A stretch of 64,000 nt of DNA from Hyphomonas pacifica (lineage in GTDB: Bacteria > Pseudomonadota > Alphaproteobacteria > Caulobacterales > Hyphomonadaceae), in NCBI RefSeq assembly GCF_000682675.1, contig NZ_AWFA01000056.1, positions 62,001-126,000 of the forward strand, given 5' to 3'. The translations under genes were made by a program, and so were the position numbers. This document shows positions 1-64,000 of the stretch, piece by piece (position 1 is the stretch's first letter; every line of letters starts with the position of its first letter). A model generated the notes under the pieces. That model saw nothing but the letters and a program-made list of their open reading frames with translations, did not search any database and had not been told where the DNA came from.

Positions 1-654
1 ATTCCAGGCATCAAAGAAGCAAATGCGTCTTTCCTTGATCGTCAGTGCGAAGCTCGGCGCCAGCCTGGTCGCAAAGAAAACATAGACGACAAACAGGATG
101 AGCCACAAAAAGCCTCCCATCAGCAAGGTCGTCATGACCCGGCCGACAAGACGGGGATCATCGTCCCCGGACAGGATCAAGGCGACGACATCCAACATAC
201 CGCCCAGGAAGATAATGATGGGTACAAATGTGAAGACCAGCTGCAGACCGCCCCACAACAGACTGACAACCATCATCCGCAATTCATCGCCGCCAAAGCG
301 CAGGAAAAACCGCTCATCCCGCACATAGCGCCGCTGACTTGCCGCCTGAAAGACAGACCAGATGACCCAGGCACCGAAGGATCCCAGCAAAATCCAGGGA
401 AACAGTGGCGCAAAGGAGCCAAGGATCAGGCGCAGGAAGGTAAAAGGCTCAACCTGATCAACATCTATCCTGTCGAGCGCCTCGATTGTTTCTGCGATTG
501 ATACAAAAGCACTTCTGCCAAGAAACAGCAGAAGCAGGAGGCCAAGGCTCGACACAGTGGCATAGCTGACAGCGAACAGCCAGGGGAACGAATTTGCATG
601 CGCTGACCGCAACGGGCTGGCGAGCGCTCCGTCAAATGTAAATCGATTCAGCAC
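1..654 (-). CDS. Polytopic inner-membrane protein, partial at window edge
   Basis: The reading frame runs leftward off the window. A GTG at 654-652 directly follows an in-frame TAA, so GTG is the furthest possible start; an AGGGGG tract lies about seven bases upstream. The protein has long hydrophobic stretches (for example LGLLLLLFLG near residue 40 and a run ending FVVYVFFATRL near residue 195). It ends in the window with a motif R-L-x-x-x-x-A-L-T-I-x-x-x-R-I-R-F-F-D-A-W, which resembles the R...I...R...F..W stretch of the next gene upstream. I read it as a paralogue of that protein. Function is unknown and the C terminus is outside the window. Confidence 0.6.
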   Translation of the reverse strand, partial: MLNRFTFDGALASPLRSAHANSFPWLFAVSYATVSSLGLLLLLFLGRSAFVSIAETIEALDRIDVDQVEPFTFLRLILGSFAPLFPWILLGSFGAWVIWSVFQAASQRRYVRDERFFLRFGGDELRMMVVSLLWGGLQLVFTFVPIIIFLGGMLDVVALILSGDDDPRLVGRVMTTLLMGGFLWLILFVVYVFFATRLAPSFALTIKERRICFFDAWN

Positions 655-721
655 TTAAAAGCCCCCTGATGCCTCTTTTCAGCCTTGCACCACGATAAAG
701 CGTTTTCGGCGGCAGAGGCAA

Positions 722-1525
722 TCACCCTGCAGGGGCTTGTTCCGGTTGCAAACGGCGCAAGACCGCCACAGCCAACCCATGACCCGCCAGCAAAAACGGC
801 ACCAGCAACAGCATTCCGATAAAACCAGAAAGGAAAGCCCCGACACCGCTTTGCCCCCAAAGGCCGTGAAGCCCCCAATTGATGAGAACGGCACCGGCAA
901 ACGGCGCGACATGTGTCGCCAGCGCAGCCAGCCAAAGCGAGATGACATGGCCCTTTGTCCACCCCCAGGTACGGAACACCATGGTTTGACGCGTGCTGAT
1001 CGTCGCGGATCCGATCAAAAGCAGGCGGATCGCCAGATAGCAAAGCGCTAGGGCGCCCGCCAGACAGGCCACAATCAGCACTGCGCCATAGGCACTTGGC
1101 AGCATATCCACCAGCGCCTGCTGCACGACGGCGGGCGGCGTATCCGCATCAAGATCCGTCCGTCCCGAGGCTTTCAGCAGAATGCCTGGCAGGGTGAGTA
1201 GAAAAAAGCCGATAAAGACGCCTACAAAAAGGAAGGCGACATAAACAGCCAGATTGGCGTGCGCCAGGCGCAACCTGTCTCCATGCGGCGTACCCAGCAT
1301 CGTACGATATGTGACAAGTGAAAACTCGACGCCGACGACAAAGACCACCAGCGCCGCAATGGCCGGTGCCGCATCTCCCAATGCAGATCCCGGCCCGACG
1401 GCAAATGTGTAAAGCCCACCCGCAATCAGCAGGGCAAGCATGATCAGCAAAGTGGGATGTACCGCCTGGAAGGCCAGCACCCACGCCTCTCTCACAAGGT
1501 CCAGAACAGGCAATTTCCGAGTCAT
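722..1525 (-). CDS. Polytopic inner-membrane protein of unknown function
   Basis: 267 residues starting MTRKLPVLDLVREAW. I chose ATG 1525 because GGAGG sits six bases upstream; the frame stays open much further upstream, but that stretch is antisense to trmFO. About six membrane segments are visible, including LLIMLALLIAGGLYTFAVG, AAPAIAALVVFVVGVEFSL, AVYVAFLFVGVFIGFFLL, AYGAVLIVACLAGALAL and a C-terminal GAFLSGFIGMLLLVPFLLAG. A charged stretch IRLLLIGSATISTRQTMVFRTWGWTKG separates the fourth and fifth segments and has a counterpart in the downstream gene. It is separated from that gene by 67 bases on the same strand, so the two may be co-transcribed. No enzymatic motif is visible. It diverges from trmFO. 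Confidence 0.75.
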   Translation of the reverse strand: MTRKLPVLDLVREAWVLAFQAVHPTLLIMLALLIAGGLYTFAVGPGSALGDAAPAIAALVVFVVGVEFSLVTYRTMLGTPHGDRLRLAHANLAVYVAFLFVGVFIGFFLLTLPGILLKASGRTDLDADTPPAVVQQALVDMLPSAYGAVLIVACLAGALALCYLAIRLLLIGSATISTRQTMVFRTWGWTKGHVISLWLAALATHVAPFAGAVLINWGLHGLWGQSGVGAFLSGFIGMLLLVPFLLAGHGLAVAVLRRLQPEQAPAG

Positions 1526-1621
1526 GAAGCCCTCCATACACACCTGATACTGCTCTTGCCACGGCCAATGACGGCATAGGCCATCTTGACGCGACCGCAC
1601 TTGCCCCGCACATCCCGGCTC

Positions 1622-3025
1622 ATGAGCATCAAACCTATACATATAATCGGCGGCGGCATGGCCGGTTCCGAAGCGACCTGGCAAGCCGCGAATGCAGGCG
1701 TACCCGTTATTCTGCACGAAATGCGCGGTGTGAAGGGCACAGATGCCCATCAGACCGACAAGCTGGCTGAGCTTGTTTGCTCCAATTCTTTCCGGTCCGA
1801 TGACCATGAGTCCAACGCTGTCGGCGTCCTGCATGAGGAGATGCGCCGGGCCAATGGCCTGATCATCCAGACGGCCGATGCCCATCAGGTGCCTGCCGGC
1901 AGCGCGCTCGCCGTGGACCGGGAAGGCTTTGCCGAAGCCGTCACCGCAAAGCTGGAAGCCCACCCAAACGTCACCATCGTGCGCGAGGAAATTGACGGCA
2001 TTCCGCCGGAAGACTGGGACAGCGTCATCATTGCCACTGGCCCACTGACCTCCATCAAGCTGGCTGAAGCCATCCACGCCCATACCGGCGAAGATGATCT
2101 GGCCTTCTTCGATGCCATCGCACCGATCGTCTATTTCGACTCCATCGACATGACCAAGGCCTGGCGCCAGAGCCGTTATGACAAGCCAGGGCCGGGCGGC
2201 GACACGGCGGCCTATATCAACTGCCCGCTGGATGAAGACCAATACAATGCCTTCCTGGACGCCCTGATCGAGGCGCCGAAGACAGAGTTCAAGGACTGGG
2301 AAAAGGACACGCCATACTTTGAAGGCTGCCTGCCGATTGAAGTGATGGCGGAGCGGGGCCGCGAGACCCTGCGCTTTGGCCCGATGAAACCGGTCGGCCT
2401 GACCAATCCGCACCAGCCGGACATCAAGGCTCATGCCATTGTCCAACTGCGTCAGGACAATGCCCTAGGCACGCTGTGGAACATGGTCGGCTTCCAGACC
2501 AAGCTGAAATATGGCGCACAGACGGACATCTTCCGCATGATCCCCGGTTTGGAAAAGGCTGAGTTCGCGCGGCTTGGCGGCATCCACCGTAATACCTTCC
2601 TAAACTCTCCGAAACTTCTGGACGACCAGCTGCGCATGAAAAGCCTGCCGCGCCTGCGCTTTGCGGGTCAGGTGACAGGGGTTGAAGGCTATGTGGAAAG
2701 CGCCGGCATGGGCCTGCTCGCGGGCCGGTTTGCGGCAGCAGAGCGCCTCGGCAAGCCGCTGGCACCGCCGCCTGAGACGACAGCTCTCGGCTCCCTCGTC
2801 CGCCACATCACCGGCGGCCATCTTGAGGGCAAGGCCAGCTTCCAGCCGATGAACGTCAATTTCGGTCTGTTCCCGGACATCACTGACTACCCGAAACACG
2901 GACCGGATGGCAAACGCCTGCGCGGCAAGGACAAGGGTCGCGCCAAGAAACGCGCCCAGGCTGTACGGGCCCTGAATGATTTTGACGCCTGGCTGAAGGC
3001 CGAAGCCATGGTTCCGGCGGAATAG
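1622..3025 (+). CDS. trmFO: tRNA (uracil-54-C5)-methyltransferase, folate/FAD-dependent, TrmFO
   Basis: TrmFO makes ribothymidine at position 54 of the T-loop, using methylenetetrahydrofolate as carbon donor and FADH2 as reductant. The start [18 protein letters not shown] at 1622 puts the FAD-binding G-G-G-M-A-G at residues 10-15, the usual place for the family; the frame is open to 1586 but those extra residues do not look conserved. The length of 467 residues fits. Family stretches seen include [74 protein letters not shown]-like and [12 protein letters not shown] near the C terminus. There is no good Shine-Dalgarno sequence before 1622. queE starts two bases after its stop, so the two are probably one transcript. 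Confidence 0.95.
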
Positions 3026-3027
3026 TC

Positions 3028-3783
3028 ATGCGCCTCGCCGTTACCGAGCCCGGCGCGCCTGAAATCTTTCACTCACTGCAGGGTGAGGGCGTCTCTGCCG
3101 GAAAACCGAGCGTTTTCGTCCGGCTGTCGCAATGCAATCTCCACTGCGTCTGGTGTGACACGGCTTACACCTGGAATTTTCAGGGAACGGAGTTTCATCA
3201 CCGAGATGACACTCCGGGTGCGCCGCGCAAATATGACCGGGCGCAGGAAACGGTCGACCGCTCCGTAGAGGAACTGACCGAACACCTGCTCGCTTTGCCA
3301 TGCCGGCGTATCATCTTCACAGGCGGCGAGCCTCTGTTGCAGCAGCGCGAACTGGGCGAACTGATCCAGCGCCTGAAAGAGGCAGACCCAAGCTTCTACA
3401 TCGAGATTGAGACCAATGGCACGATCAGCCCCGTGGGCCTTGCAGCAGATTTGATCGACCAGTTCAACGTCTCACCCAAGCTCGCCCATTCCGGCAATGA
3501 CACCGCCATCCGCCACAAACTGGAAACGCTTCGCTTTTACGCCAATGATCCACGCGCAAATTTCAAGATTGTGGTTGAGAGCCCACCAGACCTTGAAGAG
3601 GTGAAGTCCCTTGTGGTCGAGACGGAAATGCCACTCTCCCGCGTCTGGCTGATGCCGGAAGGCCGCTCAACGCAGGAACTGCAGCAACGCGAACAATGGC
3701 TCGCCGATGCCTGCCTAAAGGAAGGCTACAATTTCACAGGCCGCCTGCACATCCACCTCTATGGCGACACCCGCGGCACATAA
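3028..3783 (+). CDS. queE: 7-carboxy-7-deazaguanine synthase QueE (radical SAM)
   Basis: QueE rearranges 6-carboxytetrahydropterin to 7-carboxy-7-deazaguanine in the queuosine pathway. The N terminus has EIFHSLQGEG, followed by the radical-SAM cluster motif C36-x3-C40-x2-C43 (CNLHCVWC) and the SAM-binding FTGGEPLLQQ. An ~20-residue charged insertion follows the cluster motif. IEIETNGT and NVSPKLAHSGN match family positions. The C terminus, GRLHIHLYGD, is the standard QueE ending. 251 residues. It follows trmFO by two bases, giving a two-gene tRNA-modification unit, although the two enzymes act in separate pathways. It ends tail-to-tail with the TonB receptor; no strong terminator hairpin is obvious in the 43 bases between them. 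Confidence 0.95.
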   Translation: MRLAVTEPGAPEIFHSLQGEGVSAGKPSVFVRLSQCNLHCVWCDTAYTWNFQGTEFHHRDDTPGAPRKYDRAQETVDRSVEELTEHLLALPCRRIIFTGGEPLLQQRELGELIQRLKEADPSFYIEIETNGTISPVGLAADLIDQFNVSPKLAHSGNDTAIRHKLETLRFYANDPRANFKIVVESPPDLEEVKSLVVETEMPLSRVWLMPEGRSTQELQQREQWLADACLKEGYNFTGRLHIHLYGDTRGT

Positions 3784-3826
3784 GCGGAAACGCCCCGCCA
3801 CCAATCAAGTGACAGGGCGCTGCGGA

Positions 3827-6034
3827 CTAGAAGTCTACATTCACGGACACCCACAGGCGCCGCGGCTCCTGGTTGATCGCATACAGATTTGTGTAGGATA
3901 TCTCGTTCGTGCTTGTATTGCTTACATACGGTTCGTATTTCACGAAATCCTTGTCGAGTAGGTTGTAGATCGTGGCATTGAACGAAACGGCATCGCTCAT
4001 TGCGTATGATCCGCCCATGTGGAACACTTCATAGGCCTTGTAGTCACCATAGGCATCTCTCGCAAAATTATTGCCGCGACGGTCAGGACTTCGAAAACGG
4101 GAACTGCGATATTCTCCACGCAACCAGAGAGAGAGTTTGTCCGTCGCATTCCAGCGCAGGTTCCCATTCAGTATATGCTCCGGCGTATCGCTCAGCGGCA
4201 AACCTTTCTGACTTCCGCTTTTCTGCTCACTATCCGTATAGGTATAGTTTCCACGTAGAGACCAGTCTTCCAGAAACGCCCAACGAAAACTTGCTTCCAC
4301 GCCCTGCGTCACAGCCTCGTCCACGTTCACCGTCTGGGCATAGCTTTCCACCGCAGGCCAGTATCCATAGTCAGCGCAATCCGGGAAAGCAGCCTGCCCG
4401 GCCTCATACTCGTCTTCCGTAAGCCCGAAGGAACAATTATCGAGTGGCCTGCCGCTCGCGATCTTGTCTTCAAACTTGTTGTGGAAGACGGTGACATCAG
4501 CCCGGAAATTGTCACGATTATCATAAAAGATGGCCACTTCCGTACTTGTGCTGGTTTCCGGTTGCAGCGTGGGCGTCCCGATGACAGGGCGCGTCCCCTG
4601 GCCGGTAAAGCCAGTAATGCCTTCGGCAATCTGGTCCAGGCGCGGGGTCTTGAACCCCTGACTGACGCCGCCTTTCACCGTCCAGCGATCAGCGAGATTC
4701 CAGACACCATAGATACGGGGGCTCAGATGTTCCCCAAACTGACTATGGTCATCTAGCCGTGCGCCATAGGTCAGGTTGAAAGCCGGGAAGATTTGCCAGG
4801 TATCTTCTGCGAACAGGGCCCACTGCTCATGCGTGTAGGGCTTGGGGGCGACGCCATCCACCAGTTCCGCATCCCAATACTGCCCCCCCAGCGCGAAAGT
4901 ATGGTTGCCCCATTGGGAAAAGAATTTTGTGTCGAATACGGTATTGGTAGCCACCAGCTCACGGGGATCACCAGCAACACGATCCGTACCGGGCACATCA
5001 CTCGGCAGAATACGCCCAACGGTCTCGCGCTCACCGCGTGACAGAGTGCTTTGCAGTTCACCGAAGGAGAGACGCCAATTATGCGCCAGAACAAGCTCTT
5101 CCTGATTGAACTCCAGCTCTTCGGCATAGCCGCGTGTACCAAGCGTGCCGAGCTGAGCCTCGGAGTTATCATACCATTGCTCGGTCACATCATAATCTAT
5201 CATGATGTCATGATTGGCATTCGGCGTGATGCTCAGGCGTCCGCCGAACGACCAGATCTCGTTCTCGACCGGGCTTGGCCCGCGCTTGCTGATCTCGATC
5301 GGATCACCATTTTCGTCCGTATAACTAAGATCGGATGCTTCACGCGTCTGATATCGGCCGCGCACCGCAACGCCGACCAGATCCTTCACCAAGGGGCCAT
5401 TGGCATACAGGTTTGTGCCATAGATATTTCCGAAATCGTCATTAGACTGAAGGGTCGCATCAGCAGAGAATGAGCCGCCCCATCTGTCGCCCACCTTGCG
5501 CGTAATGACGTTGACGACACCACCCATGGCATCTGACCCATAAAGTGTGGAGACGGGACCGCGCACCACCTCGATCCTCTCAATCGCAGACATCGGCGGA
5601 ATGAAGCTGGTCGAGGTAGAGCCAAACCCGTTCGGCGTGACAGACCCTGCCGCATTCTGGCGGCGGCCATCTATCAGCACCAGGGTGTAATCGCTCGGCA
5701 TACCGCGAATGGAGATTTCCAGGCCGCCCGTCTTACCGACAGAGCTGCCGACATCGACGCCCTCTACATTGGAAATGGCCTCGGCCAGGCTTTGATAGCG
5801 GCCTTCTTCCAGTTCCTCACGCGACATCATGGAGATAGATGCCGGCGCCTGCTCGATCAGCTGTTCAAAACCTGCCGCTGTAACAACCACATCCCTAAGG
5901 CGCATCTCGTCATCAGATTCGTCGCTCTGGGTGGCTGGCGTGTCGATCTGCTCCTGTGCCCAGGCCGGATAGCCGAACGTGGCACTCGCAAGGATCACGC
6001 CTGCCAATGCAGTCTGCCCCATGTATGATCTCAT
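3827..6034 (-). CDS. TonB-dependent outer-membrane receptor, CirA/FepA-like
   Basis: 735 residues from MRSYMGQTALAG. I chose this start because GGAAGG lies seven bases upstream and the next ~25 residues form a signal peptide ending PAWAQEQ. The plug domain follows: DVVVTAAGFEQ, LAEAISNVEGVDVG, ISIRGMPSDYTLVLIDGRR, IERIEVVRGPVSTLYGSDAMGGVVNVITRK. The remainder is beta-barrel-like with alternating aromatic strands (for example YGARLDDHSQFGEHLSPRIYGVWNL) and ends in the typical C-terminal aromatic SVNVDF. Such receptors import ferric siderophores, heme or vitamins with energy from TonB-ExbBD. The plug resembles catecholate-siderophore and colicin I receptors, but the ligand cannot be read from sequence. 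A Fur-like inverted repeat sits upstream. Confidence 0.9.
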   Translation of the reverse strand: MRSYMGQTALAGVILASATFGYPAWAQEQIDTPATQSDESDDEMRLRDVVVTAAGFEQLIEQAPASISMMSREELEEGRYQSLAEAISNVEGVDVGSSVGKTGGLEISIRGMPSDYTLVLIDGRRQNAAGSVTPNGFGSTSTSFIPPMSAIERIEVVRGPVSTLYGSDAMGGVVNVITRKVGDRWGGSFSADATLQSNDDFGNIYGTNLYANGPLVKDLVGVAVRGRYQTREASDLSYTDENGDPIEISKRGPSPVENEIWSFGGRLSITPNANHDIMIDYDVTEQWYDNSEAQLGTLGTRGYAEELEFNQEELVLAHNWRLSFGELQSTLSRGERETVGRILPSDVPGTDRVAGDPRELVATNTVFDTKFFSQWGNHTFALGGQYWDAELVDGVAPKPYTHEQWALFAEDTWQIFPAFNLTYGARLDDHSQFGEHLSPRIYGVWNLADRWTVKGGVSQGFKTPRLDQIAEGITGFTGQGTRPVIGTPTLQPETSTSTEVAIFYDNRDNFRADVTVFHNKFEDKIASGRPLDNCSFGLTEDEYEAGQAAFPDCADYGYWPAVESYAQTVNVDEAVTQGVEASFRWAFLEDWSLRGNYTYTDSEQKSGSQKGLPLSDTPEHILNGNLRWNATDKLSLWLRGEYRSSRFRSPDRRGNNFARDAYGDYKAYEVFHMGGSYAMSDAVSFNATIYNLLDKDFVKYEPYVSNTSTNEISYTNLYAINQEPRRLWVSVNVDF

Positions 6035-6100
6035 TCCCTGACCTTCCATTTTGCGAATGATTTGCAGTCTCGCTATTGAGACCGTCCGCAAAGGTCAAGC

Positions 6101-6120
6101 TGAAATGAAACTCATTTGCA
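6101..6120 (-). promoter_or_regulatory. Fur-box-like inverted repeat upstream of TonB receptor
   Basis: The 106-base gap between the glutaredoxin-MauE gene and the TonB receptor contains AAATGA-GTT-TCATTT on the minus strand, a perfect 6-3-6 inverted repeat that extends imperfectly as TGCAAATGAGTTTCATTTCA. It is AT-rich, lies 67-86 bases before the receptor start, and resembles Fur operators made of GATAAT-type hexamers. Assignment to Fur is an inference from the sequence and the gene downstream. Confidence 0.4.
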
Positions 6121-6140
6121 ATTTGGTCGCACCTAGATGG

Positions 6141-6881
6141 CTATTTCACAAGCATCCAGATGGCCATGGCCACCATCATGACGTTCTCCGTCAGCGAGAC
6201 GAAGCCAAGCGGCACATTGCTGTCGCCCCCGACACAGGCGCATTTCAGGTCCCGCTTCTCGATATAGACGGCCCGGTAAACGGAAACCGCCCCAATCGTT
6301 CCGATCACAAGCGCGACAGGTGCCGCAACATAAGTCAGCGCGCCCGCAATCATAAGAACGCCCGCCAGCAATTCTGCGAAAGGATAGATATAAGCGTAAC
6401 GTACCCATTTCCGCGCCAGCAGGTCATAGCCCAGAAATGTATTGGTGAAGCTTTCCAGGTCGCGCAGTTTCTGGATGGCCAGCACACACATGCTGATCGC
6501 GATGAACCATTCCGCAGTCCGGATCGTCAGCAGGCTGCCATAGGCGGCCCAGCTGGCAGCCAGCGCCATCAATGCGGCAGACGCAAAAATCGCGATGACA
6601 GGCCTATATGTCTTCTTGTCCTTGTCTTTTGTGGCCTTGCCGAAATGGTCCATCAGATCGTCATAACCGCCAATGCGCTTGCCACCGATGAAAGTCTGCG
6701 GGGTGGTTTTGACATCATGCTCTTGCTTGAAGGCATCAGCCTCTTCGCGTGAGGTCAGGAGATGATCATCCACCTTATACCCCTCTCGCCGCAACAGCGC
6801 GCGGCTCTTCAGGCCGAACGGACAGATATGGGAGGGGGTTTTCATCCGGTAGAGATGGGCAACTGGTTTGGGAGTGGACAT
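6141..6881 (-). CDS. Glutaredoxin domain fused to MauE/DoxX-like membrane domain
   Basis: 246 residues, start chosen at ATG 6881 with GGAAG six bases upstream. Residues ~10-85 are a glutaredoxin fold: C20-P-F-G, with only one active-site cysteine, then T-T-P-Q-T-F-I (cis-proline loop) and GGYDDL (glutathione site). Residues ~95-246 form four membrane helices, ending in the MauE-like signature K-C-A-C-V-G-G-D-S-N-V-P-L-G-F-V-S-L-T-E-N. MauE-type proteins help supply electrons or disulfides on the membrane, so this may be a membrane thiol reductase; the substrate is unknown. It diverges from a MerR regulator and has a MerR-type promoter with a long spacer, so I expect metal or thiol stress to induce it. 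Confidence 0.8.
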   Translation of the reverse strand: MSTPKPVAHLYRMKTPSHICPFGLKSRALLRREGYKVDDHLLTSREEADAFKQEHDVKTTPQTFIGGKRIGGYDDLMDHFGKATKDKDKKTYRPVIAIFASAALMALAASWAAYGSLLTIRTAEWFIAISMCVLAIQKLRDLESFTNTFLGYDLLARKWVRYAYIYPFAELLAGVLMIAGALTYVAAPVALVIGTIGAVSVYRAVYIEKRDLKCACVGGDSNVPLGFVSLTENVMMVAMAIWMLVK

Positions 6882-6914
6882 GGGAAACTTCCATTGTGGG
6901 TTTCTGGTCTCCCA

Positions 6915-6946
6915 TATATAACTCCCGTACCATGGTACGGTTGCAA
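6915..6946 (-). promoter_or_regulatory. MerR-type promoter and operator, 19/20-bp spacer
   Basis: Read on the minus strand: -35 TTGCAA (6946-6941), then the perfect 16-base palindrome CCGTACCATGGTACGG (6940-6925), then -10 TTATAT or TATATA (6921-6915). The spacer is 19 or 20 bases, too long for unaided sigma-70 and characteristic of promoters that MerR proteins untwist. The CCGTAC-N4-GTACGG dyad is the same as in the classical mercury operator. It drives the glutaredoxin-MauE gene; the same palindrome contains the ATG used for the merR-like gene on the other strand. Confidence 0.8.
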
Positions 6947-7354
6947 GACGATCTTCAGATTCCGATTGGAAAGCTGGCCGAAGCGGGCGGTGTGGGCGTC
7001 GAAACCGTCCGCTATTATCAGCGTCAGGGCCTGATGCCGTTGCCGCAACGCCCGCAGGGCGGAGGCATATCGGGCGGCATCCGTCACTATGGCCGGGTGG
7101 ATGTAGAGCGCCTTCGCTTCATCCGCTCCGCGCAGGCCGCCGGGTTCACTTTAAAGCAAATCGCGCGCCTGATAGAACTCGACGCGATGACAGACCGCAC
7201 CGAAGCAAGACAAATGGCTACAGACCGCCTCAAGGCGCTGGACGCGCAAATCAATGAACTGCAGCGGGCCCGCGCGTCTCTGAAACAGCTAGCCGAAGAC
7301 TGCGTTCACGAAGATGACGGCCCATGCCCCATCCTGAAAGCGTTCGAGTCCTAG
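6932..7354 (+). CDS. MerR-family metal/thiol-responsive regulator
   Basis: 140 residues. The N-terminal winged helix-turn-helix is IPIGKLAEAGGVGVETVRYYQRQGL, followed by the second wing and a coiled-coil dimerisation helix (EARQMATDRLKALDAQINELQRARASLKQL). The C-terminal loop has C-x7-C (CVHEDDGPC) followed by PIL, the spacing of the metal-binding pair in CueR-type sensors (MerR itself has one more residue and an additional upstream cysteine). It lies divergent to the glutaredoxin-MauE gene. The ATG at 6932 lies inside the operator palindrome, which would make the message nearly leaderless; a TTG at 6941 is the alternative start. Effector metal is not determinable. Confidence 0.88.
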   Translation: MVRLQDDLQIPIGKLAEAGGVGVETVRYYQRQGLMPLPQRPQGGGISGGIRHYGRVDVERLRFIRSAQAAGFTLKQIARLIELDAMTDRTEARQMATDRLKALDAQINELQRARASLKQLAEDCVHEDDGPCPILKAFES

Positions 7355-8007
7355 ACCTTGCCAGTACGAATGGCCTGCAAGATGGACAACCGCTTTTGCA
7401 GCGCGTTCGGATTGCGCCCTTCAATATAGTGCTTGCGCAGGCGGAAATGAGCGACCGCCGGGCGGATCGGTTTCGGGGCCGGGGATATGATCGGGCCATA
7501 GGCCTTTGAGTCAGACCGGCGCGACGCCGCAAAGAAGGGCGCGACCTCCCGTATCTCTTCGCCCCAGTCATGGATAGGTGCCAGCACATTCGCCGCCGTC
7601 AGCGCCAACCAGGCTTCCGGTTCCTTGTCCCGGTCATCCTCCTCAAAGGCGGCCTGATAGCCATCAACCAGATTCTGTAGTGCCCGCGTCTTCAGCCGCC
7701 CTGCCGTAACTTCCTCCATCAGCGCGCGGGCGACATCATGCTCGCGCACCTTCCCGGCTTCGATCTCGGATATGGCATCCCGCCACCACTGGAAGCGGAT
7801 CAGGCCCAGGCCTTCTTCCGTCACCACAAGCCGGACCCGCGCCAGCTCATAGGCCAGTGCATAGAGCGCCGTAAGCGTGTTGCGAAACTCGGCAGGCGCA
7901 TAACGGCTGGAAATCCAGCGATCCTCGTCCGCACGCAGGATCCGCTTGTCGATGGCGTCCCATTGAGATTTCGAAAGGGGGGTAGTCTTGTTGGACATGC
8001 AACCCAT
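7351..8007 (-). CDS. Squalene/phytoene-synthase-family protein, NDUFAF6-like
   Basis: 218 residues. It has the family hallmark LGLIRFQWWRDAISEI and the surrounding helices, but the first aspartate-rich motif of true prenyl synthases is replaced by YELARVRLVV, and no second DxxxD is visible. It therefore resembles the NDUFAF6-like, probably non-catalytic group, which in mitochondria helps assemble respiratory complex I. That role is only an analogy here. The start is uncertain: ATG 8007 and ATG 7998 (MSNKTT) are nine bases apart and neither has a clear ribosome site. The stop overlaps the merR-like stop by four bases, tail to tail, and the gene diverges from sodB with 55 bases between. Confidence 0.78.
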   Translation of the reverse strand: MGCMSNKTTPLSKSQWDAIDKRILRADEDRWISSRYAPAEFRNTLTALYALAYELARVRLVVTEEGLGLIRFQWWRDAISEIEAGKVREHDVARALMEEVTAGRLKTRALQNLVDGYQAAFEEDDRDKEPEAWLALTAANVLAPIHDWGEEIREVAPFFAASRRSDSKAYGPIISPAPKPIRPAVAHFRLRKHYIEGRNPNALQKRLSILQAIRTGKV

Positions 8008-8062
8008 ATGTGGGAAGACGCGTTATTAGACTAGACACTTTGCTGCAAGAAAGGACGCCCAA

Positions 8063-8671
8063 ATGGCTTTTTCCCTCCCTGATCTCCCATATGCCCGCGA
8101 TGGCCTCGCTCCGCATATCTCCGAGGAGACCTTGAACTTTCACCACGGCAAGCATCACGCCGCTTACGTCAACAACCTGAACGGCCTGATCGAAGGCACG
8201 GACATGGCCGACGATTCTCTGGAAACCATTGTGAAGAAAGCCGCCGCCGACAGCTCCAAGGCCGGCCTCTTCAACAACGCGGCTCAGGTCTGGAACCACA
8301 CCTTCTACTGGCACTCCATGAAACCGGGCGGTGGCGGCAAGCCGCACGGCAAAGTGGCTGAGCTGATCGACCGCGACCTTGGCGGCTATGACGAATTTGT
8401 CAAAGCTTTCAAAGGCGCAGGCGGCGGCCAATTCGGCTCCGGCTGGGCATGGCTGGTCTATAAGGATGGCAAGCTGTCCATCACCAAGACGCCGAATGCC
8501 GAAACCCCACTGACAGATGACGCGGCCACCCCGATCCTGACCATGGATGTCTGGGAGCACGCCTATTATCTGGACTATCAGAACAGCCGTCCGAATTATA
8601 TGGACGCCTTCCTGAACAACCTCGTGAACTGGGATTTTGCTAACCAGAATCTCGCTGACGCAGGCGCCTGA
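8063..8671 (+). CDS. sodB: Superoxide dismutase, iron type (SodB)
   Basis: 202 residues, preceded by AAAGGA nine bases upstream. Metal ligands are H27 (in NFHHGKHH), the histidine of AAQVWNHTFYW, and the D and H of DVWEHAYYLDYQ. The glutamine in AAQVWNHTFYW is the position that marks iron enzymes (manganese enzymes carry glycine there), so I call the Fe form. GGQFGSGWAWLV and the C-terminal YMDAFLNNLVNWDFAN fit the family. No signal peptide, so cytoplasmic. It converts superoxide to hydrogen peroxide and oxygen. A strong terminator follows immediately. Confidence 0.96.
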   Translation: MAFSLPDLPYARDGLAPHISEETLNFHHGKHHAAYVNNLNGLIEGTDMADDSLETIVKKAAADSSKAGLFNNAAQVWNHTFYWHSMKPGGGGKPHGKVAELIDRDLGGYDEFVKAFKGAGGGQFGSGWAWLVYKDGKLSITKTPNAETPLTDDAATPILTMDVWEHAYYLDYQNSRPNYMDAFLNNLVNWDFANQNLADAGA

Positions 8672-8674
8672 TTT

Positions 8675-8715
8675 CAAAAAAGCCCCCTCATCCTCAGCGA
8701 TGAGGGGGCTTTTTA
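8675..8715 (+). terminator. Rho-independent terminator of sodB
   Basis: An 11-bp perfect stem, AGCCCCCTCAT and ATGAGGGGGCT, closes an eight-base loop and is flanked by six A and five T. It begins four bases after the sodB stop. The A-run upstream would let it act in both directions. Confidence 0.93.
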
Positions 8716-8941
8716 CTTTGCTAAGCGAGACGTCTGCGCGCGCCGCATATCCGCGACGAGCCAGACGCTTTCCGAACACAGCTTGTCGGCGCGCTCTCTT
8801 GCGAACGATGACAAACCGGCGGTATCCGAAAAGCTGAGCCGCCCCCCTTCCATTTATCCACAGTTTGGCTTATGTGCACCGCAACACGACGCTCCGGGCA
8901 ATGGAATCGCCCGGCCTGCTGAATGCGCACTGAGGCGCTGA
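8716..8941. other. Intergenic region before the helicase, no gene seen
   Basis: 226 bases between the sodB terminator and the helicase. No convincing reading frame with a ribosome site. It contains one perfect DnaA box, TTATCCACA, at 8854-8862, and should hold the helicase promoter. Confidence 0.5.
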
Positions 8942-10543
8942 ATGCAGGAATTGCGGCCAGAGGGGCCGCTCGGGTTTAAAAAAGATACCATTCCGGGAAC
9001 GATAGATTTGACCGAGATTACATTCGCAGACCTTGGCCTCGGGCCAAACGTACTGAAAGCCGTCACTGAGGCTGGCTACACACACCCCACTCCAATTCAG
9101 GCAGAAGCCATTCCGCACGTCATTGCGGGCGGGGATGTCACGGGCGTTGCCCAGACCGGCACCGGCAAGACGGCCGCCTTCGTGCTGCCGATGATCCATC
9201 GTCTAGCCCGTGGCCGCGCCCGTGCGCGCATGCCGCGCTGCCTGATCCTCTGCCCGACGCGCGAACTCGCCGCTCAGGTGGCAGAGCAATTCGAGAAGTA
9301 CGGCAAGTATCTGAAGCTCACCATGGCGCTGCTGATCGGTGGCGTCAGCTTCAAGGAACAGGAAGTTCTGCTGCAGCGCGGCGTGGACGTTCTGATCGCG
9401 ACGCCTGGCCGCCTGATGGACCAGTTCGAACGCGGAAAGCTGCTGCTGATGGGCGTAGACTATCTCATCATTGATGAGGCCGACCGCATGCTGGACATGG
9501 GCTTCATTCCTGACATTGAGAAAATCTGTAGCCTTCTACCGCCGCGCCGCCAGACCCTGCTCTTCTCGGCCACCATGCCGCCGGAAATCGCGAACCTCGC
9601 CAAGAAGTTCCAGAACGATCCGAAGAAGATCGAAGTGTCCCGTCCGGCGCAGACCGCCGAGACGATCACACAGCACGTTGTCAAACTGCCGAACAACAGC
9701 GCCAAGGCGAAGCGCACGGCCCTGCGCCGCGTGATCGAATCCTGCGACGTTCAGAACGGCATTGTCTTCTGTAACCGGAAGGTTGAAGTCGACATCGTCG
9801 CTGCCTCGCTGTCCAAGCACGGCCATGACGCGGCTGCCATCCATGGCGACCTGCCCCAGGCTGTCCGCAGTGAAGTGCTGCAGAAATTCCGCGACGGTGA
9901 CCTGACCCTGCTGGTCGGCTCCGACGTTGCGGCCCGCGGGCTCGATATTCCTGAAGTCTCCCACGTCTTCAACTATGCACCTCCGCCCAAGGATGAAGAC
10001 TATGTGCACCGCATCGGCCGGACTGGCCGCGCCGGACGCAAGGGTGAAGCCTACACACTCGTCTCGCCGGATGACGAAAAGTCCTGGGGCTATGTCCTCA
10101 AGATGATCCAGCAGGATGTGGAAGAGTTCATGCCGGAAGGTTTACTCGAAGAGATCGAAAATCTGCCTCCGGAAGAAAGCCGCAGCCGTGGCCGCCGTGG
10201 GTCGCGCAGCAATGATCGCAGCGAGCGCTCCTCCCGCGGCAGCCGCTCACGCACACGCCGCACGGAAGAAAGCGACGCCGCCGTCGAAGCCGAGACAGTA
10301 AGCGCACCAGAAGAAAAAGAGGCAAAGGCCGAAAAGCCTGCCAGGGAAGACAAGCCCGCCAAGGCAAAGAAAGCCGACAAGACGGCAAAGTCTGACGAGG
10401 CCACCTCTGAAAAGCCGAAGCGCGACCGCAAGCCGAAGCGCGAAAAAGACCGCAAGCGCAAGGATGATGATCTGGTGCTGGATCCGGCCCCGGACAATGT
10501 CAAAGGCTTTGGCGACGACATCCCGGCCTTCCTGCGCCGCTAG
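8942..10543 (+). CDS. DEAD-box RNA helicase, RhlE-like
   Basis: 533 residues; the start has GAGG seven bases upstream. The helicase core carries the Q motif with FADLGL and PTPIQ, motif I AQTGTGKT, Ia PTRELAAQV, Ib TPGRLMDQ, II DEAD (IIDEADRMLDMGF), III SAT, and in the second RecA domain IVFCNRK, GSDVAARGLDIP and HRIGRTGRAGR. From about residue 403 on there is a ~130-residue tail that is first Arg/Ser-rich, then Lys/Glu/Ala-rich, predicted disordered and RNA-binding. It ends VKGFGDDIPAFLRR, an ending shared by many alphaproteobacterial RhlE proteins. Such helicases remodel ribosomal precursors and help cold growth or RNA decay; which applies here is not visible. Confidence 0.93.
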   Translation: MQELRPEGPLGFKKDTIPGTIDLTEITFADLGLGPNVLKAVTEAGYTHPTPIQAEAIPHVIAGGDVTGVAQTGTGKTAAFVLPMIHRLARGRARARMPRCLILCPTRELAAQVAEQFEKYGKYLKLTMALLIGGVSFKEQEVLLQRGVDVLIATPGRLMDQFERGKLLLMGVDYLIIDEADRMLDMGFIPDIEKICSLLPPRRQTLLFSATMPPEIANLAKKFQNDPKKIEVSRPAQTAETITQHVVKLPNNSAKAKRTALRRVIESCDVQNGIVFCNRKVEVDIVAASLSKHGHDAAAIHGDLPQAVRSEVLQKFRDGDLTLLVGSDVAARGLDIPEVSHVFNYAPPPKDEDYVHRIGRTGRAGRKGEAYTLVSPDDEKSWGYVLKMIQQDVEEFMPEGLLEEIENLPPEESRSRGRRGSRSNDRSERSSRGSRSRTRRTEESDAAVEAETVSAPEEKEAKAEKPAREDKPAKAKKADKTAKSDEATSEKPKRDRKPKREKDRKRKDDDLVLDPAPDNVKGFGDDIPAFLRR

Positions 10544-11877
10544 TAAGACTTCGGAAAAATCAGTTCAACAACAAGGCCGGGCGCATTGTTCTTAAGGGAC
10601 AATTCTGCCTCGTGGCGCGCGGCGATGCTGCGCACCAGACTAAGCCCAAGTCCGCTTCCCCGGGTGCTGCGGCTTGCGTCCATCCGCCGGAAGGGTTTCA
10701 ACATGTCTACTTGGCTGGCCCTAGGTATACCGGGCCCGCTATCGGATACGCCGCATATCGCGGCCCCAGCCTCTCTCCGCAGGAACACTTCAATCTCGGC
10801 GCCTGCTCCGGCATGACGCACAGCATTCTCCAGAAGGTTCGAGAAAAGCTGCACCAGAAGATTTCGGTCGCCGGAGACCTTCACGCTGGGTGTGATATGA
10901 GCAAACAATACCTGCCCAGCCTCTTCGGCCACGGGCGCATAGGCTTCGGCCAAAGCCTCCAGCAGCTCACTTAGCTTAACGTGGTCGGCACGCACTTTCG
11001 CGCTTCCGGATTCAAGTTCCCCGATCTTCAGCAGGGAGGAGAAAGTGGCGAGGATGCTATCCAGCTCCGCAATCGCCTTCTCGCATTTTATCCGCGCCTC
11101 TGCGCCAGACTGGTACGCCGTCAGGCTTTCCAGCGTCTGGCGCAGATGCCCTAGCGGCGTGCGTAAATCATGCGCAATGCTGACTGAGGTGTGACGTACA
11201 TCATCCAGCAGGATTTCAATCTGTTCCAGCATCCGGTTTACCGTATCCGCCAAAGGCCTCAGATCTTCACCCATGCCCTCTGTCGGCATACGAACGGACA
11301 AGTCTCCCTCACCCACGCGCGCGGCAAAAATATTGAAGCGTTTGAGTCGCGCCAGGAAACGCTGGCTGATCAGCAAACCAGCCACTGCGCTGAGCAGCAC
11401 AATCCCGCCCATCGCCAGAATAAGAAAATGTCTGAAGGCGCGGGAAAACTCATACTGACCGCGGGCTTCTGCTCCCACGCCCAACCAATAGCCATCTTCC
11501 AGCAGCACCGTATTCAGGATGATGTCCGGTCGGTCATCCCGCATAATGCGGCTCCAGCCATCCTGTTTGGGCAAATCAATGCGGTCAAAGATACGGCGGC
11601 CGGTTGGCGCTTCAACCACATACAGCATACGCGGGCTCGGCGTGCGCTCCACACGTTCGCGTATATCGTGCACCAATTCATCAATGCCCTGGTCCTGATA
11701 GTCTCCCATAAGGTGACTGGTCTCAGTCCGGATATACTCCTTCAACTGATGCTCCATGCCATCGCGTACACCATAATAGAGGAATGCGCCCAGGATGGAC
11801 GACAGAAAGGCGAACAGTAGCGCCGCACCTACCGCATAACGGAACTGCGCGGTCCTAAGAAGCCGGGGCATCTGCAT
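10540..11877 (-). CDS. Sensor histidine kinase with HAMP domain
   Basis: 445 residues. A first membrane helix (FRYAVGAALLFAFLSSILGAFLYYG), a ~130-residue periplasmic domain, a second helix (FLILAMGGIVLLSAVAGLLI), then HAMP, the phospho-acceptor H-box SIAHDLRTPLGHLRQ, N-box LFSNLLENAVRHA, and ATP-lid motifs DSGPGIP and RGSGLGLSLV. It starts inside the end of the response regulator gene (23-base overlap), so the pair is translationally coupled. The start could also be ATG 11871. Its last four bases overlap the convergent helicase end. It probably phosphorylates the regulator encoded upstream; the signal is unknown, although the linked PepSY protein is periplasmic. Confidence 0.92.
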   Translation of the reverse strand: MQMPRLLRTAQFRYAVGAALLFAFLSSILGAFLYYGVRDGMEHQLKEYIRTETSHLMGDYQDQGIDELVHDIRERVERTPSPRMLYVVEAPTGRRIFDRIDLPKQDGWSRIMRDDRPDIILNTVLLEDGYWLGVGAEARGQYEFSRAFRHFLILAMGGIVLLSAVAGLLISQRFLARLKRFNIFAARVGEGDLSVRMPTEGMGEDLRPLADTVNRMLEQIEILLDDVRHTSVSIAHDLRTPLGHLRQTLESLTAYQSGAEARIKCEKAIAELDSILATFSSLLKIGELESGSAKVRADHVKLSELLEALAEAYAPVAEEAGQVLFAHITPSVKVSGDRNLLVQLFSNLLENAVRHAGAGAEIEVFLRREAGAAICGVSDSGPGIPRASQVDMLKPFRRMDASRSTRGSGLGLSLVRSIAARHEAELSLKNNAPGLVVELIFPKSY

Positions 11878-12541
11878 CTGAAATCATGTATCCTGCGCCG
11901 CGTATGGTCTGGATTAATTCTCCCTTAAAGGGCTTGTCCACTTTGCTCCGTAGCCGACTGATATGTGTCTCGACGATATTGGTCTTCGGGTCGAAGTGAA
12001 AATCCCACACATTTTCCAGCAGCATCGTACGTGTCACGACCTGCCCCTTGGAGCGCATCAGATATTCCAGCAGGCGGAACTCGGTCGGTTGCAGGTTGAT
12101 CTCTGCTCCGGCACGCTTTACGCGGCGCTTCAGCAGATCCATTTCAAGATCGGCCACCTTCAACACGGTCTCCTGCACCTCCCGTGCTGGCCGCCGAGCG
12201 ACGGCGCCAATGCGCGCTTTCAACTCGGAGAAGGCAAACGGCTTCACTAAATAGTCATCAGCAATCTCAAGGCCCTCCACACGACTCTCAATGCTGGACA
12301 CCGCCGTCAGAAAGATGGCCGGCGTTGCGTCGCCACCCGCCCGCAGCATGGTCAGTAATTTATAGCCATCCAGGCCAGGCAGCATACGGTCAACAATTAG
12401 GATGTCATAGTCGGCATCCGTCGCCATCATCAGACCGTCCTGCCCGGTTGCGGCATGGTCTGCCATCCAGCCGCTCTCTTTCAGGCCTCGCAGAACATAG
12501 TCTGCCGTTTCGGCATCATCTTCGATCAGCAAGATACGCAC
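11855..12541 (-). CDS. OmpR-family response regulator
   Basis: I use the GTG start at 12541 (V-R-I-L-L-I-E-D-D) with GAGGG seven bases upstream, giving 228 residues, the usual OmpR-family length. The receiver domain has the acidic pair D8-D9, phospho-acceptor D51 (ILIVDRMLPG) and the conserved lysine in YLVKPFAFSEL. The C-terminal winged-helix domain has LQPTEFRLLEYLMRSKGQVVTR and the recognition region THISRLRSKVDK. It lies between the PepSY gene and the kinase in one three-gene operon; the gap to the PepSY gene is 59 bases. Confidence 0.94.
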   Translation of the reverse strand: MRILLIEDDAETADYVLRGLKESGWMADHAATGQDGLMMATDADYDILIVDRMLPGLDGYKLLTMLRAGGDATPAIFLTAVSSIESRVEGLEIADDYLVKPFAFSELKARIGAVARRPAREVQETVLKVADLEMDLLKRRVKRAGAEINLQPTEFRLLEYLMRSKGQVVTRTMLLENVWDFHFDPKTNIVETHISRLRSKVDKPFKGELIQTIRGAGYMISDADAPAS

Positions 12542-12600
12542 AGTCCAGCCCTCAAGAGGCACCCCCCGCTGGAACAAGGCCAGCAGGGAGCACAATGTTA

Positions 12601-12900
12601 TCAGTCATCCAGATCTTCACGAGACCCGATGATGTCTCCCGTCTCGGCATTTACCCGCACATCATAGACTTTGCCATCCGCCAGAATGTTGACTTCATAT
12701 TCCGGGGTAAAGCTGTCATCCTCGATCTGGGCTTCGAACGCCTTGCCGCCCTGGTGGCTTTCAGCTGCCTGAATCGCCTCGATCAGCGTGATCTTGGCCG
12801 CTTCCATGGCACGGGCATCGTCGCGGTCAGCATAGGCTAATCCGGTAGTGGCTCCGCCCAGAACAACAGCGGCAGCGAGCGTTTTCTTCATATGTTTCAT
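12601..12900 (-). CDS. Periplasmic PepSY-domain protein
   Basis: 99 residues from MKHMKKTLAAAVVLGG; the start has AAGGAG nine bases upstream. A signal peptide ending around LAYAD is followed by a single PepSY domain: AKITLIEAIQAAESHQGGKAFEAQIED, then YEVNILADGKVYDVRVNAETGDII. PepSY proteins of this size are often encoded beside two-component systems and are thought to modulate the sensor or a protease; this gene heads such an operon here. No enzymatic residues are seen. Confidence 0.88.
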   Translation of the reverse strand: MKHMKKTLAAAVVLGGATTGLAYADRDDARAMEAAKITLIEAIQAAESHQGGKAFEAQIEDDSFTPEYEVNILADGKVYDVRVNAETGDIIGSREDLDD

Positions 12901-13020
12901 ACCTGTATCTCCTTCTTTGCAAGCCACGTCTCGGTGGCATGGATATAGGAATACACGCCGTCACCTTGGAGGGATGTGACCGGAACTATACGAAATCACA
13001 ATGTTTCGGTTCCGCACGCG

Positions 13021-13053
13021 AAAAGACCCGCCAGACACGCTGACGGGTCTTTG
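13021..13053 (-). terminator. Terminator after the aldehyde dehydrogenase
   Basis: A hairpin with arms AAGACCCGTCAG and CTGGCGGGTCTT (one internal mismatch, five-base loop) ends in TTTT on the minus strand, 20 bases after the aldehyde dehydrogenase stop. Confidence 0.8.
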
Positions 13054-13072
13054 AAGTCTCAGCCGATTGCGC

Positions 13073-14509
13073 CTAGCGCTTGACGCGCCCCTGCACCTGC
13101 TTGCGGAACTTGTCCGTATAGGGTGGACGCATCATGGCCAGCATTTCACTGCCCGTCTGCGTGTAAACAGATTTCTTGTGGCTGAACTCATAGAATCCTT
13201 CGCGGCCATGATAGCTGCCCATGCCCGACGGACCTACGCCGCCAAAGGGCAAGTCTTCCTGCGCAACATGGAAGATCACATCATTCACCGTCACACCGCC
13301 TGACGTCGTATTGTTCAGCACGAAGTCTTTCTCGGCCGGATCCTCCCCAAAATAGTAAAGCCCCAGCGGACGTGGATGGCCGTTGATATACGCCACCGCA
13401 TCCTTTGTTTCCCCATAGGACTTAATCGGCAGGACCGGGCCAAAGATTTCATCCTGCATCACTTTCAGGTCCTCGCTCGGGTCCACAATAATGTGCGGCG
13501 GGATCTTGTGATGCGGCTGTTGGGAGAAATTCTCGCCCGTCGGGTTCAACTCGATCACCTCGGCACCCTTATCGCGCGCTTCCTCGATATAGCTCATGAT
13601 CCGGTCATAATGGCGTTGGTTGACGACGGAGGTGTAATCCGCATTGTCCTTCAGGCCCGTAGGATACATCGTCTCAATGGCCTTGGTCGCTGCGCTGACG
13701 AACTCCGCCTTCTTTTCCTGTGGAACGAAGGCATAGTCCGGGGCAAGACAGATTTGCCCGGCATTCAGCGTCTTGCCCGCCATGATGCGGTTGGCGGCCT
13801 TCTGCATATCGGCGGACCGGCCCAGTATAACAGGGCTTTTGCCACCCAGCTCCAGCGTCAGCGGCACCAGATTGTCGGCCGCTGCCCGCATCACATGGTG
13901 CGCGATGGAGGTCGCGCCCGTGAAGATGATGTGATCGAAGGCCAGCTTCGTAAACTCGGCGCCCACTTCAGGACCGCCCGTAATCACGGCCACCTCCTCT
14001 TCATCATAATATTGCGCCAGCAGTTTCTTCATCAGCTCTGATGTCGCCTCGGTAAATTCCGAGGGCTTGATCATGGTGCGGTTGCCTGCCGCAAAGACGC
14101 CTGCCAGTGGCGCGAAGGTCAGATTAACCGGGAAGTTCCATGGGCTGATCACACCGATCACGCCTTTGGGCTGGTAGCGGATTTCGGACTTGGAACCCAG
14201 GAGGCCAAGCGGAAACTCGGCCTTGCGCTTTTCGGGCCGCATCCATTTGGCCACATTCTTTTTGGCAAACTTCAGTGCACCAATTGAACCGGCGATATCT
14301 GTAAGGGCGGACTGATCCATTGAGCGGTGCCCGAAATCGTCTCGCATGGCCTCACTGAGGGCTTCACCATGCGTCACCAGAAGATCAATTGACCGGTCCA
14401 GCCACTCAATCCGCTTAACCGCAGAGGGGATACCATCCCGAATATGGGCCGCCTTTTGCTTTGCCAGTATTGTACTCATTCCCGAGCCGGACGCGCTGTC
14501 TAAGGCCAT
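13073..14509 (-). CDS. Aldehyde dehydrogenase, coniferyl-aldehyde type
   Basis: 478 residues; ATG 14509 has GGAGA seven bases upstream. Catalytic Cys254 lies in NAGQICLAPDY and general base Glu220 in LTLELGGKSP; ISPWNFPVNL and FTGAT belong to the NAD(P) site. The APDY sequence after the cysteine and the C-terminal GPSGMGSYHGREGFYEFSHKKSVY place it with coniferyl-aldehyde and related class-3-like dehydrogenases rather than betaine- or succinate-semialdehyde enzymes. It oxidises an aldehyde to a carboxylate with NAD(P)+; the physiological substrate could equally be a fatty aldehyde. Single gene, divergent from the enoyl-CoA hydratase. Confidence 0.88.
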   Translation of the reverse strand: MALDSASGSGMSTILAKQKAAHIRDGIPSAVKRIEWLDRSIDLLVTHGEALSEAMRDDFGHRSMDQSALTDIAGSIGALKFAKKNVAKWMRPEKRKAEFPLGLLGSKSEIRYQPKGVIGVISPWNFPVNLTFAPLAGVFAAGNRTMIKPSEFTEATSELMKKLLAQYYDEEEVAVITGGPEVGAEFTKLAFDHIIFTGATSIAHHVMRAAADNLVPLTLELGGKSPVILGRSADMQKAANRIMAGKTLNAGQICLAPDYAFVPQEKKAEFVSAATKAIETMYPTGLKDNADYTSVVNQRHYDRIMSYIEEARDKGAEVIELNPTGENFSQQPHHKIPPHIIVDPSEDLKVMQDEIFGPVLPIKSYGETKDAVAYINGHPRPLGLYYFGEDPAEKDFVLNNTTSGGVTVNDVIFHVAQEDLPFGGVGPSGMGSYHGREGFYEFSHKKSVYTQTGSEMLAMMRPPYTDKFRKQVQGRVKR

Positions 14510-14659
14510 TGTCTCTCTCCCGTGTGATGTTCCTCAATATGCAGATTAGCGCGGAATGAGCGCTGAACAAAATAAAAAACATTTCCGCCGGGTCAGGCGT
14601 TCACAAGGCCGCACAAGTGAATAAGGTGACCGCATAAACATGAAAGGGAGCAGCACCGG

Positions 14660-15457
14660 ATGACCTACGAAAAGATTTCCTATGAACTGAAGGGCGACAT
14701 CGCCATCATCAAGTTCAATGATCCGAAGACGCTAAATGCATGCGGTGTGGATACGGCTCAGGAAATGTTGCATGCTTTCGAAGTCGCTGCGGATGAAGCG
14801 CGCTGCACCATTCTCACCGGCGAGGGCCGCGGGTTCTGCTCCGGTGCCAATCTCGGCCCGGGCGGACTGGCTCCCAAACTGAGCCATGAAGGCTCCAAGC
14901 CGGATGCTGGCCGCGCGCTGACGACACATTACAATCCGCTGGTTCAGGCCATTCGGGAACACCCGCATCCTGTGATCACGGCTGTAAACGGCGCCGCTGC
15001 CGGTGTCGGCTGCTCTCTCGCCCTGATCGGAGACATCGTTGTGTGCGCCAAGAGCGCCTACTTCCTTCAGGCCTTCCGCCGTATCGGCCTGGTGCCGGAT
15101 GGCGGCTCTACCTGGCTGCTCGCTCGCACGATTGGCCGTGTACGCGCTATGGAAATGGCCTTGTTTGGCGACAAGGTGCCTGCCGAAACCGCCATGGAAT
15201 GGGGAATGGTCAACCGCATTGTGGAAGATGACCAGCTCATGGTGACCGCCCTGGAAATGGCAGACAAACTGGCCAAGGGTCCAACGGTGGCCCTCTCCAT
15301 GGCACGCCAGCTCATCTGGAGCGCATGCGAAAATCATTTTGACGAAGCGATCTATAATGAGCGCCTTGCTCAGCGTACGGCCGGACGCACAGAGGATTTC
15401 AAGGAAGGCGTCAGCGCGTTCCTCGAAAAACGCCAGGCCGAGTTTAAGGGAAAATAA
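14660..15457 (+). CDS. Enoyl-CoA hydratase/isomerase (crotonase), PaaG-like
   Basis: 265 residues with GGGAG before the start. Crotonase features: GRGFCSGANLG (first oxyanion-hole region), NGAAAGVGCSLALIGDIVV (second oxyanion strand), and FRRIGLVPDGGSTWLLARTIG. The classical catalytic glutamate pair of hydratases is not both present; an aspartate in VPDGGS occupies the second acid position, as in PaaG isomerases. Hydration or double-bond isomerisation of an acyl-CoA in fatty acid or aromatic degradation is therefore likely. It stands alone, divergent from the aldehyde dehydrogenase. Confidence 0.85.
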   Translation: MTYEKISYELKGDIAIIKFNDPKTLNACGVDTAQEMLHAFEVAADEARCTILTGEGRGFCSGANLGPGGLAPKLSHEGSKPDAGRALTTHYNPLVQAIREHPHPVITAVNGAAAGVGCSLALIGDIVVCAKSAYFLQAFRRIGLVPDGGSTWLLARTIGRVRAMEMALFGDKVPAETAMEWGMVNRIVEDDQLMVTALEMADKLAKGPTVALSMARQLIWSACENHFDEAIYNERLAQRTAGRTEDFKEGVSAFLEKRQAEFKGK

Positions 15458-15551
15458 ACTTTAAGTATATTTTATACCACCCTGTTTCCCTTAATAATTG
15501 AGTAATTCCTTTGATTTATCCCCTCAGGAGCTGGAGTGGGGATAGCTCGTA

Positions 15552-16047
15552 ATGAACAAAGAATACCGGTTGATTCATTTCAATTGCGCCCGCCCATTCG
15601 GCGAGTTCAATTTCGACAATGAATTCGTGCGCGTATTCATTGTCGATTCTGCCACGCATTTTCACGGATGCTGATCAGTTCGAAGGTCTGCGCTGGCACT
15701 CTCATGGCGTTCGCCGCCCGAATGCAGAATGGCGCGGCATGAATGACGCGCTGCCCCATCCCGAAGGCATGGGTATGCCAGATATATGCACCATGGCGGT
15801 CTGGACCGGTATAGAGGCGCTGAAGGAATTCACCTATAGCGGCCGCACTCACCCGCCGGGCATGCGCCGCCTCGCCTCGCAGCTGGATCGCAGCCAGGGC
15901 GCCAACTTTGTCCTTTGGTGGGCTCCGCGCAGCCAGACCTTGTCACTTGAGGATGGCTGGAACAAGCTGATGCATCTGCGTGAGCACGGCCCTACCGATC
16001 AGGCCTTCACGCTGGACCATCTGAAGTCCCATCCGGCAGCCGCCTGA
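15552..16047 (+). pseudogene. DUF3291 gene split by a one-base frameshift
   Basis: The first frame, from ATG 15552, reads YRLIHFNCARPFGEFNFDNEFVRVF and stops at 15672-15674. The rest of the same domain, ILPRIFTDADQFEGLRWHSHG to the end, lies in the next frame, open from 15619 to 16047. Dropping a single T at about 15648-15650 joins them as VRVFIVD-LPRIFTDADQFEG, the arrangement expected for DUF3291. This is either a broken gene, a sequencing error or, less likely, a +1 frameshift site; no obvious slippery run is present. The downstream part keeps good coding character. Its stop overlaps the next start as TGATG, suggesting coupled translation. The function of DUF3291 is unknown. Confidence 0.8.
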
Positions 16048-16550
16048 TGCTGACACGACGCCAGACATTTGCCGCCATCGCCGCCAGCTTGATGCTAGCG
16101 GCCTGTGCGTCAACGCCGCCTCCCATTACCAACACAATCTATCTTGTGCGCCACGCAGAGAAGCAATCGGGGGATGATCCATCCCTTACCCTGATCGGCC
16201 GCACGCGCGCAGACATCCTGGCGCAGGAATTGTCAAACGCGCACCTCACGGCAATCTATTCCACAGCTTACAAGCGCACCCGCCAGACCGCCGCCCCTAC
16301 GGCGCGCGCGCAAAACCTGGATGTGTTCGAATATGATCCGAGCAATCTGGAACGCTTTGCGGCCCAGCTGCGCGCGACGCCGGGCAACATCCTCGTCGTC
16401 GGTCACTCCAATACGACACCAGAACTGGTCAAGCTTCTGGGCGGAAAGCCCGGCACGCCCATTGATGAGGCCAGCGAATATGACCGGCTATATGTTCTGA
16501 CGGCGGACGGCCGGAAGTTCCGCACTGAGCTGCGCCGCTACGGGAACTAA
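16047..16550 (+). CDS. Histidine phosphatase-family lipoprotein
   Basis: 167 residues. The N terminus MLTRRQTFAAIAASLMLAAC has positive residues, a hydrophobic stretch and the lipobox LAAC, so it should be lipid-anchored. The phosphatase motif is LVRHAEK (catalytic histidine in RHA), with the distal VVGHSNTTPELV carrying the second histidine, and IYSTAYKRTRQTA in between. The short form without a helical cap resembles SixA-type and small phosphoglycerate-mutase-fold phosphatases. A periplasmic phosphomonoesterase is likely, substrate unknown. It is coupled to the frameshifted DUF3291 gene by a one-base overlap. Confidence 0.87.
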   Translation: MLTRRQTFAAIAASLMLAACASTPPPITNTIYLVRHAEKQSGDDPSLTLIGRTRADILAQELSNAHLTAIYSTAYKRTRQTAAPTARAQNLDVFEYDPSNLERFAAQLRATPGNILVVGHSNTTPELVKLLGGKPGTPIDEASEYDRLYVLTADGRKFRTELRRYGN

Positions 16551-16897
16551 CCCCTAATTCTTCTTGGTCGCCAGCGCAGCCGCCAAGGCTCGCCTGCCCC
16601 ACTCACTGCCAAATCAGGATCGTCCAGCGCCGCATCCGGTATGCGGACATAGCCCATATCGATCTGCTTTCCATCACCGGGCCGGGTCCAGATGAAAGAC
16701 GCGCCGCCCTCGTCTTCAAGGGCAGCACGCAAATCAGGGTCGGTTTTCAGGTAGATCGTCTCATCGTCCAACAGGGCGAACATGACACCTTCGAGGAAGA
16801 CACCTGCCCCGCCAAACATACGCCGCACCCGCACTGCACCCATGGGCCCGAACACTTCCGCGACAAACTCATGAAAGGGATCGGGCGGCTTGGGCAT
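16547..16897 (-). CDS. TfoX N-terminal-domain protein
   Basis: 116 residues. VRRMFGGAGVFLEGVMFALLDDETIYLKTD is the hallmark of the TfoX/Sxy N-terminal domain, and residues 80-110 complete it (GKQIDMGYVRIPD). The C-terminal domain of full competence regulators is absent, as in many short alphaproteobacterial members, so a role in competence should not be assumed. It is the last gene of a five-gene run and starts three bases after the DUF3253 stop. Its end overlaps the convergent phosphatase gene by four bases. Confidence 0.85.
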   Translation of the reverse strand: MPKPPDPFHEFVAEVFGPMGAVRVRRMFGGAGVFLEGVMFALLDDETIYLKTDPDLRAALEDEGGASFIWTRPGDGKQIDMGYVRIPDAALDDPDLAVSGAGEPWRLRWRPRRIRG

Positions 16898-16900
16898 GGG

Positions 16901-17161
16901 TCACACGTCGGGTCGGCCCAGACGGTAGACGCCCTTGAACGTATCGGGGTCTTCCACCGGCTTGCCTTTGCGATAGATCAGAACGATGCCCGCCTTGTGC
17001 AGTCGGATCGCCTCCGCGCGAACATCTTTCAGCACGCGCTGAAAGTTTTTCTCACTGACAGCCCGCGCCGCCTGTTCCGCACTGATTGTCTTCCCCGCGC
17101 CGCACGCTTCCGTCAGCTCAAGAATGGCTTCACGCACCGGATTTGCCTGTGCCTCGCTCAC
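16901..17161 (-). CDS. DUF3253 small protein
   Basis: 86 residues: REAILELTEACGAGKTISAEQAARAVS, then VLKDVRAEAIRLHKAGIVLIYRKGKPVEDPDTFKGVYRLG. The second half looks like a winged helix-turn-helix with an IYRKGKPV wing, as typical for DUF3253. Its start overlaps the serine hydrolase stop by four bases. Function unknown; DNA binding is only a structural guess. Confidence 0.85.
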   Translation of the reverse strand: MSEAQANPVREAILELTEACGAGKTISAEQAARAVSEKNFQRVLKDVRAEAIRLHKAGIVLIYRKGKPVEDPDTFKGVYRLGRPDV

Positions 17162-18393
17162 CAGTCCACCGCCGCATAGACCAATTGCTGCAATTGTGGC
17201 CGGATCGGATAGGTACCGGACGGGATCATCTGCGTCGCCTGAATGGCAATCATCTCTTCCACCGGGTCAATCCAGAAGAAGGTTGAGGCGAGTCCGCCCC
17301 AGCTAAAATTGCCCTGGCTGGAAGGCTGCATGGAGGCCACCGGGTCCACTAGAACTGAACCGCCAAGCCCGAAGCCATTGCCTTCCATCCGCGCTTCCGA
17401 GAACGTCTTGTCGCCCATATCCTTGATTGTCTTGCCATCGGGCAGATGGTTCTGGCGCATGAACTCCCATGTCTTGGGGCTGATGATGCGGGCATCATCC
17501 AGCGTGCCGCCGCGCATCAGCATCAGGCAGAAACGGTGATAATCGCGCACAGTGGACACCAGTCCGCCGCCGGCATTCAGCAGAGTTGGCCGCTTGCTGA
17601 ATAGTTTTGACGCAGCGCCTGCCCCGTCAGACTCGGTCACCTCTCCGGTAATCGGATGCTTGCTATAGCAGGCCATCAGACGGTCGATCTTGTCTTCAGG
17701 TACCCAGAAATCAGTATCTTCCATGCCCAGCGGGCCAAAGATACGTTCCCGGAAGAATTCATCAAGAGGCTGGCCTGATACGATTTCCACAACTGCGCCC
17801 AACACATCAATGGAATGGCCATAGCACCAACGTTCCCCCGGAGAGAATGCCAGCGGCAGCCCGGCAATCCGCTTGCTCATCTCCAGCAGGGTTTCCTTGG
17901 TCTCGGAAATCTTGTGCTTGCGGTAAAGCGCGTCCGTTTCGTCCTGCATCAGGAAGCCATAAGGAATGCCGGATGTGTGCGTGAACAGATCCAGCAGTGT
18001 GATTTCACGGTCCGGCTTGCGCGTCGTATAGTCTTCGCGGTTGCCACTATCGAACACCTGCGTGTCTGCAAACTCCGGAATGTAGCGGCTCACTTCATGG
18101 TCCAGGCGCAGCTTGCCTTCCTCGAACAGCATCATCGCCGCCAGAGACGTGACCGGCTTTGTCATGGAGTAGATACGGAAGATCGTATCCGGACCAATTG
18201 GCTTGCCCGCACCCAGTTCCGTCGTGCCGGAGTAATCCTCCAGCGCCACTTCACCGCCGCGTGAGACCAGTGTCGCCACACAGGGCAGCTTGCCACTGTC
18301 CAGATAATGCTCCTGGAAATATTCCGGGATGGCATCCAGGCGGTCGGCATTCAGGCCGACATCATGCGGGTCCGTCAAATCGTGTTCGAACAT
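17158..18393 (-). CDS. Serine hydrolase of the beta-lactamase class C/esterase family
   Basis: 411 residues. The nucleophile motif S-M-T-K (IYSMTKPVTSLAAMML) gives the S-x-x-K pair, and WCYGHSIDVLGAVVEIVSGQPLDEF supplies the tyrosine of the second motif (Y-G-H in place of Y-x-N). Near the C terminus GGLASTFFWIDP occupies the place of the K-T-G-like third motif. No signal peptide is visible, so a cytoplasmic esterase (EstB-like) is more likely than a beta-lactamase. It sits in an operon with acyl-CoA dehydrogenase and shares a single base with the gene before it. Confidence 0.88.
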   Translation of the reverse strand: MFEHDLTDPHDVGLNADRLDAIPEYFQEHYLDSGKLPCVATLVSRGGEVALEDYSGTTELGAGKPIGPDTIFRIYSMTKPVTSLAAMMLFEEGKLRLDHEVSRYIPEFADTQVFDSGNREDYTTRKPDREITLLDLFTHTSGIPYGFLMQDETDALYRKHKISETKETLLEMSKRIAGLPLAFSPGERWCYGHSIDVLGAVVEIVSGQPLDEFFRERIFGPLGMEDTDFWVPEDKIDRLMACYSKHPITGEVTESDGAGAASKLFSKRPTLLNAGGGLVSTVRDYHRFCLMLMRGGTLDDARIISPKTWEFMRQNHLPDGKTIKDMGDKTFSEARMEGNGFGLGGSVLVDPVASMQPSSQGNFSWGGLASTFFWIDPVEEMIAIQATQMIPSGTYPIRPQLQQLVYAAVDW

Positions 18394-18830
18394 TAAGAGT
18401 CTCCTTGGGCCACGCCCGCAATCATGTTCACCACCTCACTCGGAGGGATGGTAAAGACACCAGCTTCGCCCTTGTCCAGAGCATCTCGCCACGTCTGGTA
18501 TCCCCCCTCAAAGCTCTCGTCCAGCTGTGTTGGCTCCTCCATCTGCTGGTCGAGCGATGCGATGAGGGTGGCCTTATCAAATGGAAGGTGACTGATCGTG
18601 CCACCAACCATTTCACCGTTTTCCATCGGCCATTTAGGCAGGCCTACAATGGAAACGCTGACCGCCACATCCGAATTATCCGGCCAGGGTGTCTCGACTT
18701 CTCCGATGACAAGGCGCGCTTCCGGCACAGGCTGGTCCTGAAACGTCCAGACCTGACCAGGCGCGAGTTGTACACGCTGCGCGCCGCTTGGCCGCGATTT
18801 GCGAGAGAAGAGACCAAACAGTCCTTTCAT
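18393..18830 (-). CDS. Hypothetical protein in the acyl-CoA dehydrogenase operon
   Basis: 145 residues, not recognised. The first ~20 residues are basic (MKGLFGLFSRKSRPSG), followed by a beta-rich region (VQLAPGQVWTFQDQPVPEARLVIGEVE) and an acidic C-terminal half (SLDQQMEEPTQLDESFEGGYQTWRDALDKGEAGVF). No membrane segment or cysteine. It shares one base with the gene on each side, so it is surely translated as part of the operon. Confidence 0.75.
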   Translation of the reverse strand: MKGLFGLFSRKSRPSGAQRVQLAPGQVWTFQDQPVPEARLVIGEVETPWPDNSDVAVSVSIVGLPKWPMENGEMVGGTISHLPFDKATLIASLDQQMEEPTQLDESFEGGYQTWRDALDKGEAGVFTIPPSEVVNMIAGVAQGDS

Positions 18831-19990
18831 TACAGCTTTCCGGCTTTCGCCGCCCGGGCCAGTTCCCGTGCAATGATAATCTGCTGAATCTGGCTAGTGC
18901 CTTCATAAAGGCGGAAGATACGTACATCGCGGTAGAAGCGCTCAATGCCATAGTCGGAGACATAGCCGGCCCCGCCGAATACCTGCACCGCGCGATCAGC
19001 CACACGGCCACACGCCTCCGTCGCGAACAGTTTCGTAGATGAGGCGAGCAGGGTGACGTCCTCGCCGGCATCGCGGCGGCGGGCGGCGTCCATAATCATG
19101 CATTCAGCGGCATAGGTTTCCGCCTGGCTGTCGGCGATCATCGCCTGGATCATCTGATGGTTCATGATGGCCGTGCCGAACTGTTTGCGCTCCAAAGCAT
19201 AATTCACCATCTCGCGGATCAGGCGCTTGGACACGCCAGTCGCCACAGCGGAGATGTGCAGGCGGCCCTTGTCCAGCACACTCATCGCCACCTTGAAGCC
19301 TTCGCCTTCCTTGCCGATCAGGTTCTCGGCAGGCACGCGGGCGTCTTCGAAGATCACGTCACAAATATGCGCGCCCTGCTGGCCCATCTTCTTTTCCGGA
19401 ACGCCGACGGTCACGCCGGGCGTGTTGCGCTCCACGACGAAGGCCGAAACGCCCTTTGCCCCCGGCGTATCGGGATCGGTCCGGGCCATGACCGTGAACA
19501 GGTCCGCCTTGTTGGCATTGGTGATGTAGCGCTTCGTACCATTCAGCACATAATGGTCGCCGTCGCGTATGGCCTTCGTGGTCAGACTGCCGGCATCGGA
19601 GCCTGCTTCCGGCTCGGTCAGGGCGAAGCTGGCGATCAGATCACCGCTGGCAATGCCGGGCAGCCATTTCTCTTTCTGCGCGTCGGTGCCGAACAGAACC
19701 AGAGCCTGGCTGCCGATGCCGATATTGGTGCCCGCCACGCTGCGGAAGGCCGGAGAGGTCTGTCCCAGTTCCATCGCCACCAGCGCCTCAGTCTCCATGT
19801 CCAGCGCCAGGCCACCATATTCTTCCGGCACGGCAATACCGAACAGGCCGAGATTTTTCATCTCATCGACCACATCCTGCGGCACTTCATCTTCTTCGCC
19901 GACCTTGGCCTCGATGGGCACACATTTCTCAGTCACGAACCGGCGCACCTGATCGATCAGTGCAGCACGGATTTCGGCATCAAAAGCCAT
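18830..19990 (-). CDS. Acyl-CoA dehydrogenase
   Basis: 386 residues. Features in order: EEYGGLALDMETEALVAMELGQ, FALTEPEAGSDAGSL (flavin/substrate motif), GTKRYITNANKADLFTVMART, GKEGEGFKVAMSVLDKGR, and near the C terminus QVFGGAGYVSDYGIERFYRDVRIFRLYEGTSQIQQ. The glutamate of LYEGTSQIQ is the catalytic base in short/medium-chain and glutaryl/acryloyl types. FAD enzyme that removes two hydrogens from acyl-CoA and passes electrons to ETF. It heads a five-gene, nearly gapless operon; the neighbours do not reveal the chain length. Confidence 0.93.
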   Translation of the reverse strand: MAFDAEIRAALIDQVRRFVTEKCVPIEAKVGEEDEVPQDVVDEMKNLGLFGIAVPEEYGGLALDMETEALVAMELGQTSPAFRSVAGTNIGIGSQALVLFGTDAQKEKWLPGIASGDLIASFALTEPEAGSDAGSLTTKAIRDGDHYVLNGTKRYITNANKADLFTVMARTDPDTPGAKGVSAFVVERNTPGVTVGVPEKKMGQQGAHICDVIFEDARVPAENLIGKEGEGFKVAMSVLDKGRLHISAVATGVSKRLIREMVNYALERKQFGTAIMNHQMIQAMIADSQAETYAAECMIMDAARRRDAGEDVTLLASSTKLFATEACGRVADRAVQVFGGAGYVSDYGIERFYRDVRIFRLYEGTSQIQQIIIARELARAAKAGKL

Positions 19991-20097
19991 GTAGTTTCCT
20001 CCGGTAATGTCTTCTCGGGCTCAATCTATGCCCCTACGGCACGGTTGTCGAAGGGTGACGGTGCGATATCGTGCGACAAAATCTGCAAGGAGGGCCT

Positions 20098-20529
20098 ATG
20101 ACCACTGAAATCGTGAAGGAAGGAGAGTTTACTGGCTGGCAAATCTGGCCAAATGAGCCATTCGAGTATGATGCAGCAGGTCCATTCTATTTCAGAACTG
20201 ACGAGAAAGGCCCCGTCGCCGCTTTCCGGGCCGAGCGCAAGCACATGAATGCCGGCGGCGTCATGCATGGCGGCTGCCTGATGACCTTTGCGGACTATTC
20301 CCTGTTCGCCATCGCTCATGAGGGCATGGAAGGCGAATACGGCCTGACCGTCGCCTTCACGTCAGAATTCCTCGATGGCGCGCTGGAGGGCGAATATATC
20401 GAAGCGCGCGGAGACCTGCTGCGCAAAGGCCGCTCGCTGCTCTTCGTCAGGGGCATCATCACGGCCAATGGCCGGCCTGTTCTAAACTTCTCCGGCACAA
20501 TCAAGAAAAAGAGGAAACAGCCATCATGA
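20098..20529 (+). CDS. PaaI-type hotdog-fold thioesterase
   Basis: 143 residues. ATG 20098 has AAGGAGG six bases upstream, so the longer frame back to 20071 is not needed. The hotdog motif HMNAGGVMHGGCLMTFADYSLFAIAH carries the conserved H-G-G and the catalytic aspartate region, then LTVAFTSEFLDGALEGEYIEARGDLLRKGRSLLFVRGII. It hydrolyses an acyl- or aryl-CoA. Its stop overlaps the SDR start as ATGA, so the two are coupled. It diverges from the acyl-CoA dehydrogenase operon with about 107 bases between. Confidence 0.88.
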   Translation: MTTEIVKEGEFTGWQIWPNEPFEYDAAGPFYFRTDEKGPVAAFRAERKHMNAGGVMHGGCLMTFADYSLFAIAHEGMEGEYGLTVAFTSEFLDGALEGEYIEARGDLLRKGRSLLFVRGIITANGRPVLNFSGTIKKKRKQPS

Positions 20530-21314
20530 CCCAACCGCCCTATCAGGAGCTGTCGCGCTCCATCAAAGGCAAGACCGCCCTCATCACCGGCGCCGCCAGC
20601 GGCATGGGCCGGGCGACCGCCCACCTCTTCGCCCGCGAAGGCGCGAACGTCATCGTCACAGACCTGAAGCAGGAAAACGTCGATATCGTTGTGGACGAGA
20701 TCAAGGCAGCTGGCATCGACCATGTCAAAGGCTGGGCCATGGATGTCGGCGATGCGGACGCCATCAAGCGCGTCGTGGACGAGGCCGCCGCCCATTTTGG
20801 CGGGCTGGAAATCCTCGTCAACAATGCCGGCTTTGCGAAGATGGCCGATGTGGCAGAGGAGTCCTATGAAGACAGCTGGGGCCCCAGCATCAATGTCATG
20901 CTAAGCAGCCATCAGCGCGCCATCCGCGCAGCCCTGCCCTATATGCGCAAGGCCGGTTTTGGCCGCATCGTGAACATCGCCTCCACCGAAGGCCTCGGCG
21001 CGACACCCGGCAACAGCCCCTACGTCGCAGCAAAGCATGGCGTCATCGGCCTGACCCGCGGCCTGGCGGTGGATCTTGGCCGCGAAGGCATCACGGTGAA
21101 CTGCATCTGCCCCGGCCCGATCAAGACAGGCATCACGGCGGGTATCCCGGACGAGCACAAGGAAATCTACGCCAAGCGCCGCGTGCCACTGCGCCGGTAT
21201 GGCATCCCGGAAGAGGTTGCCAATATCACCCTCTCGCTCGTCCTGCCCGCCGCCAGCTTCCTAACCGGCGTACACATCCCGGTCGATGGCGGCCTGACCA
21301 TCAAGAACGCATGA
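20526..21314 (+). CDS. Short-chain dehydrogenase/reductase, FabG-like
   Basis: 262 residues. Cofactor motif TALITGAASGMGRATA (T-G-x3-G-x-G), LVNNAG (NNAG), catalytic S of IVNIAST, Y-x3-K as YVAAKHG, and the PG motif ICPGPIKTG. C-terminal FLTGVHIPVDGG is typical of classical SDRs. Asp in VTDLKQ after beta-2 suggests preference for NAD(H). With the coupled thioesterase it probably acts on a hydroxyacyl-CoA or related intermediate. Confidence 0.92.
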   Translation: MTQPPYQELSRSIKGKTALITGAASGMGRATAHLFAREGANVIVTDLKQENVDIVVDEIKAAGIDHVKGWAMDVGDADAIKRVVDEAAAHFGGLEILVNNAGFAKMADVAEESYEDSWGPSINVMLSSHQRAIRAALPYMRKAGFGRIVNIASTEGLGATPGNSPYVAAKHGVIGLTRGLAVDLGREGITVNCICPGPIKTGITAGIPDEHKEIYAKRRVPLRRYGIPEEVANITLSLVLPAASFLTGVHIPVDGGLTIKNA

Positions 21315-21317
21315 GAC

Positions 21318-24011
21318 CTAGTCGGCAGAGATCTTGAAGGCCGCTTCCAGATCCCTCTGCGTCGCTTCATTCAGGGCGGCGCAGAGCCTGATGCTCTCTT
21401 TTGTCTCGGCCAGCGCGCGTTCATAGCCTTCGGCCTGCGCCCCATATTCCGCAAACAGATCGTCCAGCTCCGCAATCCGCGCTGTGTCGCAGAAATACTG
21501 CCCCAGGCGTGGTGCGCGGCGACGCCACTGGGTAGGGATTGAATTCAGGAAGGCGGGCATGTTCGCTTTCAGCCATGTCCAGGTCGCCTCTTCGGTTTCC
21601 GGATTGGCCATTTGCATCATGGCCAGCGTATAGGTTTCGCGGGGGCCGAGTTCAGCGCTCTCGATCAGTGTCAGCACCCTGGCCGAGCCTTCCGCAGCCT
21701 TCACCGTGCCGAGCGCATTGACGACCGATTGATCAAAGACCGGGTCATCAATCTCGTCAGTCGCCATCAATACGCGGTCCATCATTTCCGGCCCGCCGTC
21801 TGCCAGGGCCACCGACAGTGCCGGAAAATACTCATCACTGGACAGGCCCGTTTGCGTGTCCAGATAGGTTTCCGCTGATGCCATCAGCCGCACACGAACT
21901 TCTTCATCATTCAGCTTGATGGCCGCAAAGCGGTCGAGCCGGGCGGACATCTCCGCATCTCCCCCATCCGCTTCCAGAACGCTTCGGATCTTCGCAACCA
22001 CCGCGCCTGCCCTTGCCTGTGCGGCTGCTTCGGCAGGCGTGCCTTTCACCCGCTCCAACAGGTCACCATAATAATCCAGCGCCAGATTGGCCGCCTGATT
22101 GCCAGACTGTTCTGCCCCGGCATCCAGAATGTCCAGCAAACGCACAGCGTCCAGCTCTCCAGCCTCAAAGGCCGCAATAGCACTGTCCAGCGCTGTGAGA
22201 ACTCCCGTTTCCGGCATCGTAGCGAAGGATCCGCGCAGTGCGTCCCACTCATGCGCGCCCAGAGTAAATCGGTAATAGCCCACACCGCCCGCATTCGGAT
22301 GGATAACACCCGGGCACGCCCCTTCCGGCAGAGACAGCGCCAGCGTCTTTTCGCGCGTTTTCAGCATCGTGCAGGTGCGGCCGCTCTCGGCCCCGTCCTG
22401 CCAGGCGATGCAGACAGGAATGGTCCAGCGCGTCCCCGGTTCGATGGAAGAGCCAAGCGGGCGATAGCGCGCCTGCGACAGCGCAACTTTTGCGCCGAGG
22501 GACGTACACTGAAGGTCTGCCGATACAACCGGCACGCCCTGCTGCAGGACAAAACTATCAAACGCATCTGTCAGGTCCGGTGATCCGACAGTCTTGCCAA
22601 TCACATGGAAGAAATCATCACTGTCAGCCACACCATCCGCGAAGCGGGCGATATACTCGCCTAGCGCCGGGCGAAACACATCCGGGCGGAAATAGGAATC
22701 CGCCATGTTGATGACGCCGAGACTCTTATTGTACGTGATCGAATCATAGGCATTGCGGATGTCTTCATTGCGCAGGATCGGCTCCTGAATGGCGCGCACG
22801 CTGGCCAGGCTGTCCAGCCGCATCGCGCCAATCGCATCGGCCACGGCCTGCACATCATGGCCCTCTGTCGGCTCCATCTGCGACAGCGCCATCGCCTCGC
22901 CCCAGGTTGCAAAGCCTTCTTTCAGCCACAGCCCGTCCCACCAGGGCGGCGTCACCAGATCTCCAAACCACATATGCGCCATCTCGTGCGCATGGATGGA
23001 TTTCAGGCCGCGCAGAAAGGCCGGGCCGGAATTCTCGTTCGCCAGAATGCGGCTTTCCCGATAGGTGATCGCCGCCGCCAGCTCCGTTGCGCCAGACGGC
23101 CATTGCGGCGCGGCGACAATATCCAGCTTCTCATACGGATAGGGCTGTTGCAGGGACTCCTCAAAGGTCTGCACCAGTTCGGGCGTCATCTTCAGGATAT
23201 AATCCATCTCCGCGCCCTTGCCCTTGCGGGCATAGCCTGTCAGCGGAATGGCCTTGGCGCGAACGGAGTTCGGCGGCAGAACGCCCGCATCCACCTTGTC
23301 GAAATTGCCGACCGCGACGGACAGCAGATAGGTCGACAGCGGCCGCGTCCGCGCAAAAGTGATCAGCTCTTTGCCAGCGCCAATGTCCTCGCGGGAGATT
23401 TCCGGCGTGTTTGCAATCGCCACCATCCCGGCCGGAACCGTGAACTGCATGTCGAACGGGGCCTTGAAGCCGGGCTCGTCAAAGCTCGGCAGGAAGCGCC
23501 GCGCCTGAATGCTCTCGCTCTTGGCCAGCGCATAGGCCTCGCCCTTCTCGTCCACACGGAACAGGCCGGCCAGATTGGCGTCAAAGGCGGCGTCATATTC
23601 GATGTCCAGCGTCAGATAGCCGGGCTTCAGACGGCGCGGAAAACCGACGCGCACAACGCCCGTGCTCAGCACTTCATTCCAGGTCGCGGGTTGGCTCTCT
23701 CCGCCCGACGTAACCGTCACCCTGGTAACGTTCAGATCATCGCCATGCATCCAGATGCCGGTGGCCGCGGTCTCCAGTTTGATCGCGATAGAGACATTGC
23801 CGGAGAAACGCTGCTCGCGCGGGTCTAGGTCCAGCGAGACGCGGTAGAGCTGTGGCTGGGCATTTCCGGCCAATTGTCCCTTGGGAGCGACCGCCTTCAA
23901 TTCTTCCAGGCTGACCGGGCTGGTGGCCACGCCCCATTGAGAATGGCTGCCACAGGCGGCTAACAAAGAACCAAGGCCAAGCATCAGAAAAGACAGGAAG
24001 AATGTCCGCAT
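21318..24011 (-). CDS. M1-family aminopeptidase lipoprotein
   Basis: 897 residues from MRTFFLSFLMLGLGSLLAAC; GGAG lies seven bases before this ATG. The lipobox LAAC indicates an anchored lipoprotein. The zinc motif is H-E-M-A-H with the third ligand glutamate 18 residues on (LKEGFATW). The substrate-binding G-A-M-E-N motif is altered to G-A-T-E-L (PSGATELAAAITYRES), keeping the key glutamate. A downstream tyrosine in the ITYNKSLGVI region would be the transition-state residue. The C-terminal ~350 residues form the helical ERAP1-like domain. It would trim N-terminal residues from periplasmic or extracellular peptides. It is the last gene of a leftward run after GST, separated by ~100 bases. 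Confidence 0.92.
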   Translation of the reverse strand: MRTFFLSFLMLGLGSLLAACGSHSQWGVATSPVSLEELKAVAPKGQLAGNAQPQLYRVSLDLDPREQRFSGNVSIAIKLETAATGIWMHGDDLNVTRVTVTSGGESQPATWNEVLSTGVVRVGFPRRLKPGYLTLDIEYDAAFDANLAGLFRVDEKGEAYALAKSESIQARRFLPSFDEPGFKAPFDMQFTVPAGMVAIANTPEISREDIGAGKELITFARTRPLSTYLLSVAVGNFDKVDAGVLPPNSVRAKAIPLTGYARKGKGAEMDYILKMTPELVQTFEESLQQPYPYEKLDIVAAPQWPSGATELAAAITYRESRILANENSGPAFLRGLKSIHAHEMAHMWFGDLVTPPWWDGLWLKEGFATWGEAMALSQMEPTEGHDVQAVADAIGAMRLDSLASVRAIQEPILRNEDIRNAYDSITYNKSLGVINMADSYFRPDVFRPALGEYIARFADGVADSDDFFHVIGKTVGSPDLTDAFDSFVLQQGVPVVSADLQCTSLGAKVALSQARYRPLGSSIEPGTRWTIPVCIAWQDGAESGRTCTMLKTREKTLALSLPEGACPGVIHPNAGGVGYYRFTLGAHEWDALRGSFATMPETGVLTALDSAIAAFEAGELDAVRLLDILDAGAEQSGNQAANLALDYYGDLLERVKGTPAEAAAQARAGAVVAKIRSVLEADGGDAEMSARLDRFAAIKLNDEEVRVRLMASAETYLDTQTGLSSDEYFPALSVALADGGPEMMDRVLMATDEIDDPVFDQSVVNALGTVKAAEGSARVLTLIESAELGPRETYTLAMMQMANPETEEATWTWLKANMPAFLNSIPTQWRRRAPRLGQYFCDTARIAELDDLFAEYGAQAEGYERALAETKESIRLCAALNEATQRDLEAAFKISAD

Positions 24012-24114
24012 GAATCGCTCCAGAAAGTGTCCTGAACTCATGCATATCGCATCAATCCCGTAATGGCACCCATCCTGTGGGATTCGTCGGGTCTCTTAGC
24101 GGTCTCTTGCCACT

Positions 24115-24729
24115 TTAGCCCGCAAAGCCTCGGGCTTTCATAGCCTCAAACCAGCGCCCCAGATGCTCATGCTCTTTCGTCGGCGCCCATTTCATCACGC
24201 GGCAGAAGCCACAGGTGATGAACAGCGTGATGTCGGCAATGGAGAAGCGGTCTGCCGCCAGGAATTCATGATCCGCCAGATGCGCATTGATGCGCTCGGC
24301 CATCTTCTTCGCATTTTTCTCGCCCTTGGCAGCGGCCTCGGCGCTTTGCGGAACTTCCAGCGGGGCCATCATCTCGTGCGCATTGCGGAACCATGTGGCG
24401 AACTGGATGAAGAACATCATCTCGACACGGCGATCCCACATCTCGATCAGCGCCTTTTCCTTCGCATCCGTGCCCATAAGGTTTGGCTCCGGAAACACGT
24501 TCTCGAAATAAGTACAAATCGCGCGGCTTTCGGTAATCTTCGTGCCATCATCCAGCGCCAGTGCAGGCACCTGCGCAAACGGAGACACATCGCGATATTC
24601 CGCCGTCTTGTGTTCCTGCTTCATGATGGAGACCTCTTCCAGGTCCACCGCGTCCAGCTTGCCCTTGGCCCGCAGGAAAAACGTCACCCGGTCCGGATTG
24701 GGCGCGCCTGGTGTATGGTAAAGTTTCAT
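24115..24729 (-). CDS. Glutathione S-transferase-family protein
   Basis: 204 residues, preceded by AGGAGG. The N-terminal thioredoxin fold begins KLYHTPGAPNPDRVTFFLRAKG, and the glutathione-contact motif is VPALALDDGTKITESRAICTYFE (cis-Pro followed by E-S). The C-terminal all-helical domain includes AERINAHLADHEFLAADRFSIADITLFI, the usual GST hallmark. The start lies 11 bases after the TonB receptor stop, so the two are probably co-transcribed. Substrate unknown. Confidence 0.9.
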   Translation of the reverse strand: MKLYHTPGAPNPDRVTFFLRAKGKLDAVDLEEVSIMKQEHKTAEYRDVSPFAQVPALALDDGTKITESRAICTYFENVFPEPNLMGTDAKEKALIEMWDRRVEMMFFIQFATWFRNAHEMMAPLEVPQSAEAAAKGEKNAKKMAERINAHLADHEFLAADRFSIADITLFITCGFCRVMKWAPTKEHEHLGRWFEAMKARGFAG

Positions 24730-24740
24730 GCCGTTTCCTC

Positions 24741-26753
24741 CTAAAATCTTTTTCTCATACCCAGCGTAGCGTTCACGGGCTCGCCAGGGAAATACCGGTC
24801 ATTGCCGAAGGCAAGGTCTGCCCTGTCGGCATAGCGCTCGTCGGTCAGGTTGCGCACGATCAGGAAGACTTCCGCCGTGTCGCTGAAGGCCCAGCTGCCG
24901 CGTGCGCCCAGCACAGTATGACCGGGATAGACCGTCGTGTTCGCCGGATCGACATAATACTCGCCGACATGGTCCACATTCAGCGACAGCTTCAGCGCCT
25001 GCGTCGCCTGCCAGTCCAGCGACAGATTGGCCAGCCATTCCGGCGCGGTGTCGATCTTATTGCCATCGCGGATTGTTTCGGTGCCGCTGCCGACAACCCG
25101 GTCAAACGTGTAGGTCTGGTCAGACCAGCTCGCCGCACCGGAGAGGGACACGACAGACGACAGCTCAAACGCGCCCGTCACCTCGACACCCTTGTGCTCG
25201 GTCGAGCCATCGGGAACATTCAGGCCGTCACTGTCGCGGAAGAAGAAATTCTCCTTGTCCATCCAGTAGGCGGAGACATCATAGACCAGCCGCCCCTGCA
25301 GCGCGCTGCCCCGCGCGCCGATCTCCACACTGTCCAGCGTCTCTTCCTTCACCTGCCCGGCCACTTGCAGGCTTTGCAAGCGGTAGAGATCGGACGCCTG
25401 TGGCGCGCGCTGCCCGCGGGCATAGTTCGCATAGAGATCAACCGTGTCTGCCACAGACCAGATCACGCCCAGCTTCGGTGTCAGCAGCTCGAAATTATCC
25501 GTCCGGTCGGCAGGCACATTGAAGCGGCCATTGATGCCGGGCGCCACATCGGTGGAATAGTCATAGTCATGCGCCTCGGCGCGCAGACCGGCCACAACGC
25601 GCACATCTTCCGTGAGCGCATAGTCCAGCTCCCCCCACAGCGCGCCCATCAGTGTGTCGACCGTATAGTCGTAATGCTTGCCCTGCGGGAAGCGCCCGTC
25701 GCCGGGGAAAAAGCCGAACGGCTCCGGCTGGATTTCCTTCAGCCAGCCGCTTGCCAGATCCATATCCGCGCCGATCCGCCAGGTCAGCGCGTCTGACGCC
25801 GCCCGCTCATAGCGCGCCATCAGGCCGCCGCCTGTGGAACCGTTCTTCTCAACCCCGCCATTCGGCAGAAAGTGCTGCGCGAAGGTCATCGCCTGCGTGT
25901 GCGCATAGGGCGTCAGCACCAGTTCGCCACCATTCAGTGGCCGTGACAGCCGCGCCCCGGCCCGCGCGGACCAGGCATCGCGATAGGCTTCCGGGTTCGG
26001 ATTGCTTCTGGCGATGTCTTCATCCTTGTAGGCATCCTTGCCCTCAATGAAGCCCGCCGTTTCCTGATTGAGGTTGGAGGCCGTCAGCCATGCGGTCGTA
26101 TCCCAGGCGCCCAGAGTCCAGTCACCCATCAGGGTCAGCTTCTGCTGGTCGATGCCGGTATTGTCCCGCCAGCCAATATCCTTCTGCAGCGACAGCGCCG
26201 CCAGCCAGTCCTCGCCCTCATCCAGCGTCACATCCCCGCGCCAGCGCCCCAGCGTGCCATAGCTCGCCACGGCCTCGCTGCCTTGGCCAACCTCCGGCAA
26301 GATGACATTGATCAGTCCGTGCACGGCGTTCGAGCCATATTTCGCGCTGCCCGGCCCGCGCACCACTTCAATGGCGCTTGCCACTTCATGATGCGGCTCC
26401 AGCAGGCTGTTTACATTACCAAAAGCGGGCGAGCGCACCGGCACGCCATTCTCCAGGATCAGGAAGCTGCCCTGCCCGGCCCCGCCAGTCAGCACCGGCG
26501 AGCGGATGGCGATCAGGTGCTCCTGCCCGGAATTCATCTGCACGTTCACGCCGGGCAGCTGGTTCAGGATCTCGGCCGGATGGTCAGCGCGAACCTCAAA
26601 CACCTGTTCGGCATCAAGCGTCGCGACAGAGCCGGGATCATAACTCTGGCGATCTCCCCAAACTTTCACAGCGGCAAGACGCTCCTGCGCCATGGCTGGC
26701 AGGCCTGCAGCCATCAGGGCCACAGCGCCTGACGTAAGCAACCGGGCTCGCAT
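24741..26753 (-). CDS. TonB-dependent receptor near nucleoside transporter
   Basis: 670 residues from MRARLLTSGAVALMAAG; the preceding GAGAGGGG is both part of a repeat element and a possible ribosome site. Signal peptide ends around PAMAQE. The plug has LNQLPGVNVQMNSGQEHLIAIRSP, GSFLILENGVPVRSP and AIEVVRGPGSAKYGSNAVHGLINVILPE. The barrel ends NATLGMRKRF with a terminal phenylalanine. A variant of the usual plug, GVPVRSPAFGNVNSLLEP, suggests a different ligand from siderophore receptors. The CNT transporter gene lies just upstream on the same strand, which hints at nucleoside-related uptake. The GST gene follows after 11 bases. Confidence 0.9.
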   Translation of the reverse strand: MRARLLTSGAVALMAAGLPAMAQERLAAVKVWGDRQSYDPGSVATLDAEQVFEVRADHPAEILNQLPGVNVQMNSGQEHLIAIRSPVLTGGAGQGSFLILENGVPVRSPAFGNVNSLLEPHHEVASAIEVVRGPGSAKYGSNAVHGLINVILPEVGQGSEAVASYGTLGRWRGDVTLDEGEDWLAALSLQKDIGWRDNTGIDQQKLTLMGDWTLGAWDTTAWLTASNLNQETAGFIEGKDAYKDEDIARSNPNPEAYRDAWSARAGARLSRPLNGGELVLTPYAHTQAMTFAQHFLPNGGVEKNGSTGGGLMARYERAASDALTWRIGADMDLASGWLKEIQPEPFGFFPGDGRFPQGKHYDYTVDTLMGALWGELDYALTEDVRVVAGLRAEAHDYDYSTDVAPGINGRFNVPADRTDNFELLTPKLGVIWSVADTVDLYANYARGQRAPQASDLYRLQSLQVAGQVKEETLDSVEIGARGSALQGRLVYDVSAYWMDKENFFFRDSDGLNVPDGSTEHKGVEVTGAFELSSVVSLSGAASWSDQTYTFDRVVGSGTETIRDGNKIDTAPEWLANLSLDWQATQALKLSLNVDHVGEYYVDPANTTVYPGHTVLGARGSWAFSDTAEVFLIVRNLTDERYADRADLAFGNDRYFPGEPVNATLGMRKRF

Positions 26754-26758
26754 GCGCA

Positions 26759-26916
26759 CCCCTCTCTCCCTTGGGAGAGGGACCGGGCGTGACGGATGAC
26801 GGTGTTGCGGCATGAGCGAGTCCTACGGTGGCGGAAAGCTTGTGTTTCGTACCTGCCCTTGCGGTATGCAATGGGTACCTGCGCTGCCCCTTATCCCCTC
26901 TCCCAAGGGAGAAGGG
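26759..26916. repeat. REP-like inverted repeat pair between TonB receptor and CNT genes
   Basis: Two self-complementary units lie in opposite orientation about 120 bases apart: CTCTCCC-TT-GGGAGAG at 26764-26779 and TCTCCC-AA-GGGAGA at 26899-26912, each within longer C-rich/G-rich flanks (CCCCTCT... and ...GAAGGG). Each can form a hairpin and both together a longer cruciform. Similar CTCTCCCTTGGGAGAG units are common interspersed elements in bacterial genomes. The left unit overlaps the ribosome site of the receptor gene, and the right unit ends 10 bases after the CNT stop, where it may also serve as an mRNA end. Confidence 0.65.
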
Positions 26917-26925
26917 ATTCAAAGA

Positions 26926-28227
26926 TCAGCCCGCTCCGCCAGAGAACAGCTGATAGGGCAGCGCGCCGACCACAGCGCCGGAGAGACACGTTGCCAGCGT
27001 CCCAGCCAACAGCGTCCGCCAGGACAGCGCCAGGAAGTCATCGCGCCGCGCCGGTTCAACAATGGTCAGGCCGCCGATCAGAATGCCCATGGAGCCAAAG
27101 TTCGCAAAACCGCAAATGGCGTGCGCCGTGATCATGCGTGTGCGCGGGTCCATCGCATCGACGGGCACTTCGGCCAGCTGCAGGAAGGCCACAAATTCGG
27201 TCAACACCGTCTTCACACCCATCAGGGACCCGGACTGTGCCGCCTCTCCCATCGGCACACCGATCATGTACATCAGGGGTGCGAAGATCCAGCCGAGGAT
27301 GCGCTCGATCGACAGCGGTTCGCCCGCCACATTCGGCAGCGCACCAAGGCCCGCATTGACCAGCCACAGCAGGGCCAGTGCCGCGATCAGCATGGTCGCA
27401 ATGTTCAGAACAATCTGCAGCCCGTCAGAGGCCCCGCGGGAGAAGGCATCCATCGTGGAGGCATAGTTGAAATCCGGCTCCTTCATGCGCTCGGTCGCCG
27501 GGGTCGTCTCGGGGATCATCGCCAGCGCCACGGCCACAGCCGCCGGGGCCGCCATGATCGACGCCGTCAGCAGTTGCGCCAGCGGATTGGCCATCTTGCC
27601 TTCCAGGAACGCGCCGTACACCACCAGCACGCTGCCCGCGATGGTCGCAAAGCCCGCCGTCATCATGATCAGCAGCTCAGACCGCGTCATGCCCTTGATA
27701 TAAGGCCGGATCAGAACCGGTGCCTCTGTCATTCCCATGAACACATTGGCCGACACAGCCAGAGACGTCGCCCCGCCCAGCCCCATCGCCCGCTGGAAGA
27801 TATAGGCAAAGCCATTCGTCACCCAGCGCAGGATGCGCCAGTGCCACAGAATGGCAGACAGCGCCGCCACGACGATCACAATCGGCAGAATCTGGAAGAA
27901 GAACAGCGGCGGCGGCGATCCGCCCATCAGCTGCTCGGCGGCGACATTGTCCCCGACATAGCCGAACACAAAGCTCGTGCCCGCGCGCGTGGCGGCCTGC
28001 AGGCCGTCGACCACATCATTCGCCTTGAACAGAATGGCCCGAACGAACGGCACGCCGAACAGGATCAGCGCAAAGGCGAACTGCATCAGCGTCGCCCCGA
28101 TTACCAGTTTCAATGGAAACAATTTGCGTTTTTCTGACAACAGCCAACAAACGCCATAGATCAGCACAATCCCGATCAGGGCGCGTGCATTGTCCCACCC
28201 CCACTCATAACCCGCAATCGAAATCAT
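26926..28227 (-). CDS. Concentrative nucleoside transporter (CNT/NupC family)
   Basis: 433 residues with about ten membrane helices. Family signatures: FQILPIVIVVAALSAILWHWRIL, NVFMGMTEAPVLIRPYI (G-x-x-E-A-P in the nucleoside site), MTAGFATIAGSVLVVYG, and near the C terminus TAHAICGFANFGSMGILIGGL. CNT proteins import nucleosides with Na+ or H+ across the inner membrane. AAGGGA precedes the start by eight bases. The gene lies upstream of a TonB receptor on the same strand, suggesting a two-membrane uptake route. Confidence 0.93.
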   Translation of the reverse strand: MISIAGYEWGWDNARALIGIVLIYGVCWLLSEKRKLFPLKLVIGATLMQFAFALILFGVPFVRAILFKANDVVDGLQAATRAGTSFVFGYVGDNVAAEQLMGGSPPPLFFFQILPIVIVVAALSAILWHWRILRWVTNGFAYIFQRAMGLGGATSLAVSANVFMGMTEAPVLIRPYIKGMTRSELLIMMTAGFATIAGSVLVVYGAFLEGKMANPLAQLLTASIMAAPAAVAVALAMIPETTPATERMKEPDFNYASTMDAFSRGASDGLQIVLNIATMLIAALALLWLVNAGLGALPNVAGEPLSIERILGWIFAPLMYMIGVPMGEAAQSGSLMGVKTVLTEFVAFLQLAEVPVDAMDPRTRMITAHAICGFANFGSMGILIGGLTIVEPARRDDFLALSWRTLLAGTLATCLSGAVVGALPYQLFSGGAG

Positions 28228-28438
28228 GAAGTCGATCCCTTCCCCGATTTTGTCACATTAAGGCTTAAACGTGACATCGCCAGAGGGGAAGCACTCTTGT
28301 GCGCTACGCGCTGCAACACGCCAATGGCGCCGCAGACTCTGGCATCTGTTAACCTGAATCAGTCCTGCCGCCGCGTGAGGTCGCCGCAGGACCAAGATGC
28401 CGCTTGCACTGGCGCCCTGCCTGCTTCAACTAGAGGTC

Positions 28439-28924
28439 ATGGAAACGCTGATCCCCATCGCCGCCCAGATTGCAGACAAGCTGAAAGATAGCGGCGAAAC
28501 CGTCGCCATATCGGAATCCTCTGCCGGGGGGCTCATCTCTGCCGCCCTGCTCGCCGTGCCAGGCGCCTCGGCCTATTATCGCGGCGGCGGCGTCATCTAC
28601 ACGGCCAAGGCCTACAAGCATTTGCTGGGCCTCAGCCGGGAGGATCTGGGAGAGCACCGTTCCGCAACAGAGCCCTATGCCCGCCTGCTCGCAGGCCGCA
28701 TCCGGGACCAGCTCAGCGCAGACTGGGGCGTCTGTGAAACCGGCGCCTCAGGCCCCGGCGGCAATATGTATGGCGATGAGGCCGGCCACACCTGCATCGC
28801 CGTCATCGGCCCGGGCGGAAGCCGCCATTCCCACACGCTGGAAACCGGCCTCACCGACCGCGCCGAAAACATGCGCCTGTTCGCTCAGGAAACCCTCCAC
28901 GCCCTCCTCGGCGCACTGGGGTAA
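28439..28924 (+). CDS. pncC: Nicotinamide-nucleotide amidohydrolase (PncC / CinA C-terminal domain)
   Basis: 161 residues, starting METLIPIAAQIADKLK; the frame is open further upstream but this start matches family length and GAGG precedes it closely. The active-site stretch is VAISESSAGGLISAALLAVPGASAYYRGGGVIYT, followed by GLSREDLGEHRSATEPYARLLAGRIR and TGASGPGG. It deamidates NMN to nicotinic acid mononucleotide in pyridine nucleotide recycling. Only the C-terminal CinA domain is present; the MoaB-like domain is absent, as in E. coli PncC. Divergent from the CNT gene. Confidence 0.85.
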   Translation: METLIPIAAQIADKLKDSGETVAISESSAGGLISAALLAVPGASAYYRGGGVIYTAKAYKHLLGLSREDLGEHRSATEPYARLLAGRIRDQLSADWGVCETGASGPGGNMYGDEAGHTCIAVIGPGGSRHSHTLETGLTDRAENMRLFAQETLHALLGALG

Positions 28925-28971
28925 CGTCCGTCCCAATCCGTCTGAAAAGACGCGCATGGATACTTTGCGGT

Positions 28972-29598
28972 ATGGATGCGATGGGCGATTTTCTTGTGCA
29001 GGGTCTGGAGCAGGCGCGGCGGGCTGTAGTGGATGTGGTGGGGCGGGACAATCTCCAGCTCAACCCGAAAACCATGCCGCGTTCGCGCCGGGCCAGGGCC
29101 AATGGACGGCTGAAGCAGATCGAGACAATCGTCCGGCGTCTGATCCTTCTGATGGCATTCGCCCTGAAGCTTGGCCCGCTGGCCGCCTCCGCGCCGCGCG
29201 CGCCTCAGGCAGAGCCAGACCTGCCGGAAGGCACCCAGCTTGCCATTTTTCCGCGCGTGCCGGTCAAGCGCTTCACATTGATGCCGCCTGCGCGGCGGGT
29301 CATCCTGTCGGATCAGGCTCGGGACACTTTTGGGGCTGTTTTGGGTCTATCCGGGCCGGTGAGCACCCAGCCGCTGATTGACCGCATTCTGGCGCTTCAG
29401 AAGATCCTGAAAGCGCCGGAGGCCGCCGCAAAGCGCCTGGCGCGCACGCTGCAGCGGATGCAGGCGAAGGGAGAGGCGCGGCCCATGGTCGGCCCCGCGG
29501 CGGGCGCGTTCCGCCTGTCGCCAGAGCTTGGCGCGGTGGCCACGGCGCTGCCGGGCTTTATCCGCGCCGGGCTGGAAAGCTGGGAAAGCTCTGGCTGA
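28972..29598 (+). CDS. Hypothetical protein with one membrane-like segment
   Basis: 208 residues, not recognised. ATG 28981 (MGDFLVQG) is an alternative start. The N-terminal third is basic (TMPRSRRARANGRLKQIETIVRRL) followed by a hydrophobic stretch ILLMAFALKLGPLAASA. The rest is Ala/Pro/Arg-rich with helical character (RILALQKILKAPEAAAKRLARTLQRMQAKG). Codon use looks like its neighbours. It lies 47 bases after pncC in the same direction. Possibly a lineage-specific membrane-associated protein. Confidence 0.6.
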   Translation: MDAMGDFLVQGLEQARRAVVDVVGRDNLQLNPKTMPRSRRARANGRLKQIETIVRRLILLMAFALKLGPLAASAPRAPQAEPDLPEGTQLAIFPRVPVKRFTLMPPARRVILSDQARDTFGAVLGLSGPVSTQPLIDRILALQKILKAPEAAAKRLARTLQRMQAKGEARPMVGPAAGAFRLSPELGAVATALPGFIRAGLESWESSG

Positions 29599-29662
29599 GA
29601 TGCACTGAAAACACAGCTCGCCTGACCGGACCGCACCGCGGGGCCGGGCAAACGTGCTGGGA

Positions 29663-30031
29663 TCAGCCCAGCTTGCAGACGCAGATCTTGTTGCCGTCCA
29701 GGTCGCGGAAGTAGGCGCCATACAAGGTCGGCATCCGATTGCCCGGCTCGCCTTCATCCTCCGCGCCCAGTTCGATGGCCTTCTTGTAAACCCGGTCCAC
29801 TGTTTCCTTGTCAGCGCAGGCCAGGGCCGGCATCACGCCATTGCCCACGCTGGCGGCCTCATTGTCATACGGTGTGCCGATGGCAATCATCGGCTGGCCG
29901 GGGCCAACGCCGTAGAATTGCAGGCGGTCATTCGCAAAAGCGCGCTTGGCTCCCATCTCTGCCATCACGGCGTCATAGAATTCCAGGGCCTTGTCCTTGT
30001 CATTCGTCCCAAGTGTCAGATAGGCCAGCAT
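29663..30031 (-). CDS. VOC-family (glyoxalase-like) protein
   Basis: 122 residues from MLAYLTLGTNDKDKALEFYDAVM, with GGGAGA six bases before the ATG. One betaalphabetabetabeta repeat pair: LGTNDKDKALEFYDAVMAEMGAK at the N terminus and GAYFRDLDGNKICVCKL at the C terminus. The usual first histidine is replaced by threonine near the start (LGTND), but the C-terminal D-x-D-G-N-K-I remains. A metal-dependent lyase, dioxygenase or resistance function is possible; nothing narrows it. Divergent from the SDR gene. Confidence 0.85.
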   Translation of the reverse strand: MLAYLTLGTNDKDKALEFYDAVMAEMGAKRAFANDRLQFYGVGPGQPMIAIGTPYDNEAASVGNGVMPALACADKETVDRVYKKAIELGAEDEGEPGNRMPTLYGAYFRDLDGNKICVCKLG

Positions 30032-30183
30032 TGCGTTTCTCCCTGTAATCTTACCTGTTGTGCAGCAGATCGTGACCACGGCGCGTCAATCCGCGCAAGG
30101 GGTGACGCAAGGGGCATGCTTGACGTTTACGTGAGCGTCTGGTGTGTCACGCTCAGACAAGTCATAGAGTGAGGAGTTCTCCC

Positions 30184-31104
30184 ATGTCTGATATCCGTTT
30201 TGACGGCCGCGTTGCCATTGTCACCGGTGCTGGCGGTGGTCTCGGCCGGTGCCATGCCCTGGAACTCGCCCGCCGCGGCGCAAAGGTCGTGATCAACGAT
30301 CTTGGCGGCTCGATGGACGGAACCGGCGGCAATTCCGAAGCGGCTGAAGCCGTGGTGAAGGAAATCGAAGCCCTTGGCGGCGAAGCCATCGCCAATGGCT
30401 CCTCCGTGTCCGATGAAGCCGGCGTGAAGAAAATGATCGGCGACACCATGGATAAATGGGGCCGCATCGACATCATCATCGCCAATGCTGGCATTCTGCG
30501 CGACAAATCCTTCGCCAAAATGAGCCAGCAGGACATTGACCTCGTGCTGGACGTTCACCTGCGCGGCACCTTCATGCCGGTCCATGAAGCCTGGAACATC
30601 ATGAAGGAACAGGAATATGGCCGGATCGTCGTAACCACCTCTTCCACCGGCCTCTATGGCAATTTCGGCCAAGCCAATTACGGCGCGGCCAAGCTCGGCG
30701 TGGTCGGCATGATGAATACGCTTAAAATCGAAGGCGCGAAGAGCAACATCAAGGTCAACGCTGTCTGCCCAATCGCGGCAACTCGCATGACCGAAGGCCT
30801 GATGTCCGAAGAGGCGCTCGCCGCGCTGAAGCCGGAATATGTCACGCCGGGCGTGATGAATTTGGTCAAGGACGATGCCCCGACCGGCATGATCCTGTCC
30901 GCAGGTGCCGGCGCGTTTTCCATGGCTCGCATCGTTGAGACCGAAGGCGTCTTCGTCGGCCAGGGCGAAGCCCTCACCGCTGAAGCCGTTGCCGCCAAGT
31001 GGGACCAGATCACGGATGTCGCCACGACCCGCCCGGCCTTCAAATCCGGCGGCGAGCACGGCCAGAACATCTTTGCCGCCGTGGCAAAAGGCATGCAGGG
31101 CTGA
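30184..31104 (+). CDS. SDR-family 3-hydroxyacyl-CoA dehydrogenase-like protein
   Basis: 306 residues; ATG 30184 has GAGGAG seven bases upstream. VAIVTGAGGGLGRCHALELARRGAKVVINDLGGSMDGTG is the signature of the dehydrogenase domain of peroxisomal multifunctional enzyme type 2, with the extra loop after beta-2. NAGILRD, catalytic S in TTSSTGLYGNFGQANY and Y-x3-K (YGAAK) are present. The C-terminal part (VTPGVMNLVKDDAPTGMILSAGAGAFSMARI) also fits that group. NAD-dependent oxidation of a 3-hydroxyacyl-CoA is likely. Confidence 0.9.
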   Translation: MSDIRFDGRVAIVTGAGGGLGRCHALELARRGAKVVINDLGGSMDGTGGNSEAAEAVVKEIEALGGEAIANGSSVSDEAGVKKMIGDTMDKWGRIDIIIANAGILRDKSFAKMSQQDIDLVLDVHLRGTFMPVHEAWNIMKEQEYGRIVVTTSSTGLYGNFGQANYGAAKLGVVGMMNTLKIEGAKSNIKVNAVCPIAATRMTEGLMSEEALAALKPEYVTPGVMNLVKDDAPTGMILSAGAGAFSMARIVETEGVFVGQGEALTAEAVAAKWDQITDVATTRPAFKSGGEHGQNIFAAVAKGMQG

Positions 31105-31169
31105 CGCGCCCGCATTCTTGCCAAATACGCGATTGAGGCGCAGGTATCTCCTGCCAAAAGGAGACCAAC

Positions 31170-31538
31170 ATGCGCCTCATCGCTCTTTTGTTTTCAGCCC
31201 TGCTGCTCACGGCTTGCGGCATGGTCCAGACGCCGCCTGAAGCCAGCACACCAACAGGGACATCCACAGCATCCCCTCAGGGTCCGTTCATGGTCAGCGA
31301 AGGCGAAACCTGTGGCGGCATCGCTGCCATTCAGTGCAAAGACGGCCTGTTCTGCAAGATGGATGATGGCGCCTGCCGCAACATCGCCGACGCAGCAGGC
31401 ACCTGCCAGCAAGTCCGCCCGATGTGCACCCGGGAATATAACCCGGTCTGCGGGTGTGACGGAAAGACCTACAACAATCCCTGCATGGCCCATGCGGCCA
31501 AGACCAGCGTCGCTGCAGAAGGTGCCTGCAAAAGCTAG
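31170..31538 (+). CDS. Kazal-domain lipoprotein (protease-inhibitor fold)
   Basis: 122 residues with an AAAAGGAG ribosome site. Signal peptide and lipobox LLLTAC with Cys16, then a Pro/Thr/Ser-rich linker to residue ~42. A first cysteine-rich module (CGGIAAIQCKDGLFCKMDDGAC) precedes a Kazal domain: MCTREYNPVCGCDGKTYNNPCMAHAA, then a final cysteine in AAEGAC. Kazal domains inhibit serine proteases through a loop between the first and second cysteines. A surface- or periplasm-anchored inhibitor is likely; the target is unknown. It follows the SDR by 65 bases and is convergent with the TetR gene. Confidence 0.88.
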   Translation: MRLIALLFSALLLTACGMVQTPPEASTPTGTSTASPQGPFMVSEGETCGGIAAIQCKDGLFCKMDDGACRNIADAAGTCQQVRPMCTREYNPVCGCDGKTYNNPCMAHAAKTSVAAEGACKS

Positions 31539-31558
31539 AGACGAGACCTGGGCAGGGC

Positions 31559-32260
31559 TTAGGTCTTGCGCAGGAACTCCCGCAACTTCTCATAATAGCT
31601 GGCAATCATGACGCTCGTATCGAAAATGATCGCCATCTCATCTTCTGGCTCATCAATTGCCAGTTCGGCAGCAGCATAAATGACATCCGTAACCAGGCGT
31701 GTAATCAGACGGATACGCTCTTCCGGCAGCCCGGGATAAGCTTCCTGCAGTTTTGCAAAGGCTGGTGCCGCATAATGCTCTCGCGAAGCAACCCGCACAC
31801 CTTTCAGGCGCGGGGTAACGCGAATGACGCGAATAACCCACAGGCCACCCGGGAACGCCTTGCTCTGCTCATTGACACGTGACATCAGCGTCATGAAGCT
31901 CTGAACCGTTTCCTCGAAGGAATCCTTCTCCAGTCCGCCCTCTTCAACCCAATTGGTAACGATCTTTTCCTGCGCCGATGTCAGGCGCTCCCCCAACTCG
32001 TGAAGAATGGCGTACTTGTTCGGAAAGTACCAATACAGAGCAGGCGGTGTAATTCCAGCATGCTTGCAAATTAGGTTCGTGGACAGACGCTCAAAACCCA
32101 CCTCACCGAGCAACTCTCCGGTAACTGTAAGTATTTTTTCGAAGGTGATTCGTGCACGGTCTTGTGACGGCGCAACCTTTGCCTCCAATTCGACATCACA
32201 CGCCTCAGGTTTCCTCTTACCTGAAGCCTTCTTGATACCAGACGACCTCTTTCCAGGCAT
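31559..32260 (-). CDS. TetR-family transcriptional regulator
   Basis: 233 residues. A ~35-residue basic extension (MPGKRSSGIKKASGKRKPEA) precedes the helix-turn-helix ILTVTGELLGEVGFERLSTNLICKHAGITPPALYWYFPNKYAIL, the family signature. The ligand-binding half is not diagnostic. Upstream lies a long non-coding gap, and the divergent gene beyond it is alanine dehydrogenase 618 bases away, so its target is not obvious. Autoregulation is common in this family. Confidence 0.9.
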   Translation of the reverse strand: MPGKRSSGIKKASGKRKPEACDVELEAKVAPSQDRARITFEKILTVTGELLGEVGFERLSTNLICKHAGITPPALYWYFPNKYAILHELGERLTSAQEKIVTNWVEEGGLEKDSFEETVQSFMTLMSRVNEQSKAFPGGLWVIRVIRVTPRLKGVRVASREHYAAPAFAKLQEAYPGLPEERIRLITRLVTDVIYAAAELAIDEPEDEMAIIFDTSVMIASYYEKLREFLRKT

Positions 32261-32878
32261 TCAGCCGACCCTTCCACTAAGCATATCGACCACCTGCTCT
32301 ACGCACCGAACACGATATGACAATCCGGTTTCAGATATCCGTATCCACTCTCCAGAGTCCACGAGCATCTTGATTACAAGTTCAGTTAATCGCTTGCCAG
32401 CCCATCATCCTGGAAGGGCCTAACTCCCTTTCAGACAAACGCCACACGCTGGTGAACGTGGTCAGCAAAATCAGATTCTGGCAAATAAGCAAGCATTGGT
32501 GAACATGGGCAATGCAACAGAAATACCCCGTGAAGGCCGCACCACCTCATGGCTCAAGACGCCCCGCTTTACTCCAAACTCTATAAATCAGGCAGCAGGT
32601 GCGTCAAAGGTATGCTTGTCCTGCTGGCAAAAGCGCCCGGCAAGCTTGAGCGCAGGGGCGTGAGGCCTAGCCAGCCCCCCCTCCGCGAAACCCGTTTCAT
32701 TCTCGAATTCGCGAATGAATACAGGATGCCTCCCAAGATAGGCAGTGCCTTTTACCTGCCGCGAGCACTGAAAGAAATAATATCCCAAGTCTTGCGCGAA
32801 ATGAGAAATGTAATATCGAGGAAACCACAAATATGGCGCATGAAGCGCCCCTAATTTCGGCTTCGCAGGAATTTTATT
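32261..32878. other. 618-base gap between TetR and ald, no convincing gene
   Basis: No frame here has a ribosome site plus recognisable protein. A 101-codon open frame at 32549-32854 (+) has no homology hallmarks. Visible signals are a near-perfect palindrome CATTCTCGAATTCGCGAATG at 32698-32717 (18 of 20 bases symmetric) and a 12-base direct repeat TGGTGAACRTGG at 32450 and 32497. The ald promoter should lie at its right end, where AGGA precedes the ald start. Decayed genes cannot be excluded. Confidence 0.5.
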
Positions 32879-34000
32879 ATGAAGATCGGTGTCCCCAAGG
32901 AAATCAAGAACCACGAATACCGCGTCGGCCTTACGCCGGAAAGCGCGCGGGAATTCATCGCCCGTGGCCACAACGTGCTGGTGGAAACCCAGGCCGGTGT
33001 CGGCATTGGCGCCAGTGATGAAGACTATGTCGCAATTGGCGCCAAGATAGCTCCCACAGCGGAGGATGTCTTCGCCAACAGCACAATGATCATCAAGGTG
33101 AAAGAGCCGCTCGCTGACGAGCGTAAACGTCTTACCCCGGATCATATCCTCTACACCTATCTTCACCTTGCGCCAGACCCCGAACAGACCAAAGATCTCC
33201 TTGCTTCCGGTGCCACCTGTATCGCTTATGAAACGGTCACGGACCGTCATGGCGGCCTTCCCCTTCTCAAACCGATGAGCCAGGTTGCCGGCCGCCTCGC
33301 CATTCAATGCGGCGCGTCTGCCCTGGAAAAGAATGAAGGCGGTCGCGGCGTTCTGCTAGGCGGCGTGCCCGGCGTACACCCCGGCAATGTGCTCGTCATC
33401 GGTGGCGGCGTAGTCGGCTTCAACGCAGCGCAAATGGCCGTTGGCATGCATGCGGAAGTTACCATTCTGGACCGCAACACGGACGTGCTGGACCGTCTGG
33501 ATGCGCACTTTGAAGGCCGCGCCAAAATCATCTACTCCACAAAGGCGACGCTGGAACAGGCACTGTCCGAAGCTGACCTCGTCGTGGGCGCGGTGCTGGT
33601 GCCTGGTGCTGCCGCACCGAAACTGGTCACGCGTGAGATGCTGTCCCTGATGAAGCCAGGCGCGGTGATGGTGGATGTCGCCATCGATCAGGGCGGCTGC
33701 TTTGAGACTTCACACGCCACGACGCATGACAACCCGACCTATATTGTCGACGACATTGTGCACTACTGCGTTGCCAACATGCCGGGCGCCGTGGCGCGCA
33801 CCTCCACCTATGCGCTCAACAATGCAACGCTGATCCATGGGCTGCGCATTGCAGACAAGGGCTGGAAGGCCGCCCTTCAGGCTGATCCGCACCTCGCCGC
33901 AGGTCTCAATGTCTGGAATGGCAAGATCACTTGCGCACCCGTGGCCGAAAGCCTCAGCATGGAAATACTGAGCGTGCCGCTGGCCGACGCGCTTACTTGA
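32879..34000 (+). CDS. ald: Alanine dehydrogenase
   Basis: 373 residues. N-terminal [31 protein letters not shown] is the family signature; catalytic lysine region [11 protein letters not shown] and active histidine near [11 protein letters not shown] are present. The NAD site reads [30 protein letters not shown], and [42 protein letters not shown] follows. It interconverts L-alanine and pyruvate with NADH and ammonium, so it can feed alanine as carbon and nitrogen source. Standard length. No Lrp-type regulator is adjacent; the nearest is the TetR gene. A strong hairpin terminator follows. Confidence 0.96.
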
Positions 34001-34021
34001 GGCGTATACTGAGTGAAAGTC

Positions 34022-34052
34022 AAAAAAGCGGGCGCCGATTGCCCGCTTTTTT
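34022..34052 (+). terminator. Bidirectional terminator between ald and bcsZ
   Basis: Arms AAAAAAGCGGGC and GCCCGCTTTTTT form a 12-bp perfect stem with a seven-base loop. It ends the ald transcript and, read on the other strand, the cellulose operon; the bcsZ stop codon overlaps its right end. Confidence 0.93.
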
Positions 34053-35100
34053 ATTGGACCAGCCCCACCAGCAGTTTCAGCACGGCAGAATAGTAATCGC
34101 CCTGCAAACTCGTATGCTGCAGACTGCGTCCGGTCGCCTTGGCGACTACAGCCATCCCCCCTTCTGAGGGGCCGAAATCCGGCGTGTTGCCGCTATTCAC
34201 ATCAATCCAGGCAGGCACGCTGTGCCCTGCGGACAGGTAGGATTCCCAGAAGGTGACAATCGGTGCCGGCACCTGCAGCCCATCCATTTGCAGATAGACT
34301 GGTATACGGATGGCATCATAACCAAACCGTGCCGGCCAGCCATTGGCAGGCTGGACATCGCCTTCGCGGGTCAGTTCGCACCAATCCGTAGGTAGCTGCA
34401 GTGGACCGAAAGCAGATTGGGCCAACAGCCACTGGCTGTCTGCAATGATGCGCGTCCAGACCTTGTCCATGCCGCCAGCAGAGAAATCCCGAAAGGCAGG
34501 CCAGATGAAATAGGCCGGGTTGAAAATGGTAAGGTCATCATGATCAAAGCCATTAAGGCCAGGCAACAGAATCATCCTGTCCTGCCGCTCTACCACCAGA
34601 TGCCGGGCAATTGCCTCACGGATCTCGCTGGCGCGCTGCTCGTAGGCCGGCTCATTCCAACGCCGGGCCGCCTGCATCAGCGCCCAGGCAATCAGAATAT
34701 CTCCATCTGTGGCATTGTTCGGGTCTGCCACGCCCTTTGCCTTGGCCGGGTCATACAGCCAGGCAAACAAATTCACGTCCTGACGTGCCAGATTAGCCTC
34801 TGTCCAGTCATGCAGTGTACGAAACGTTTCCTGATCGCCGACCGCCTGGGCAAACAGCAAACCATAGCCTTGGCCTTCGCTATGGCTGATGCCACCATTG
34901 CCATTGTCAATAACGCGGCCTTCGCCGTTCACGAACAGGCTTTTGAAGGACGCCCAGTCATCCAGAAAGCTGACAGATGCGTTGACAGGATTGGCATCGA
35001 CGGTCTCGCCATAGGGCGGCTCGGCCTGGCTGCGTTCACCGCAGGCGGAGATCAGGCTCAACGCCAGCCCCTGCAAAACCATGCGACGATCAAGGCGCAT
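34051..35100 (-). CDS. bcsZ: Endoglucanase BcsZ (glycoside hydrolase family 8), lipoprotein form
   Basis: 349 residues from MRLDRRMVLQGLALSLISACG. The N terminus has twin arginines (D-R-R-M-V-L) and a lipobox I-S-A-C, so it looks like a Tat-type lipoprotein. GH8 motifs: ISHSEGQGYGLLFA with the acid glutamate, DWTEANL, LFAWLYDP, ATDGDILIAWAL and RFGYDAIRIPVYL with the base aspartate. It cuts beta-1,4-glucan and is needed for normal cellulose fibre formation. Last gene of the bcs operon; its start lies 11 bases inside the bcsD end. Confidence 0.93.
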   Translation of the reverse strand: MRLDRRMVLQGLALSLISACGERSQAEPPYGETVDANPVNASVSFLDDWASFKSLFVNGEGRVIDNGNGGISHSEGQGYGLLFAQAVGDQETFRTLHDWTEANLARQDVNLFAWLYDPAKAKGVADPNNATDGDILIAWALMQAARRWNEPAYEQRASEIREAIARHLVVERQDRMILLPGLNGFDHDDLTIFNPAYFIWPAFRDFSAGGMDKVWTRIIADSQWLLAQSAFGPLQLPTDWCELTREGDVQPANGWPARFGYDAIRIPVYLQMDGLQVPAPIVTFWESYLSAGHSVPAWIDVNSGNTPDFGPSEGGMAVVAKATGRSLQHTSLQGDYYSAVLKLLVGLVQ

Positions 35101-35560
35101 GACGCAGCTCAATAAGTCCGGGTTCGCATTTCGTGATCCAGGTACGCAAGGCATCATTGCCTGACAAGGTGTGGAACCAGGCGGCATAGGCCCCCTGCAA
35201 CAGGGCGGGCATGATCACATCCCAGGGGATGCCGTCCTCCTGGCCTGCACTGGTCGGCGGGTTCTTGTGCATGATGTCGATGCCGCCATCATCCAGGTCA
35301 AAGATCACATGCCCCCAGCCGAGTTCATGCCAAAGTGCGTTGACCGCGCTTTCAATTTCCTCGACGTCGCTCAGCCCGGTCAGCGGGTCCAGTCCGGCAA
35401 GCCGGCGACCCACAGATGCCAGGAACATGTCAAGTTGCTCCGGCGTGGCGGTAGAGGTCACCTCTTCCAGAAACAGGGACAGAAGCGTCTCTATACTGAC
35501 CGCTGTCGCCGTAGCGCGGTTATGTACCTGCACCTGGCTCTTTTTATTGATGAGGATCAT
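35090..35560 (-). CDS. bcsD: Cellulose synthase subunit D (BcsD)
   Basis: 156 residues, the same length as the Komagataeibacter protein. ALWHELGWGHVIFDLDDGGIDIMHKNPP and PWDVIMPALLQGAYAAWFHTLSG are the characteristic core, and WITKCEPGLIELRHAP the C-terminal part. BcsD forms an octameric ring-like scaffold that aligns synthase complexes so that glucan chains pack into crystalline ribbon. It overlaps bcsC by four bases (ATGA) and bcsZ by 11. Its presence defines a type I cellulose operon. Confidence 0.9.
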   Translation of the reverse strand: MILINKKSQVQVHNRATATAVSIETLLSLFLEEVTSTATPEQLDMFLASVGRRLAGLDPLTGLSDVEEIESAVNALWHELGWGHVIFDLDDGGIDIMHKNPPTSAGQEDGIPWDVIMPALLQGAYAAWFHTLSGNDALRTWITKCEPGLIELRHAP

Positions 35561-38500
35561 TGGAATGCTCCGAAGTTCTGCCGGATTCCGAAGAGGGTCT
35601 GGAATTCATTATACTCGCCGAACGTATTCAGGCGCACTTCACCGCCAATGCTTGTGCCCGGCGCCACCTGGAAATAGGTTGACCCGTTCAAGTTGACGCC
35701 AAAGCCGGTTTCGCTGCTGCTATCATGATAGGCCTGCACATCTTCGTTCAGGAAGGCCAGATAGCCCACCTCGAACATGGCGGCCGGATCTGTCGGATAA
35801 AAGGGTTCGCGGTCCTGCTCAAAGCTCTGATAGCCTGGCGTGATGCTGGCTTTCGCCTCCAGCCTCTCGCGCGTATACGCATAGCGGATCGGGAAACTGA
35901 CACTCAGGAAGCTCTGTGGGCTGAAATATCCACCATAACCTGAAGTGAAGAGATTGTGGTTGTCATCGAAGGCCTGATAGTTGCCGTTCACGCCGACGGA
36001 CAGGTCCGAGTACTTACCCTTGTGTGCCAGAAGATAGCCACCCGCATTCAGCTGCATGCCTTTATTATCCTTGACGCTCTCGCCTGCATACTCGGCATAG
36101 GATCCTTCCGCATAGAAGCCTGATCCGTCCCGCTCATAGGAGAGCGACACACCGGCTTCCGAGCGCATCACTGCCCCCCAGAACTCTCCTGTCACAGGGT
36201 CGGTCGTGCCCGCATAGGACAGGACGCTGTCTGTCACCGGGCGATACTCCACCCAGGCCTTTCCGGTCGTATACTGTCCAAATTTGGGTTCATATGAAAT
36301 GCCGCCCTGCGCGCGGGTCTTCTGGAATCCCAGTGGTGTCACGCCCACATCCGCGTTCAGATATTCGCCGCGATAGCCAGCTGTCAGTTCGACACCCGCC
36401 TCATGCTGCGTGCCGGGGTCTGCCAGAACAGCCTCATACTCGCCGACGATGCCGCGCGCCTGCAGCAGGTCATTGCGGCCAAATTTCAGCTGGCTGTTTT
36501 CACCCACTTCGCCGGCATCAATCGACACCGCATGCGCTGCGACGAAGGCACGCCCACCGCCGAAGCCGGTCGAATACTCGACCGTTCCACCCAACTCGTT
36601 GAGGGCACTAAGGCCAGACTCGCCTGACCGGTCACGATAGTGCGTACTGACATTGATGCGCGGCCCCGTCTCAGCGTCCAACTCCGCAAGGTCTGCTGCT
36701 ATGCCGACAAGAACCGGGTCGGCCAGTCCAAACCCGCCTGGATTCTGATTGACAGAAATCGTCTGCATACCCGGCATATCCCTGCCCGGCAGAGTGGATG
36801 GGGTCGTCTGTGCCTGACCATAGGCCGGACCGGTAGAAGCCGAGGCCAGTTGCCACGGATTGGCGGACTGGGTGTTGCTGGATACCAAGGCCTTGGTATC
36901 AAATGGGTTCGGCGCGGCGGACGCGGCAAACGGATTACCGCCCATGGCGCGATTGGCAAACGGATTGGTGCTGCTGAAGCCACCGCCGCCGACCTCTCCG
37001 GTTTGGGCTTGGTACAGCTCCCGGGCCTTTTCAAGATATTTGCGGGCCGCACGGTCGCGTCCGGCCTGCTTCTCCATACGGGCGGCGGCCAAAAAAATCT
37101 CGTAATTGTCCGGGTCCAGCGTTTCAAGGTGCTCAAAGGCGGTGCGCGCCAAGTCTGCATCTCCTGCCGCACTGGCTGTGTCGACCAGAACAAGCAGAGC
37201 ATCCTTATTCTGCGGTTCCTGCTGCAGCACCATCTGTAGCGTTCTCGCTGCCGGTAGGGCCATTCCGCCTGCCTGATAGAGCCGCGCGAGAGACATCAGC
37301 ACATCCGTATCGCCTGGCGCTGTCTGCCAAGCCGTCTGCAGCACTTCATAGCTTTGCGCGTAATTGCCGACTTCGCGCAGATTATCCGCCTCGATCACCG
37401 CCATCATGCGGCGCATGCGCTCCACGATGGCTTGCTTCTCCGGCGAATCCCCCGCGGCTTCAGCCGCGCGCTGGATCGCGCCATAGGAAAAGGCTGTCTG
37501 CCCCTCTGATGTCAGGATACGCACTATAGGCTCATAGGCGGCCGGATCAGACAGGCTCTCCTTCATCAAATTCTGCGCCATGGTCACCGCATCGCTGCGG
37601 TCCCCTAGGTCATACAGAACGCCGGCAATTTCTGCCTGGCGATAGGCTGGTAGACGGCCTGTAGCGGCAATCTGCTTAAGGCCGGAAACGGCCTGCGCGG
37701 TCTTGCCCTGCTTAGCCAGAAGCTGCGCGCGGTCTATCGCCGTCTGCGCTGTCAGGCTGAGGACGAATTCCTGCATTTCCGGCGTGCGGGCAGCATCCGG
37801 AATACGCCGAATCAGATCCTGCGCCTCGCCCGGCATGTCCAATTGCTCAGACAACAGCGCAGCGGCGTAAAGATGCTCCGCATCGGTTGACGCCGCCAGT
37901 GACGTGACCATTGCGCGCGCTTGCCAGCTATTGCCCTGCCCGTTCAGGAAACGCGCATATTCATACCGAATCCACGGATCATTCGGATAGGATGTCATGC
38001 CATCCTGAAACAGTTTCTCGGCCACAACCGTGCGGCCCTGCTGGGACGCATCAATGGCCTCCCGTCGCAGGGCATTCATGCGCAACTGATCGGCAAAGCC
38101 CTGCTCCAGGCCCGGCATGCGCAGGGCCGTGCGAGCCGCCTGCGCCGCCTCGCTATAGCGGCCGAGTTCATCCAGAACATCTGACAACAAACCATAGGCA
38201 ATCGCCTGATCGCCATCACCGGAGCGCACAAGGTTTTCCGAAATCGACAGCGCCGTATCAAGCTCGCGCGCCTCAAGCGCGGCAGATGCCTCACTGACCC
38301 GTGCAAAAAAGTCCGCAGACGCATAGGCCTGGTCCCATTTGTCGGAGTGGCCCAGCTTGCGGGCCTGACCCAGCAAGTCTTTTGCCTCGGAAAAATTGTT
38401 CCTGCGCAGCTGCACCACGCCCAGCCCGCCCAGCACGTCGGAATCTTTCGGCGACAGGCTGCGGGCCCGGTTGAAGGATGTCTCGGCGAGATCCAGATTG

Positions 38501-38883
38501 CCTGCTTCGAGCGCCTTGAACCCGGCCGCACGTGCATCGCCTGCCGGATTAGGCTTTGGCGCTGGCATGCTTCTGGCAGGCCCAGGCTTTTTGTCTGTTG
38601 TCTGCGGAGCCTCCTGTGTCGTCTTGCTAGCGACCGGAACCGTCAGAACCGTCTTGGCAGCATTGAACTCCAGCGCCTGCTTGGCCACTGCGTTCTGAGG
38701 ATCGAGCTCCAGCACCCGCTTATAGGTTTCCTTGGCCCGGTTATGCTGGCCACGCGTTTCCCAGTATTTCGCCTGCTGCAAAAGCGTTTCGACGCCAGCG
38801 CTTTCCGCAACGGCCTGACCGCCATCCACTTGGGCGGCGATCACACTGGCCAGAGCGAGGGCTGTCAGGTGTGTCGTTTTCAT
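35557..38883 (-). CDS. bcsC: Cellulose export protein BcsC (TPR scaffold plus outer-membrane barrel)
   Basis: 1108 residues. Signal peptide to about residue 27 (QAVAES). Tetratricopeptide repeats fill roughly residues 30-75 and 115-630 (for example WETRGQHNRAKETYKRVLELDPQNAVA and AARMEKQAGRDRAARKYLEKARELY). A proline/lysine linker interrupts them at 80-115. Residues ~637-680 form a Gly/Asn-rich linker with three N-P-F and one N-P-W. The C-terminal ~350 residues match the BcsC barrel domain (RINVSTHYRDRSGESGLSALNELGGTVEYSTGFGGG). It conducts cellulose across the periplasm and outer membrane. Four-base overlaps with both bcsAB and bcsD. Confidence 0.94.
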   Translation of the reverse strand: MKTTHLTALALASVIAAQVDGGQAVAESAGVETLLQQAKYWETRGQHNRAKETYKRVLELDPQNAVAKQALEFNAAKTVLTVPVASKTTQEAPQTTDKKPGPARSMPAPKPNPAGDARAAGFKALEAGNLDLAETSFNRARSLSPKDSDVLGGLGVVQLRRNNFSEAKDLLGQARKLGHSDKWDQAYASADFFARVSEASAALEARELDTALSISENLVRSGDGDQAIAYGLLSDVLDELGRYSEAAQAARTALRMPGLEQGFADQLRMNALRREAIDASQQGRTVVAEKLFQDGMTSYPNDPWIRYEYARFLNGQGNSWQARAMVTSLAASTDAEHLYAAALLSEQLDMPGEAQDLIRRIPDAARTPEMQEFVLSLTAQTAIDRAQLLAKQGKTAQAVSGLKQIAATGRLPAYRQAEIAGVLYDLGDRSDAVTMAQNLMKESLSDPAAYEPIVRILTSEGQTAFSYGAIQRAAEAAGDSPEKQAIVERMRRMMAVIEADNLREVGNYAQSYEVLQTAWQTAPGDTDVLMSLARLYQAGGMALPAARTLQMVLQQEPQNKDALLVLVDTASAAGDADLARTAFEHLETLDPDNYEIFLAAARMEKQAGRDRAARKYLEKARELYQAQTGEVGGGGFSSTNPFANRAMGGNPFAASAAPNPFDTKALVSSNTQSANPWQLASASTGPAYGQAQTTPSTLPGRDMPGMQTISVNQNPGGFGLADPVLVGIAADLAELDAETGPRINVSTHYRDRSGESGLSALNELGGTVEYSTGFGGGRAFVAAHAVSIDAGEVGENSQLKFGRNDLLQARGIVGEYEAVLADPGTQHEAGVELTAGYRGEYLNADVGVTPLGFQKTRAQGGISYEPKFGQYTTGKAWVEYRPVTDSVLSYAGTTDPVTGEFWGAVMRSEAGVSLSYERDGSGFYAEGSYAEYAGESVKDNKGMQLNAGGYLLAHKGKYSDLSVGVNGNYQAFDDNHNLFTSGYGGYFSPQSFLSVSFPIRYAYTRERLEAKASITPGYQSFEQDREPFYPTDPAAMFEVGYLAFLNEDVQAYHDSSSETGFGVNLNGSTYFQVAPGTSIGGEVRLNTFGEYNEFQTLFGIRQNFGAFQ

Positions 38884-41800
38884 GACTCACTATCCATATC
38901 TTGCAGACGACGACGTTCCTGACGTTTCAACAGCGCATAGACGGGCCCGGCAACAATCAGGGCAACGATCACACCACTGAACACCATGAACAATGGGCGA
39001 CCACTCATCCAGAAGGCAAAGGCCAGCCACCAGGGCAGATCGCTGATCCAGTAACTGGAGCCGATCATGTAACTGGCCATGCCGTCCCCATGTACAATGG
39101 ACAGGTCGCCCTGAACGTCTGCGATCACATCAATGTCTTCCAGCGCGTAAATCATGCCCGGCAGGCGCGACGTATCGCTGCCCAGTACGGCCACAACGCT
39201 GCGCCGTGACGCGAAGGGCGATTCAAACCCGATCATGCCGGTGAACTCATCCGCCGCCATCAGCGTGTCATTAGCCTCAGCGGCCCTGTTGCGTTTACGG
39301 GTGGAGGCCATGCTGCCCACGCGATCCATCAGGCTGGAGGCAGGCACATGAATCTGGCCACCTGCGAACGACACAGGTGCCCCGTGGAACAGGTCCTGAT
39401 CATTGCCCAGACTGACCGGTCCGATGACCAGAATGTCCTCGTCATGCATGCGGTTTGGATTCACCTCGCGCGTCACACGAGCGCGGACAGTAGGTGCCCC
39501 AGTCGAATCACCAAAGCGACCCATCAGCACCAGATAGGTCTCAATCGTTGCCGCATCAGCATCACGCGGCATCAGAATGGCTGTCTCCGCCAGATCCGGA
39601 CGTATCGTGAACGGGTATCCTGCCCCGGCAAAGGGGGCCAGATCCGGCATTTGCATCGCATGATGTGCGCCTGTGAGGTCAATCTGGCTGTCAGCCAGAA
39701 CACTCACCGCGACATTCGTAGGTATCATGCCCGTACACTCGCTCTTGTCTGCCAGAATGAGGTTGTAGTCGAAGACCAGCTCATTCTGTCCAAACAAATT
39801 GTATCGGGGCAGCGTTACTTTTGCCTTACGCTCTTCGGAGACCGTCTGAGCCCCCTTCACAAGGCGGTTGAGCACGCTTTCACCGCCCAGCGGCAGGGTT
39901 TCAAGAAAGTTCGAATTCAGCGACACATCCAGCCGCGAGGCTGCCCGGTCCAGCCATGGCGCAGCAGGATAGCGATACGCCATATCCACTTTGCCGCCTG
40001 TGCCTGGCCAGAAGAGCAGGTCTGGCGACACCCGGAATTGCGCACTCAGCGGACCCGGCGGCAGGCCGCGGGCCTCAAGGGAATATGGCTCGCTGATCTC
40101 TGAAAGCGGAACCTTGCGGTCAGTCGGCAGCCAGCGCGGCGCACCATAACGCTCAAACGCCGGCACGCGGAAATCCTTCATGGAAATGTCCTGGCCGCCC
40201 ACGAAGCCGCTGGCAAAGGCGAGACCTGCGGCCGCCTGTTTCAGTTCCGCATCGGTCCGCCCCATGATCAGCAGAAGCTGGCCAAACTCGTCTGCCGGGT
40301 TCGGCACGATCGCCACTTCCGGGCCAGTCACCTGGCGCTCAATGCCTGGTACACGATCTTGTGCGTCCAGGAACACAACTGCATTGCCTTCCGGCAACAC
40401 ACCACTTTGCGGCGTGAAGCGGAATCCGCGATAGCTAGCCAAACTGCCTAGCCAGGAGGCAATCGTTCCGGCAGCCTCCAGTTCGCCATCACTCGGTCGC
40501 GCCGCCATCACGAAAGGCAGGTTCAGCGGCATGGAATCATGCTCGTCAAAGAAAGGCGCCGGCAGCTTTCGAAGATCCGGCGGGAATTTTAATTGCTGCA
40601 CCGTCACATCCAGGAAAGTGCGTTCATTCGAAATATTCATCCAAAGGGAGGAGTGGAATGGATCTTCGCAATCGGCGGCATAGTGGCCCAGAAAGCGGAA
40701 GTTCAGCTGGTTCGCCCCCGGAAGGAATAGGGCCGGTTCAATCTCCAGCTCCAGCGTCGTGCCATCTGCGCCATCCGGCAACAGCTTCACTGTCTGAATC
40801 ACTTCCCCGTTCAGCATCACCACCAACTGGCTGAGATCCCCCAGCAGAGCCGGAGAATACGCCATGTTGACCGTGACAGATGCCTTTGTGGCCACTTCGT
40901 CAGCCCGCATGCCGAACGGGATGCCAATCTCCGCGCGCGTGCCTTGCAATCTAATGGGAGAGCGGATCGACAGGTCTTCCAGCGTCATGCGGCTCTGGCG
41001 CATGCCTGCGCCCAGATCCTGGCTGACCGGGCCGGAGCGCAGTGGCGGCGCTTCCTGTGCGAAGGATGGTGTTAGCGCCCCCGCCAGCACACAAAGCGCG
41101 GCAATGGCGGTCAAAGTTACAGGCACCCGGCCCAGGGATGGGCCAAGAATGCGTTTAAAGGTCACGGCATCAACTCCCACGATATCCTTGATTGAGCGCA
41201 TCCCCGAAACCGGTTCCCGGGGGGCGCTCGGCTGCCAGGCATCGGCGCGTCCCATCACGGCACGGACGAGTTGGCGCGAATACAGCTGGTCCAGCGGCTC
41301 AAACCGCAGACGCAGAATGCCGCCATCAGTCCGAATGGCTTCAACCGGAACCGTCAGCGTGTCATCGCCCATCGGAATGGAGATGCTGTTGATCGTGTGT
41401 CCGGTCAGGTCCATGCCTTCCGGCAGGCGGACAGCCACACCGCCCATGGAAAAGTTGATCGTGGAACAATCGAAAACATATCCGTCATCCCGGTACAGGG
41501 TGGCCTGCAATGTCTGGTCGATCCGAATGTGTTCACGCACCTGGCGTGTCTCACGCGCAACCGACACAGCCGCCAGCAGGATAATCAGGCTGAACGTGGC
41601 CCAGCCGATATTCAACAGCAGCGTGCCAATCGGCATGCTGCCCGGCTCAGAAAAGATCAGCAGACGGCCGGTTCCGAAAACAATGCCAAATATCATCAGG
41701 CCGATGGTCACCATGTGCGGCTTGACGGCATCCAGGTCAAAATAGGTTTTGTCCAGCAGGTCACCCTTGTCGGTCACATTGAACTTGCCCTTGCGTGGCT

Positions 41801-43214
41801 GGAGCAGGGTCAGCACGGTCGGCTTTACCAGATGGAAGGCCAGCAGGGTTTCGTAAATCTCTCCCCAGAATGGACGGCGGTCTCCGCCCTGCGTACGTTC
41901 ACTAGAAAGGGTAGAGATATAGAGATGCGGCACGGCATAGGCGAAGATCAACGCGGCAGAGGCGTGGATGATGTTCTGCCCAGCAATCAAATAGGCCAGC
42001 GGGGCGGTCAGGAAGACAATGCGCGGCAGCGGAAACTGGAAGTGCAACATCGCATTCAAATAACAAAGCCGCTGTGGCAATTTCAGCCCCTTGCCAAACA
42101 GCGGATTATCAATGCGGAAAATCTGCGTCATGCCCCGTGCCCAGCGAATGCGCTGTCCGATGTGCAGGATTAGACGCTCGGTCGCGAGGCCCGCAGACAG
42201 GCGCGCAGAGATATAGGCCGTATTCCAGCCCATTCGCTGCAGTTTCAACGCAGTATGCGCATCTTCCGTGACGGTTTCCCCGGCAAATCCGTTGGTCTGC
42301 ATCAGGGCTTCCCGGCGAATGATCGCGCAGGAGCCGCAGAAAAAGGTCGCGTTCCAAAGGTCGTTCCCGCTCTGCACGGGGCCATAGAACAGGTCACCCT
42401 CCCCTGGCAAATCCTCGACACTACCAAGGTTACGCTGGACCGGATCAGGCGAATAGAAATGGTGCGGTGTCTGCAACAGGGCGAGCTTCGGGTCTCTCTG
42501 GAACCAGCCAATTGTCAGCTGCAAGAAAGCGCGCGTTGGCACATGGTCACAATCGAACACGACGATCAGGTCGCCGTCAGTCTTCTTCATGGCGGCGTTC
42601 AGATTGCCGGCCTTGGCATGCTTGTTGTCCGTGCGCGTCAAATACCCGCAATTGGCCTCGCGGGCGAATTCACGGAATTCCTCGCGGCGGCCATCATCCA
42701 GGATGAAGACGCGGTAGCGGTCTGCCGGATAGTCCATGTCCATCGCGGCAAACACCGTATTGCGGACAATATCCAGGCTTTCATTATAGGTCGGGATATA
42801 GACATCCACCGTTGGCCATTCCGACGGCTCCCCTTTCATCTCCACGACCGGGCGATGCAGTGGCCAGCTAGTCTGGATCAGGCCCAGCAGCATGATCAAC
42901 CAGGCATACAGCTCTGCCAGGTAGAGACCGGTGCCCAGCACAAACTCCACCGGTGTGCCAAATTCAAGCGTGTGGGTTGTACGCCACCAGATATACCGTG
43001 TGGACACCAACAGTGCGATGCCTGCCAGCACCAGTGTACCACGGCGGGATTTGGTGCGGCTTACAATAAAGGCCGCGAGCATGACGCCCAGGCCAAAGAT
43101 CCATTGATCCCTGAAATCCAGCGGCACGGAAATGACCATGACAGCCAGAAAGGCAACCAGCATCCAGACTGGAAGCATCATCACCTTGCGGAGAAATCCG
43201 AAGGAATTTCCCAT
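38880..43214 (-). CDS. bcsAB: Fused cellulose synthase BcsA-BcsB
   Basis: 1444 residues. BcsA part, residues 1-~690: membrane helices, GT2 domain with D173-D174 (ILDDGRR), D221-x-D223 (FDCDH), T316-E-D318 and Q354-R-I-R-W358. The PilZ domain has R560-x3-R564 and N587-F-S-M-G-G, the c-di-GMP-binding motifs. A hydrophobic segment at 697-718 ending TPSFAQEAPP looks like the old BcsB signal peptide. The BcsB part then runs to the end: carbohydrate-binding and flavodoxin-like domains, with a C-terminal membrane anchor (PWWLAFAFWMSGRPLFMVFSGVIVALIVAGPVYALL). The enzyme polymerises UDP-glucose and extrudes beta-1,4-glucan. It starts two bases after the bcsQ stop. Confidence 0.95.
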   Translation of the reverse strand: MGNSFGFLRKVMMLPVWMLVAFLAVMVISVPLDFRDQWIFGLGVMLAAFIVSRTKSRRGTLVLAGIALLVSTRYIWWRTTHTLEFGTPVEFVLGTGLYLAELYAWLIMLLGLIQTSWPLHRPVVEMKGEPSEWPTVDVYIPTYNESLDIVRNTVFAAMDMDYPADRYRVFILDDGRREEFREFAREANCGYLTRTDNKHAKAGNLNAAMKKTDGDLIVVFDCDHVPTRAFLQLTIGWFQRDPKLALLQTPHHFYSPDPVQRNLGSVEDLPGEGDLFYGPVQSGNDLWNATFFCGSCAIIRREALMQTNGFAGETVTEDAHTALKLQRMGWNTAYISARLSAGLATERLILHIGQRIRWARGMTQIFRIDNPLFGKGLKLPQRLCYLNAMLHFQFPLPRIVFLTAPLAYLIAGQNIIHASAALIFAYAVPHLYISTLSSERTQGGDRRPFWGEIYETLLAFHLVKPTVLTLLQPRKGKFNVTDKGDLLDKTYFDLDAVKPHMVTIGLMIFGIVFGTGRLLIFSEPGSMPIGTLLLNIGWATFSLIILLAAVSVARETRQVREHIRIDQTLQATLYRDDGYVFDCSTINFSMGGVAVRLPEGMDLTGHTINSISIPMGDDTLTVPVEAIRTDGGILRLRFEPLDQLYSRQLVRAVMGRADAWQPSAPREPVSGMRSIKDIVGVDAVTFKRILGPSLGRVPVTLTAIAALCVLAGALTPSFAQEAPPLRSGPVSQDLGAGMRQSRMTLEDLSIRSPIRLQGTRAEIGIPFGMRADEVATKASVTVNMAYSPALLGDLSQLVVMLNGEVIQTVKLLPDGADGTTLELEIEPALFLPGANQLNFRFLGHYAADCEDPFHSSLWMNISNERTFLDVTVQQLKFPPDLRKLPAPFFDEHDSMPLNLPFVMAARPSDGELEAAGTIASWLGSLASYRGFRFTPQSGVLPEGNAVVFLDAQDRVPGIERQVTGPEVAIVPNPADEFGQLLLIMGRTDAELKQAAAGLAFASGFVGGQDISMKDFRVPAFERYGAPRWLPTDRKVPLSEISEPYSLEARGLPPGPLSAQFRVSPDLLFWPGTGGKVDMAYRYPAAPWLDRAASRLDVSLNSNFLETLPLGGESVLNRLVKGAQTVSEERKAKVTLPRYNLFGQNELVFDYNLILADKSECTGMIPTNVAVSVLADSQIDLTGAHHAMQMPDLAPFAGAGYPFTIRPDLAETAILMPRDADAATIETYLVLMGRFGDSTGAPTVRARVTREVNPNRMHDEDILVIGPVSLGNDQDLFHGAPVSFAGGQIHVPASSLMDRVGSMASTRKRNRAAEANDTLMAADEFTGMIGFESPFASRRSVVAVLGSDTSRLPGMIYALEDIDVIADVQGDLSIVHGDGMASYMIGSSYWISDLPWWLAFAFWMSGRPLFMVFSGVIVALIVAGPVYALLKRQERRRLQDMDSES

Positions 43215-43216
43215 GA

Positions 43217-43948
43217 TCAGACCGCCCGCCGCGTAGCCGTGTCTGCGCCTTCAGTGCTGACCCCCGGCTCACCCTTCAGATGTGCCTCAATCATATTGGT
43301 CAGTGCTGTAACATCCCGCAGCACAACGCTTTGCGGCGCGAATTTCTCCAGCACCTCAAACTGTGCCAGCGCCTCATTGACGGCTTCATCCCGGCGGACA
43401 ATTCCGAAATATTGCTCGCCCAGCAGTTCAGCCAGAAACCGGCGGCAATGTCGCGAAAGCTTGTACTGCTCATCCACGCGGTTGAGTACGACGCCAAAAT
43501 TCTGCAGCTCCCGGATTGATTGCCCTTCATCCAGAAGAGTCAGACTGGTCAGGTCCGCCGGACTTGGTTCCAGCACACACAGATTGAAATCCGCAAACCG
43601 GCTTATCTCATGGCGTAGTTCCAGATTGGAAGAGGAAATGTCGAAAATGAACAATTGGCTTGTGTCGCCGCCGGAAAAATCCTGAACCAGTTGTTCCGCT
43701 GCCATCCGGCTGCCATAGCCTTTTACCAGACGCACGCCCCCGATCACCGGGGCATCAGCTTCAGCGCCCTGCCATGGCTGGATCGTCTGTGAAGGCACCA
43801 TTCCGAAGTGCAGTTTCAACGTATCCTGGCGAGTATAGTCTATCAGGGTGACCGGACGACCACGGCCCGCGAATGACATCGCCAGCCGCGCCGCGATCAG
43901 CGTTGTACCGCTACCGCCCTTCGGAGAGTGTACTGAAATTACGGTCAT
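43217..43948 (-). CDS. bcsQ: BcsQ, MinD/ParA-like ATPase of the cellulose operon
   Basis: 243 residues. The P-loop reads HSPKGGSGTTLIAARLAMSF: the lysine early in the loop is kept but the usual G-K-T is G-T-T, as in known BcsQ proteins. IFDISSSNLELRHEISRFADFNLCVLEPSPADLTSLTLL gives switch II and the following strand. BcsQ localises and promotes assembly of the secretion machinery at the inner membrane. The start overlaps the preceding gene by four bases, and bcsAB begins two bases after the stop. Confidence 0.9.
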   Translation of the reverse strand: MTVISVHSPKGGSGTTLIAARLAMSFAGRGRPVTLIDYTRQDTLKLHFGMVPSQTIQPWQGAEADAPVIGGVRLVKGYGSRMAAEQLVQDFSGGDTSQLFIFDISSSNLELRHEISRFADFNLCVLEPSPADLTSLTLLDEGQSIRELQNFGVVLNRVDEQYKLSRHCRRFLAELLGEQYFGIVRRDEAVNEALAQFEVLEKFAPQSVVLRDVTALTNMIEAHLKGEPGVSTEGADTATRRAV

Positions 43949-44298
43949 GATTTTGCCTGTCCGAGTTTGCCGAGAAACCGTCGAAGATCGACGGCTTCAG
44001 TCTGGGCTCGCCCCGGTTCATTCGCGGGTGATGGCTGCGGCGCCGAATACTGCCCAAGAAAACTGCCCGCCGGTTTGGCCGACTGGGGCGCACGACGTGC
44101 CTGTGCCGCAGGTCGGCGCGGTTCAGGCGCTCGCGGCGCCTCTTCCCGGCGTTCGCCCTTGCCGGAAATCCGTTCGTCCTTGAGCAGCGCCTCGAACACG
44201 GGCCACAACTCCATATCCGTATAGGGATCTTCGAACTGCTTGTATCGAAAATCTTGACGACTCAACTTCTCCAGCAAAGCGCGTGCATCGTTTCTCAT
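43945..44298 (-). CDS. bcsP: Proline-rich BcsP/BcsR-like cellulose operon protein
   Basis: 117 residues. The N terminus (DARALLEKLSRQDFRYKQFEDPYTDMELWPVFEALLKDER) resembles the short BcsR-type helical motif. Residues ~50-95 are rich in Pro, Ala and Arg (EEAPRAPEPRRPAAQARRAP) and predicted disordered. The C terminus is a short amphipathic helix, VDLRRFLGKLGQAK. This layout and its place directly before bcsQ, in an operon with bcsD, match BcsP, the proline-rich partner proposed for BcsD in type I systems. The alternative is a long BcsR. First gene of the operon; overlaps bcsQ by four bases. Confidence 0.6.
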   Translation of the reverse strand: MRNDARALLEKLSRQDFRYKQFEDPYTDMELWPVFEALLKDERISGKGERREEAPRAPEPRRPAAQARRAPQSAKPAGSFLGQYSAPQPSPANEPGRAQTEAVDLRRFLGKLGQAKS

Positions 44299-44644
44299 AG
44301 CCCATTACCACTGTTATCATTAAGCATTTGGGTACCACAACTACGCTTAACGCAGCGTTACGTCCCAACAGGCTGAGCACAGATAATCGGCCCATGTGAT
44401 GGTTAACAGAGTTCTGAATACGGTTTATCTGTATAAGGATAAGATAATATTTTGTTAAGCATGACTAATAAGGCGTTACAGAAGGTCACAAGTCATCAGA
44501 GCCTTGCATCGACAGCATACCACCTGACACAAAAATGGCCGTCCTTCCTGAAATATTCAGGAAAAACAGCCTCTTACATGGTTAACTAAAGGCAAGCGAC
44601 TTTTTGCGAAGACACCGCCGTCCCGTAGAAAAATCCACCTTTTG
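44299..44644. other. bcs operon promoter region with inverted repeats
   Basis: 346 bases without a gene, AT-rich for this window. It contains TAACGC-A-GCGTTA at 44348-44360, about 50-60 bases before the bcsP-like start and therefore well placed as an operator. The same site reads TTAA-N7-TTAC, one base from the CtrA consensus TTAA-N7-TTAA. A second perfect inverted repeat, TTCCTGAA-ATA-TTCAGGAA (44545-44563), lies near the HD-domain gene end, without a T-run on either strand. Several further TTAAC half sites are scattered. The promoter itself is not clear. Confidence 0.5.
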
Positions 44645-45241
44645 TTATTCCTCCATTGCCTTGAGATACATAGAGTTTTTAGGCTTGGAGAAGACACGCT
44701 CCACCATGGGCACGAAAAACTCCAGCGGTTCGCTCTTATACTCCGGATCAAATGCAGTTTGATCATATAAATGGCAGAACTGCGCGCAATATTCATAATG
44801 CGGACTGTCCTTGAATTTCTCCCTCAAGTTCCGGTCGAGACCCAGATGGTGGAAGAAATAATACCCCTGAAACGCGCCATGATTGGCCACCATCCAGTGG
44901 TTTGCCTCTGAGACGAAAGGCTTCAGGATCGCGGCGGCAACGTCCGGGTGGTTATAGCTTCCCAACGTATCACCAATGTCATGAAGCAGCGCACAGACGA
45001 CATATTCCTCATCCCGGCCATCCCGGTGCGCACGTGTCGCTGTCTGCAGGGAGTGCTCCAGCCGGTCGATCGGAAAGCCGCCAAAATCTCCATCCAGCAG
45101 GCGCAAATGGTCCAGCACCCGCTTGGCAAGCCCCTTGTTGAAGGCCTTGGAATTCGCCGCGATGATGTCCCAGTCTTCCTTCGTGCCCTCCAGCATTTCG
45201 CGGAATTTGGCGCGTTCGCCCATATCGTGCCCGTCGGCCAT
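44645..45241 (-). CDS. HD-domain phosphohydrolase/oxygenase-like protein
   Basis: 198 residues. The HD motif is in DEEYVVCALLHDIGDTLG, with upstream LEHSLQTATRAHRDG and downstream HWMVANHGAFQGYYFFHHLG and YCAQFCHLYDQTAFDPEYKSEPLEFF supplying the other histidines and the last aspartate. The spacing and the HSLQTA...HDIGD...H...YDQTAFD pattern resemble PhnZ-like diiron HD oxygenases as much as nucleotide phosphohydrolases. The substrate is unknown. It lies upstream of the bcs operon in the same direction but 346 bases away, so a common transcript is unlikely. Confidence 0.82.
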   Translation of the reverse strand: MADGHDMGERAKFREMLEGTKEDWDIIAANSKAFNKGLAKRVLDHLRLLDGDFGGFPIDRLEHSLQTATRAHRDGRDEEYVVCALLHDIGDTLGSYNHPDVAAAILKPFVSEANHWMVANHGAFQGYYFFHHLGLDRNLREKFKDSPHYEYCAQFCHLYDQTAFDPEYKSEPLEFFVPMVERVFSKPKNSMYLKAMEE

Positions 45242-45300
45242 GTTTACCTCCCTTATATCTTTTGCTCAGAATACACAGGCCAGCGCGGTGACACAAACAG

Positions 45301-45335
45301 AAACGCCCCCGGCCATTTGGTCCGGGGGCGCCTTT
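45301..45335 (-). terminator. Terminator after the PcfJ-like gene
   Basis: Arms CGCCCCCGG and CCGGGGGCG form a 9-bp GC stem around a short loop. On the minus strand it is followed by TTTC; on the plus strand by CCTTTT. It lies ~20 bases after the stop of the minus-strand gene at 45354. Confidence 0.7.
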
Positions 45336-45353
45336 TGCCTTGCCGTGTCCTGC

Positions 45354-46433
45354 CTAGTCCCACAGGGAGCCAAGCATCAGCCCGGCCCGCCAGTCTTCCC
45401 TATGGGGCACATAGGCCGGCCCACAGTGCGGACAGGCATGCTTGTGCAGACGGTCTGCCAGCGTCCAGCTGGACTCGCCTGTACGCACACCGGCCCCTTC
45501 CAGTAGGCCGACCAGGTGACGCAGATGCGGCTCCTCCACATCGGCATTCCGGGCCAGCTTTGCCTCTGCCAGCCGCCAGCCAGCCGGATCCTGACGCAGG
45601 GCCAGAGCAACCGGCGGACGGCCCCCTTCGCGTACGGCATAGACCGCCATACGCCCCAGGGAGAGATCGGCCGCGAAGTCCCGCAGGCAATTGTGGAACT
45701 CCAATGCGATCTCAGCCAGTGCCTTGCGGGTACGAACCGGATGGAACGCTGCCGGCAGACGCGGCGGCGCGAGCACAAAGCCGAACTCGGCCGGCTGCAG
45801 GGCTTCCGCCGCCATGTCGAACAGGCGGACAGACGTCGCCGCCCGTTGCCAGCGCTTGACCAGGTGAGGTCCATGCCCCGCCCCATGAATTCTCCGGGCC
45901 AGAGCATAGGCATCCGCCAGGTCTTCCGCTGCCTCCTTGCGCTCCGGAAGGCGGCCGATGATGCCTGGCACCCGTAACGCAGACGGAAGGGCCTGCATCA
46001 GGGTCAGCTGATCTGCTTCAATCTGCGGCATGTGCCGCAACACTGTGACGGCTTCCGGATCGGCAAACAGGGCCAGAAAGGCATCATACGCGTCTTCCTG
46101 CCACAGCGCTTCACCGAGACGTCCGAGCGCCTTCATCAGGCCACCCGGCGCCTCACCGCGCATCAGAATGCGGGCAAGGTCAGCGTCGCGGGCACGCTCC
46201 ACCGCGTGCACAACGTCCAGCTCCATACCGCCGGGATCAGTCCAGCGCCGTTGCAAAAGGATCGCTGCCGCATGACGCCGCGCCGTCGGCAAGGCAAAGA
46301 AGCCGGCATGTGGCGCAGGCCAGAGATGGGCAACCCGGCCCGCATGCGGCCCGGCAATGAACACCAGCAAAGGCGTTGGTGCGGGGGCCTTGCCACGAGA
46401 CAAGACACCCGCGCGGGTCATGAGCGTGCCCAT
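45354..46433 (-). CDS. PcfJ-like protein with C-terminal CxxC
   Basis: 359 residues from MGTLMTRAGVLSRG; AAGGAGG lies seven bases before this ATG, so the longer open frame is not needed. It is mostly helical with an Arg-rich middle. The C-terminal third (EFHNCLRDFAADLSLGRMAVYAVREGG, then VALALRQDPAGWRLAEAKLARNADV) follows the pattern of PcfJ-type domains: a cysteine, then a G followed by a strand, a R-x-G turn, and a late N. A CPHCGPAYVPHR motif near residue 335 could bind zinc. Function is not known. It lies downstream of rtcB with a 272-base spacer that can fold. Confidence 0.6.
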   Translation of the reverse strand: MGTLMTRAGVLSRGKAPAPTPLLVFIAGPHAGRVAHLWPAPHAGFFALPTARRHAAAILLQRRWTDPGGMELDVVHAVERARDADLARILMRGEAPGGLMKALGRLGEALWQEDAYDAFLALFADPEAVTVLRHMPQIEADQLTLMQALPSALRVPGIIGRLPERKEAAEDLADAYALARRIHGAGHGPHLVKRWQRAATSVRLFDMAAEALQPAEFGFVLAPPRLPAAFHPVRTRKALAEIALEFHNCLRDFAADLSLGRMAVYAVREGGRPPVALALRQDPAGWRLAEAKLARNADVEEPHLRHLVGLLEGAGVRTGESSWTLADRLHKHACPHCGPAYVPHREDWRAGLMLGSLWD

Positions 46434-46452
46434 GATCCACCTCCTTTCACTT

Positions 46453-46484
46453 GATCCGGAAACAGATTTTCCTTTTCCCGGACC
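46453..46484 (-). other. Leader hairpin before the PcfJ-like gene
   Basis: On the minus strand GGTCCGGGAAA and TTTCCGGATC pair with a single bulge around a purine-rich loop that contains AGGAAAA. The hairpin ends about ten bases before the strong ribosome site of the gene starting at 46433, so it may affect its translation. Confidence 0.35.
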
Positions 46485-46620
46485 ATGAAACTTCAGAATC
46501 ATCTCAGTATCAGGAGGCGACCGGCCATAGCGCGGGCGCCGCTGACAACGCCCCCCGCCTTTGCGAGGAGCTGTGTGTGTCTCTACAACTCTGCATCATC
46601 TCATCTTGTCTCGCTTGCCT

Positions 46621-46650
46621 GACAGGCCATCCGTCAGCGGATAGCCTGTC
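46621..46650 (-). other. 30-base perfect hairpin between rtcB and the PcfJ-like gene
   Basis: Minus strand GACAGGCTATCCG, loop CTGA, CGGATGGCCTGTC: 13 pairs with one U-G wobble. It has no T-run, so it is not a canonical terminator. It lies about 55 bases after the rtcB stop and could be an mRNA-stabilising or processing structure. Confidence 0.5.
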
Positions 46651-46705
46651 AAGTCCATTTTACTGGCAGGCACAGGCCGTCACATTCTGCAACGGCCAGG
46701 CCTTA

Positions 46706-47917
46706 TCAGCCCTTCACGCACACAACCTGTTTCAGGGTGTGAACCACTTCCACAAGATCTGTCTGCGCGGCCATGACGCTGTCGATATCCTTATAGGCCA
46801 TGGGCGTCTCATCGATCACGCCCTTGTCCTTCCGGCATTCGACACCTTCGGTCGCCGCAAGGTGATCCTCGACAGAGAACCGCCGTTTGGCTTCACCCCG
46901 GCTCATGGCCCGCCCTGCCCCATGGGAGCAGGAGCAGAAAGAGTCTGCATGTCCCTTCCCGCGAACAATGAAGGATTTCGCCCCCATTGATCCCGGAATG
47001 ATGCCCAGTTCATCCTTCCCGGCGCGCACGGCGCCCTTCCGGGTAACCCAGACATCGGACCCAAAATGGTGTTCCCGCTCCACATAATTGTGGTGGCAAT
47101 TCACCGCTTCCTTCTCCAGCGCAAAGGCCGGAAAATGCTCACGCAGGGTAAACAGTACACGGTCCATCATCACCTCGCGGTTCAGGCGGGCATAATCCTG
47201 CGCCCAGCTGACCGCTTCGGTGTAATCGTCGAACAATGCCTCTCCTTCCACGAAGAAGGCGAGATCCTTGTCCGGCACATGATAGCTCAGCACACGTTTC
47301 TCCAGGGCCTCGCGTGCTTCCTGAATGAAATAGGTTCCGAGGATGTTCCCCGTCCCGCGAGAGCCGGAATGAAGCATCACCCAGACGCGGTCCGCTTCAT
47401 CCAGACACAGCTCGATGAAGTGGTTTCCGCCGCCCAACGTGCCCAACTGCTTGGCAAATGCCGTGCGCTGAATACGCCGATGCTTCTTCAGGATCACATC
47501 CAGTCTGTCCGCCAGGCCAGAGGCCTTCAGGGCCGTTGCCGCGCGCGCCGGAGCTTCCTTGTGGTTGCCACCGCGCCCATTGCCAACCGGCACCTTGCGC
47601 TCGATCTCGCTACGGATGGCCGACAGGCTATCCGGCAGATCTTTCGCCGTCAGGCTAGTGCGGATTGCCATCATCCCGCACCCAATATCGACCCCGACAG
47701 CGGCAGGAATGATCGCGCCCCGCGTGGGGATGACCGAGCCAACCGTCGCGCCGCGGCCATAATGCACATCCGGCATCACGGCCAAATGGCTGTGAATGAA
47801 CGGCAAACCCGCCACATTCTCCAGCTGGGTGCGCGCTTGCGCTTCCAGAGGCACACCCTTGACCCAGGCCTTGATGCGCCCGCCAGCGCTGGTTTCTATC
47901 ACTTCAAAATCGCTCAT
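46706..47917 (-). CDS. rtcB: RNA 3'-phosphate/5'-OH ligase RtcB
   Basis: 403 residues. Manganese and guanylylation residues are visible: VDIGCGM with D77 and C80, GGNHFIEL, MLHSGSRGTGN, NCHHNYVERE, and the guanylylated H332 in CSHGAGRAMSR. The start has AAGGA a few bases upstream. RtcB joins 2',3'-cyclic phosphate or 3'-phosphate ends to 5'-OH ends with GTP and repairs cleaved tRNA and rRNA. No RtcA cyclase or sigma-54 regulator RtcR is next to it, unlike the E. coli operon. The nearest same-strand gene is the PcfJ-like protein. Confidence 0.95.
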   Translation of the reverse strand: MSDFEVIETSAGGRIKAWVKGVPLEAQARTQLENVAGLPFIHSHLAVMPDVHYGRGATVGSVIPTRGAIIPAAVGVDIGCGMMAIRTSLTAKDLPDSLSAIRSEIERKVPVGNGRGGNHKEAPARAATALKASGLADRLDVILKKHRRIQRTAFAKQLGTLGGGNHFIELCLDEADRVWVMLHSGSRGTGNILGTYFIQEAREALEKRVLSYHVPDKDLAFFVEGEALFDDYTEAVSWAQDYARLNREVMMDRVLFTLREHFPAFALEKEAVNCHHNYVEREHHFGSDVWVTRKGAVRAGKDELGIIPGSMGAKSFIVRGKGHADSFCSCSHGAGRAMSRGEAKRRFSVEDHLAATEGVECRKDKGVIDETPMAYKDIDSVMAAQTDLVEVVHTLKQVVCVKG

Positions 47918-47992
47918 TGTTCCTTAGTCTGCTCTTTTCTCAGACTCCTCCTGACAAGCCCTCCACGCGTTTCCATCGGGTTCGAAAGACAT

Positions 47993-48026
47993 AAAAAAAA
48001 CCCTCCGGGCGTAAACGCGCGGAGGG
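47993..48026 (-). terminator. Terminator of a short transcription unit
   Basis: Arms CCCTCCGCGCG and CGCCCGGAGGG (one mismatch) around TTTA, followed by eight T on the minus strand. It lies 76 bases before the rtcB start and 43 bases after a small frame, so it ends a separate unit rather than a known gene. Confidence 0.88.
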
Positions 48027-48068
48027 CGGCATAAGACCGGTTGCCCAGCCCCGGACTGACACTCAGCC

Positions 48069-48155
48069 CTATCCACTCACCTCCATGCAGCAGCCCTCGC
48101 TACCGGGTAGCCGGTTACGATTTGCGCTTTGAAAGTTTGGTTCTGGCCGTTTCAT
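48069..48155 (-). CDS. Possible 28-residue peptide in a stand-alone transcription unit
   Basis: ATG 48155 to TAG 48069, with GAGGA about eight bases upstream. The peptide begins MKRPEPNFQSANRNR, is basic, and has a double cysteine (GCCMEVSG) near the end. A promoter-like site and a strong terminator frame it closely. The same stretch can fold: ATCCACTC upstream pairs with GAGTGGAT at the stop, so a non-coding RNA is just as possible. I recognise no family. Confidence 0.25.
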   Translation of the reverse strand: MKRPEPNFQSANRNRLPGSEGCCMEVSG

Positions 48156-48185
48156 CGGTCCGTCCTCTGAGTGGATTGAGGCCGC

Positions 48186-48214
48186 CATATGACGGAGGGC
48201 GCGGGCAGCGTCAA
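48186..48214 (-). promoter_or_regulatory. Putative sigma-70-type promoter of the short unit
   Basis: On the minus strand TTGACG (48214-48209), 17-base spacer, CATATG (48191-48186). The -35 matches five of six consensus bases, the -10 only three. It lies between the metallophosphoesterase terminator and the 28-codon frame, leaving a transcript of roughly 190 bases to the terminator at 47993. Confidence 0.4.
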
Positions 48215-48224
48215 CCCCAAAGAT

Positions 48225-48256
48225 AAAAAAATCCCCGGACACATATGATCCGGGGA
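48225..48256 (-). terminator. Terminator after the metallophosphoesterase gene
   Basis: Arms TCCCCGGA and TCCGGGGA with a nine-base loop, followed by seven T on the minus strand, 45 bases after the stop at 48301. Confidence 0.88.
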
Positions 48257-48300
48257 CTGATATGCAAAATCATGTTTCCTTGTATCACAAGGCTCTGGGC

Positions 48301-49704
48301 CTAGTTTTTGACACGGCCTGTCTCATCAAACCGCACCCGAAAATCTTCCAAGGTCAGCGTGTAGTCATCCTCGTCATGGAACGCCTCATCGCTCAGATGC
48401 GGCTTCTCGGCGGCCTTGTACCAGGTGGCGTACTCTGCCGTGTCGCGGCTGTCCTTGCGATAATAGGTCGAATAGGTGTCCACTGTCAGAATCGGGACCT
48501 CGGCCCCGAAGTCAAAGCTCATCAGGCGCATCCAGCCATCGCCGATGCCGACCGGCCAGGCAGATTTCACGCCGGCTTGGATGGCCGTCTGACCCCGGTC
48601 CTGATAGTCGGCCAGCACCTGCCACACCTTGTGGCCATGGGCATTCTCGTCGACCCGCCAGGCTTGGCCATGCTCATGCCCGCATAGAACAAGAAAGATC
48701 TGGTCCTGCTGGCTGATCAGCTTCTCCCATACCATTTCCGGGCTGTTGTTCAGCGGATCCACAGCATGGCCATCCACAATCGGGTTCGGCAGGCGCTCGC
48801 CCTCTTTGGTCATATAGTCATGCGTGGAAATGATGGTCGGCAGGCCCTTATACTGCGCGATGACGTCGGCGGCCCATTCCAGAGACGCGTTCGGCGGATC
48901 GAATTGCAGGCCGATATGCAGGAAGCGATAGCCGCCCGCCTCGAAGATCTGCGCGCTGTCGGCGCCGCCATCATGGCTGGCCACATACCAGGGCTTGTCC
49001 TTGAAGAAATCGGTTTCTGCACCAAACACGGTGCGGAAATTGTCCAGCCCACCTGGATGCAGAACGCCGAGAGACGTTTTCAAATCGGTAGGGTCAATAT
49101 CAGCCGGGCCCTTGGCCGAGGGCGGAAATTTCGAATCGGTCCACATCGCGTCATAGTCATGATTGCCCGGCACGACGGAGAACGGCGTCTTGCCGGCGAT
49201 CAGGCTGAAGCCCTCATGCGCCTTCGGCATCTCTACCGTCTTTACCTTTTCGGTCGGCGCGAAATGGGAATCCATGATCGGGTTCGGGACGGCCTTGAAG
49301 CCGCGCGCCGCGTGCTCCGGGTCCATGGCCTTGGTCTGATGCTGCCACACATCGCCCAGCGAAGAAACGAAGGCGATCTCGCCGCCGGCGCTTTCCAGAT
49401 TGTCGGCGACATATTGCATCTGTTCCAGGAACATCTCGCTCGCCTCGAACGGAAAACCCTCGGCTTTCTGGTGCGTATAATCGAGATAGTTCTGAGTATC
49501 GGGCAGCACGGCGATGGTGAAATAGGTGTCGGTCGGGTCCGCCGGCTTTGTAACCGGCTCAACAAGACGTACCGATTCGCTCTCCACCACGGCAATCTGG
49601 GCAGACTCTGCCGCAGGCTGATTCGTACAGGCCGCCATCAAGGCAAATAGGCCAGCCAAAGCCGTGGCCGGTGCGGCCGGGAAACGAGGCAACAGGAATG
49701 TCAT
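48301..49704 (-). CDS. Calcineurin-like metallophosphoesterase lipoprotein
   Basis: 467 residues. Signal peptide and lipobox ALMAAC, with the cysteine at about residue 26. Metal-binding motifs in order: VLPDTQNY, LGDVWQH (G-D), PGNHDYD (G-N-H-D), STHDYMT and CGHEHGQ (G-H-E-H), as in dinuclear metallophosphoesterases. It probably hydrolyses phosphate esters in the periplasm or on the cell surface; the substrate is unknown. Flanked by its own terminator; no operon partner. Confidence 0.9.
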   Translation of the reverse strand: MTFLLPRFPAAPATALAGLFALMAACTNQPAAESAQIAVVESESVRLVEPVTKPADPTDTYFTIAVLPDTQNYLDYTHQKAEGFPFEASEMFLEQMQYVADNLESAGGEIAFVSSLGDVWQHQTKAMDPEHAARGFKAVPNPIMDSHFAPTEKVKTVEMPKAHEGFSLIAGKTPFSVVPGNHDYDAMWTDSKFPPSAKGPADIDPTDLKTSLGVLHPGGLDNFRTVFGAETDFFKDKPWYVASHDGGADSAQIFEAGGYRFLHIGLQFDPPNASLEWAADVIAQYKGLPTIISTHDYMTKEGERLPNPIVDGHAVDPLNNSPEMVWEKLISQQDQIFLVLCGHEHGQAWRVDENAHGHKVWQVLADYQDRGQTAIQAGVKSAWPVGIGDGWMRLMSFDFGAEVPILTVDTYSTYYRKDSRDTAEYATWYKAAEKPHLSDEAFHDEDDYTLTLEDFRVRFDETGRVKN

Positions 49705-49813
49705 GGGGCAGATCTCCGGAAAGGACTCACAAACACAGGATGTGAGGCCCGCCTAGCGCACCAGCATGACAGTTTCTTTCGGCCTCCCCTGCTGACGCGG
49801 CGACAGCGCAAAC

Positions 49814-49844
49814 AAAAAGCCCCGGACGGGTTACGTCCGGGGCT
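49814..49844 (-). terminator. Terminator of the ribosomal supercluster
   Basis: Arms AGCCCCGGAC and GTCCGGGGCT, 10-bp perfect stem, seven-base loop, followed by TTTT on the minus strand, 36 bases after the rplQ stop. Confidence 0.93.
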
Positions 49845-49879
49845 CTTGATATCTTTCAGGTCCGAAGAGCCGTGAAGAC

Positions 49880-50302
49880 TTAGTCTTCCATCGCGTCGAG
49901 TTCGGCCTCATGGCGGGCCTTGTCAGCGGCGCCCTTGGCGCTCTCGTCACGATCGACCAGTTCCAGAACGGCAACCGGTGCATTGTCGCCATGGCGGAAG
50001 CCGGCTTTCAGCACGCGGGTATAGCCGCCATTGCGGTCCTTGTAGCGCTCGCCCATGACGTCGAACAGCTTGCGGACAGCGTCCTCATTGCGAACCTGAG
50101 CGATCGCCTGACGGCGAGCAGGCAGGTCGCCCTTTTTGGCGAGCGTCACGAGCCGGTCCATGATCGGAGCCATTTCCTTCGCTTTCGGAAGGGTGGTCAC
50201 GATCTGCTCGTGCTCGATCAGGCTGGCAGCCATGTTCGCGAACATCGCCTTGCGGTGCGACGTCGTCTTGTTCAGTTTGCGGTATCCATGGCGATGGCGC
50301 AT
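49880..50302 (-). CDS. rplQ: Ribosomal protein L17
   Basis: 140 residues. [43 protein letters not shown] is the L17 signature, and [29 protein letters not shown] the second conserved block. The C terminus has a 15-residue charged tail ([18 protein letters not shown]). Large-subunit protein near the exit tunnel. Last gene of the alpha operon, 46 bases after rpoA and followed by the terminator. Confidence 0.97.
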
Positions 50303-50348
50303 TGTCGTTATCCTTCAGGAGGTGGTCAGGCCCCCGTTAAAGCGGGTC

Positions 50349-51392
50349 CTATAGGTGGTCGTCGTACTTCTTGGCAAGACCTTCGATGTCTTCCGGCGGC
50401 CAATCCGGCACTTCCATGCCGAGGTGCAGGCCAAGACCGGCGAGAACTTCCTTGATCTCGTTCAGAGACTTGCGGCCGAAGTTCGGCGTGCGCAGCATCT
50501 CTGCTTCGGATTTCTGGATCAGGTCGCCAATATAAACAATGTTGTCGTTCTTCAGGCAGTTCGCCGAACGAACGGACAGTTCGAGTTCGTCGACCTTCTT
50601 GAGCAGGACCGGGTTGAAGCCGAGATCGGTTTCTTCGGTTTGCTGGCTCGTTTCGAGGGTCGGCTCTTCGAAATTGATGAACAGCTGAAGCTGGTCCTGC
50701 AGGATACGTGCGGCATAGGCCACAGCGTCTTCCGGCGTGACGGAGCCGTCTGTCTCAATGTCGAGCGTCAGTTTGTCATAGTCCAGAACGGTCCCTTCGC
50801 GGGTGTCCTCGACCAGGTAGCCAACGCGGCGCACCGGGCTGTAGATCGCGTCGATCGGAATATAGCCGATCGGGGCGTCTTCCGGACGGTGGGCTTCAGC
50901 AGGCTGGTAGCCTTTGCCGGTTGCGATGGTGAATTCCATGCGGACTTCGGCGCCATCGTCGAGCGTACAGATCACGTGATCCGGGTTCAGGATCTTCGTG
51001 TCGCCGGAGGTCTCGATCTGGCCGGCCTTCACTTCGCCCGGGCCTTTTGCCTTCAGCACCATGCGCTTAGGCGTGTCGCTCTCCATGAAGATCGCGACCT
51101 GCTTCAGGTTCAGCACGATGGTCGTCACATCTTCCCGCACACCCTGGATGGCGGAGAATTCGTGCACGACATTATCAATCTGGACGCCGATAATGGCAGC
51201 ACCCTGGAGCGACGACAGAAGCACGCGGCGCAGCGCGTTGCCCAGCGTCGTGCCATAGCCACGCTCAAGGGGCTCGATGACGAGCTTGGCCTTCCGCTTG
51301 GCATCATATCCTGCCTGAACCACGGGGCGGTTCGGGCGGATCAGCACTTTCCAGTTGCGGTCATTGACGGCGGTGGATTCGATGTCAGCCAT
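50349..51392 (-). CDS. rpoA: RNA polymerase alpha subunit
   Basis: 347 residues from [25 protein letters not shown] lies upstream of this ATG whereas the ATG at 51416 has no ribosome site. N-terminal assembly domain: [31 protein letters not shown]-terminal domain, binding UP elements and activators: [46 protein letters not shown] Glu/Thr-rich linker joins them. Part of the alpha operon with S13, S11 and L17. Confidence 0.97.
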
Positions 51393-51453
51393 GGGCGACG
51401 GGTCCTCAGAATGCATTTGGCGGCGCTTGATTGCGCCGCCGATAAATAACGAA

Positions 51454-51843
51454 CTAGACGCGGCGGCGTTTCGGCGGGCGGCATCCGTTGTGTGGGATTG
51501 GCGTCGTGTCCTGGATCGCTGTGACGGTCAGGCCTACAGCCTGCAGGGCACGCAGGGCGCTCTCACGGCCGGAACCTGGCCCGCGCACGTTCACTTCGAC
51601 GGTTTGCAGACCGTGATCCATGGCCTTTTTCGCGGCATCCTCAGCTGCCATCTGAGCAGCATAAGGGGTCGACTTACGGGAGCCTTTGAAGCCCATCGTG
51701 CCGGAGGAAGACCACGAAATCGTGTTCCCCTGGGCATCCGTAATGGTGACCATGGTATTGTTGAAGCTGGAGTTCACATGAACAACACCGGATGTGATGT
51801 TCTTGCGCTCTCTCCGGCGGACGCGGGTCGTTTCACGAGCCAT
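51454..51843 (-). CDS. rpsK: Ribosomal protein S11
   Basis: 129 residues. [22 protein letters not shown] and the C-terminal [22 protein letters not shown] are diagnostic. It lines the platform cleft near the mRNA exit. Twelve bases follow the rpsM stop; rpoA follows. Confidence 0.98.
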
Positions 51844-51855
51844 TGAAGATCAATC

Positions 51856-52224
51856 CTATTTCTTCTTGCCGGCAATCGGCTTCGCCGGACCCTTACGGGT
51901 ACGAGCATTTGTGTGGGTACGCTGGCCGCGAACCGGAAGTTTGCGGCGGTGACGGAGGCCACGGTAGCAACCGAGGTCCATCAGACGCTTGATGTTCATC
52001 GAGGTCTCACGGCGAAGGTCACCTTCTACCATGTAATCGGCATCGATGGTTTCGCGGATCTTGATGACTTCGGCATCCGTCAGCTCGTTCACACGACGTG
52101 CCGGCTCAACACCGACCTTCTCGATGATTTCACGCGCCATGGCCGGGCCGATGCCATGAATGTACCGCAGCGCGATTTCAACGCGCTTGTTGGTCGGGAT
52201 GTTAACGCCTGCAATACGGGCCAA
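51856..52224 (-). CDS. rpsM: Ribosomal protein S13
   Basis: 122 residues. [26 protein letters not shown] at the N terminus and [24 protein letters not shown] at the C terminus are diagnostic. It contacts the P-site tRNA and L5. A 148-base gap separates it from adk, the largest inside the cluster, so an internal promoter is possible there. Confidence 0.98.
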
Positions 52225-52372
52225 GGCCGGTTCTCCTCAAGCGGACTGTGTTCATACATAAAGAGCGCGCCAAGTCGGAAAGCTCCGCCTTGCGCGCCGG
52301 CGATTAAGCCAAAAGCTAAGAAACGAGGCTTATAGCTATGGAAATTAACGCGTCAACCGCGGAATCCCAGCT

Positions 52373-52942
52373 TTATGCCGTCTCTTTCAGGGCCGCGTCG
52401 ATGTCTGCACCAACAGCATCGATCGTCCCCATTCCATCGACTTCAACAAGTATACCACGTTCTGCGTAAATAGGCACCAGGGGCGCAGTATCCTCATAGT
52501 ATTTTTCCAGGCGTTTGGAGAAGGTTTCAGGGTTGTCGTCCTTACGCCCCTGCTCCTCAAAACGCTTGGTGACACGTGACAGCAGCTTGTCATCATCAAC
52601 AAGCATACGGATCACGCGATCCACGGCTTCGCCGCGGGATTCCAGCAGTTGGTCCAGGGCTTCCGCCTGGCCGACCGTGCGCGGAAAGCCATCAAAGATG
52701 AATCCCGGTGCGCCGGCCTTTTCGGTCAGCTGTTCGTCGATCAGGGCAATCACGATCTCGTCGGAGACCAGACCGCCCTCATCCATGATCTTGGCAACTC
52801 TCTGCCCAAGCTCTGATCCTGATGCGCGGGCTGCGCGCAGCATGTCGCCTGTGGAGAGCTGGATATAGCCCCGCTCCTCTACCAGGCGCTTTGCCTGCGT
52901 GCCCTTCCCGGCCGCAGGCGGCCCGAACAGAATGAGATTCAT
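52373..52942 (-). CDS. adk: Adenylate kinase, short form
   Basis: 189 residues. P-loop GPPAAGKGT at residues 7-15, FDGFPRTVGQAEAL for AMP binding, and RRVTKRFEEQ-like sequence (SRVTKRFEEQGRKDDN) where long forms carry the zinc/LID domain, here absent as in most alphaproteobacteria. It equilibrates ATP, AMP and ADP. The start overlaps the secY stop by four bases. Confidence 0.97.
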   Translation of the reverse strand: MNLILFGPPAAGKGTQAKRLVEERGYIQLSTGDMLRAARASGSELGQRVAKIMDEGGLVSDEIVIALIDEQLTEKAGAPGFIFDGFPRTVGQAEALDQLLESRGEAVDRVIRMLVDDDKLLSRVTKRFEEQGRKDDNPETFSKRLEKYYEDTAPLVPIYAERGILVEVDGMGTIDAVGADIDAALKETA

Positions 52943-54297
52943 CTTTTACGACCCCCGAGTTTCGACTTCTTGATCATCCCTTCATACTGATGGGCGATCA
53001 TGTGCGATTGTATCTGTGTTACTGTGTCCATCGTAACAGACACAACGATCAGAAGTGAAGTACCGCCGATATAGAACGGTATCTCTGGGAAATATCGCCG
53101 CAGGAGCTCGGGGAGAATACAGACAAAGGTCAGATACAGGGCCCCGATCGTCGTCAGGCGGGTCAGCACATAGTCGATATAGGCGGCGGTGTTGGAGCCT
53201 GGGCGGATGCCTGGAATGAAGCCGCCATACTTGCGCAGATTGTCTGCCGTTTCCTCCGGATTGAACATGATGGAGGTATAGAAGAAGGCGAAGAACATGA
53301 TCAGCACGACTTGCGAGCCGATATAGGTCCACGAGCCGGGCGCGAAATGTGTCGCCAACCAGCCCAGAACGCCGCTCACGGCGCCGGAGGCCTCGGCATC
53401 GGCCGGATTGCCGCCCATGAAGCCAACCGCCGTCAGCGGCAGCATCAGCAAGGCAGAGGCAAAGATCGGCGGGATGACGCCGGACGTGTTGATCTTCAGC
53501 GGCAGGAAGCTCTTCTGGCCCTGTGCGAAGCCATGTGCCTGCTGGCGTTTTGGATACTGGATCAGCAGGCGGCGCTGCGAGCGTTCCATGAACACGATGA
53601 ACACGACAAGCGCGATCACCATGGCCGCAATTGCGATAACAAAGGCCACGTTCACAGACGTCGTACGCGCCTGGGAGATCAGGTTGAAGATGGCTTTCGG
53701 CATCTCCGCAATAATCCCGGCAAAAATGATCAGCGAGACGCCATTGCCGATACCGCGCGCGGTAATCTGCTCGCCCATCCACATCAGCAGCATGGTGCCG
53801 CCCGTCAGCGTCACAACGCCGGTCAGAATAAAGAAGGGTGCGGAAATGCCGTCAATGCGAACAGAGGCCAGGCCCCCGGCAATCGCAAAGGACTGCACAA
53901 GGGCAAAGCCAAGCGTCAGATAACGAGTGTACTGGTTGATTTGCTTGCGTCCGGACTCCCCTTCCTTCTTCAGCTTTTCAAGCGTCGGAGAGGTGGCCGT
54001 CAGCATCTGGATGATAATGGACGCCGTGATGTAGGGCATCACGTTGAGCGCGAAGATACCCATCCGCTCAACGGCGCCACCGGCAAACATGTTCATGGAG
54101 CCCAACATGCCGTTGGACTGGCTTTCGAACAGGCTGGCATATTGTGAGGGGTCAAGGCCCGGAATCGGAATGAAAGTACCGAGTCGGTAAAGAAGCAGGA
54201 TGCCGAGGGTGAAGAGGATCCGCGCCTGCAGGTCCTTGGCCTTCGCAAAGCTCGAAAAATTCATGTTCCGAGCCATTTGTTCAGCAGCATTTGCCAT
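52939..54297 (-). CDS. secY: Protein translocase subunit SecY
   Basis: 452 residues, ten membrane helices. ARILFTLGILLLYRLGTFIPIPGLDP starts the first helix and plug region; NMFAGGAVERMGIFALNVMPYITASIIIQML, GEQITARGIGNGVSLIIFAGI and the C-terminal TVTQIQSHMIAHQYEGMIKK are conserved. It forms the export channel with SecE and SecG in the inner membrane. Between rplO and adk, as is standard. Confidence 0.98.
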   Translation of the reverse strand: MANAAEQMARNMNFSSFAKAKDLQARILFTLGILLLYRLGTFIPIPGLDPSQYASLFESQSNGMLGSMNMFAGGAVERMGIFALNVMPYITASIIIQMLTATSPTLEKLKKEGESGRKQINQYTRYLTLGFALVQSFAIAGGLASVRIDGISAPFFILTGVVTLTGGTMLLMWMGEQITARGIGNGVSLIIFAGIIAEMPKAIFNLISQARTTSVNVAFVIAIAAMVIALVVFIVFMERSQRRLLIQYPKRQQAHGFAQGQKSFLPLKINTSGVIPPIFASALLMLPLTAVGFMGGNPADAEASGAVSGVLGWLATHFAPGSWTYIGSQVVLIMFFAFFYTSIMFNPEETADNLRKYGGFIPGIRPGSNTAAYIDYVLTRLTTIGALYLTFVCILPELLRRYFPEIPFYIGGTSLLIVVSVTMDTVTQIQSHMIAHQYEGMIKKSKLGGRKR

Positions 54298-54386
54298 TGG
54301 CCGCTAGACCTCCCTGAAAAAGCGTTCGCCGCCTAAATCGGCGGCGAAACAAAGTTTGTGAAGGGGTACCCGGTAAAAACCGCCGA

Positions 54387-54866
54387 TTATTCTTCAGCTG
54401 CGTCTTTCGCGGGGCCCGTGACGGTCACTTTACCGCCAGCCTTCTCAACAGCCTCAATGGCTGCTTTGGAGGCGCCTGTCACTGTAATATTCAGATTCTT
54501 CGGTGCGTCACCTTTTGCCAGCAGACGCACGCCATCGCGCACGTTGCGGACCAGGCCGGCAGCGACCAGAGTCTCTTCGGTCACGTTCTTGGCGTCCAGC
54601 TTGCCAGCTTCGATGGCTTTGCCGAGACGGCCAAGGTTGACCCAGGCGTGCGTCTTGGAGTTGCGGGCCGTGAAGCCACGCTTCGGCAGACGCATGTAGA
54701 TCGGCATCTGGCCGCCCTCGAAGCCGTTCACGGCAACACCGGAACGGGCCTTCTGGCCTTTAACACCGCGGCCACCCGTCTTGCCCTTGCCCGAGCCGAC
54801 GCCGCGGCCAATGCGCATGCGGTTCTTGGTGGAGCCTTCAGCAGGAGACAGTTCGTTCAGTTTCAT
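54387..54866 (-). CDS. rplO: Ribosomal protein L15
   Basis: 159 residues. [43 protein letters not shown] is the basic, glycine-rich L15 N terminus; [15 protein letters not shown] follows. The end ([24 protein letters not shown]) is a little longer than in E. coli. Confidence 0.98.
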
Positions 54867-54907
54867 CGGTCTATCTTTCGATATCGTGTGGCTGCGGATT
54901 GCGGCGA

Positions 54908-55093
54908 TTACTCGCCGACAACCTCAACCAGGTGAGCCACCTTGCGGATCATGCCCCGCACGGCTGGCGTATCTTCGAGTTCCTTGGTCCGGCCGACCTT
55001 GTTCAGGCCGAGGCCCATCAGGGTCTGGCGCTGCTCAGGCTTGCGGCCGATCGGGCTGCCAACCTGGCGGACAGTAAGCGTGCTCTTAGCCAT
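54908..55093 (-). CDS. rpmD: Ribosomal protein L30
   Basis: 61 residues. [51 protein letters not shown] covers the whole L30 fold. It starts 14 bases after rpsE. Confidence 0.97.
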
Positions 55094-55107
55094 CTGTGTG
55101 CCCTTCC

Positions 55108-55689
55108 CTAGTTCGTCACGTCAGCCATGCCGGCTTCGGATGCACCGTCATTACGGCGACCGACGACATCCTGAACCTTGAGACCACGCTTGGAAGCCAC
55201 CGTACGGGGGCTTGCCTGCTCTTTCAGAGCGTCGAACGTGGCGCGGACCATGTTGTAGGGGTTGGAGGAGCCGATGGACTTGCCGACGACATCCTGGACA
55301 CCCAGAACTTCCATGACAGCGCGCATCGGACCACCCGCAATAACGCCGGTACCCGGAGGGGCTGCACGCAGGACCACTTTACCAGCGCCCCAACGGCCTT
55401 TGCCGTCATGGTGCAGGGTGCGGCCTTCGCGCAGCGGCACGCGGACCATGTTGCGCTTGGCTTCTTCGGTTGCCTTGCGGATCGCTTCCGGCACTTCGCG
55501 GGCCTTGCCCTTGCCAAAACCGGCGCGGCCTTTCTGGTCGCCAACGACAACCAGAGCAGCGAAACCGAAATTCTTACCACCTTTAACCGTCTTTGCGACG
55601 CGGTTGATACCAACCAGCTTGTCGACGATGTCGGACTGCTCCTCGTCGCGATCGCGATTACGGCGGCCTCTTCCTCTTTCTTCAGCCAT
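55108..55689 (-). CDS. rpsE: Ribosomal protein S5
   Basis: 193 residues. [52 protein letters not shown] is the double-stranded-RNA-binding part, and [42 protein letters not shown] the second domain. An ~18-residue Arg/Glu-rich N terminus and ~25-residue C terminus extend it. S5 affects decoding fidelity. Confidence 0.98.
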
Positions 55690-55700
55690 CGGGCCTCTCC

Positions 55701-56063
55701 TTAGAATTTGAGACCGCCCTCACGGGCGGCGTCTGCCAGGGCTTTCACCCGGCCGTGGAACATGTAACCGCCGCGATCAAAGACTACGTCTTCAACGCCA
55801 GCCTGCTTGGCACGCTCTGCGAGCGCTTTGCCAACCAGGGCAGCCGCTTCCGTATCGGCACCGGTCTTTGCAGACCCGAGCACGTCCTTCTCCAGCGTAG
55901 ATGCTGAAGCGAGCGTAATGCCTTTTTCGTCGTCGATGATCTGGGCAGAGATATTCTTGTGGCTGCGCGCAACGGACAGGCGCGGACGGCCTTCGGCGAC
56001 CTTCCGGAGCTTTGTACGAACGCGCTGGGCGCGGCGCAGCATCTTTTCGCGTGAGCTTTTCAT
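55701..56063 (-). CDS. rplR: Ribosomal protein L18
   Basis: 120 residues from [19 protein letters not shown]; the longer open frame upstream overlaps rplF and is not needed. [34 protein letters not shown] and the C-terminal [26 protein letters not shown] are diagnostic. Binds 5S rRNA. Starts four bases after the rplF stop. Confidence 0.97.
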
Positions 56064-56067
56064 GGGC

Positions 56068-56679
56068 TTACTTCTTCTTGCCTTCCTTACGGCGGACATA
56101 TTCGCCCTGATAACGGATACCCTTGCCTTTATACGGCTCAGGTGGACGGAATTCGCGGATCTTGGCAGCAGTCTGGCCAACGGCCTGCTTGTCTGCACCA
56201 GAGACGATCACTTCAGTCGGCTTCGGCGCATCGAGCTTGATGCCTTCCGGGGCCTTGAAGATCACGTCGTGCGAGAAGCCGAGTGCGAGTTTCAGATCGT
56301 TACCCTGCATTTGGGCACGATAGCCGACGCCGACCAGTTCAAGCGTTTTCGAATAGCCGTTGGAGACACCTTCCACCATGTTCGCAGCATTGGCACGTGC
56401 GGTGCCCCACTGCGTACGGGCGCGGGCGTCCAGGGCTTCAGCGAAAGTCGGCAGACGGCGACCGCGGGCTTTTTCAGCCTCGATACGCTCATTTGCAGCC
56501 TTCACGAGGTCTTCGCGCGGCATCACACTCAGTTCGTTGTTCTCGAACTTCGGCGTGATCAGATCGGACAGCACCATGGACAGTTCGCCCTTGGAGCCTT
56601 TCACTTTAACCGTCTGGCCTTCGACCGTGACGGTCGTGCCATTCGGAACAGTGATCGGGAGTTTACCAATACGTGACAT
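56068..56679 (-). CDS. rplF: Ribosomal protein L6 with extra segment in domain 1
   Basis: 203 residues from [18 protein letters not shown]. coli L6 has 177. The C-terminal domain is normal ([26 protein letters not shown] and [14 protein letters not shown]). Between MPRED and [14 protein letters not shown] lies a charged stretch of roughly 25-30 residues ([29 protein letters not shown]) with no counterpart in the standard protein. Codon use and frame are continuous, so this is a real insertion, not a frameshift. Confidence 0.96.
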
Positions 56680-56689
56680 GATAGCTCTC

Positions 56690-57085
56690 CTAGAATACCC
56701 GGCAGAGCACTTCGCCACCAACATTCTGGCTGCGAGCGGCATTGTCAGACATCACGCCTTTCGAAGTCGAAAGGATGGAGATGCCCAGACCATTGCGCAC
56801 AAGCGGAATGTCAGAGACGGAAGAGTACACCCGGCGGCCCGGCTTGGAGACACGTTTGATCTCCGAGATGACCGGCTGGCCTTCATAGTACTTCAGCTCG
56901 ATTTCAATATTCTTGTGACCGTCTTTTTCGACTTCGGTGTAGCCGCGGATGAAGCCCTCTTCGATGAGGACGTCCAGCACGCGAACGCGAAGCTTGGAAG
57001 ACGGGGTGACAACCTTAGACATGCCGCGCATCTGGGCGTTCCGGATGCGTGTCAGCATATCACCGAGGGGATCAGAAATGTTCAT
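56690..57085 (-). CDS. rpsH: Ribosomal protein S8
   Basis: 131 residues. [43 protein letters not shown] at the start and the C-terminal [33 protein letters not shown] are diagnostic. S8 binds helix 21 of 16S rRNA and in E. coli represses the spc operon; I did not identify such a site here. Confidence 0.98.
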
Positions 57086-57103
57086 CTTTGATATCCTCCC
57101 TCT

Positions 57104-57409
57104 CTACCAGCTGGACTTAACAAGGCCGGGGATTTGACCGTTCGAGCCAAGCTCGCGCAGCGCGATCCGCGACATTTTGAGTTTGCGATAGTAACCGCGC
57201 GGACGCCCGGTTACTTCACAGCGATTACGCACGCGGTTCGGAGCCGAGTTACGCGGAAGCTCTGCGAGTTTCAGACGGGCCTTGAAGCGTTCTTCCAGCG
57301 GAAGATCCTCATTCATGGCGATCGCCTTCAGCTCGGCACGCTTCGCGGCGTACTTGTCGACAAGCTGCTTGCGCTTCTTGTTCTTCTCGATTGCGCTCTT
57401 CTTTGCCAT
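57104..57409 (-). CDS. rpsN: Ribosomal protein S14, zinc-free form
   Basis: 101 residues from [63 protein letters not shown] is the conserved core; the C-x2-C zinc knuckles of the short form are missing, as expected for proteobacteria. Starts 20 bases after rplE. Confidence 0.97.
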
Positions 57410-57428
57410 ATCAGCAGATCTCCTGGCG

Positions 57429-57983
57429 CTAGTTCCGGAACGGGAAGCCACACTCGGCGAGGAGTGCCTTGGCTTCTTCGTTGGTTTCAGCCGTGGTGCA
57501 GACGATGATGTCCATACCGCGAATATCTTCCACCTGATCGTAATTGATCTCCGGGAAAACGATGTGTTCTTTCAGACCCATGGCGTAGTTGCCACGACCG
57601 TCAAAGCTCTTGCCGTTCAGACCACGGAAGTCTTTCACGCGCGGCAGGGCGATGTTGGTCAGACGGTCCAGGAACTCGTACATGCGCTCACGGCGCAGGG
57701 TGACCTTACAGCCGATCAGCATGCCTTCGCGAACCTTGAAACCGGCAATCGACTTGCGGGCCTTGGTTGCGACCGGCTTCTGGCCAGCGATAAGCTCGAG
57801 TTCAGCCAGCGCAGCCTTGATCTTCTTGGAGTCGGCAACAGCTTCGCCAACACCCATATTGATCACGACCTTGTCCAGCTTCGGAACCTTCATCGGGTTC
57901 GAATAGTTGAACTGCTCCTGAAGTTTCGCGCGGATCTCTTCGCGGTACTTCTTCTTGAGACGGGGTTCGTATGCATCAGACAT
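57429..57983 (-). CDS. rplE: Ribosomal protein L5
   Basis: 184 residues from [75 protein letters not shown] and [23 protein letters not shown] are diagnostic. Binds 5S rRNA and contacts P-site tRNA. Its start overlaps the rplX end by eight bases. Confidence 0.98.
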
Positions 57984-58293
57984 CGATGGACTCCCCTGAA
58001 CGTTTGGCAAAGCGCGTCTTGCGGCCATGCTCGTCAACTTTAAAACCAACACGCACCGCTTTGCCGTCACGCGGATCGGCGTGCGCCACGTTGGAGACGT
58101 GGATCGGTGCTTCGAACGTCTTAATGCCGCCCGGGTCCATCTGGTTCGGCTTCTGGTGGCGCTTGACGACGTTCACGCCGCGCACAACAACGCGGTTTTC
58201 GTCGACGAGAACCTTCAGGACCTCACCTTTGGTGCCCTTGTCACGGCCGGCGATCACGACAACCGTGTCGCCTTTTTTGATCTTCGCAGCCAT
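57976..58293 (-). CDS. rplX: Ribosomal protein L24
   Basis: 105 residues from [29 protein letters not shown], the KOW motif typical of L24. [13 protein letters not shown] and [22 protein letters not shown] follow. An assembly initiator of the large subunit. The stop lies inside rplE by eight bases, and rplN ends two bases upstream of the start. Confidence 0.97.
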
Positions 58294-58294
58294 C

Positions 58295-58663
58295 TTACAG
58301 GACCTCCGGGGCCATGTTCGCGATTTTGACCTGGTTCTTGCCGCGCAGTTCACGCGGGACCGGGCCAAAGACGCGGGTGCCGATCGGCTCACCATTATTA
58401 TTGATGAGAACGGCAGCATTGGTGTCGAAACGGATGGTCGTGCCATCCGGGCGGTTGATGTCCTTTGCCACGCGAACGACGACAGCCTTGCGGACGTCAC
58501 CCTTCTTCACGCGGCCCGTAGGAATGGCTTCCTTCACGGACACGACGATCACGTCACCGACAGACGCATAACGGCGTCCCGCGCCACCCAGCACCTTGAT
58601 GCACTGGACGCGGCGTGCGCCGGAATTGTCGGCGACGCGAAGGTTTGATTGCATCTGGATCAT
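58295..58663 (-). CDS. rplN: Ribosomal protein L14
   Basis: 122 residues, standard length. [27 protein letters not shown] and the C-terminal [29 protein letters not shown] are diagnostic. It bridges the two subunits. Overlaps the rpsQ end by four bases. Confidence 0.98.
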
Positions 58664-58905
58664 GCGTCACCTTCCCCGCCGGAGACAAGCTCCCAGCGTT
58701 TCAGCTTGGAGTGCGGCAGGCACTCCTGGATCGTTACGGTTTGACCCTCAACAGCAGCATTCGCTTCGTCGTGGGCATGATACTTCTTGGAGCGACGAAC
58801 GATCTTTTTCATCACCGGGTGGGTGAAGGTACGTTCGACGCGGACGATGGCTGTCTTGTTCTGCTTGGCAGAGACCACGACGCCTTCCATTACACGTTTT
58901 GGCAT
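58660..58905 (-). CDS. rpsQ: Ribosomal protein S17
   Basis: 81 residues. [42 protein letters not shown] and [18 protein letters not shown] are diagnostic. Ten bases after rpmC. Confidence 0.98.
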
Positions 58906-58915
58906 GATCTCTCTC

Positions 58916-59116
58916 CTACGCCTGACCTGCTTCGGCTTTTTCGCGAAGGATCGTCTTGACGCGCGCGATGTCGCGGCGAACTTCCTTCACCCGGGCCGTT
59001 TTTTCCAGCTGGCCGGTGGCTGTCTGGAAGCGCAGGTTGAACTGCTCTTTCTTCAGCTTGATCAGCTCGTCCTTGAGCTGATCGACGCTTTTCGTTCTTA
59101 CATCCTGGGCTTTCAT
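58916..59116 (-). CDS. rpmC: Ribosomal protein L29
   Basis: 66 residues. [44 protein letters not shown] is the helical hairpin of L29 near the exit tunnel. Starts two bases after the rplP stop. Confidence 0.97.
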
Positions 59117-59118
59117 GA

Positions 59119-59535
59119 TCAGATACCCTCAATCCGCTTGACGACTTTCGTCTTGATCGGAAGCTTGGCTGCGCCGAGACGCAGGGCTTCACGGGCGACA
59201 TCCTCAGGCACGCCGTCGATCTCGAACAGGATGCGGCCAGGTGCGACGCGGGCGACCCAACGGTCGACAGAGCCTTTACCTTTACCCATCCGGACTTCAA
59301 TCGGCTTGGCAGACACAGGCAGATCCGGGAATACGCGGATCCACACCTTGCCCTGACGCTTCATGTGGCGCGTTACGGCACGGCGGGTTGCCTCGATCTG
59401 GCGTGCGGTAACACGCTCGGGCTCCAGAGCCTTCAGGCCGAACTCGCCGAAAGCCAGCGAGAAACCGCCCTTGGCGTTGCCACGGATCTGGCCCTTGAAG
59501 GCCTTACGGAATTTTGTTCGCTTCGGTTGACGCAT
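59119..59535 (-). CDS. rplP: Ribosomal protein L16
   Basis: 138 residues. [73 protein letters not shown] are diagnostic. It helps organise the A-site. Three bases after rpsC. Confidence 0.98.
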
Positions 59536-59538
59536 GAC

Positions 59539-60276
59539 TTACGCTCCGGCGGCTTGCGAACCGGTGGCCGGTCCGCGCTGGTTTGCATTGGCACGGGCAC
59601 GGGACTGGCCGGAAGATTCCAGACGCTTGTCCTGAGCCATCGGGTCGTGCTCCATGATCTCGCCTTTGTAGACCCAGACCTTGATCCCGATGATGCCGTA
59701 GGTGGTTTCGGCTTCTGCGGTGCCGTAATCAATGTCGGCGCGCAGCGTGTGCAGCGGAACGGAACCCTCTGCATATTTCTCGGTACGGGCGATCTCTGCA
59801 CCGCCAAGACGGCCGGACACCATGATCTTCACACCGTCGGCGCCCAGACGCATGGCGGACTGGATGGCCCGCTTCATGGTACGGCGGAACGAGGCGCGGC
59901 GCTCAAGCTGGCGGGCAATGTCGTCAGCGATCAGCGTGGCATCGATTTCCGGCTTGCGGATCTCGACCAGGTTCACGCGAACTTCGTCGTCCGTCATCTT
60001 GGACAGATCTTTGCGCAGGGCTTCGATGTCCCCGCCCTTCTTGCCGATCACGAGACCCGGGCGAGCCGTGTGGATCGTGATGAGGCATTTCTTGTGCGGG
60101 CGCTCGATGATGATCTTGGAGATGCCTGCCTGCTTGAGGCGCTTGCGGATTTCCTTGCGGATCGCAATGTCCTCATGCAGCAGACGGCCAAAGTCGGCCG
60201 TGTCGGCATACCAGCGGCTGTCAGACGTCCGGTTGATACCAAGACGCAGGCCGATCGGATTTACTTTCTGACCCAT
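59539..60276 (-). CDS. rpsC: Ribosomal protein S3
   Basis: 245 residues. [24 protein letters not shown], the KH-type GXXG ([16 protein letters not shown]) and [36 protein letters not shown] are diagnostic. The last ~30 residues ([25 protein letters not shown]) are a low-complexity tail. S3 forms the mRNA entry helicase site. Shares one base with rplV. Confidence 0.98.
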
Positions 60277-60665
60277 TATGCGGCCTCCGCTTCAACTGAG
60301 GTGTCACGCAGGACGATGGTCAACTGCGAGAATGGCTTCACGATGCGCGCAGCGCGGCCGCGGGCGCGGGCACGAATACGCTTCATGACAAGGTTCTTGC
60401 CGACGTGCGCTTCCGCAACGACCAGGCTGTCAATGTCGAGACCGTGATTGTTCTCGGCGTTGGCGATGGCGCTTTGCAGCAGCTTGCGAACGTCCTTGGC
60501 AGGACGCTTCGGAGAGAACTGCAGCTCGGCCAGTGCGCGCTCGACCGGCAGACCGCGGATTTGCTGAGCCAGGAGGTTCAGCTTCTGCGGGCTGGAGCGG
60601 TACATGCGCAGCACGGCGCGGGATTCGTTCGACGCCTGCTTCGGAGGATTCTTGGCCTTACTCAT
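60276..60665 (-). CDS. rplV: Ribosomal protein L22
   Basis: 129 residues. [59 protein letters not shown] and [26 protein letters not shown] (the tunnel loop) are diagnostic. Confidence 0.98.
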
Positions 60666-60668
60666 GGC

Positions 60669-60947
60669 TTACTTCCTCTTCGCTTTCTTGTCCGCACCGT
60701 GGCCATAGTAGGTACGGGTCGGTGCGAATTCACCGAACTTGTGACCCACCATTTCCTCGGAAACGGTAACCGGGATGAATTTGTTGCCATTGTGGACCTG
60801 GAAGTTCAGGCCGACAAAGTTAGGCAGGATCGTGGAACGGCGCGACCAGGTCTTGATCACGACGCGCTTTTCGGAGGCGCGTGCATCTTCTGCTTTCTTG
60901 AGCAGATAGCCGTCTACGAACGGGCCTTTCCAGACAGAACGTGGCAT
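60669..60947 (-). CDS. rpsS: Ribosomal protein S19
   Basis: 92 residues. [61 protein letters not shown] are diagnostic. Lies in the small-subunit head. Confidence 0.98.
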
Positions 60948-60962
60948 GTCTTGCGGCTCCTC

Positions 60963-61793
60963 TTAGCGTTTCGCGTTGCGGCGACGGATGATCAGACGAT
61001 CCGTAGCCTTGTTTTTACGGGTCTTCGGACCGCGGGTTTTCTTACCCCACGGCGTAACCGGGTGACGGCCACCGGAAGACTTGCCTTCACCACCACCGTG
61101 CGGGTGGTCGACCGGGTTCATGACAACACCGCGGACAGACGGGCGCTTGCCCATGTGACGCTTGCGGCCAGCCTTGGAGAGAACCTGGTTCATATTGTCC
61201 GGGTTGGACACAGCACCGATGGTTGCCAGGCAGCTATCCAGAACCATGCGCAGCTCACCGGAGGTCAGCTTGATCTGGGCGTAGCCACCGTCGCGGCCAA
61301 CGAGCTGAGCATAGGTACCGGCGGAGCGGACCATCTGAGCGCCTTTTTGAGGCTTCAGCTCGATGTTGTGAATGATCGTACCCACCGGGATGTTTTTCAG
61401 CGGCAGGGTGTTGCCCGGCTTGATGTCGGCGGTTTTGGACGTGATCACCGTGTCACCGACTTCAAGGCGCTGCGGCGCGATGATGTAGGACAGCAGGCCG
61501 TCTTCATACTTGATCAGTGCGATGAAGGCCGTGCGGTTCGGATCGTATTCCAGGCGCTCGACAGTCGCCGGCACATCCCAGCGGTTACGCTTGAAGTCGA
61601 CCTTGCGGTACAGCTTCTTGGCGCCACCACCAATGTGACGGGACGTGATGCGGCCCTTGTTGTTGCGTCCGCCGGATTTCGTCAGACCTTCGGTCAGCGC
61701 CTTGACGGGCTTGCCCTTGTGAAGGTCGGACTTGTCCACCAGCACCAGCTGGCGGCGTCCGGGAGAGGTCGGGTTGAAAGTCTTAAGTGCCAT
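60963..61793 (-). CDS. rplB: Ribosomal protein L2
   Basis: 276 residues. [26 protein letters not shown], and the peptidyl-transferase loop region [39 protein letters not shown] are diagnostic, including the conserved histidine in HPHGGGEG. Needed for subunit joining. Confidence 0.98.
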
Positions 61794-61809
61794 AATTCTC
61801 GTCCTTCCC

Positions 61810-62109
61810 CTACAGGCCCGTCGTGATGTCGACAGACTGGCCTTCGGCGAGCGTGACGATGGCTTTCTTCAGGTCGTTGCGGCGACCTTCGAAACCACGA
61901 AAACGCTTCGTCTTGCCCTTCTGGACCAGGGTGTTGACCTTGGTTACTTCGACCTTGAAGAGGGCTTCGACAGCCTCTTTGATCGCTTTCTTGTCCGCGT
62001 CGGGAGCCACTTCGAAAACAATCTTGTTTTCTTCAGCAACCAGCGTCGCTTTTTCAGTGATCAGCGGACGGCGGATAATGTCGTAGTGATGCGGTTTAAC
62101 GTCGGCCAT
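61810..62109 (-). CDS. rplW: Ribosomal protein L23
   Basis: 99 residues. [55 protein letters not shown] is diagnostic. It is the docking site for trigger factor and SRP. Two bases after rplD. Confidence 0.97.
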
Positions 62110-62111
62110 GA

Positions 62112-62753
62112 TTATTTAGCCTCCTTCGCGCCGTCGAAACGGGCCTTGATGCCTTCAGCCGCTTCCTTGGTGATGACGAGCTTCTTGCGGCGCAGGATGT
62201 CATAGACATTCAGACCTGCGACCGGCAGCACGTCCACGTTCGGGATGTTGCGGGCAGCCTTGGCGAAATTCTCATCCACGGAGATACCGGAGATGATCAG
62301 GGCGTTCTCGATGCCGAGACCCGCGAACTGGCTGACCAGTTCTTTCGTCTTCGGAGCGGACATGACGGCCTCATCAAGCACGATGATCGCGTCTTCCTTC
62401 ATCTTGGACGACAGGGCGTGAGCCAGAGCCATCTTGCGGATCTTTTTCGGAAGATCGTGGGCGTGGCTGCGGACTTTCGGGCCGTGTGCGACGGAACCGC
62501 CAACGAAGATCGGCGCGTTACGGGAGCCGTGACGTGCGCCGCCGGAGCCTTTCTGGCGGATGTACTTCTTCGTCGTACGGCTGACTTCGCCGCGCGTTTG
62601 CGTCTTGTGCGTACCAGCCTGGCGTTTGGCCAGCTGCCAGCGGATCGTGCGCTGGAGGATATCACCACGGATATCTTCGATGCCAAAAATGGCATCATCG
62701 ACCGTGATGTTTCCAGCCGCTTTCCCGGCAAGGGTTTTGACTGCGAGTTCCAT
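62112..62753 (-). CDS. rplD: Ribosomal protein L4
   Basis: 213 residues. The tunnel loop ([43 protein letters not shown]) and [19 protein letters not shown] are diagnostic. In E. coli L4 also represses the S10 operon; no leader can be judged here. Shares one base with rplC. Confidence 0.98.
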
Positions 62754-63532
62754 TATTCAGCACCCTCTTGAGTTGCTTCAGCGGCCGGAGCGTCTGCCGC
62801 GCCTGCTGCCTTGAAGGAGCCTGCTGCCGGAGCCTCTGCCGGAAGAGCTTTCTTCACGGCGTCACGCACTTCGACATAGCTGCCGTCATGGCCAGGCACA
62901 GCGCCCTTGACCAGGATCAGGCCACGCTCAACGTCGGTGCGGACGACTTCCAGGTTCTGGGTCGTGACGCGCTCAACGCCGTAATGGCCAGCCATTTTCT
63001 TGTTCTTGAAAACACGGCCCGGATCCTGGTTCATACCGGTCGAACCGTGAGAACGGTGGGAGATGGACACACCGTGCGTCGCGCGCAGACCACCGAAGTT
63101 CCAGCGCTTCATCGCACCGGCAAAGCCCTTACCGATCGTGATGCCGGCAATGTCGACCTTCTGGCCTGCAACGAAGTGGTCAGCCTGAACCTCAGCGCCA
63201 ACTTCCGGCAGGTCGCCAGAGACGCGGAATTCTTTCAGTTTGCGCTTCGGTGCAACACCGGCTTTTGCGAACTGGCCGCGCAGAGCCTTGGAGGTGCGCT
63301 TTGCCTTCTTCTCGCCAATGCCGAGGATCACAGCCTTGTAGCCGTCTGTGCGGGTCACTTCCCCGCCCTTCTTCGTGGTGACGGTGCGCTCGTCTTCCGT
63401 GCGCACGCCGACAACCTGACAGCCGTCAAGGGAGAGAACCGTCACCGGGATGTGGCGACCATTCTCGTCGAATACACGTGTCATGCCAACTTTACGGGCA
63501 AGCACGCCAGAACGGGGTGCTGGCAGAGCCAT
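62753..63532 (-). CDS. rplC: Ribosomal protein L3 with C-terminal extension
   Basis: 259 residues. [75 protein letters not shown] are diagnostic and contain the glutamine that PrmB methylates in E. coli. The last ~35 residues are Ala/Pro/Glu-rich ([17 protein letters not shown]...), an extension beyond the ~209-residue E. coli protein. Shares one base with rpsJ. Confidence 0.98.
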
Positions 63533-63852
63533 TAGCGGCCTCCCTCAAGTTTGATCTCGATACCAACGCCGGAAGACAGGTCGAGCTTCATGAGAGCATC
63601 AACCGTCTGCGGGGTTGGGTCTACAATGTCGAGGATCCGCTTATGGGTACGGATTTCAAACTGCTCGCGCGACTTCTTGTCGATATGGGGAGAGCGGTTC
63701 ACGGTGAAGCGCTCGATACGGGTCGGCAGCGGGATCGGACCTTTGACTTCAGCGCCGGTGCGCTTCGCCGTGTTCACAATCTCTTTCGCCGACATGTCGA
63801 GGGCGCGGTGATCGAAGGCCTTTAGCCTGATCCGGATATTCTGTCGTTCCAT
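63532..63852 (-). CDS. rpsJ: Ribosomal protein S10
   Basis: 106 residues from [19 protein letters not shown]; the open frame extends nine codons further but these look non-conserved. [63 protein letters not shown] is diagnostic. In E. coli it also takes part in antitermination with NusB. First gene of the cluster in this window; the remaining 148 bases to the edge hold its leader, and tuf or fusA is not seen. Confidence 0.98.
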
Positions 63853-64000
63853 CGTTCTCGGTCCGTCCGCACAAAACACGTTAGCCCCAACAGAGCCAGC
63901 CAGGCCCCAGGGCGTTACGTGGGATTAAATTGTCTGTTTCGAGGGAGCGTTCGCTATCTAAAGCGCTGCCATCCCGGCGAATTCGGGGGTTTATGGGATG

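Follow-up and report, generated by a model that had tools for sequence, protein, structure and literature searches.

The DNA analysed here, a window of 64,000 nucleotides from Hyphomonas pacifica, raises a simple question: what is served by a promoter-like site, a 28-codon frame and a strong terminator that follow one another on the minus strand between a metallophosphoesterase gene (49704-48301, minus strand) and rtcB? An earlier note on this DNA, in which the unit was first recognized, held that neither neighbor needs the terminator and took the unit for what is probably an independent sRNA or small-protein gene. The premise is contradicted by the position of rtcB (46706-47917, minus strand, ATG at 47917; Pfam RtcB PF01139, E 8.7e-128), an RNA ligase gene that follows immediately on the same strand, with its start about 75-76 nt from the terminator. 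Sequence comparison gives good support for assigning the unit as a cis-acting rtcB leader that has a conserved terminator, and we lean toward its being an attenuator-type 5′ leader with a translated short frame. In what follows, L-numbers denote loci or leaders and G-numbers denote genomes, and "the family" is that of the source organism.

All features described for the locus are on the minus strand. Downstream of the metallophosphoesterase terminator (48258-48230) is the putative leader promoter (TTGACG, 17 nt, CATATG; 48214-48186, with TTGACG at 48214-48209 and CATATG at 48191-48186), from which the leader RNA would start at about 48180, so that its predicted 5′ end carries the 5′ arm of a long-range helix, P1 (ATCCACTC, 48176-48169). 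An AGAGGA ribosome site precedes at close distance the ATG (48155) of the leader frame (48155-48069), the translation of which is MKRPEPNFQSANRNRLPGSEGCCMEVSG. Within this frame reside a hairpin near the middle (PM, 48097-48120) and, near the end, an AUGGAGG segment (element A, 48080-48086) that is a candidate antiterminator arm. The last codons and the TAG stop (48071-48069) overlap the P1 3′ arm (GAGTGGAT, 48078-48071), within which the frame ends. After the stop codon come the P2 hairpin (48053-48069) and the intrinsic terminator (47993-48026), composed of a stem (48026-48001) with 5′ and 3′ arms T5 (48026-48016) and T3 (48011-48001) and a run of eight T (48000-47993), the run that the earlier note had pointed out. 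Located 3′ of the terminator is element C (AAACGCGUGGAGGGC, 47958-47972), which is complementary to T5 and in the window could form with it a helix of 15 bp including one G-U. The likely ribosome-binding region of rtcB, judged from its sequence, consists of GGAGG followed by a potential hairpin, AGTCTG/CAGACT (47926-47951); among the 51 leaders, a hairpin here is better than shuffles (p<=0.05) in only 16. For the 382-residue gene downstream of rtcB (45354-46502, minus strand), neither Pfam nor NCBIfam gives a match at E 0.001.

The segment 47993-48222, which takes in some promoter DNA, has a folding energy of -102.2 kcal/mol versus -87.7 ± 5.0 for its shuffled versions (z -2.9; one of 200 shuffles as good). 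The Rfam search that the earlier note had proposed yielded nothing credible: there are no matches in the window at gathering score, and under relaxed thresholds the 21 matches around the element each fall below their own cut-off. Five other loci of the leader type (L001, L060, L075, L135, L161) likewise have no Rfam match.

The promoter-like site reported earlier is indeed present and is shared by relatives, with TTGA[C/A]-(15-19)-CAT detected in 27 of 28 loci. Among 51 family leaders, 49 have TTGA between -75 and -50 relative to the leader start, the exceptions being L027, in which an insert cuts the region short, and L060, which lacks it. A generic sigma-70 scan of the window does not list this promoter, whose -10 element fits the consensus poorly, and the call is therefore made from conservation rather than from the scan. 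The promoter-to-terminator unit of about 190 nt is thus as real as had been proposed, is conserved, and probably gives rise to a short terminated RNA; termination in the leader is inferred from the conserved structure.

That structure was examined in a MAFFT alignment of 34 leaders, made without structural information, that omits all g5 leaders, L080, L002, L008 and L062 and retains L020, L027 and L061. P1, the pairing of ATCCACTC with GAGTGGAT, had been named beforehand from the window, and PM and P2 were defined after the relatives had been viewed. For P1, PM, P2 and the terminator together, 94.0% of alignment cells are paired versus 87.2% in shuffles, and double changes are found in 15 of 29 pairs, a number reached in none of 500 shuffles; slid versions of the structure have 33-49% of cells paired. 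The long-range pairing of the earlier note is thereby substantiated, since P1 is paired in 95.2% of cells and covaries (double changes in 4 of 8 pairs), one of its pairs being G-C in 20 of the 34 leaders, A-U in 11 and C-G in 2. PM is paired in 79% of cells with double changes in all 6 of its pairs, and among the 51 leaders it outperforms shuffles (p<=0.05) in 31. P2 reaches 99.0% of cells, with double changes in 4 of 6 pairs. The terminator is paired in 99.7% of cells, but 8 of its 9 pairs are invariant. A hairpin at the start codon also recurs, but is not claimed, since a median of 18% of the remaining positions in a given leader perform equally well.

The 28-codon frame is retained in all 28 loci, with ATG as the start in 27 and TTG in L009. 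Across the 51 family leaders, the frame is 28 codons long in 33, 25 in 12, 27 in 4, 29 in 1 and 30 in 1. No leader has an in-frame stop, as against 47 and 24 of the 51 in the other two frames over the same span, a comparison in which frame 0 had been chosen as open; as tested in this way, the frame appears to be selected for remaining open. Conservation in these leaders does not extend to its inner residues. Substitutions are spread over all codon positions, and in close pairs of leaders non-synonymous codon changes predominate, with 43 of 72 in g1 and 62 of 71 in g5. Of the two outcomes of alignment envisaged by the earlier note, compensatory changes are in evidence (in the 15 pairs noted above). 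The double cysteine that had been pointed out exists in the window but is found in only 5 of 51 leaders. The frame contains no run of one regulatory codon, and a slight enrichment of early Tyr, Asn and Arg codons, confounded by hairpins, is not claimed. Element A is kept in L060 and L064 although it lies in another reading frame there. Taken together, the pattern fits a frame that needs to be translated and whose product is not needed.

The terminator arm T5 has several potential partners. Over an alignment of 44 leaders, which omits seven of the 51 (L020, L027, L061 and L080, with inserts or long spacers, and the near-duplicates L002, L008 and L062), the mean pairing energies of T5 are -16.1 kcal/mol with T3, -25.7 with element C and -12.5 with element A. 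The T5:C helix is paired in 93.3% of cells over these leaders. It contains 29 double-changed cells versus 12.0 in shuffles, and a higher covariation score (each 0/500 shuffles), but pairs with double changes number 3 of 12, no more than in shuffles (386/500). Because they are confined to these three pairs, the changes represent a few events inherited by clades. The fraction of leaders in which T5:C is better than shuffled downstream sequence (p<=0.05) is 46 of 50 in the family, 5 of 10 in f2, 3 of 5 in f4 and 2 of 5 in f5, with none in f3 (11 leaders) or among 7 others. The A:T5 pairing displays no covariation in the family and is better than shuffles in none of 25 Hyphomonas leaders; p<=0.05 is reached by a single one of the 50 family leaders and by 12 of the 38 from elsewhere, which are not independent of one another. 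When T5 arms are swapped between families, as a test of this pairing, native pairs are favored in f1 but not in f2-f5. L064, whose terminator was mis-called, is left out of the swap, the shuffle test of T5 partners and the family mask folding described below, and L027 of the swap. The swap, the partner shuffles and the non-family masks also omit L141, the loci L142, L150, L151 and L156, which have an extra short gene, and the RtcR-type loci L169-L172.

The effect of translation was approached by partition-function folding with ribosome-sized masks, which gives equilibrium predictions rather than kinetics. No mask lowers the terminator probability below 0.70 in any of the 25 Hyphomonas leaders, and in the full-length RNA T5 is paired with element C at 0.97 or above in 24 of the 25 (0.28 in L021). 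An A:T5 antiterminator in Hyphomonas is accordingly unsupported by covariation, shuffles and folding alike. Elsewhere, a switch is predicted in some leaders. In three of five f5 leaders (L134, L136, L137), a mask at the start codon drops the terminator from 0.94-0.96 to 0.00-0.26, and a mask at the stop restores 0.95-0.99; the other two do not respond. In the g5 leaders L066, L067, L074 and L078, a start or in-frame mask loses the terminator to upstream pairing, and a stop mask has the terminator. Such responses in g5 and f5 are the behavior expected of a translation-controlled attenuator. The 38 leaders outside the family are 31 from the 40 order regions and 7 picked by eye from 80 loci, with frames that were chosen automatically and may in some cases be wrong; among them, a start mask brings the terminator below 0.5 in 6, most are unresponsive, and in L199 ribosome masks raise the terminator. 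Since 12 of these 38 leaders beat shuffles and masks flip some leaders, A:T5 is kept as a possibility. A ribosome-dependent switch is, in sum, predicted by folding in some relatives and not in Hyphomonas.

These data bear most directly on a second account, rather unlikely in our estimation, in which the element is a cis leader of rtcB that switches independently of translation of the frame, whether by binding a protein, possibly RtcB itself, or some other ligand, or because the T5:C helix controls how rtcB is translated. The strong covariation, the conserved T5:C pairing, the near-complete capture of T5 predicted for full-length RNAs of 24 of 25 Hyphomonas leaders and the insensitivity of the Hyphomonas terminator to ribosome masks would all suit such a leader. 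It does not account for the fact that each of the 51 leaders keeps an open frame of fixed length, preceded by a ribosome site and with the stop located in P1, and element C does not cover the likely ribosome site of rtcB. A translated attenuator is, in our best reading, the most economical account of the frame, P1, PM and the terminator together.

Both of these accounts place the element in cis to rtcB, and its distribution among bacteria speaks to this point. When 150 relatives were searched by blastn with the element, 30 matched, and in 28 of the 30 loci the start of rtcB adjoins the match; of the others, L026 has an rtcB reduced to its last codons, and L028 is a spurious match of 23 bases. 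The metallophosphoesterase gene is the upstream neighbor in only 10 of the 30 loci and differs elsewhere, with several loci instead having, by eye, what we take to be the L17 ribosomal protein gene. At E<=1e-60, rtcB is found in 25 of 42 Hyphomonas genomes, and all 25 have the element. The 17 genomes without rtcB yield a single blastn match, in G025, which is a decayed remnant beside the last rtcB codons: a shifted frame overruns the usual stop, and the 300 nt after the start contain no stretch of four T. One more Hyphomonas genome, G010, has a weak covariance-model match (E 0.002). Within the family, rtcB is present in 56 of 105 genomes, and inspection of all 56 upstream regions reveals the leader architecture in 51; by eye, it was not found upstream of rtcB in G047.

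A covariance model built from 34 leaders and searched with Infernal's stricter filters in 398 genomes of the order matches 66 at E<=0.01, and 49 matches reach E<=1e-6. The latter comprise the G025 remnant and 48 that immediately precede rtcB, 13 of which fall in groups not used for model building. Weaker matches in G149, G231 and G227 are also upstream of rtcB, and those in G085, G161, G117, G372, G171, G373 and G063, with no rtcB in 3-kb stretches, are ascribed to chance. The model also matches Ponticaulis, Hirschia and Henriciella records. Among 40 more regions of the order, 31 have a terminator and short upstream frame before rtcB, four have the terminator and an extra short gene, four are of the RtcR type without a leader, and L141 was not evaluated. 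In one clade (L142, L150, L151, L156), the leader terminator and rtcB are separated by this additional gene, which has at least about 80 codons. Outside the order, six loci picked by eye from 80 resemble this architecture (L192, L194, L199, L207, L223, L249).

The independence claimed by the earlier note therefore does not hold, because the element occurs with rtcB, even the sole remnant without an intact rtcB lying beside its last codons, and the upstream neighbor varies. A trans-acting sRNA with its own terminator, for which adjacency to rtcB would be incidental, could well be built as a self-contained promoter-to-terminator unit with conserved structure. It becomes improbable when rtcB adjoins 48 of the 49 strong model matches, the element is lost along with rtcB, and T5 pairs with a segment located between the terminator and rtcB. 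The generic scan also lists no promoter-like site between the terminator and rtcB from which the latter could be separately transcribed, a silence that is weak evidence since the same scan missed the leader promoter. Very unlikely, too, is a plain terminator with constant partial read-through and no switch: it would agree with the terminator being favored in all predicted states in Hyphomonas, and would leave the conservation of P1, PM, the frame and element C unexplained. A gene for a functional 28-residue protein is scarcely credible, despite a frame with a ribosome site that is open in all 51 leaders, because its inner residues are freely replaced, mostly by non-synonymous changes, its middle codons form a covarying hairpin and its cysteine pair is rarely present.

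The distribution of the leader can also be compared with that of RtcR, the known regulator of rtcB. RtcR (PF06956) has no match in the source genome, in a search for which an E. coli control was positive, and the own rtcB thus has no RtcR gene beside it of the kind that marks RtcR-controlled rtcBA; nor does RtcR match in any leader-type genome of the family. In the family, RtcR is found in exactly four of 105 genomes (G150, G059, G063, G066), and these have an rtcB of 60-63% identity without the leader. The leader is therefore present at 51 of 52 RtcR-less rtcB genes of the family versus none of the four RtcR-linked ones, and it is absent before RtcR-type rtcB in eight regions examined. Of 298 genomes sampled from the order, 11 have RtcR, each time on a contig with an rtcB of 64% identity or less. 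G277 has an rtcB resembling the RtcR type (62%, at a contig end) and no RtcR match, and G178 has both types, an RtcR-linked rtcB and a leader-type rtcB on another contig. The leader probably decides when rtcB is on in bacteria that lack RtcR.

The RtcR-type regions have features of their own. Seven were searched with Rfam, and YrlA RNA was found in L082, L083, L084 and L171 and not in L081, L169 or L172. In these Alphaproteobacteria, the interval from rtcB to RtcR in L082, L083 and L084 (f1) and L171 (f4) contains YrlA (Y RNA-like) and tRNA genes, with two YrlA genes in L083; YrlA is also upstream of rtcB in L196 (Inquilinus). Upstream of the RtcR-type rtcB in L169 and L081 is, by eye, a sigma-54-like TGGCAC-N5-TTGC; by what we take to be the sigma-54 consensus, the L169 site fits and the L081 site nearly does.

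The promoter, frame and intrinsic terminator located upstream of rtcB on the same strand are, as sequence features, those of the attenuator class. In the trp and his attenuators, a leader frame, alternative pairings and a terminator precede the gene. The rtcB leader shares these elements, its alternative pairings being predicted, but has no run of a single regulatory codon, has an additional T5 partner 3′ of the terminator, and is predicted to be switched by a stalled ribosome only in some relatives. Closest in kind is the PA5471.1 leader of Pseudomonas aeruginosa, in which a short translated frame and predicted terminators are reported to lie upstream of the RtcB-like gene armZ (PA5471), with a proposed transcription attenuation that is relieved by impaired ribosomes (PMC12057347, PMC3516279; see also PMC3575510 on armZ leader control). 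The likeness is one of position and architecture, a short leader frame and a terminator upstream of an RtcB-family gene. PA5471.1 encodes 13 residues about 250 bp upstream of an efflux-pump anti-repressor gene, whereas the present frame of 25-30 codons directly precedes an ordinary rtcB RNA ligase gene in Alphaproteobacteria. The RtcR/sigma-54 control of rtcBA in E. coli and Salmonella, for which damaged tRNA is reported as the signal (PMC7790460), concerns the same enzyme family but employs a protein activator. Among the literature entries listed on rtcB leaders or attenuation, on rtcB in Caulobacter and on Hyphomonas small RNAs, none was seen to describe an rtcB leader in these bacteria, within a coverage outside which most subscription papers lie. 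To the question of how rtcB is switched on in RtcR-less bacteria, the leader offers a concrete, testable answer.

As a translated attenuator, the leader might operate as follows. Transcription would begin just upstream of P1, the frame of 25-30 codons would be translated, and the intrinsic terminator, located some 190 nt further on and ahead of rtcB, would stop the majority of transcripts, so that rtcB would be expressed from read-through. A ribosome that stalls early or is absent would permit refolding in which T5 is captured and the terminator is not formed. The likely signal is faulty translation of the leader owing to damaged tRNAs or ribosomes, since these are what RtcB repairs and in analogy to armZ. 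In the read-through RNA, element C is predicted to take T5; being transcribed after the terminator, it cannot prevent its formation, but it could release the mRNA of rtcB from that hairpin, or else tune rtcB translation. Such a conserved partner downstream of a terminator is unusual and invites a mechanism. Conceivably, though we hold this only tentatively, an order-wide RNA switch stands in for RtcR, with T5 as a hub for three possible partners (the end of the frame, T3, and element C near the rtcB ribosome site), so that a leader left untranslated because of cut tRNAs or broken ribosomes would turn on the mending enzyme at the levels of both transcription and translation. The leader suggests, at any rate, that the state of translation can feed directly into the control of RNA repair.

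Two further observations were made in the course of this comparison. In G050 (contig 1, 901203-902407), rtcB appears as two adjacent matches, of residues 1-260 and 263-402, with the leader present, representing either a broken gene or a sequencing error. In L117 and L123 (G085 and G161, group g4), another conserved short frame and a GC-rich terminator-like hairpin are located directly upstream of a small gene starting MGK(R/K)ASAKRQ, and are possibly another leader in similar style.
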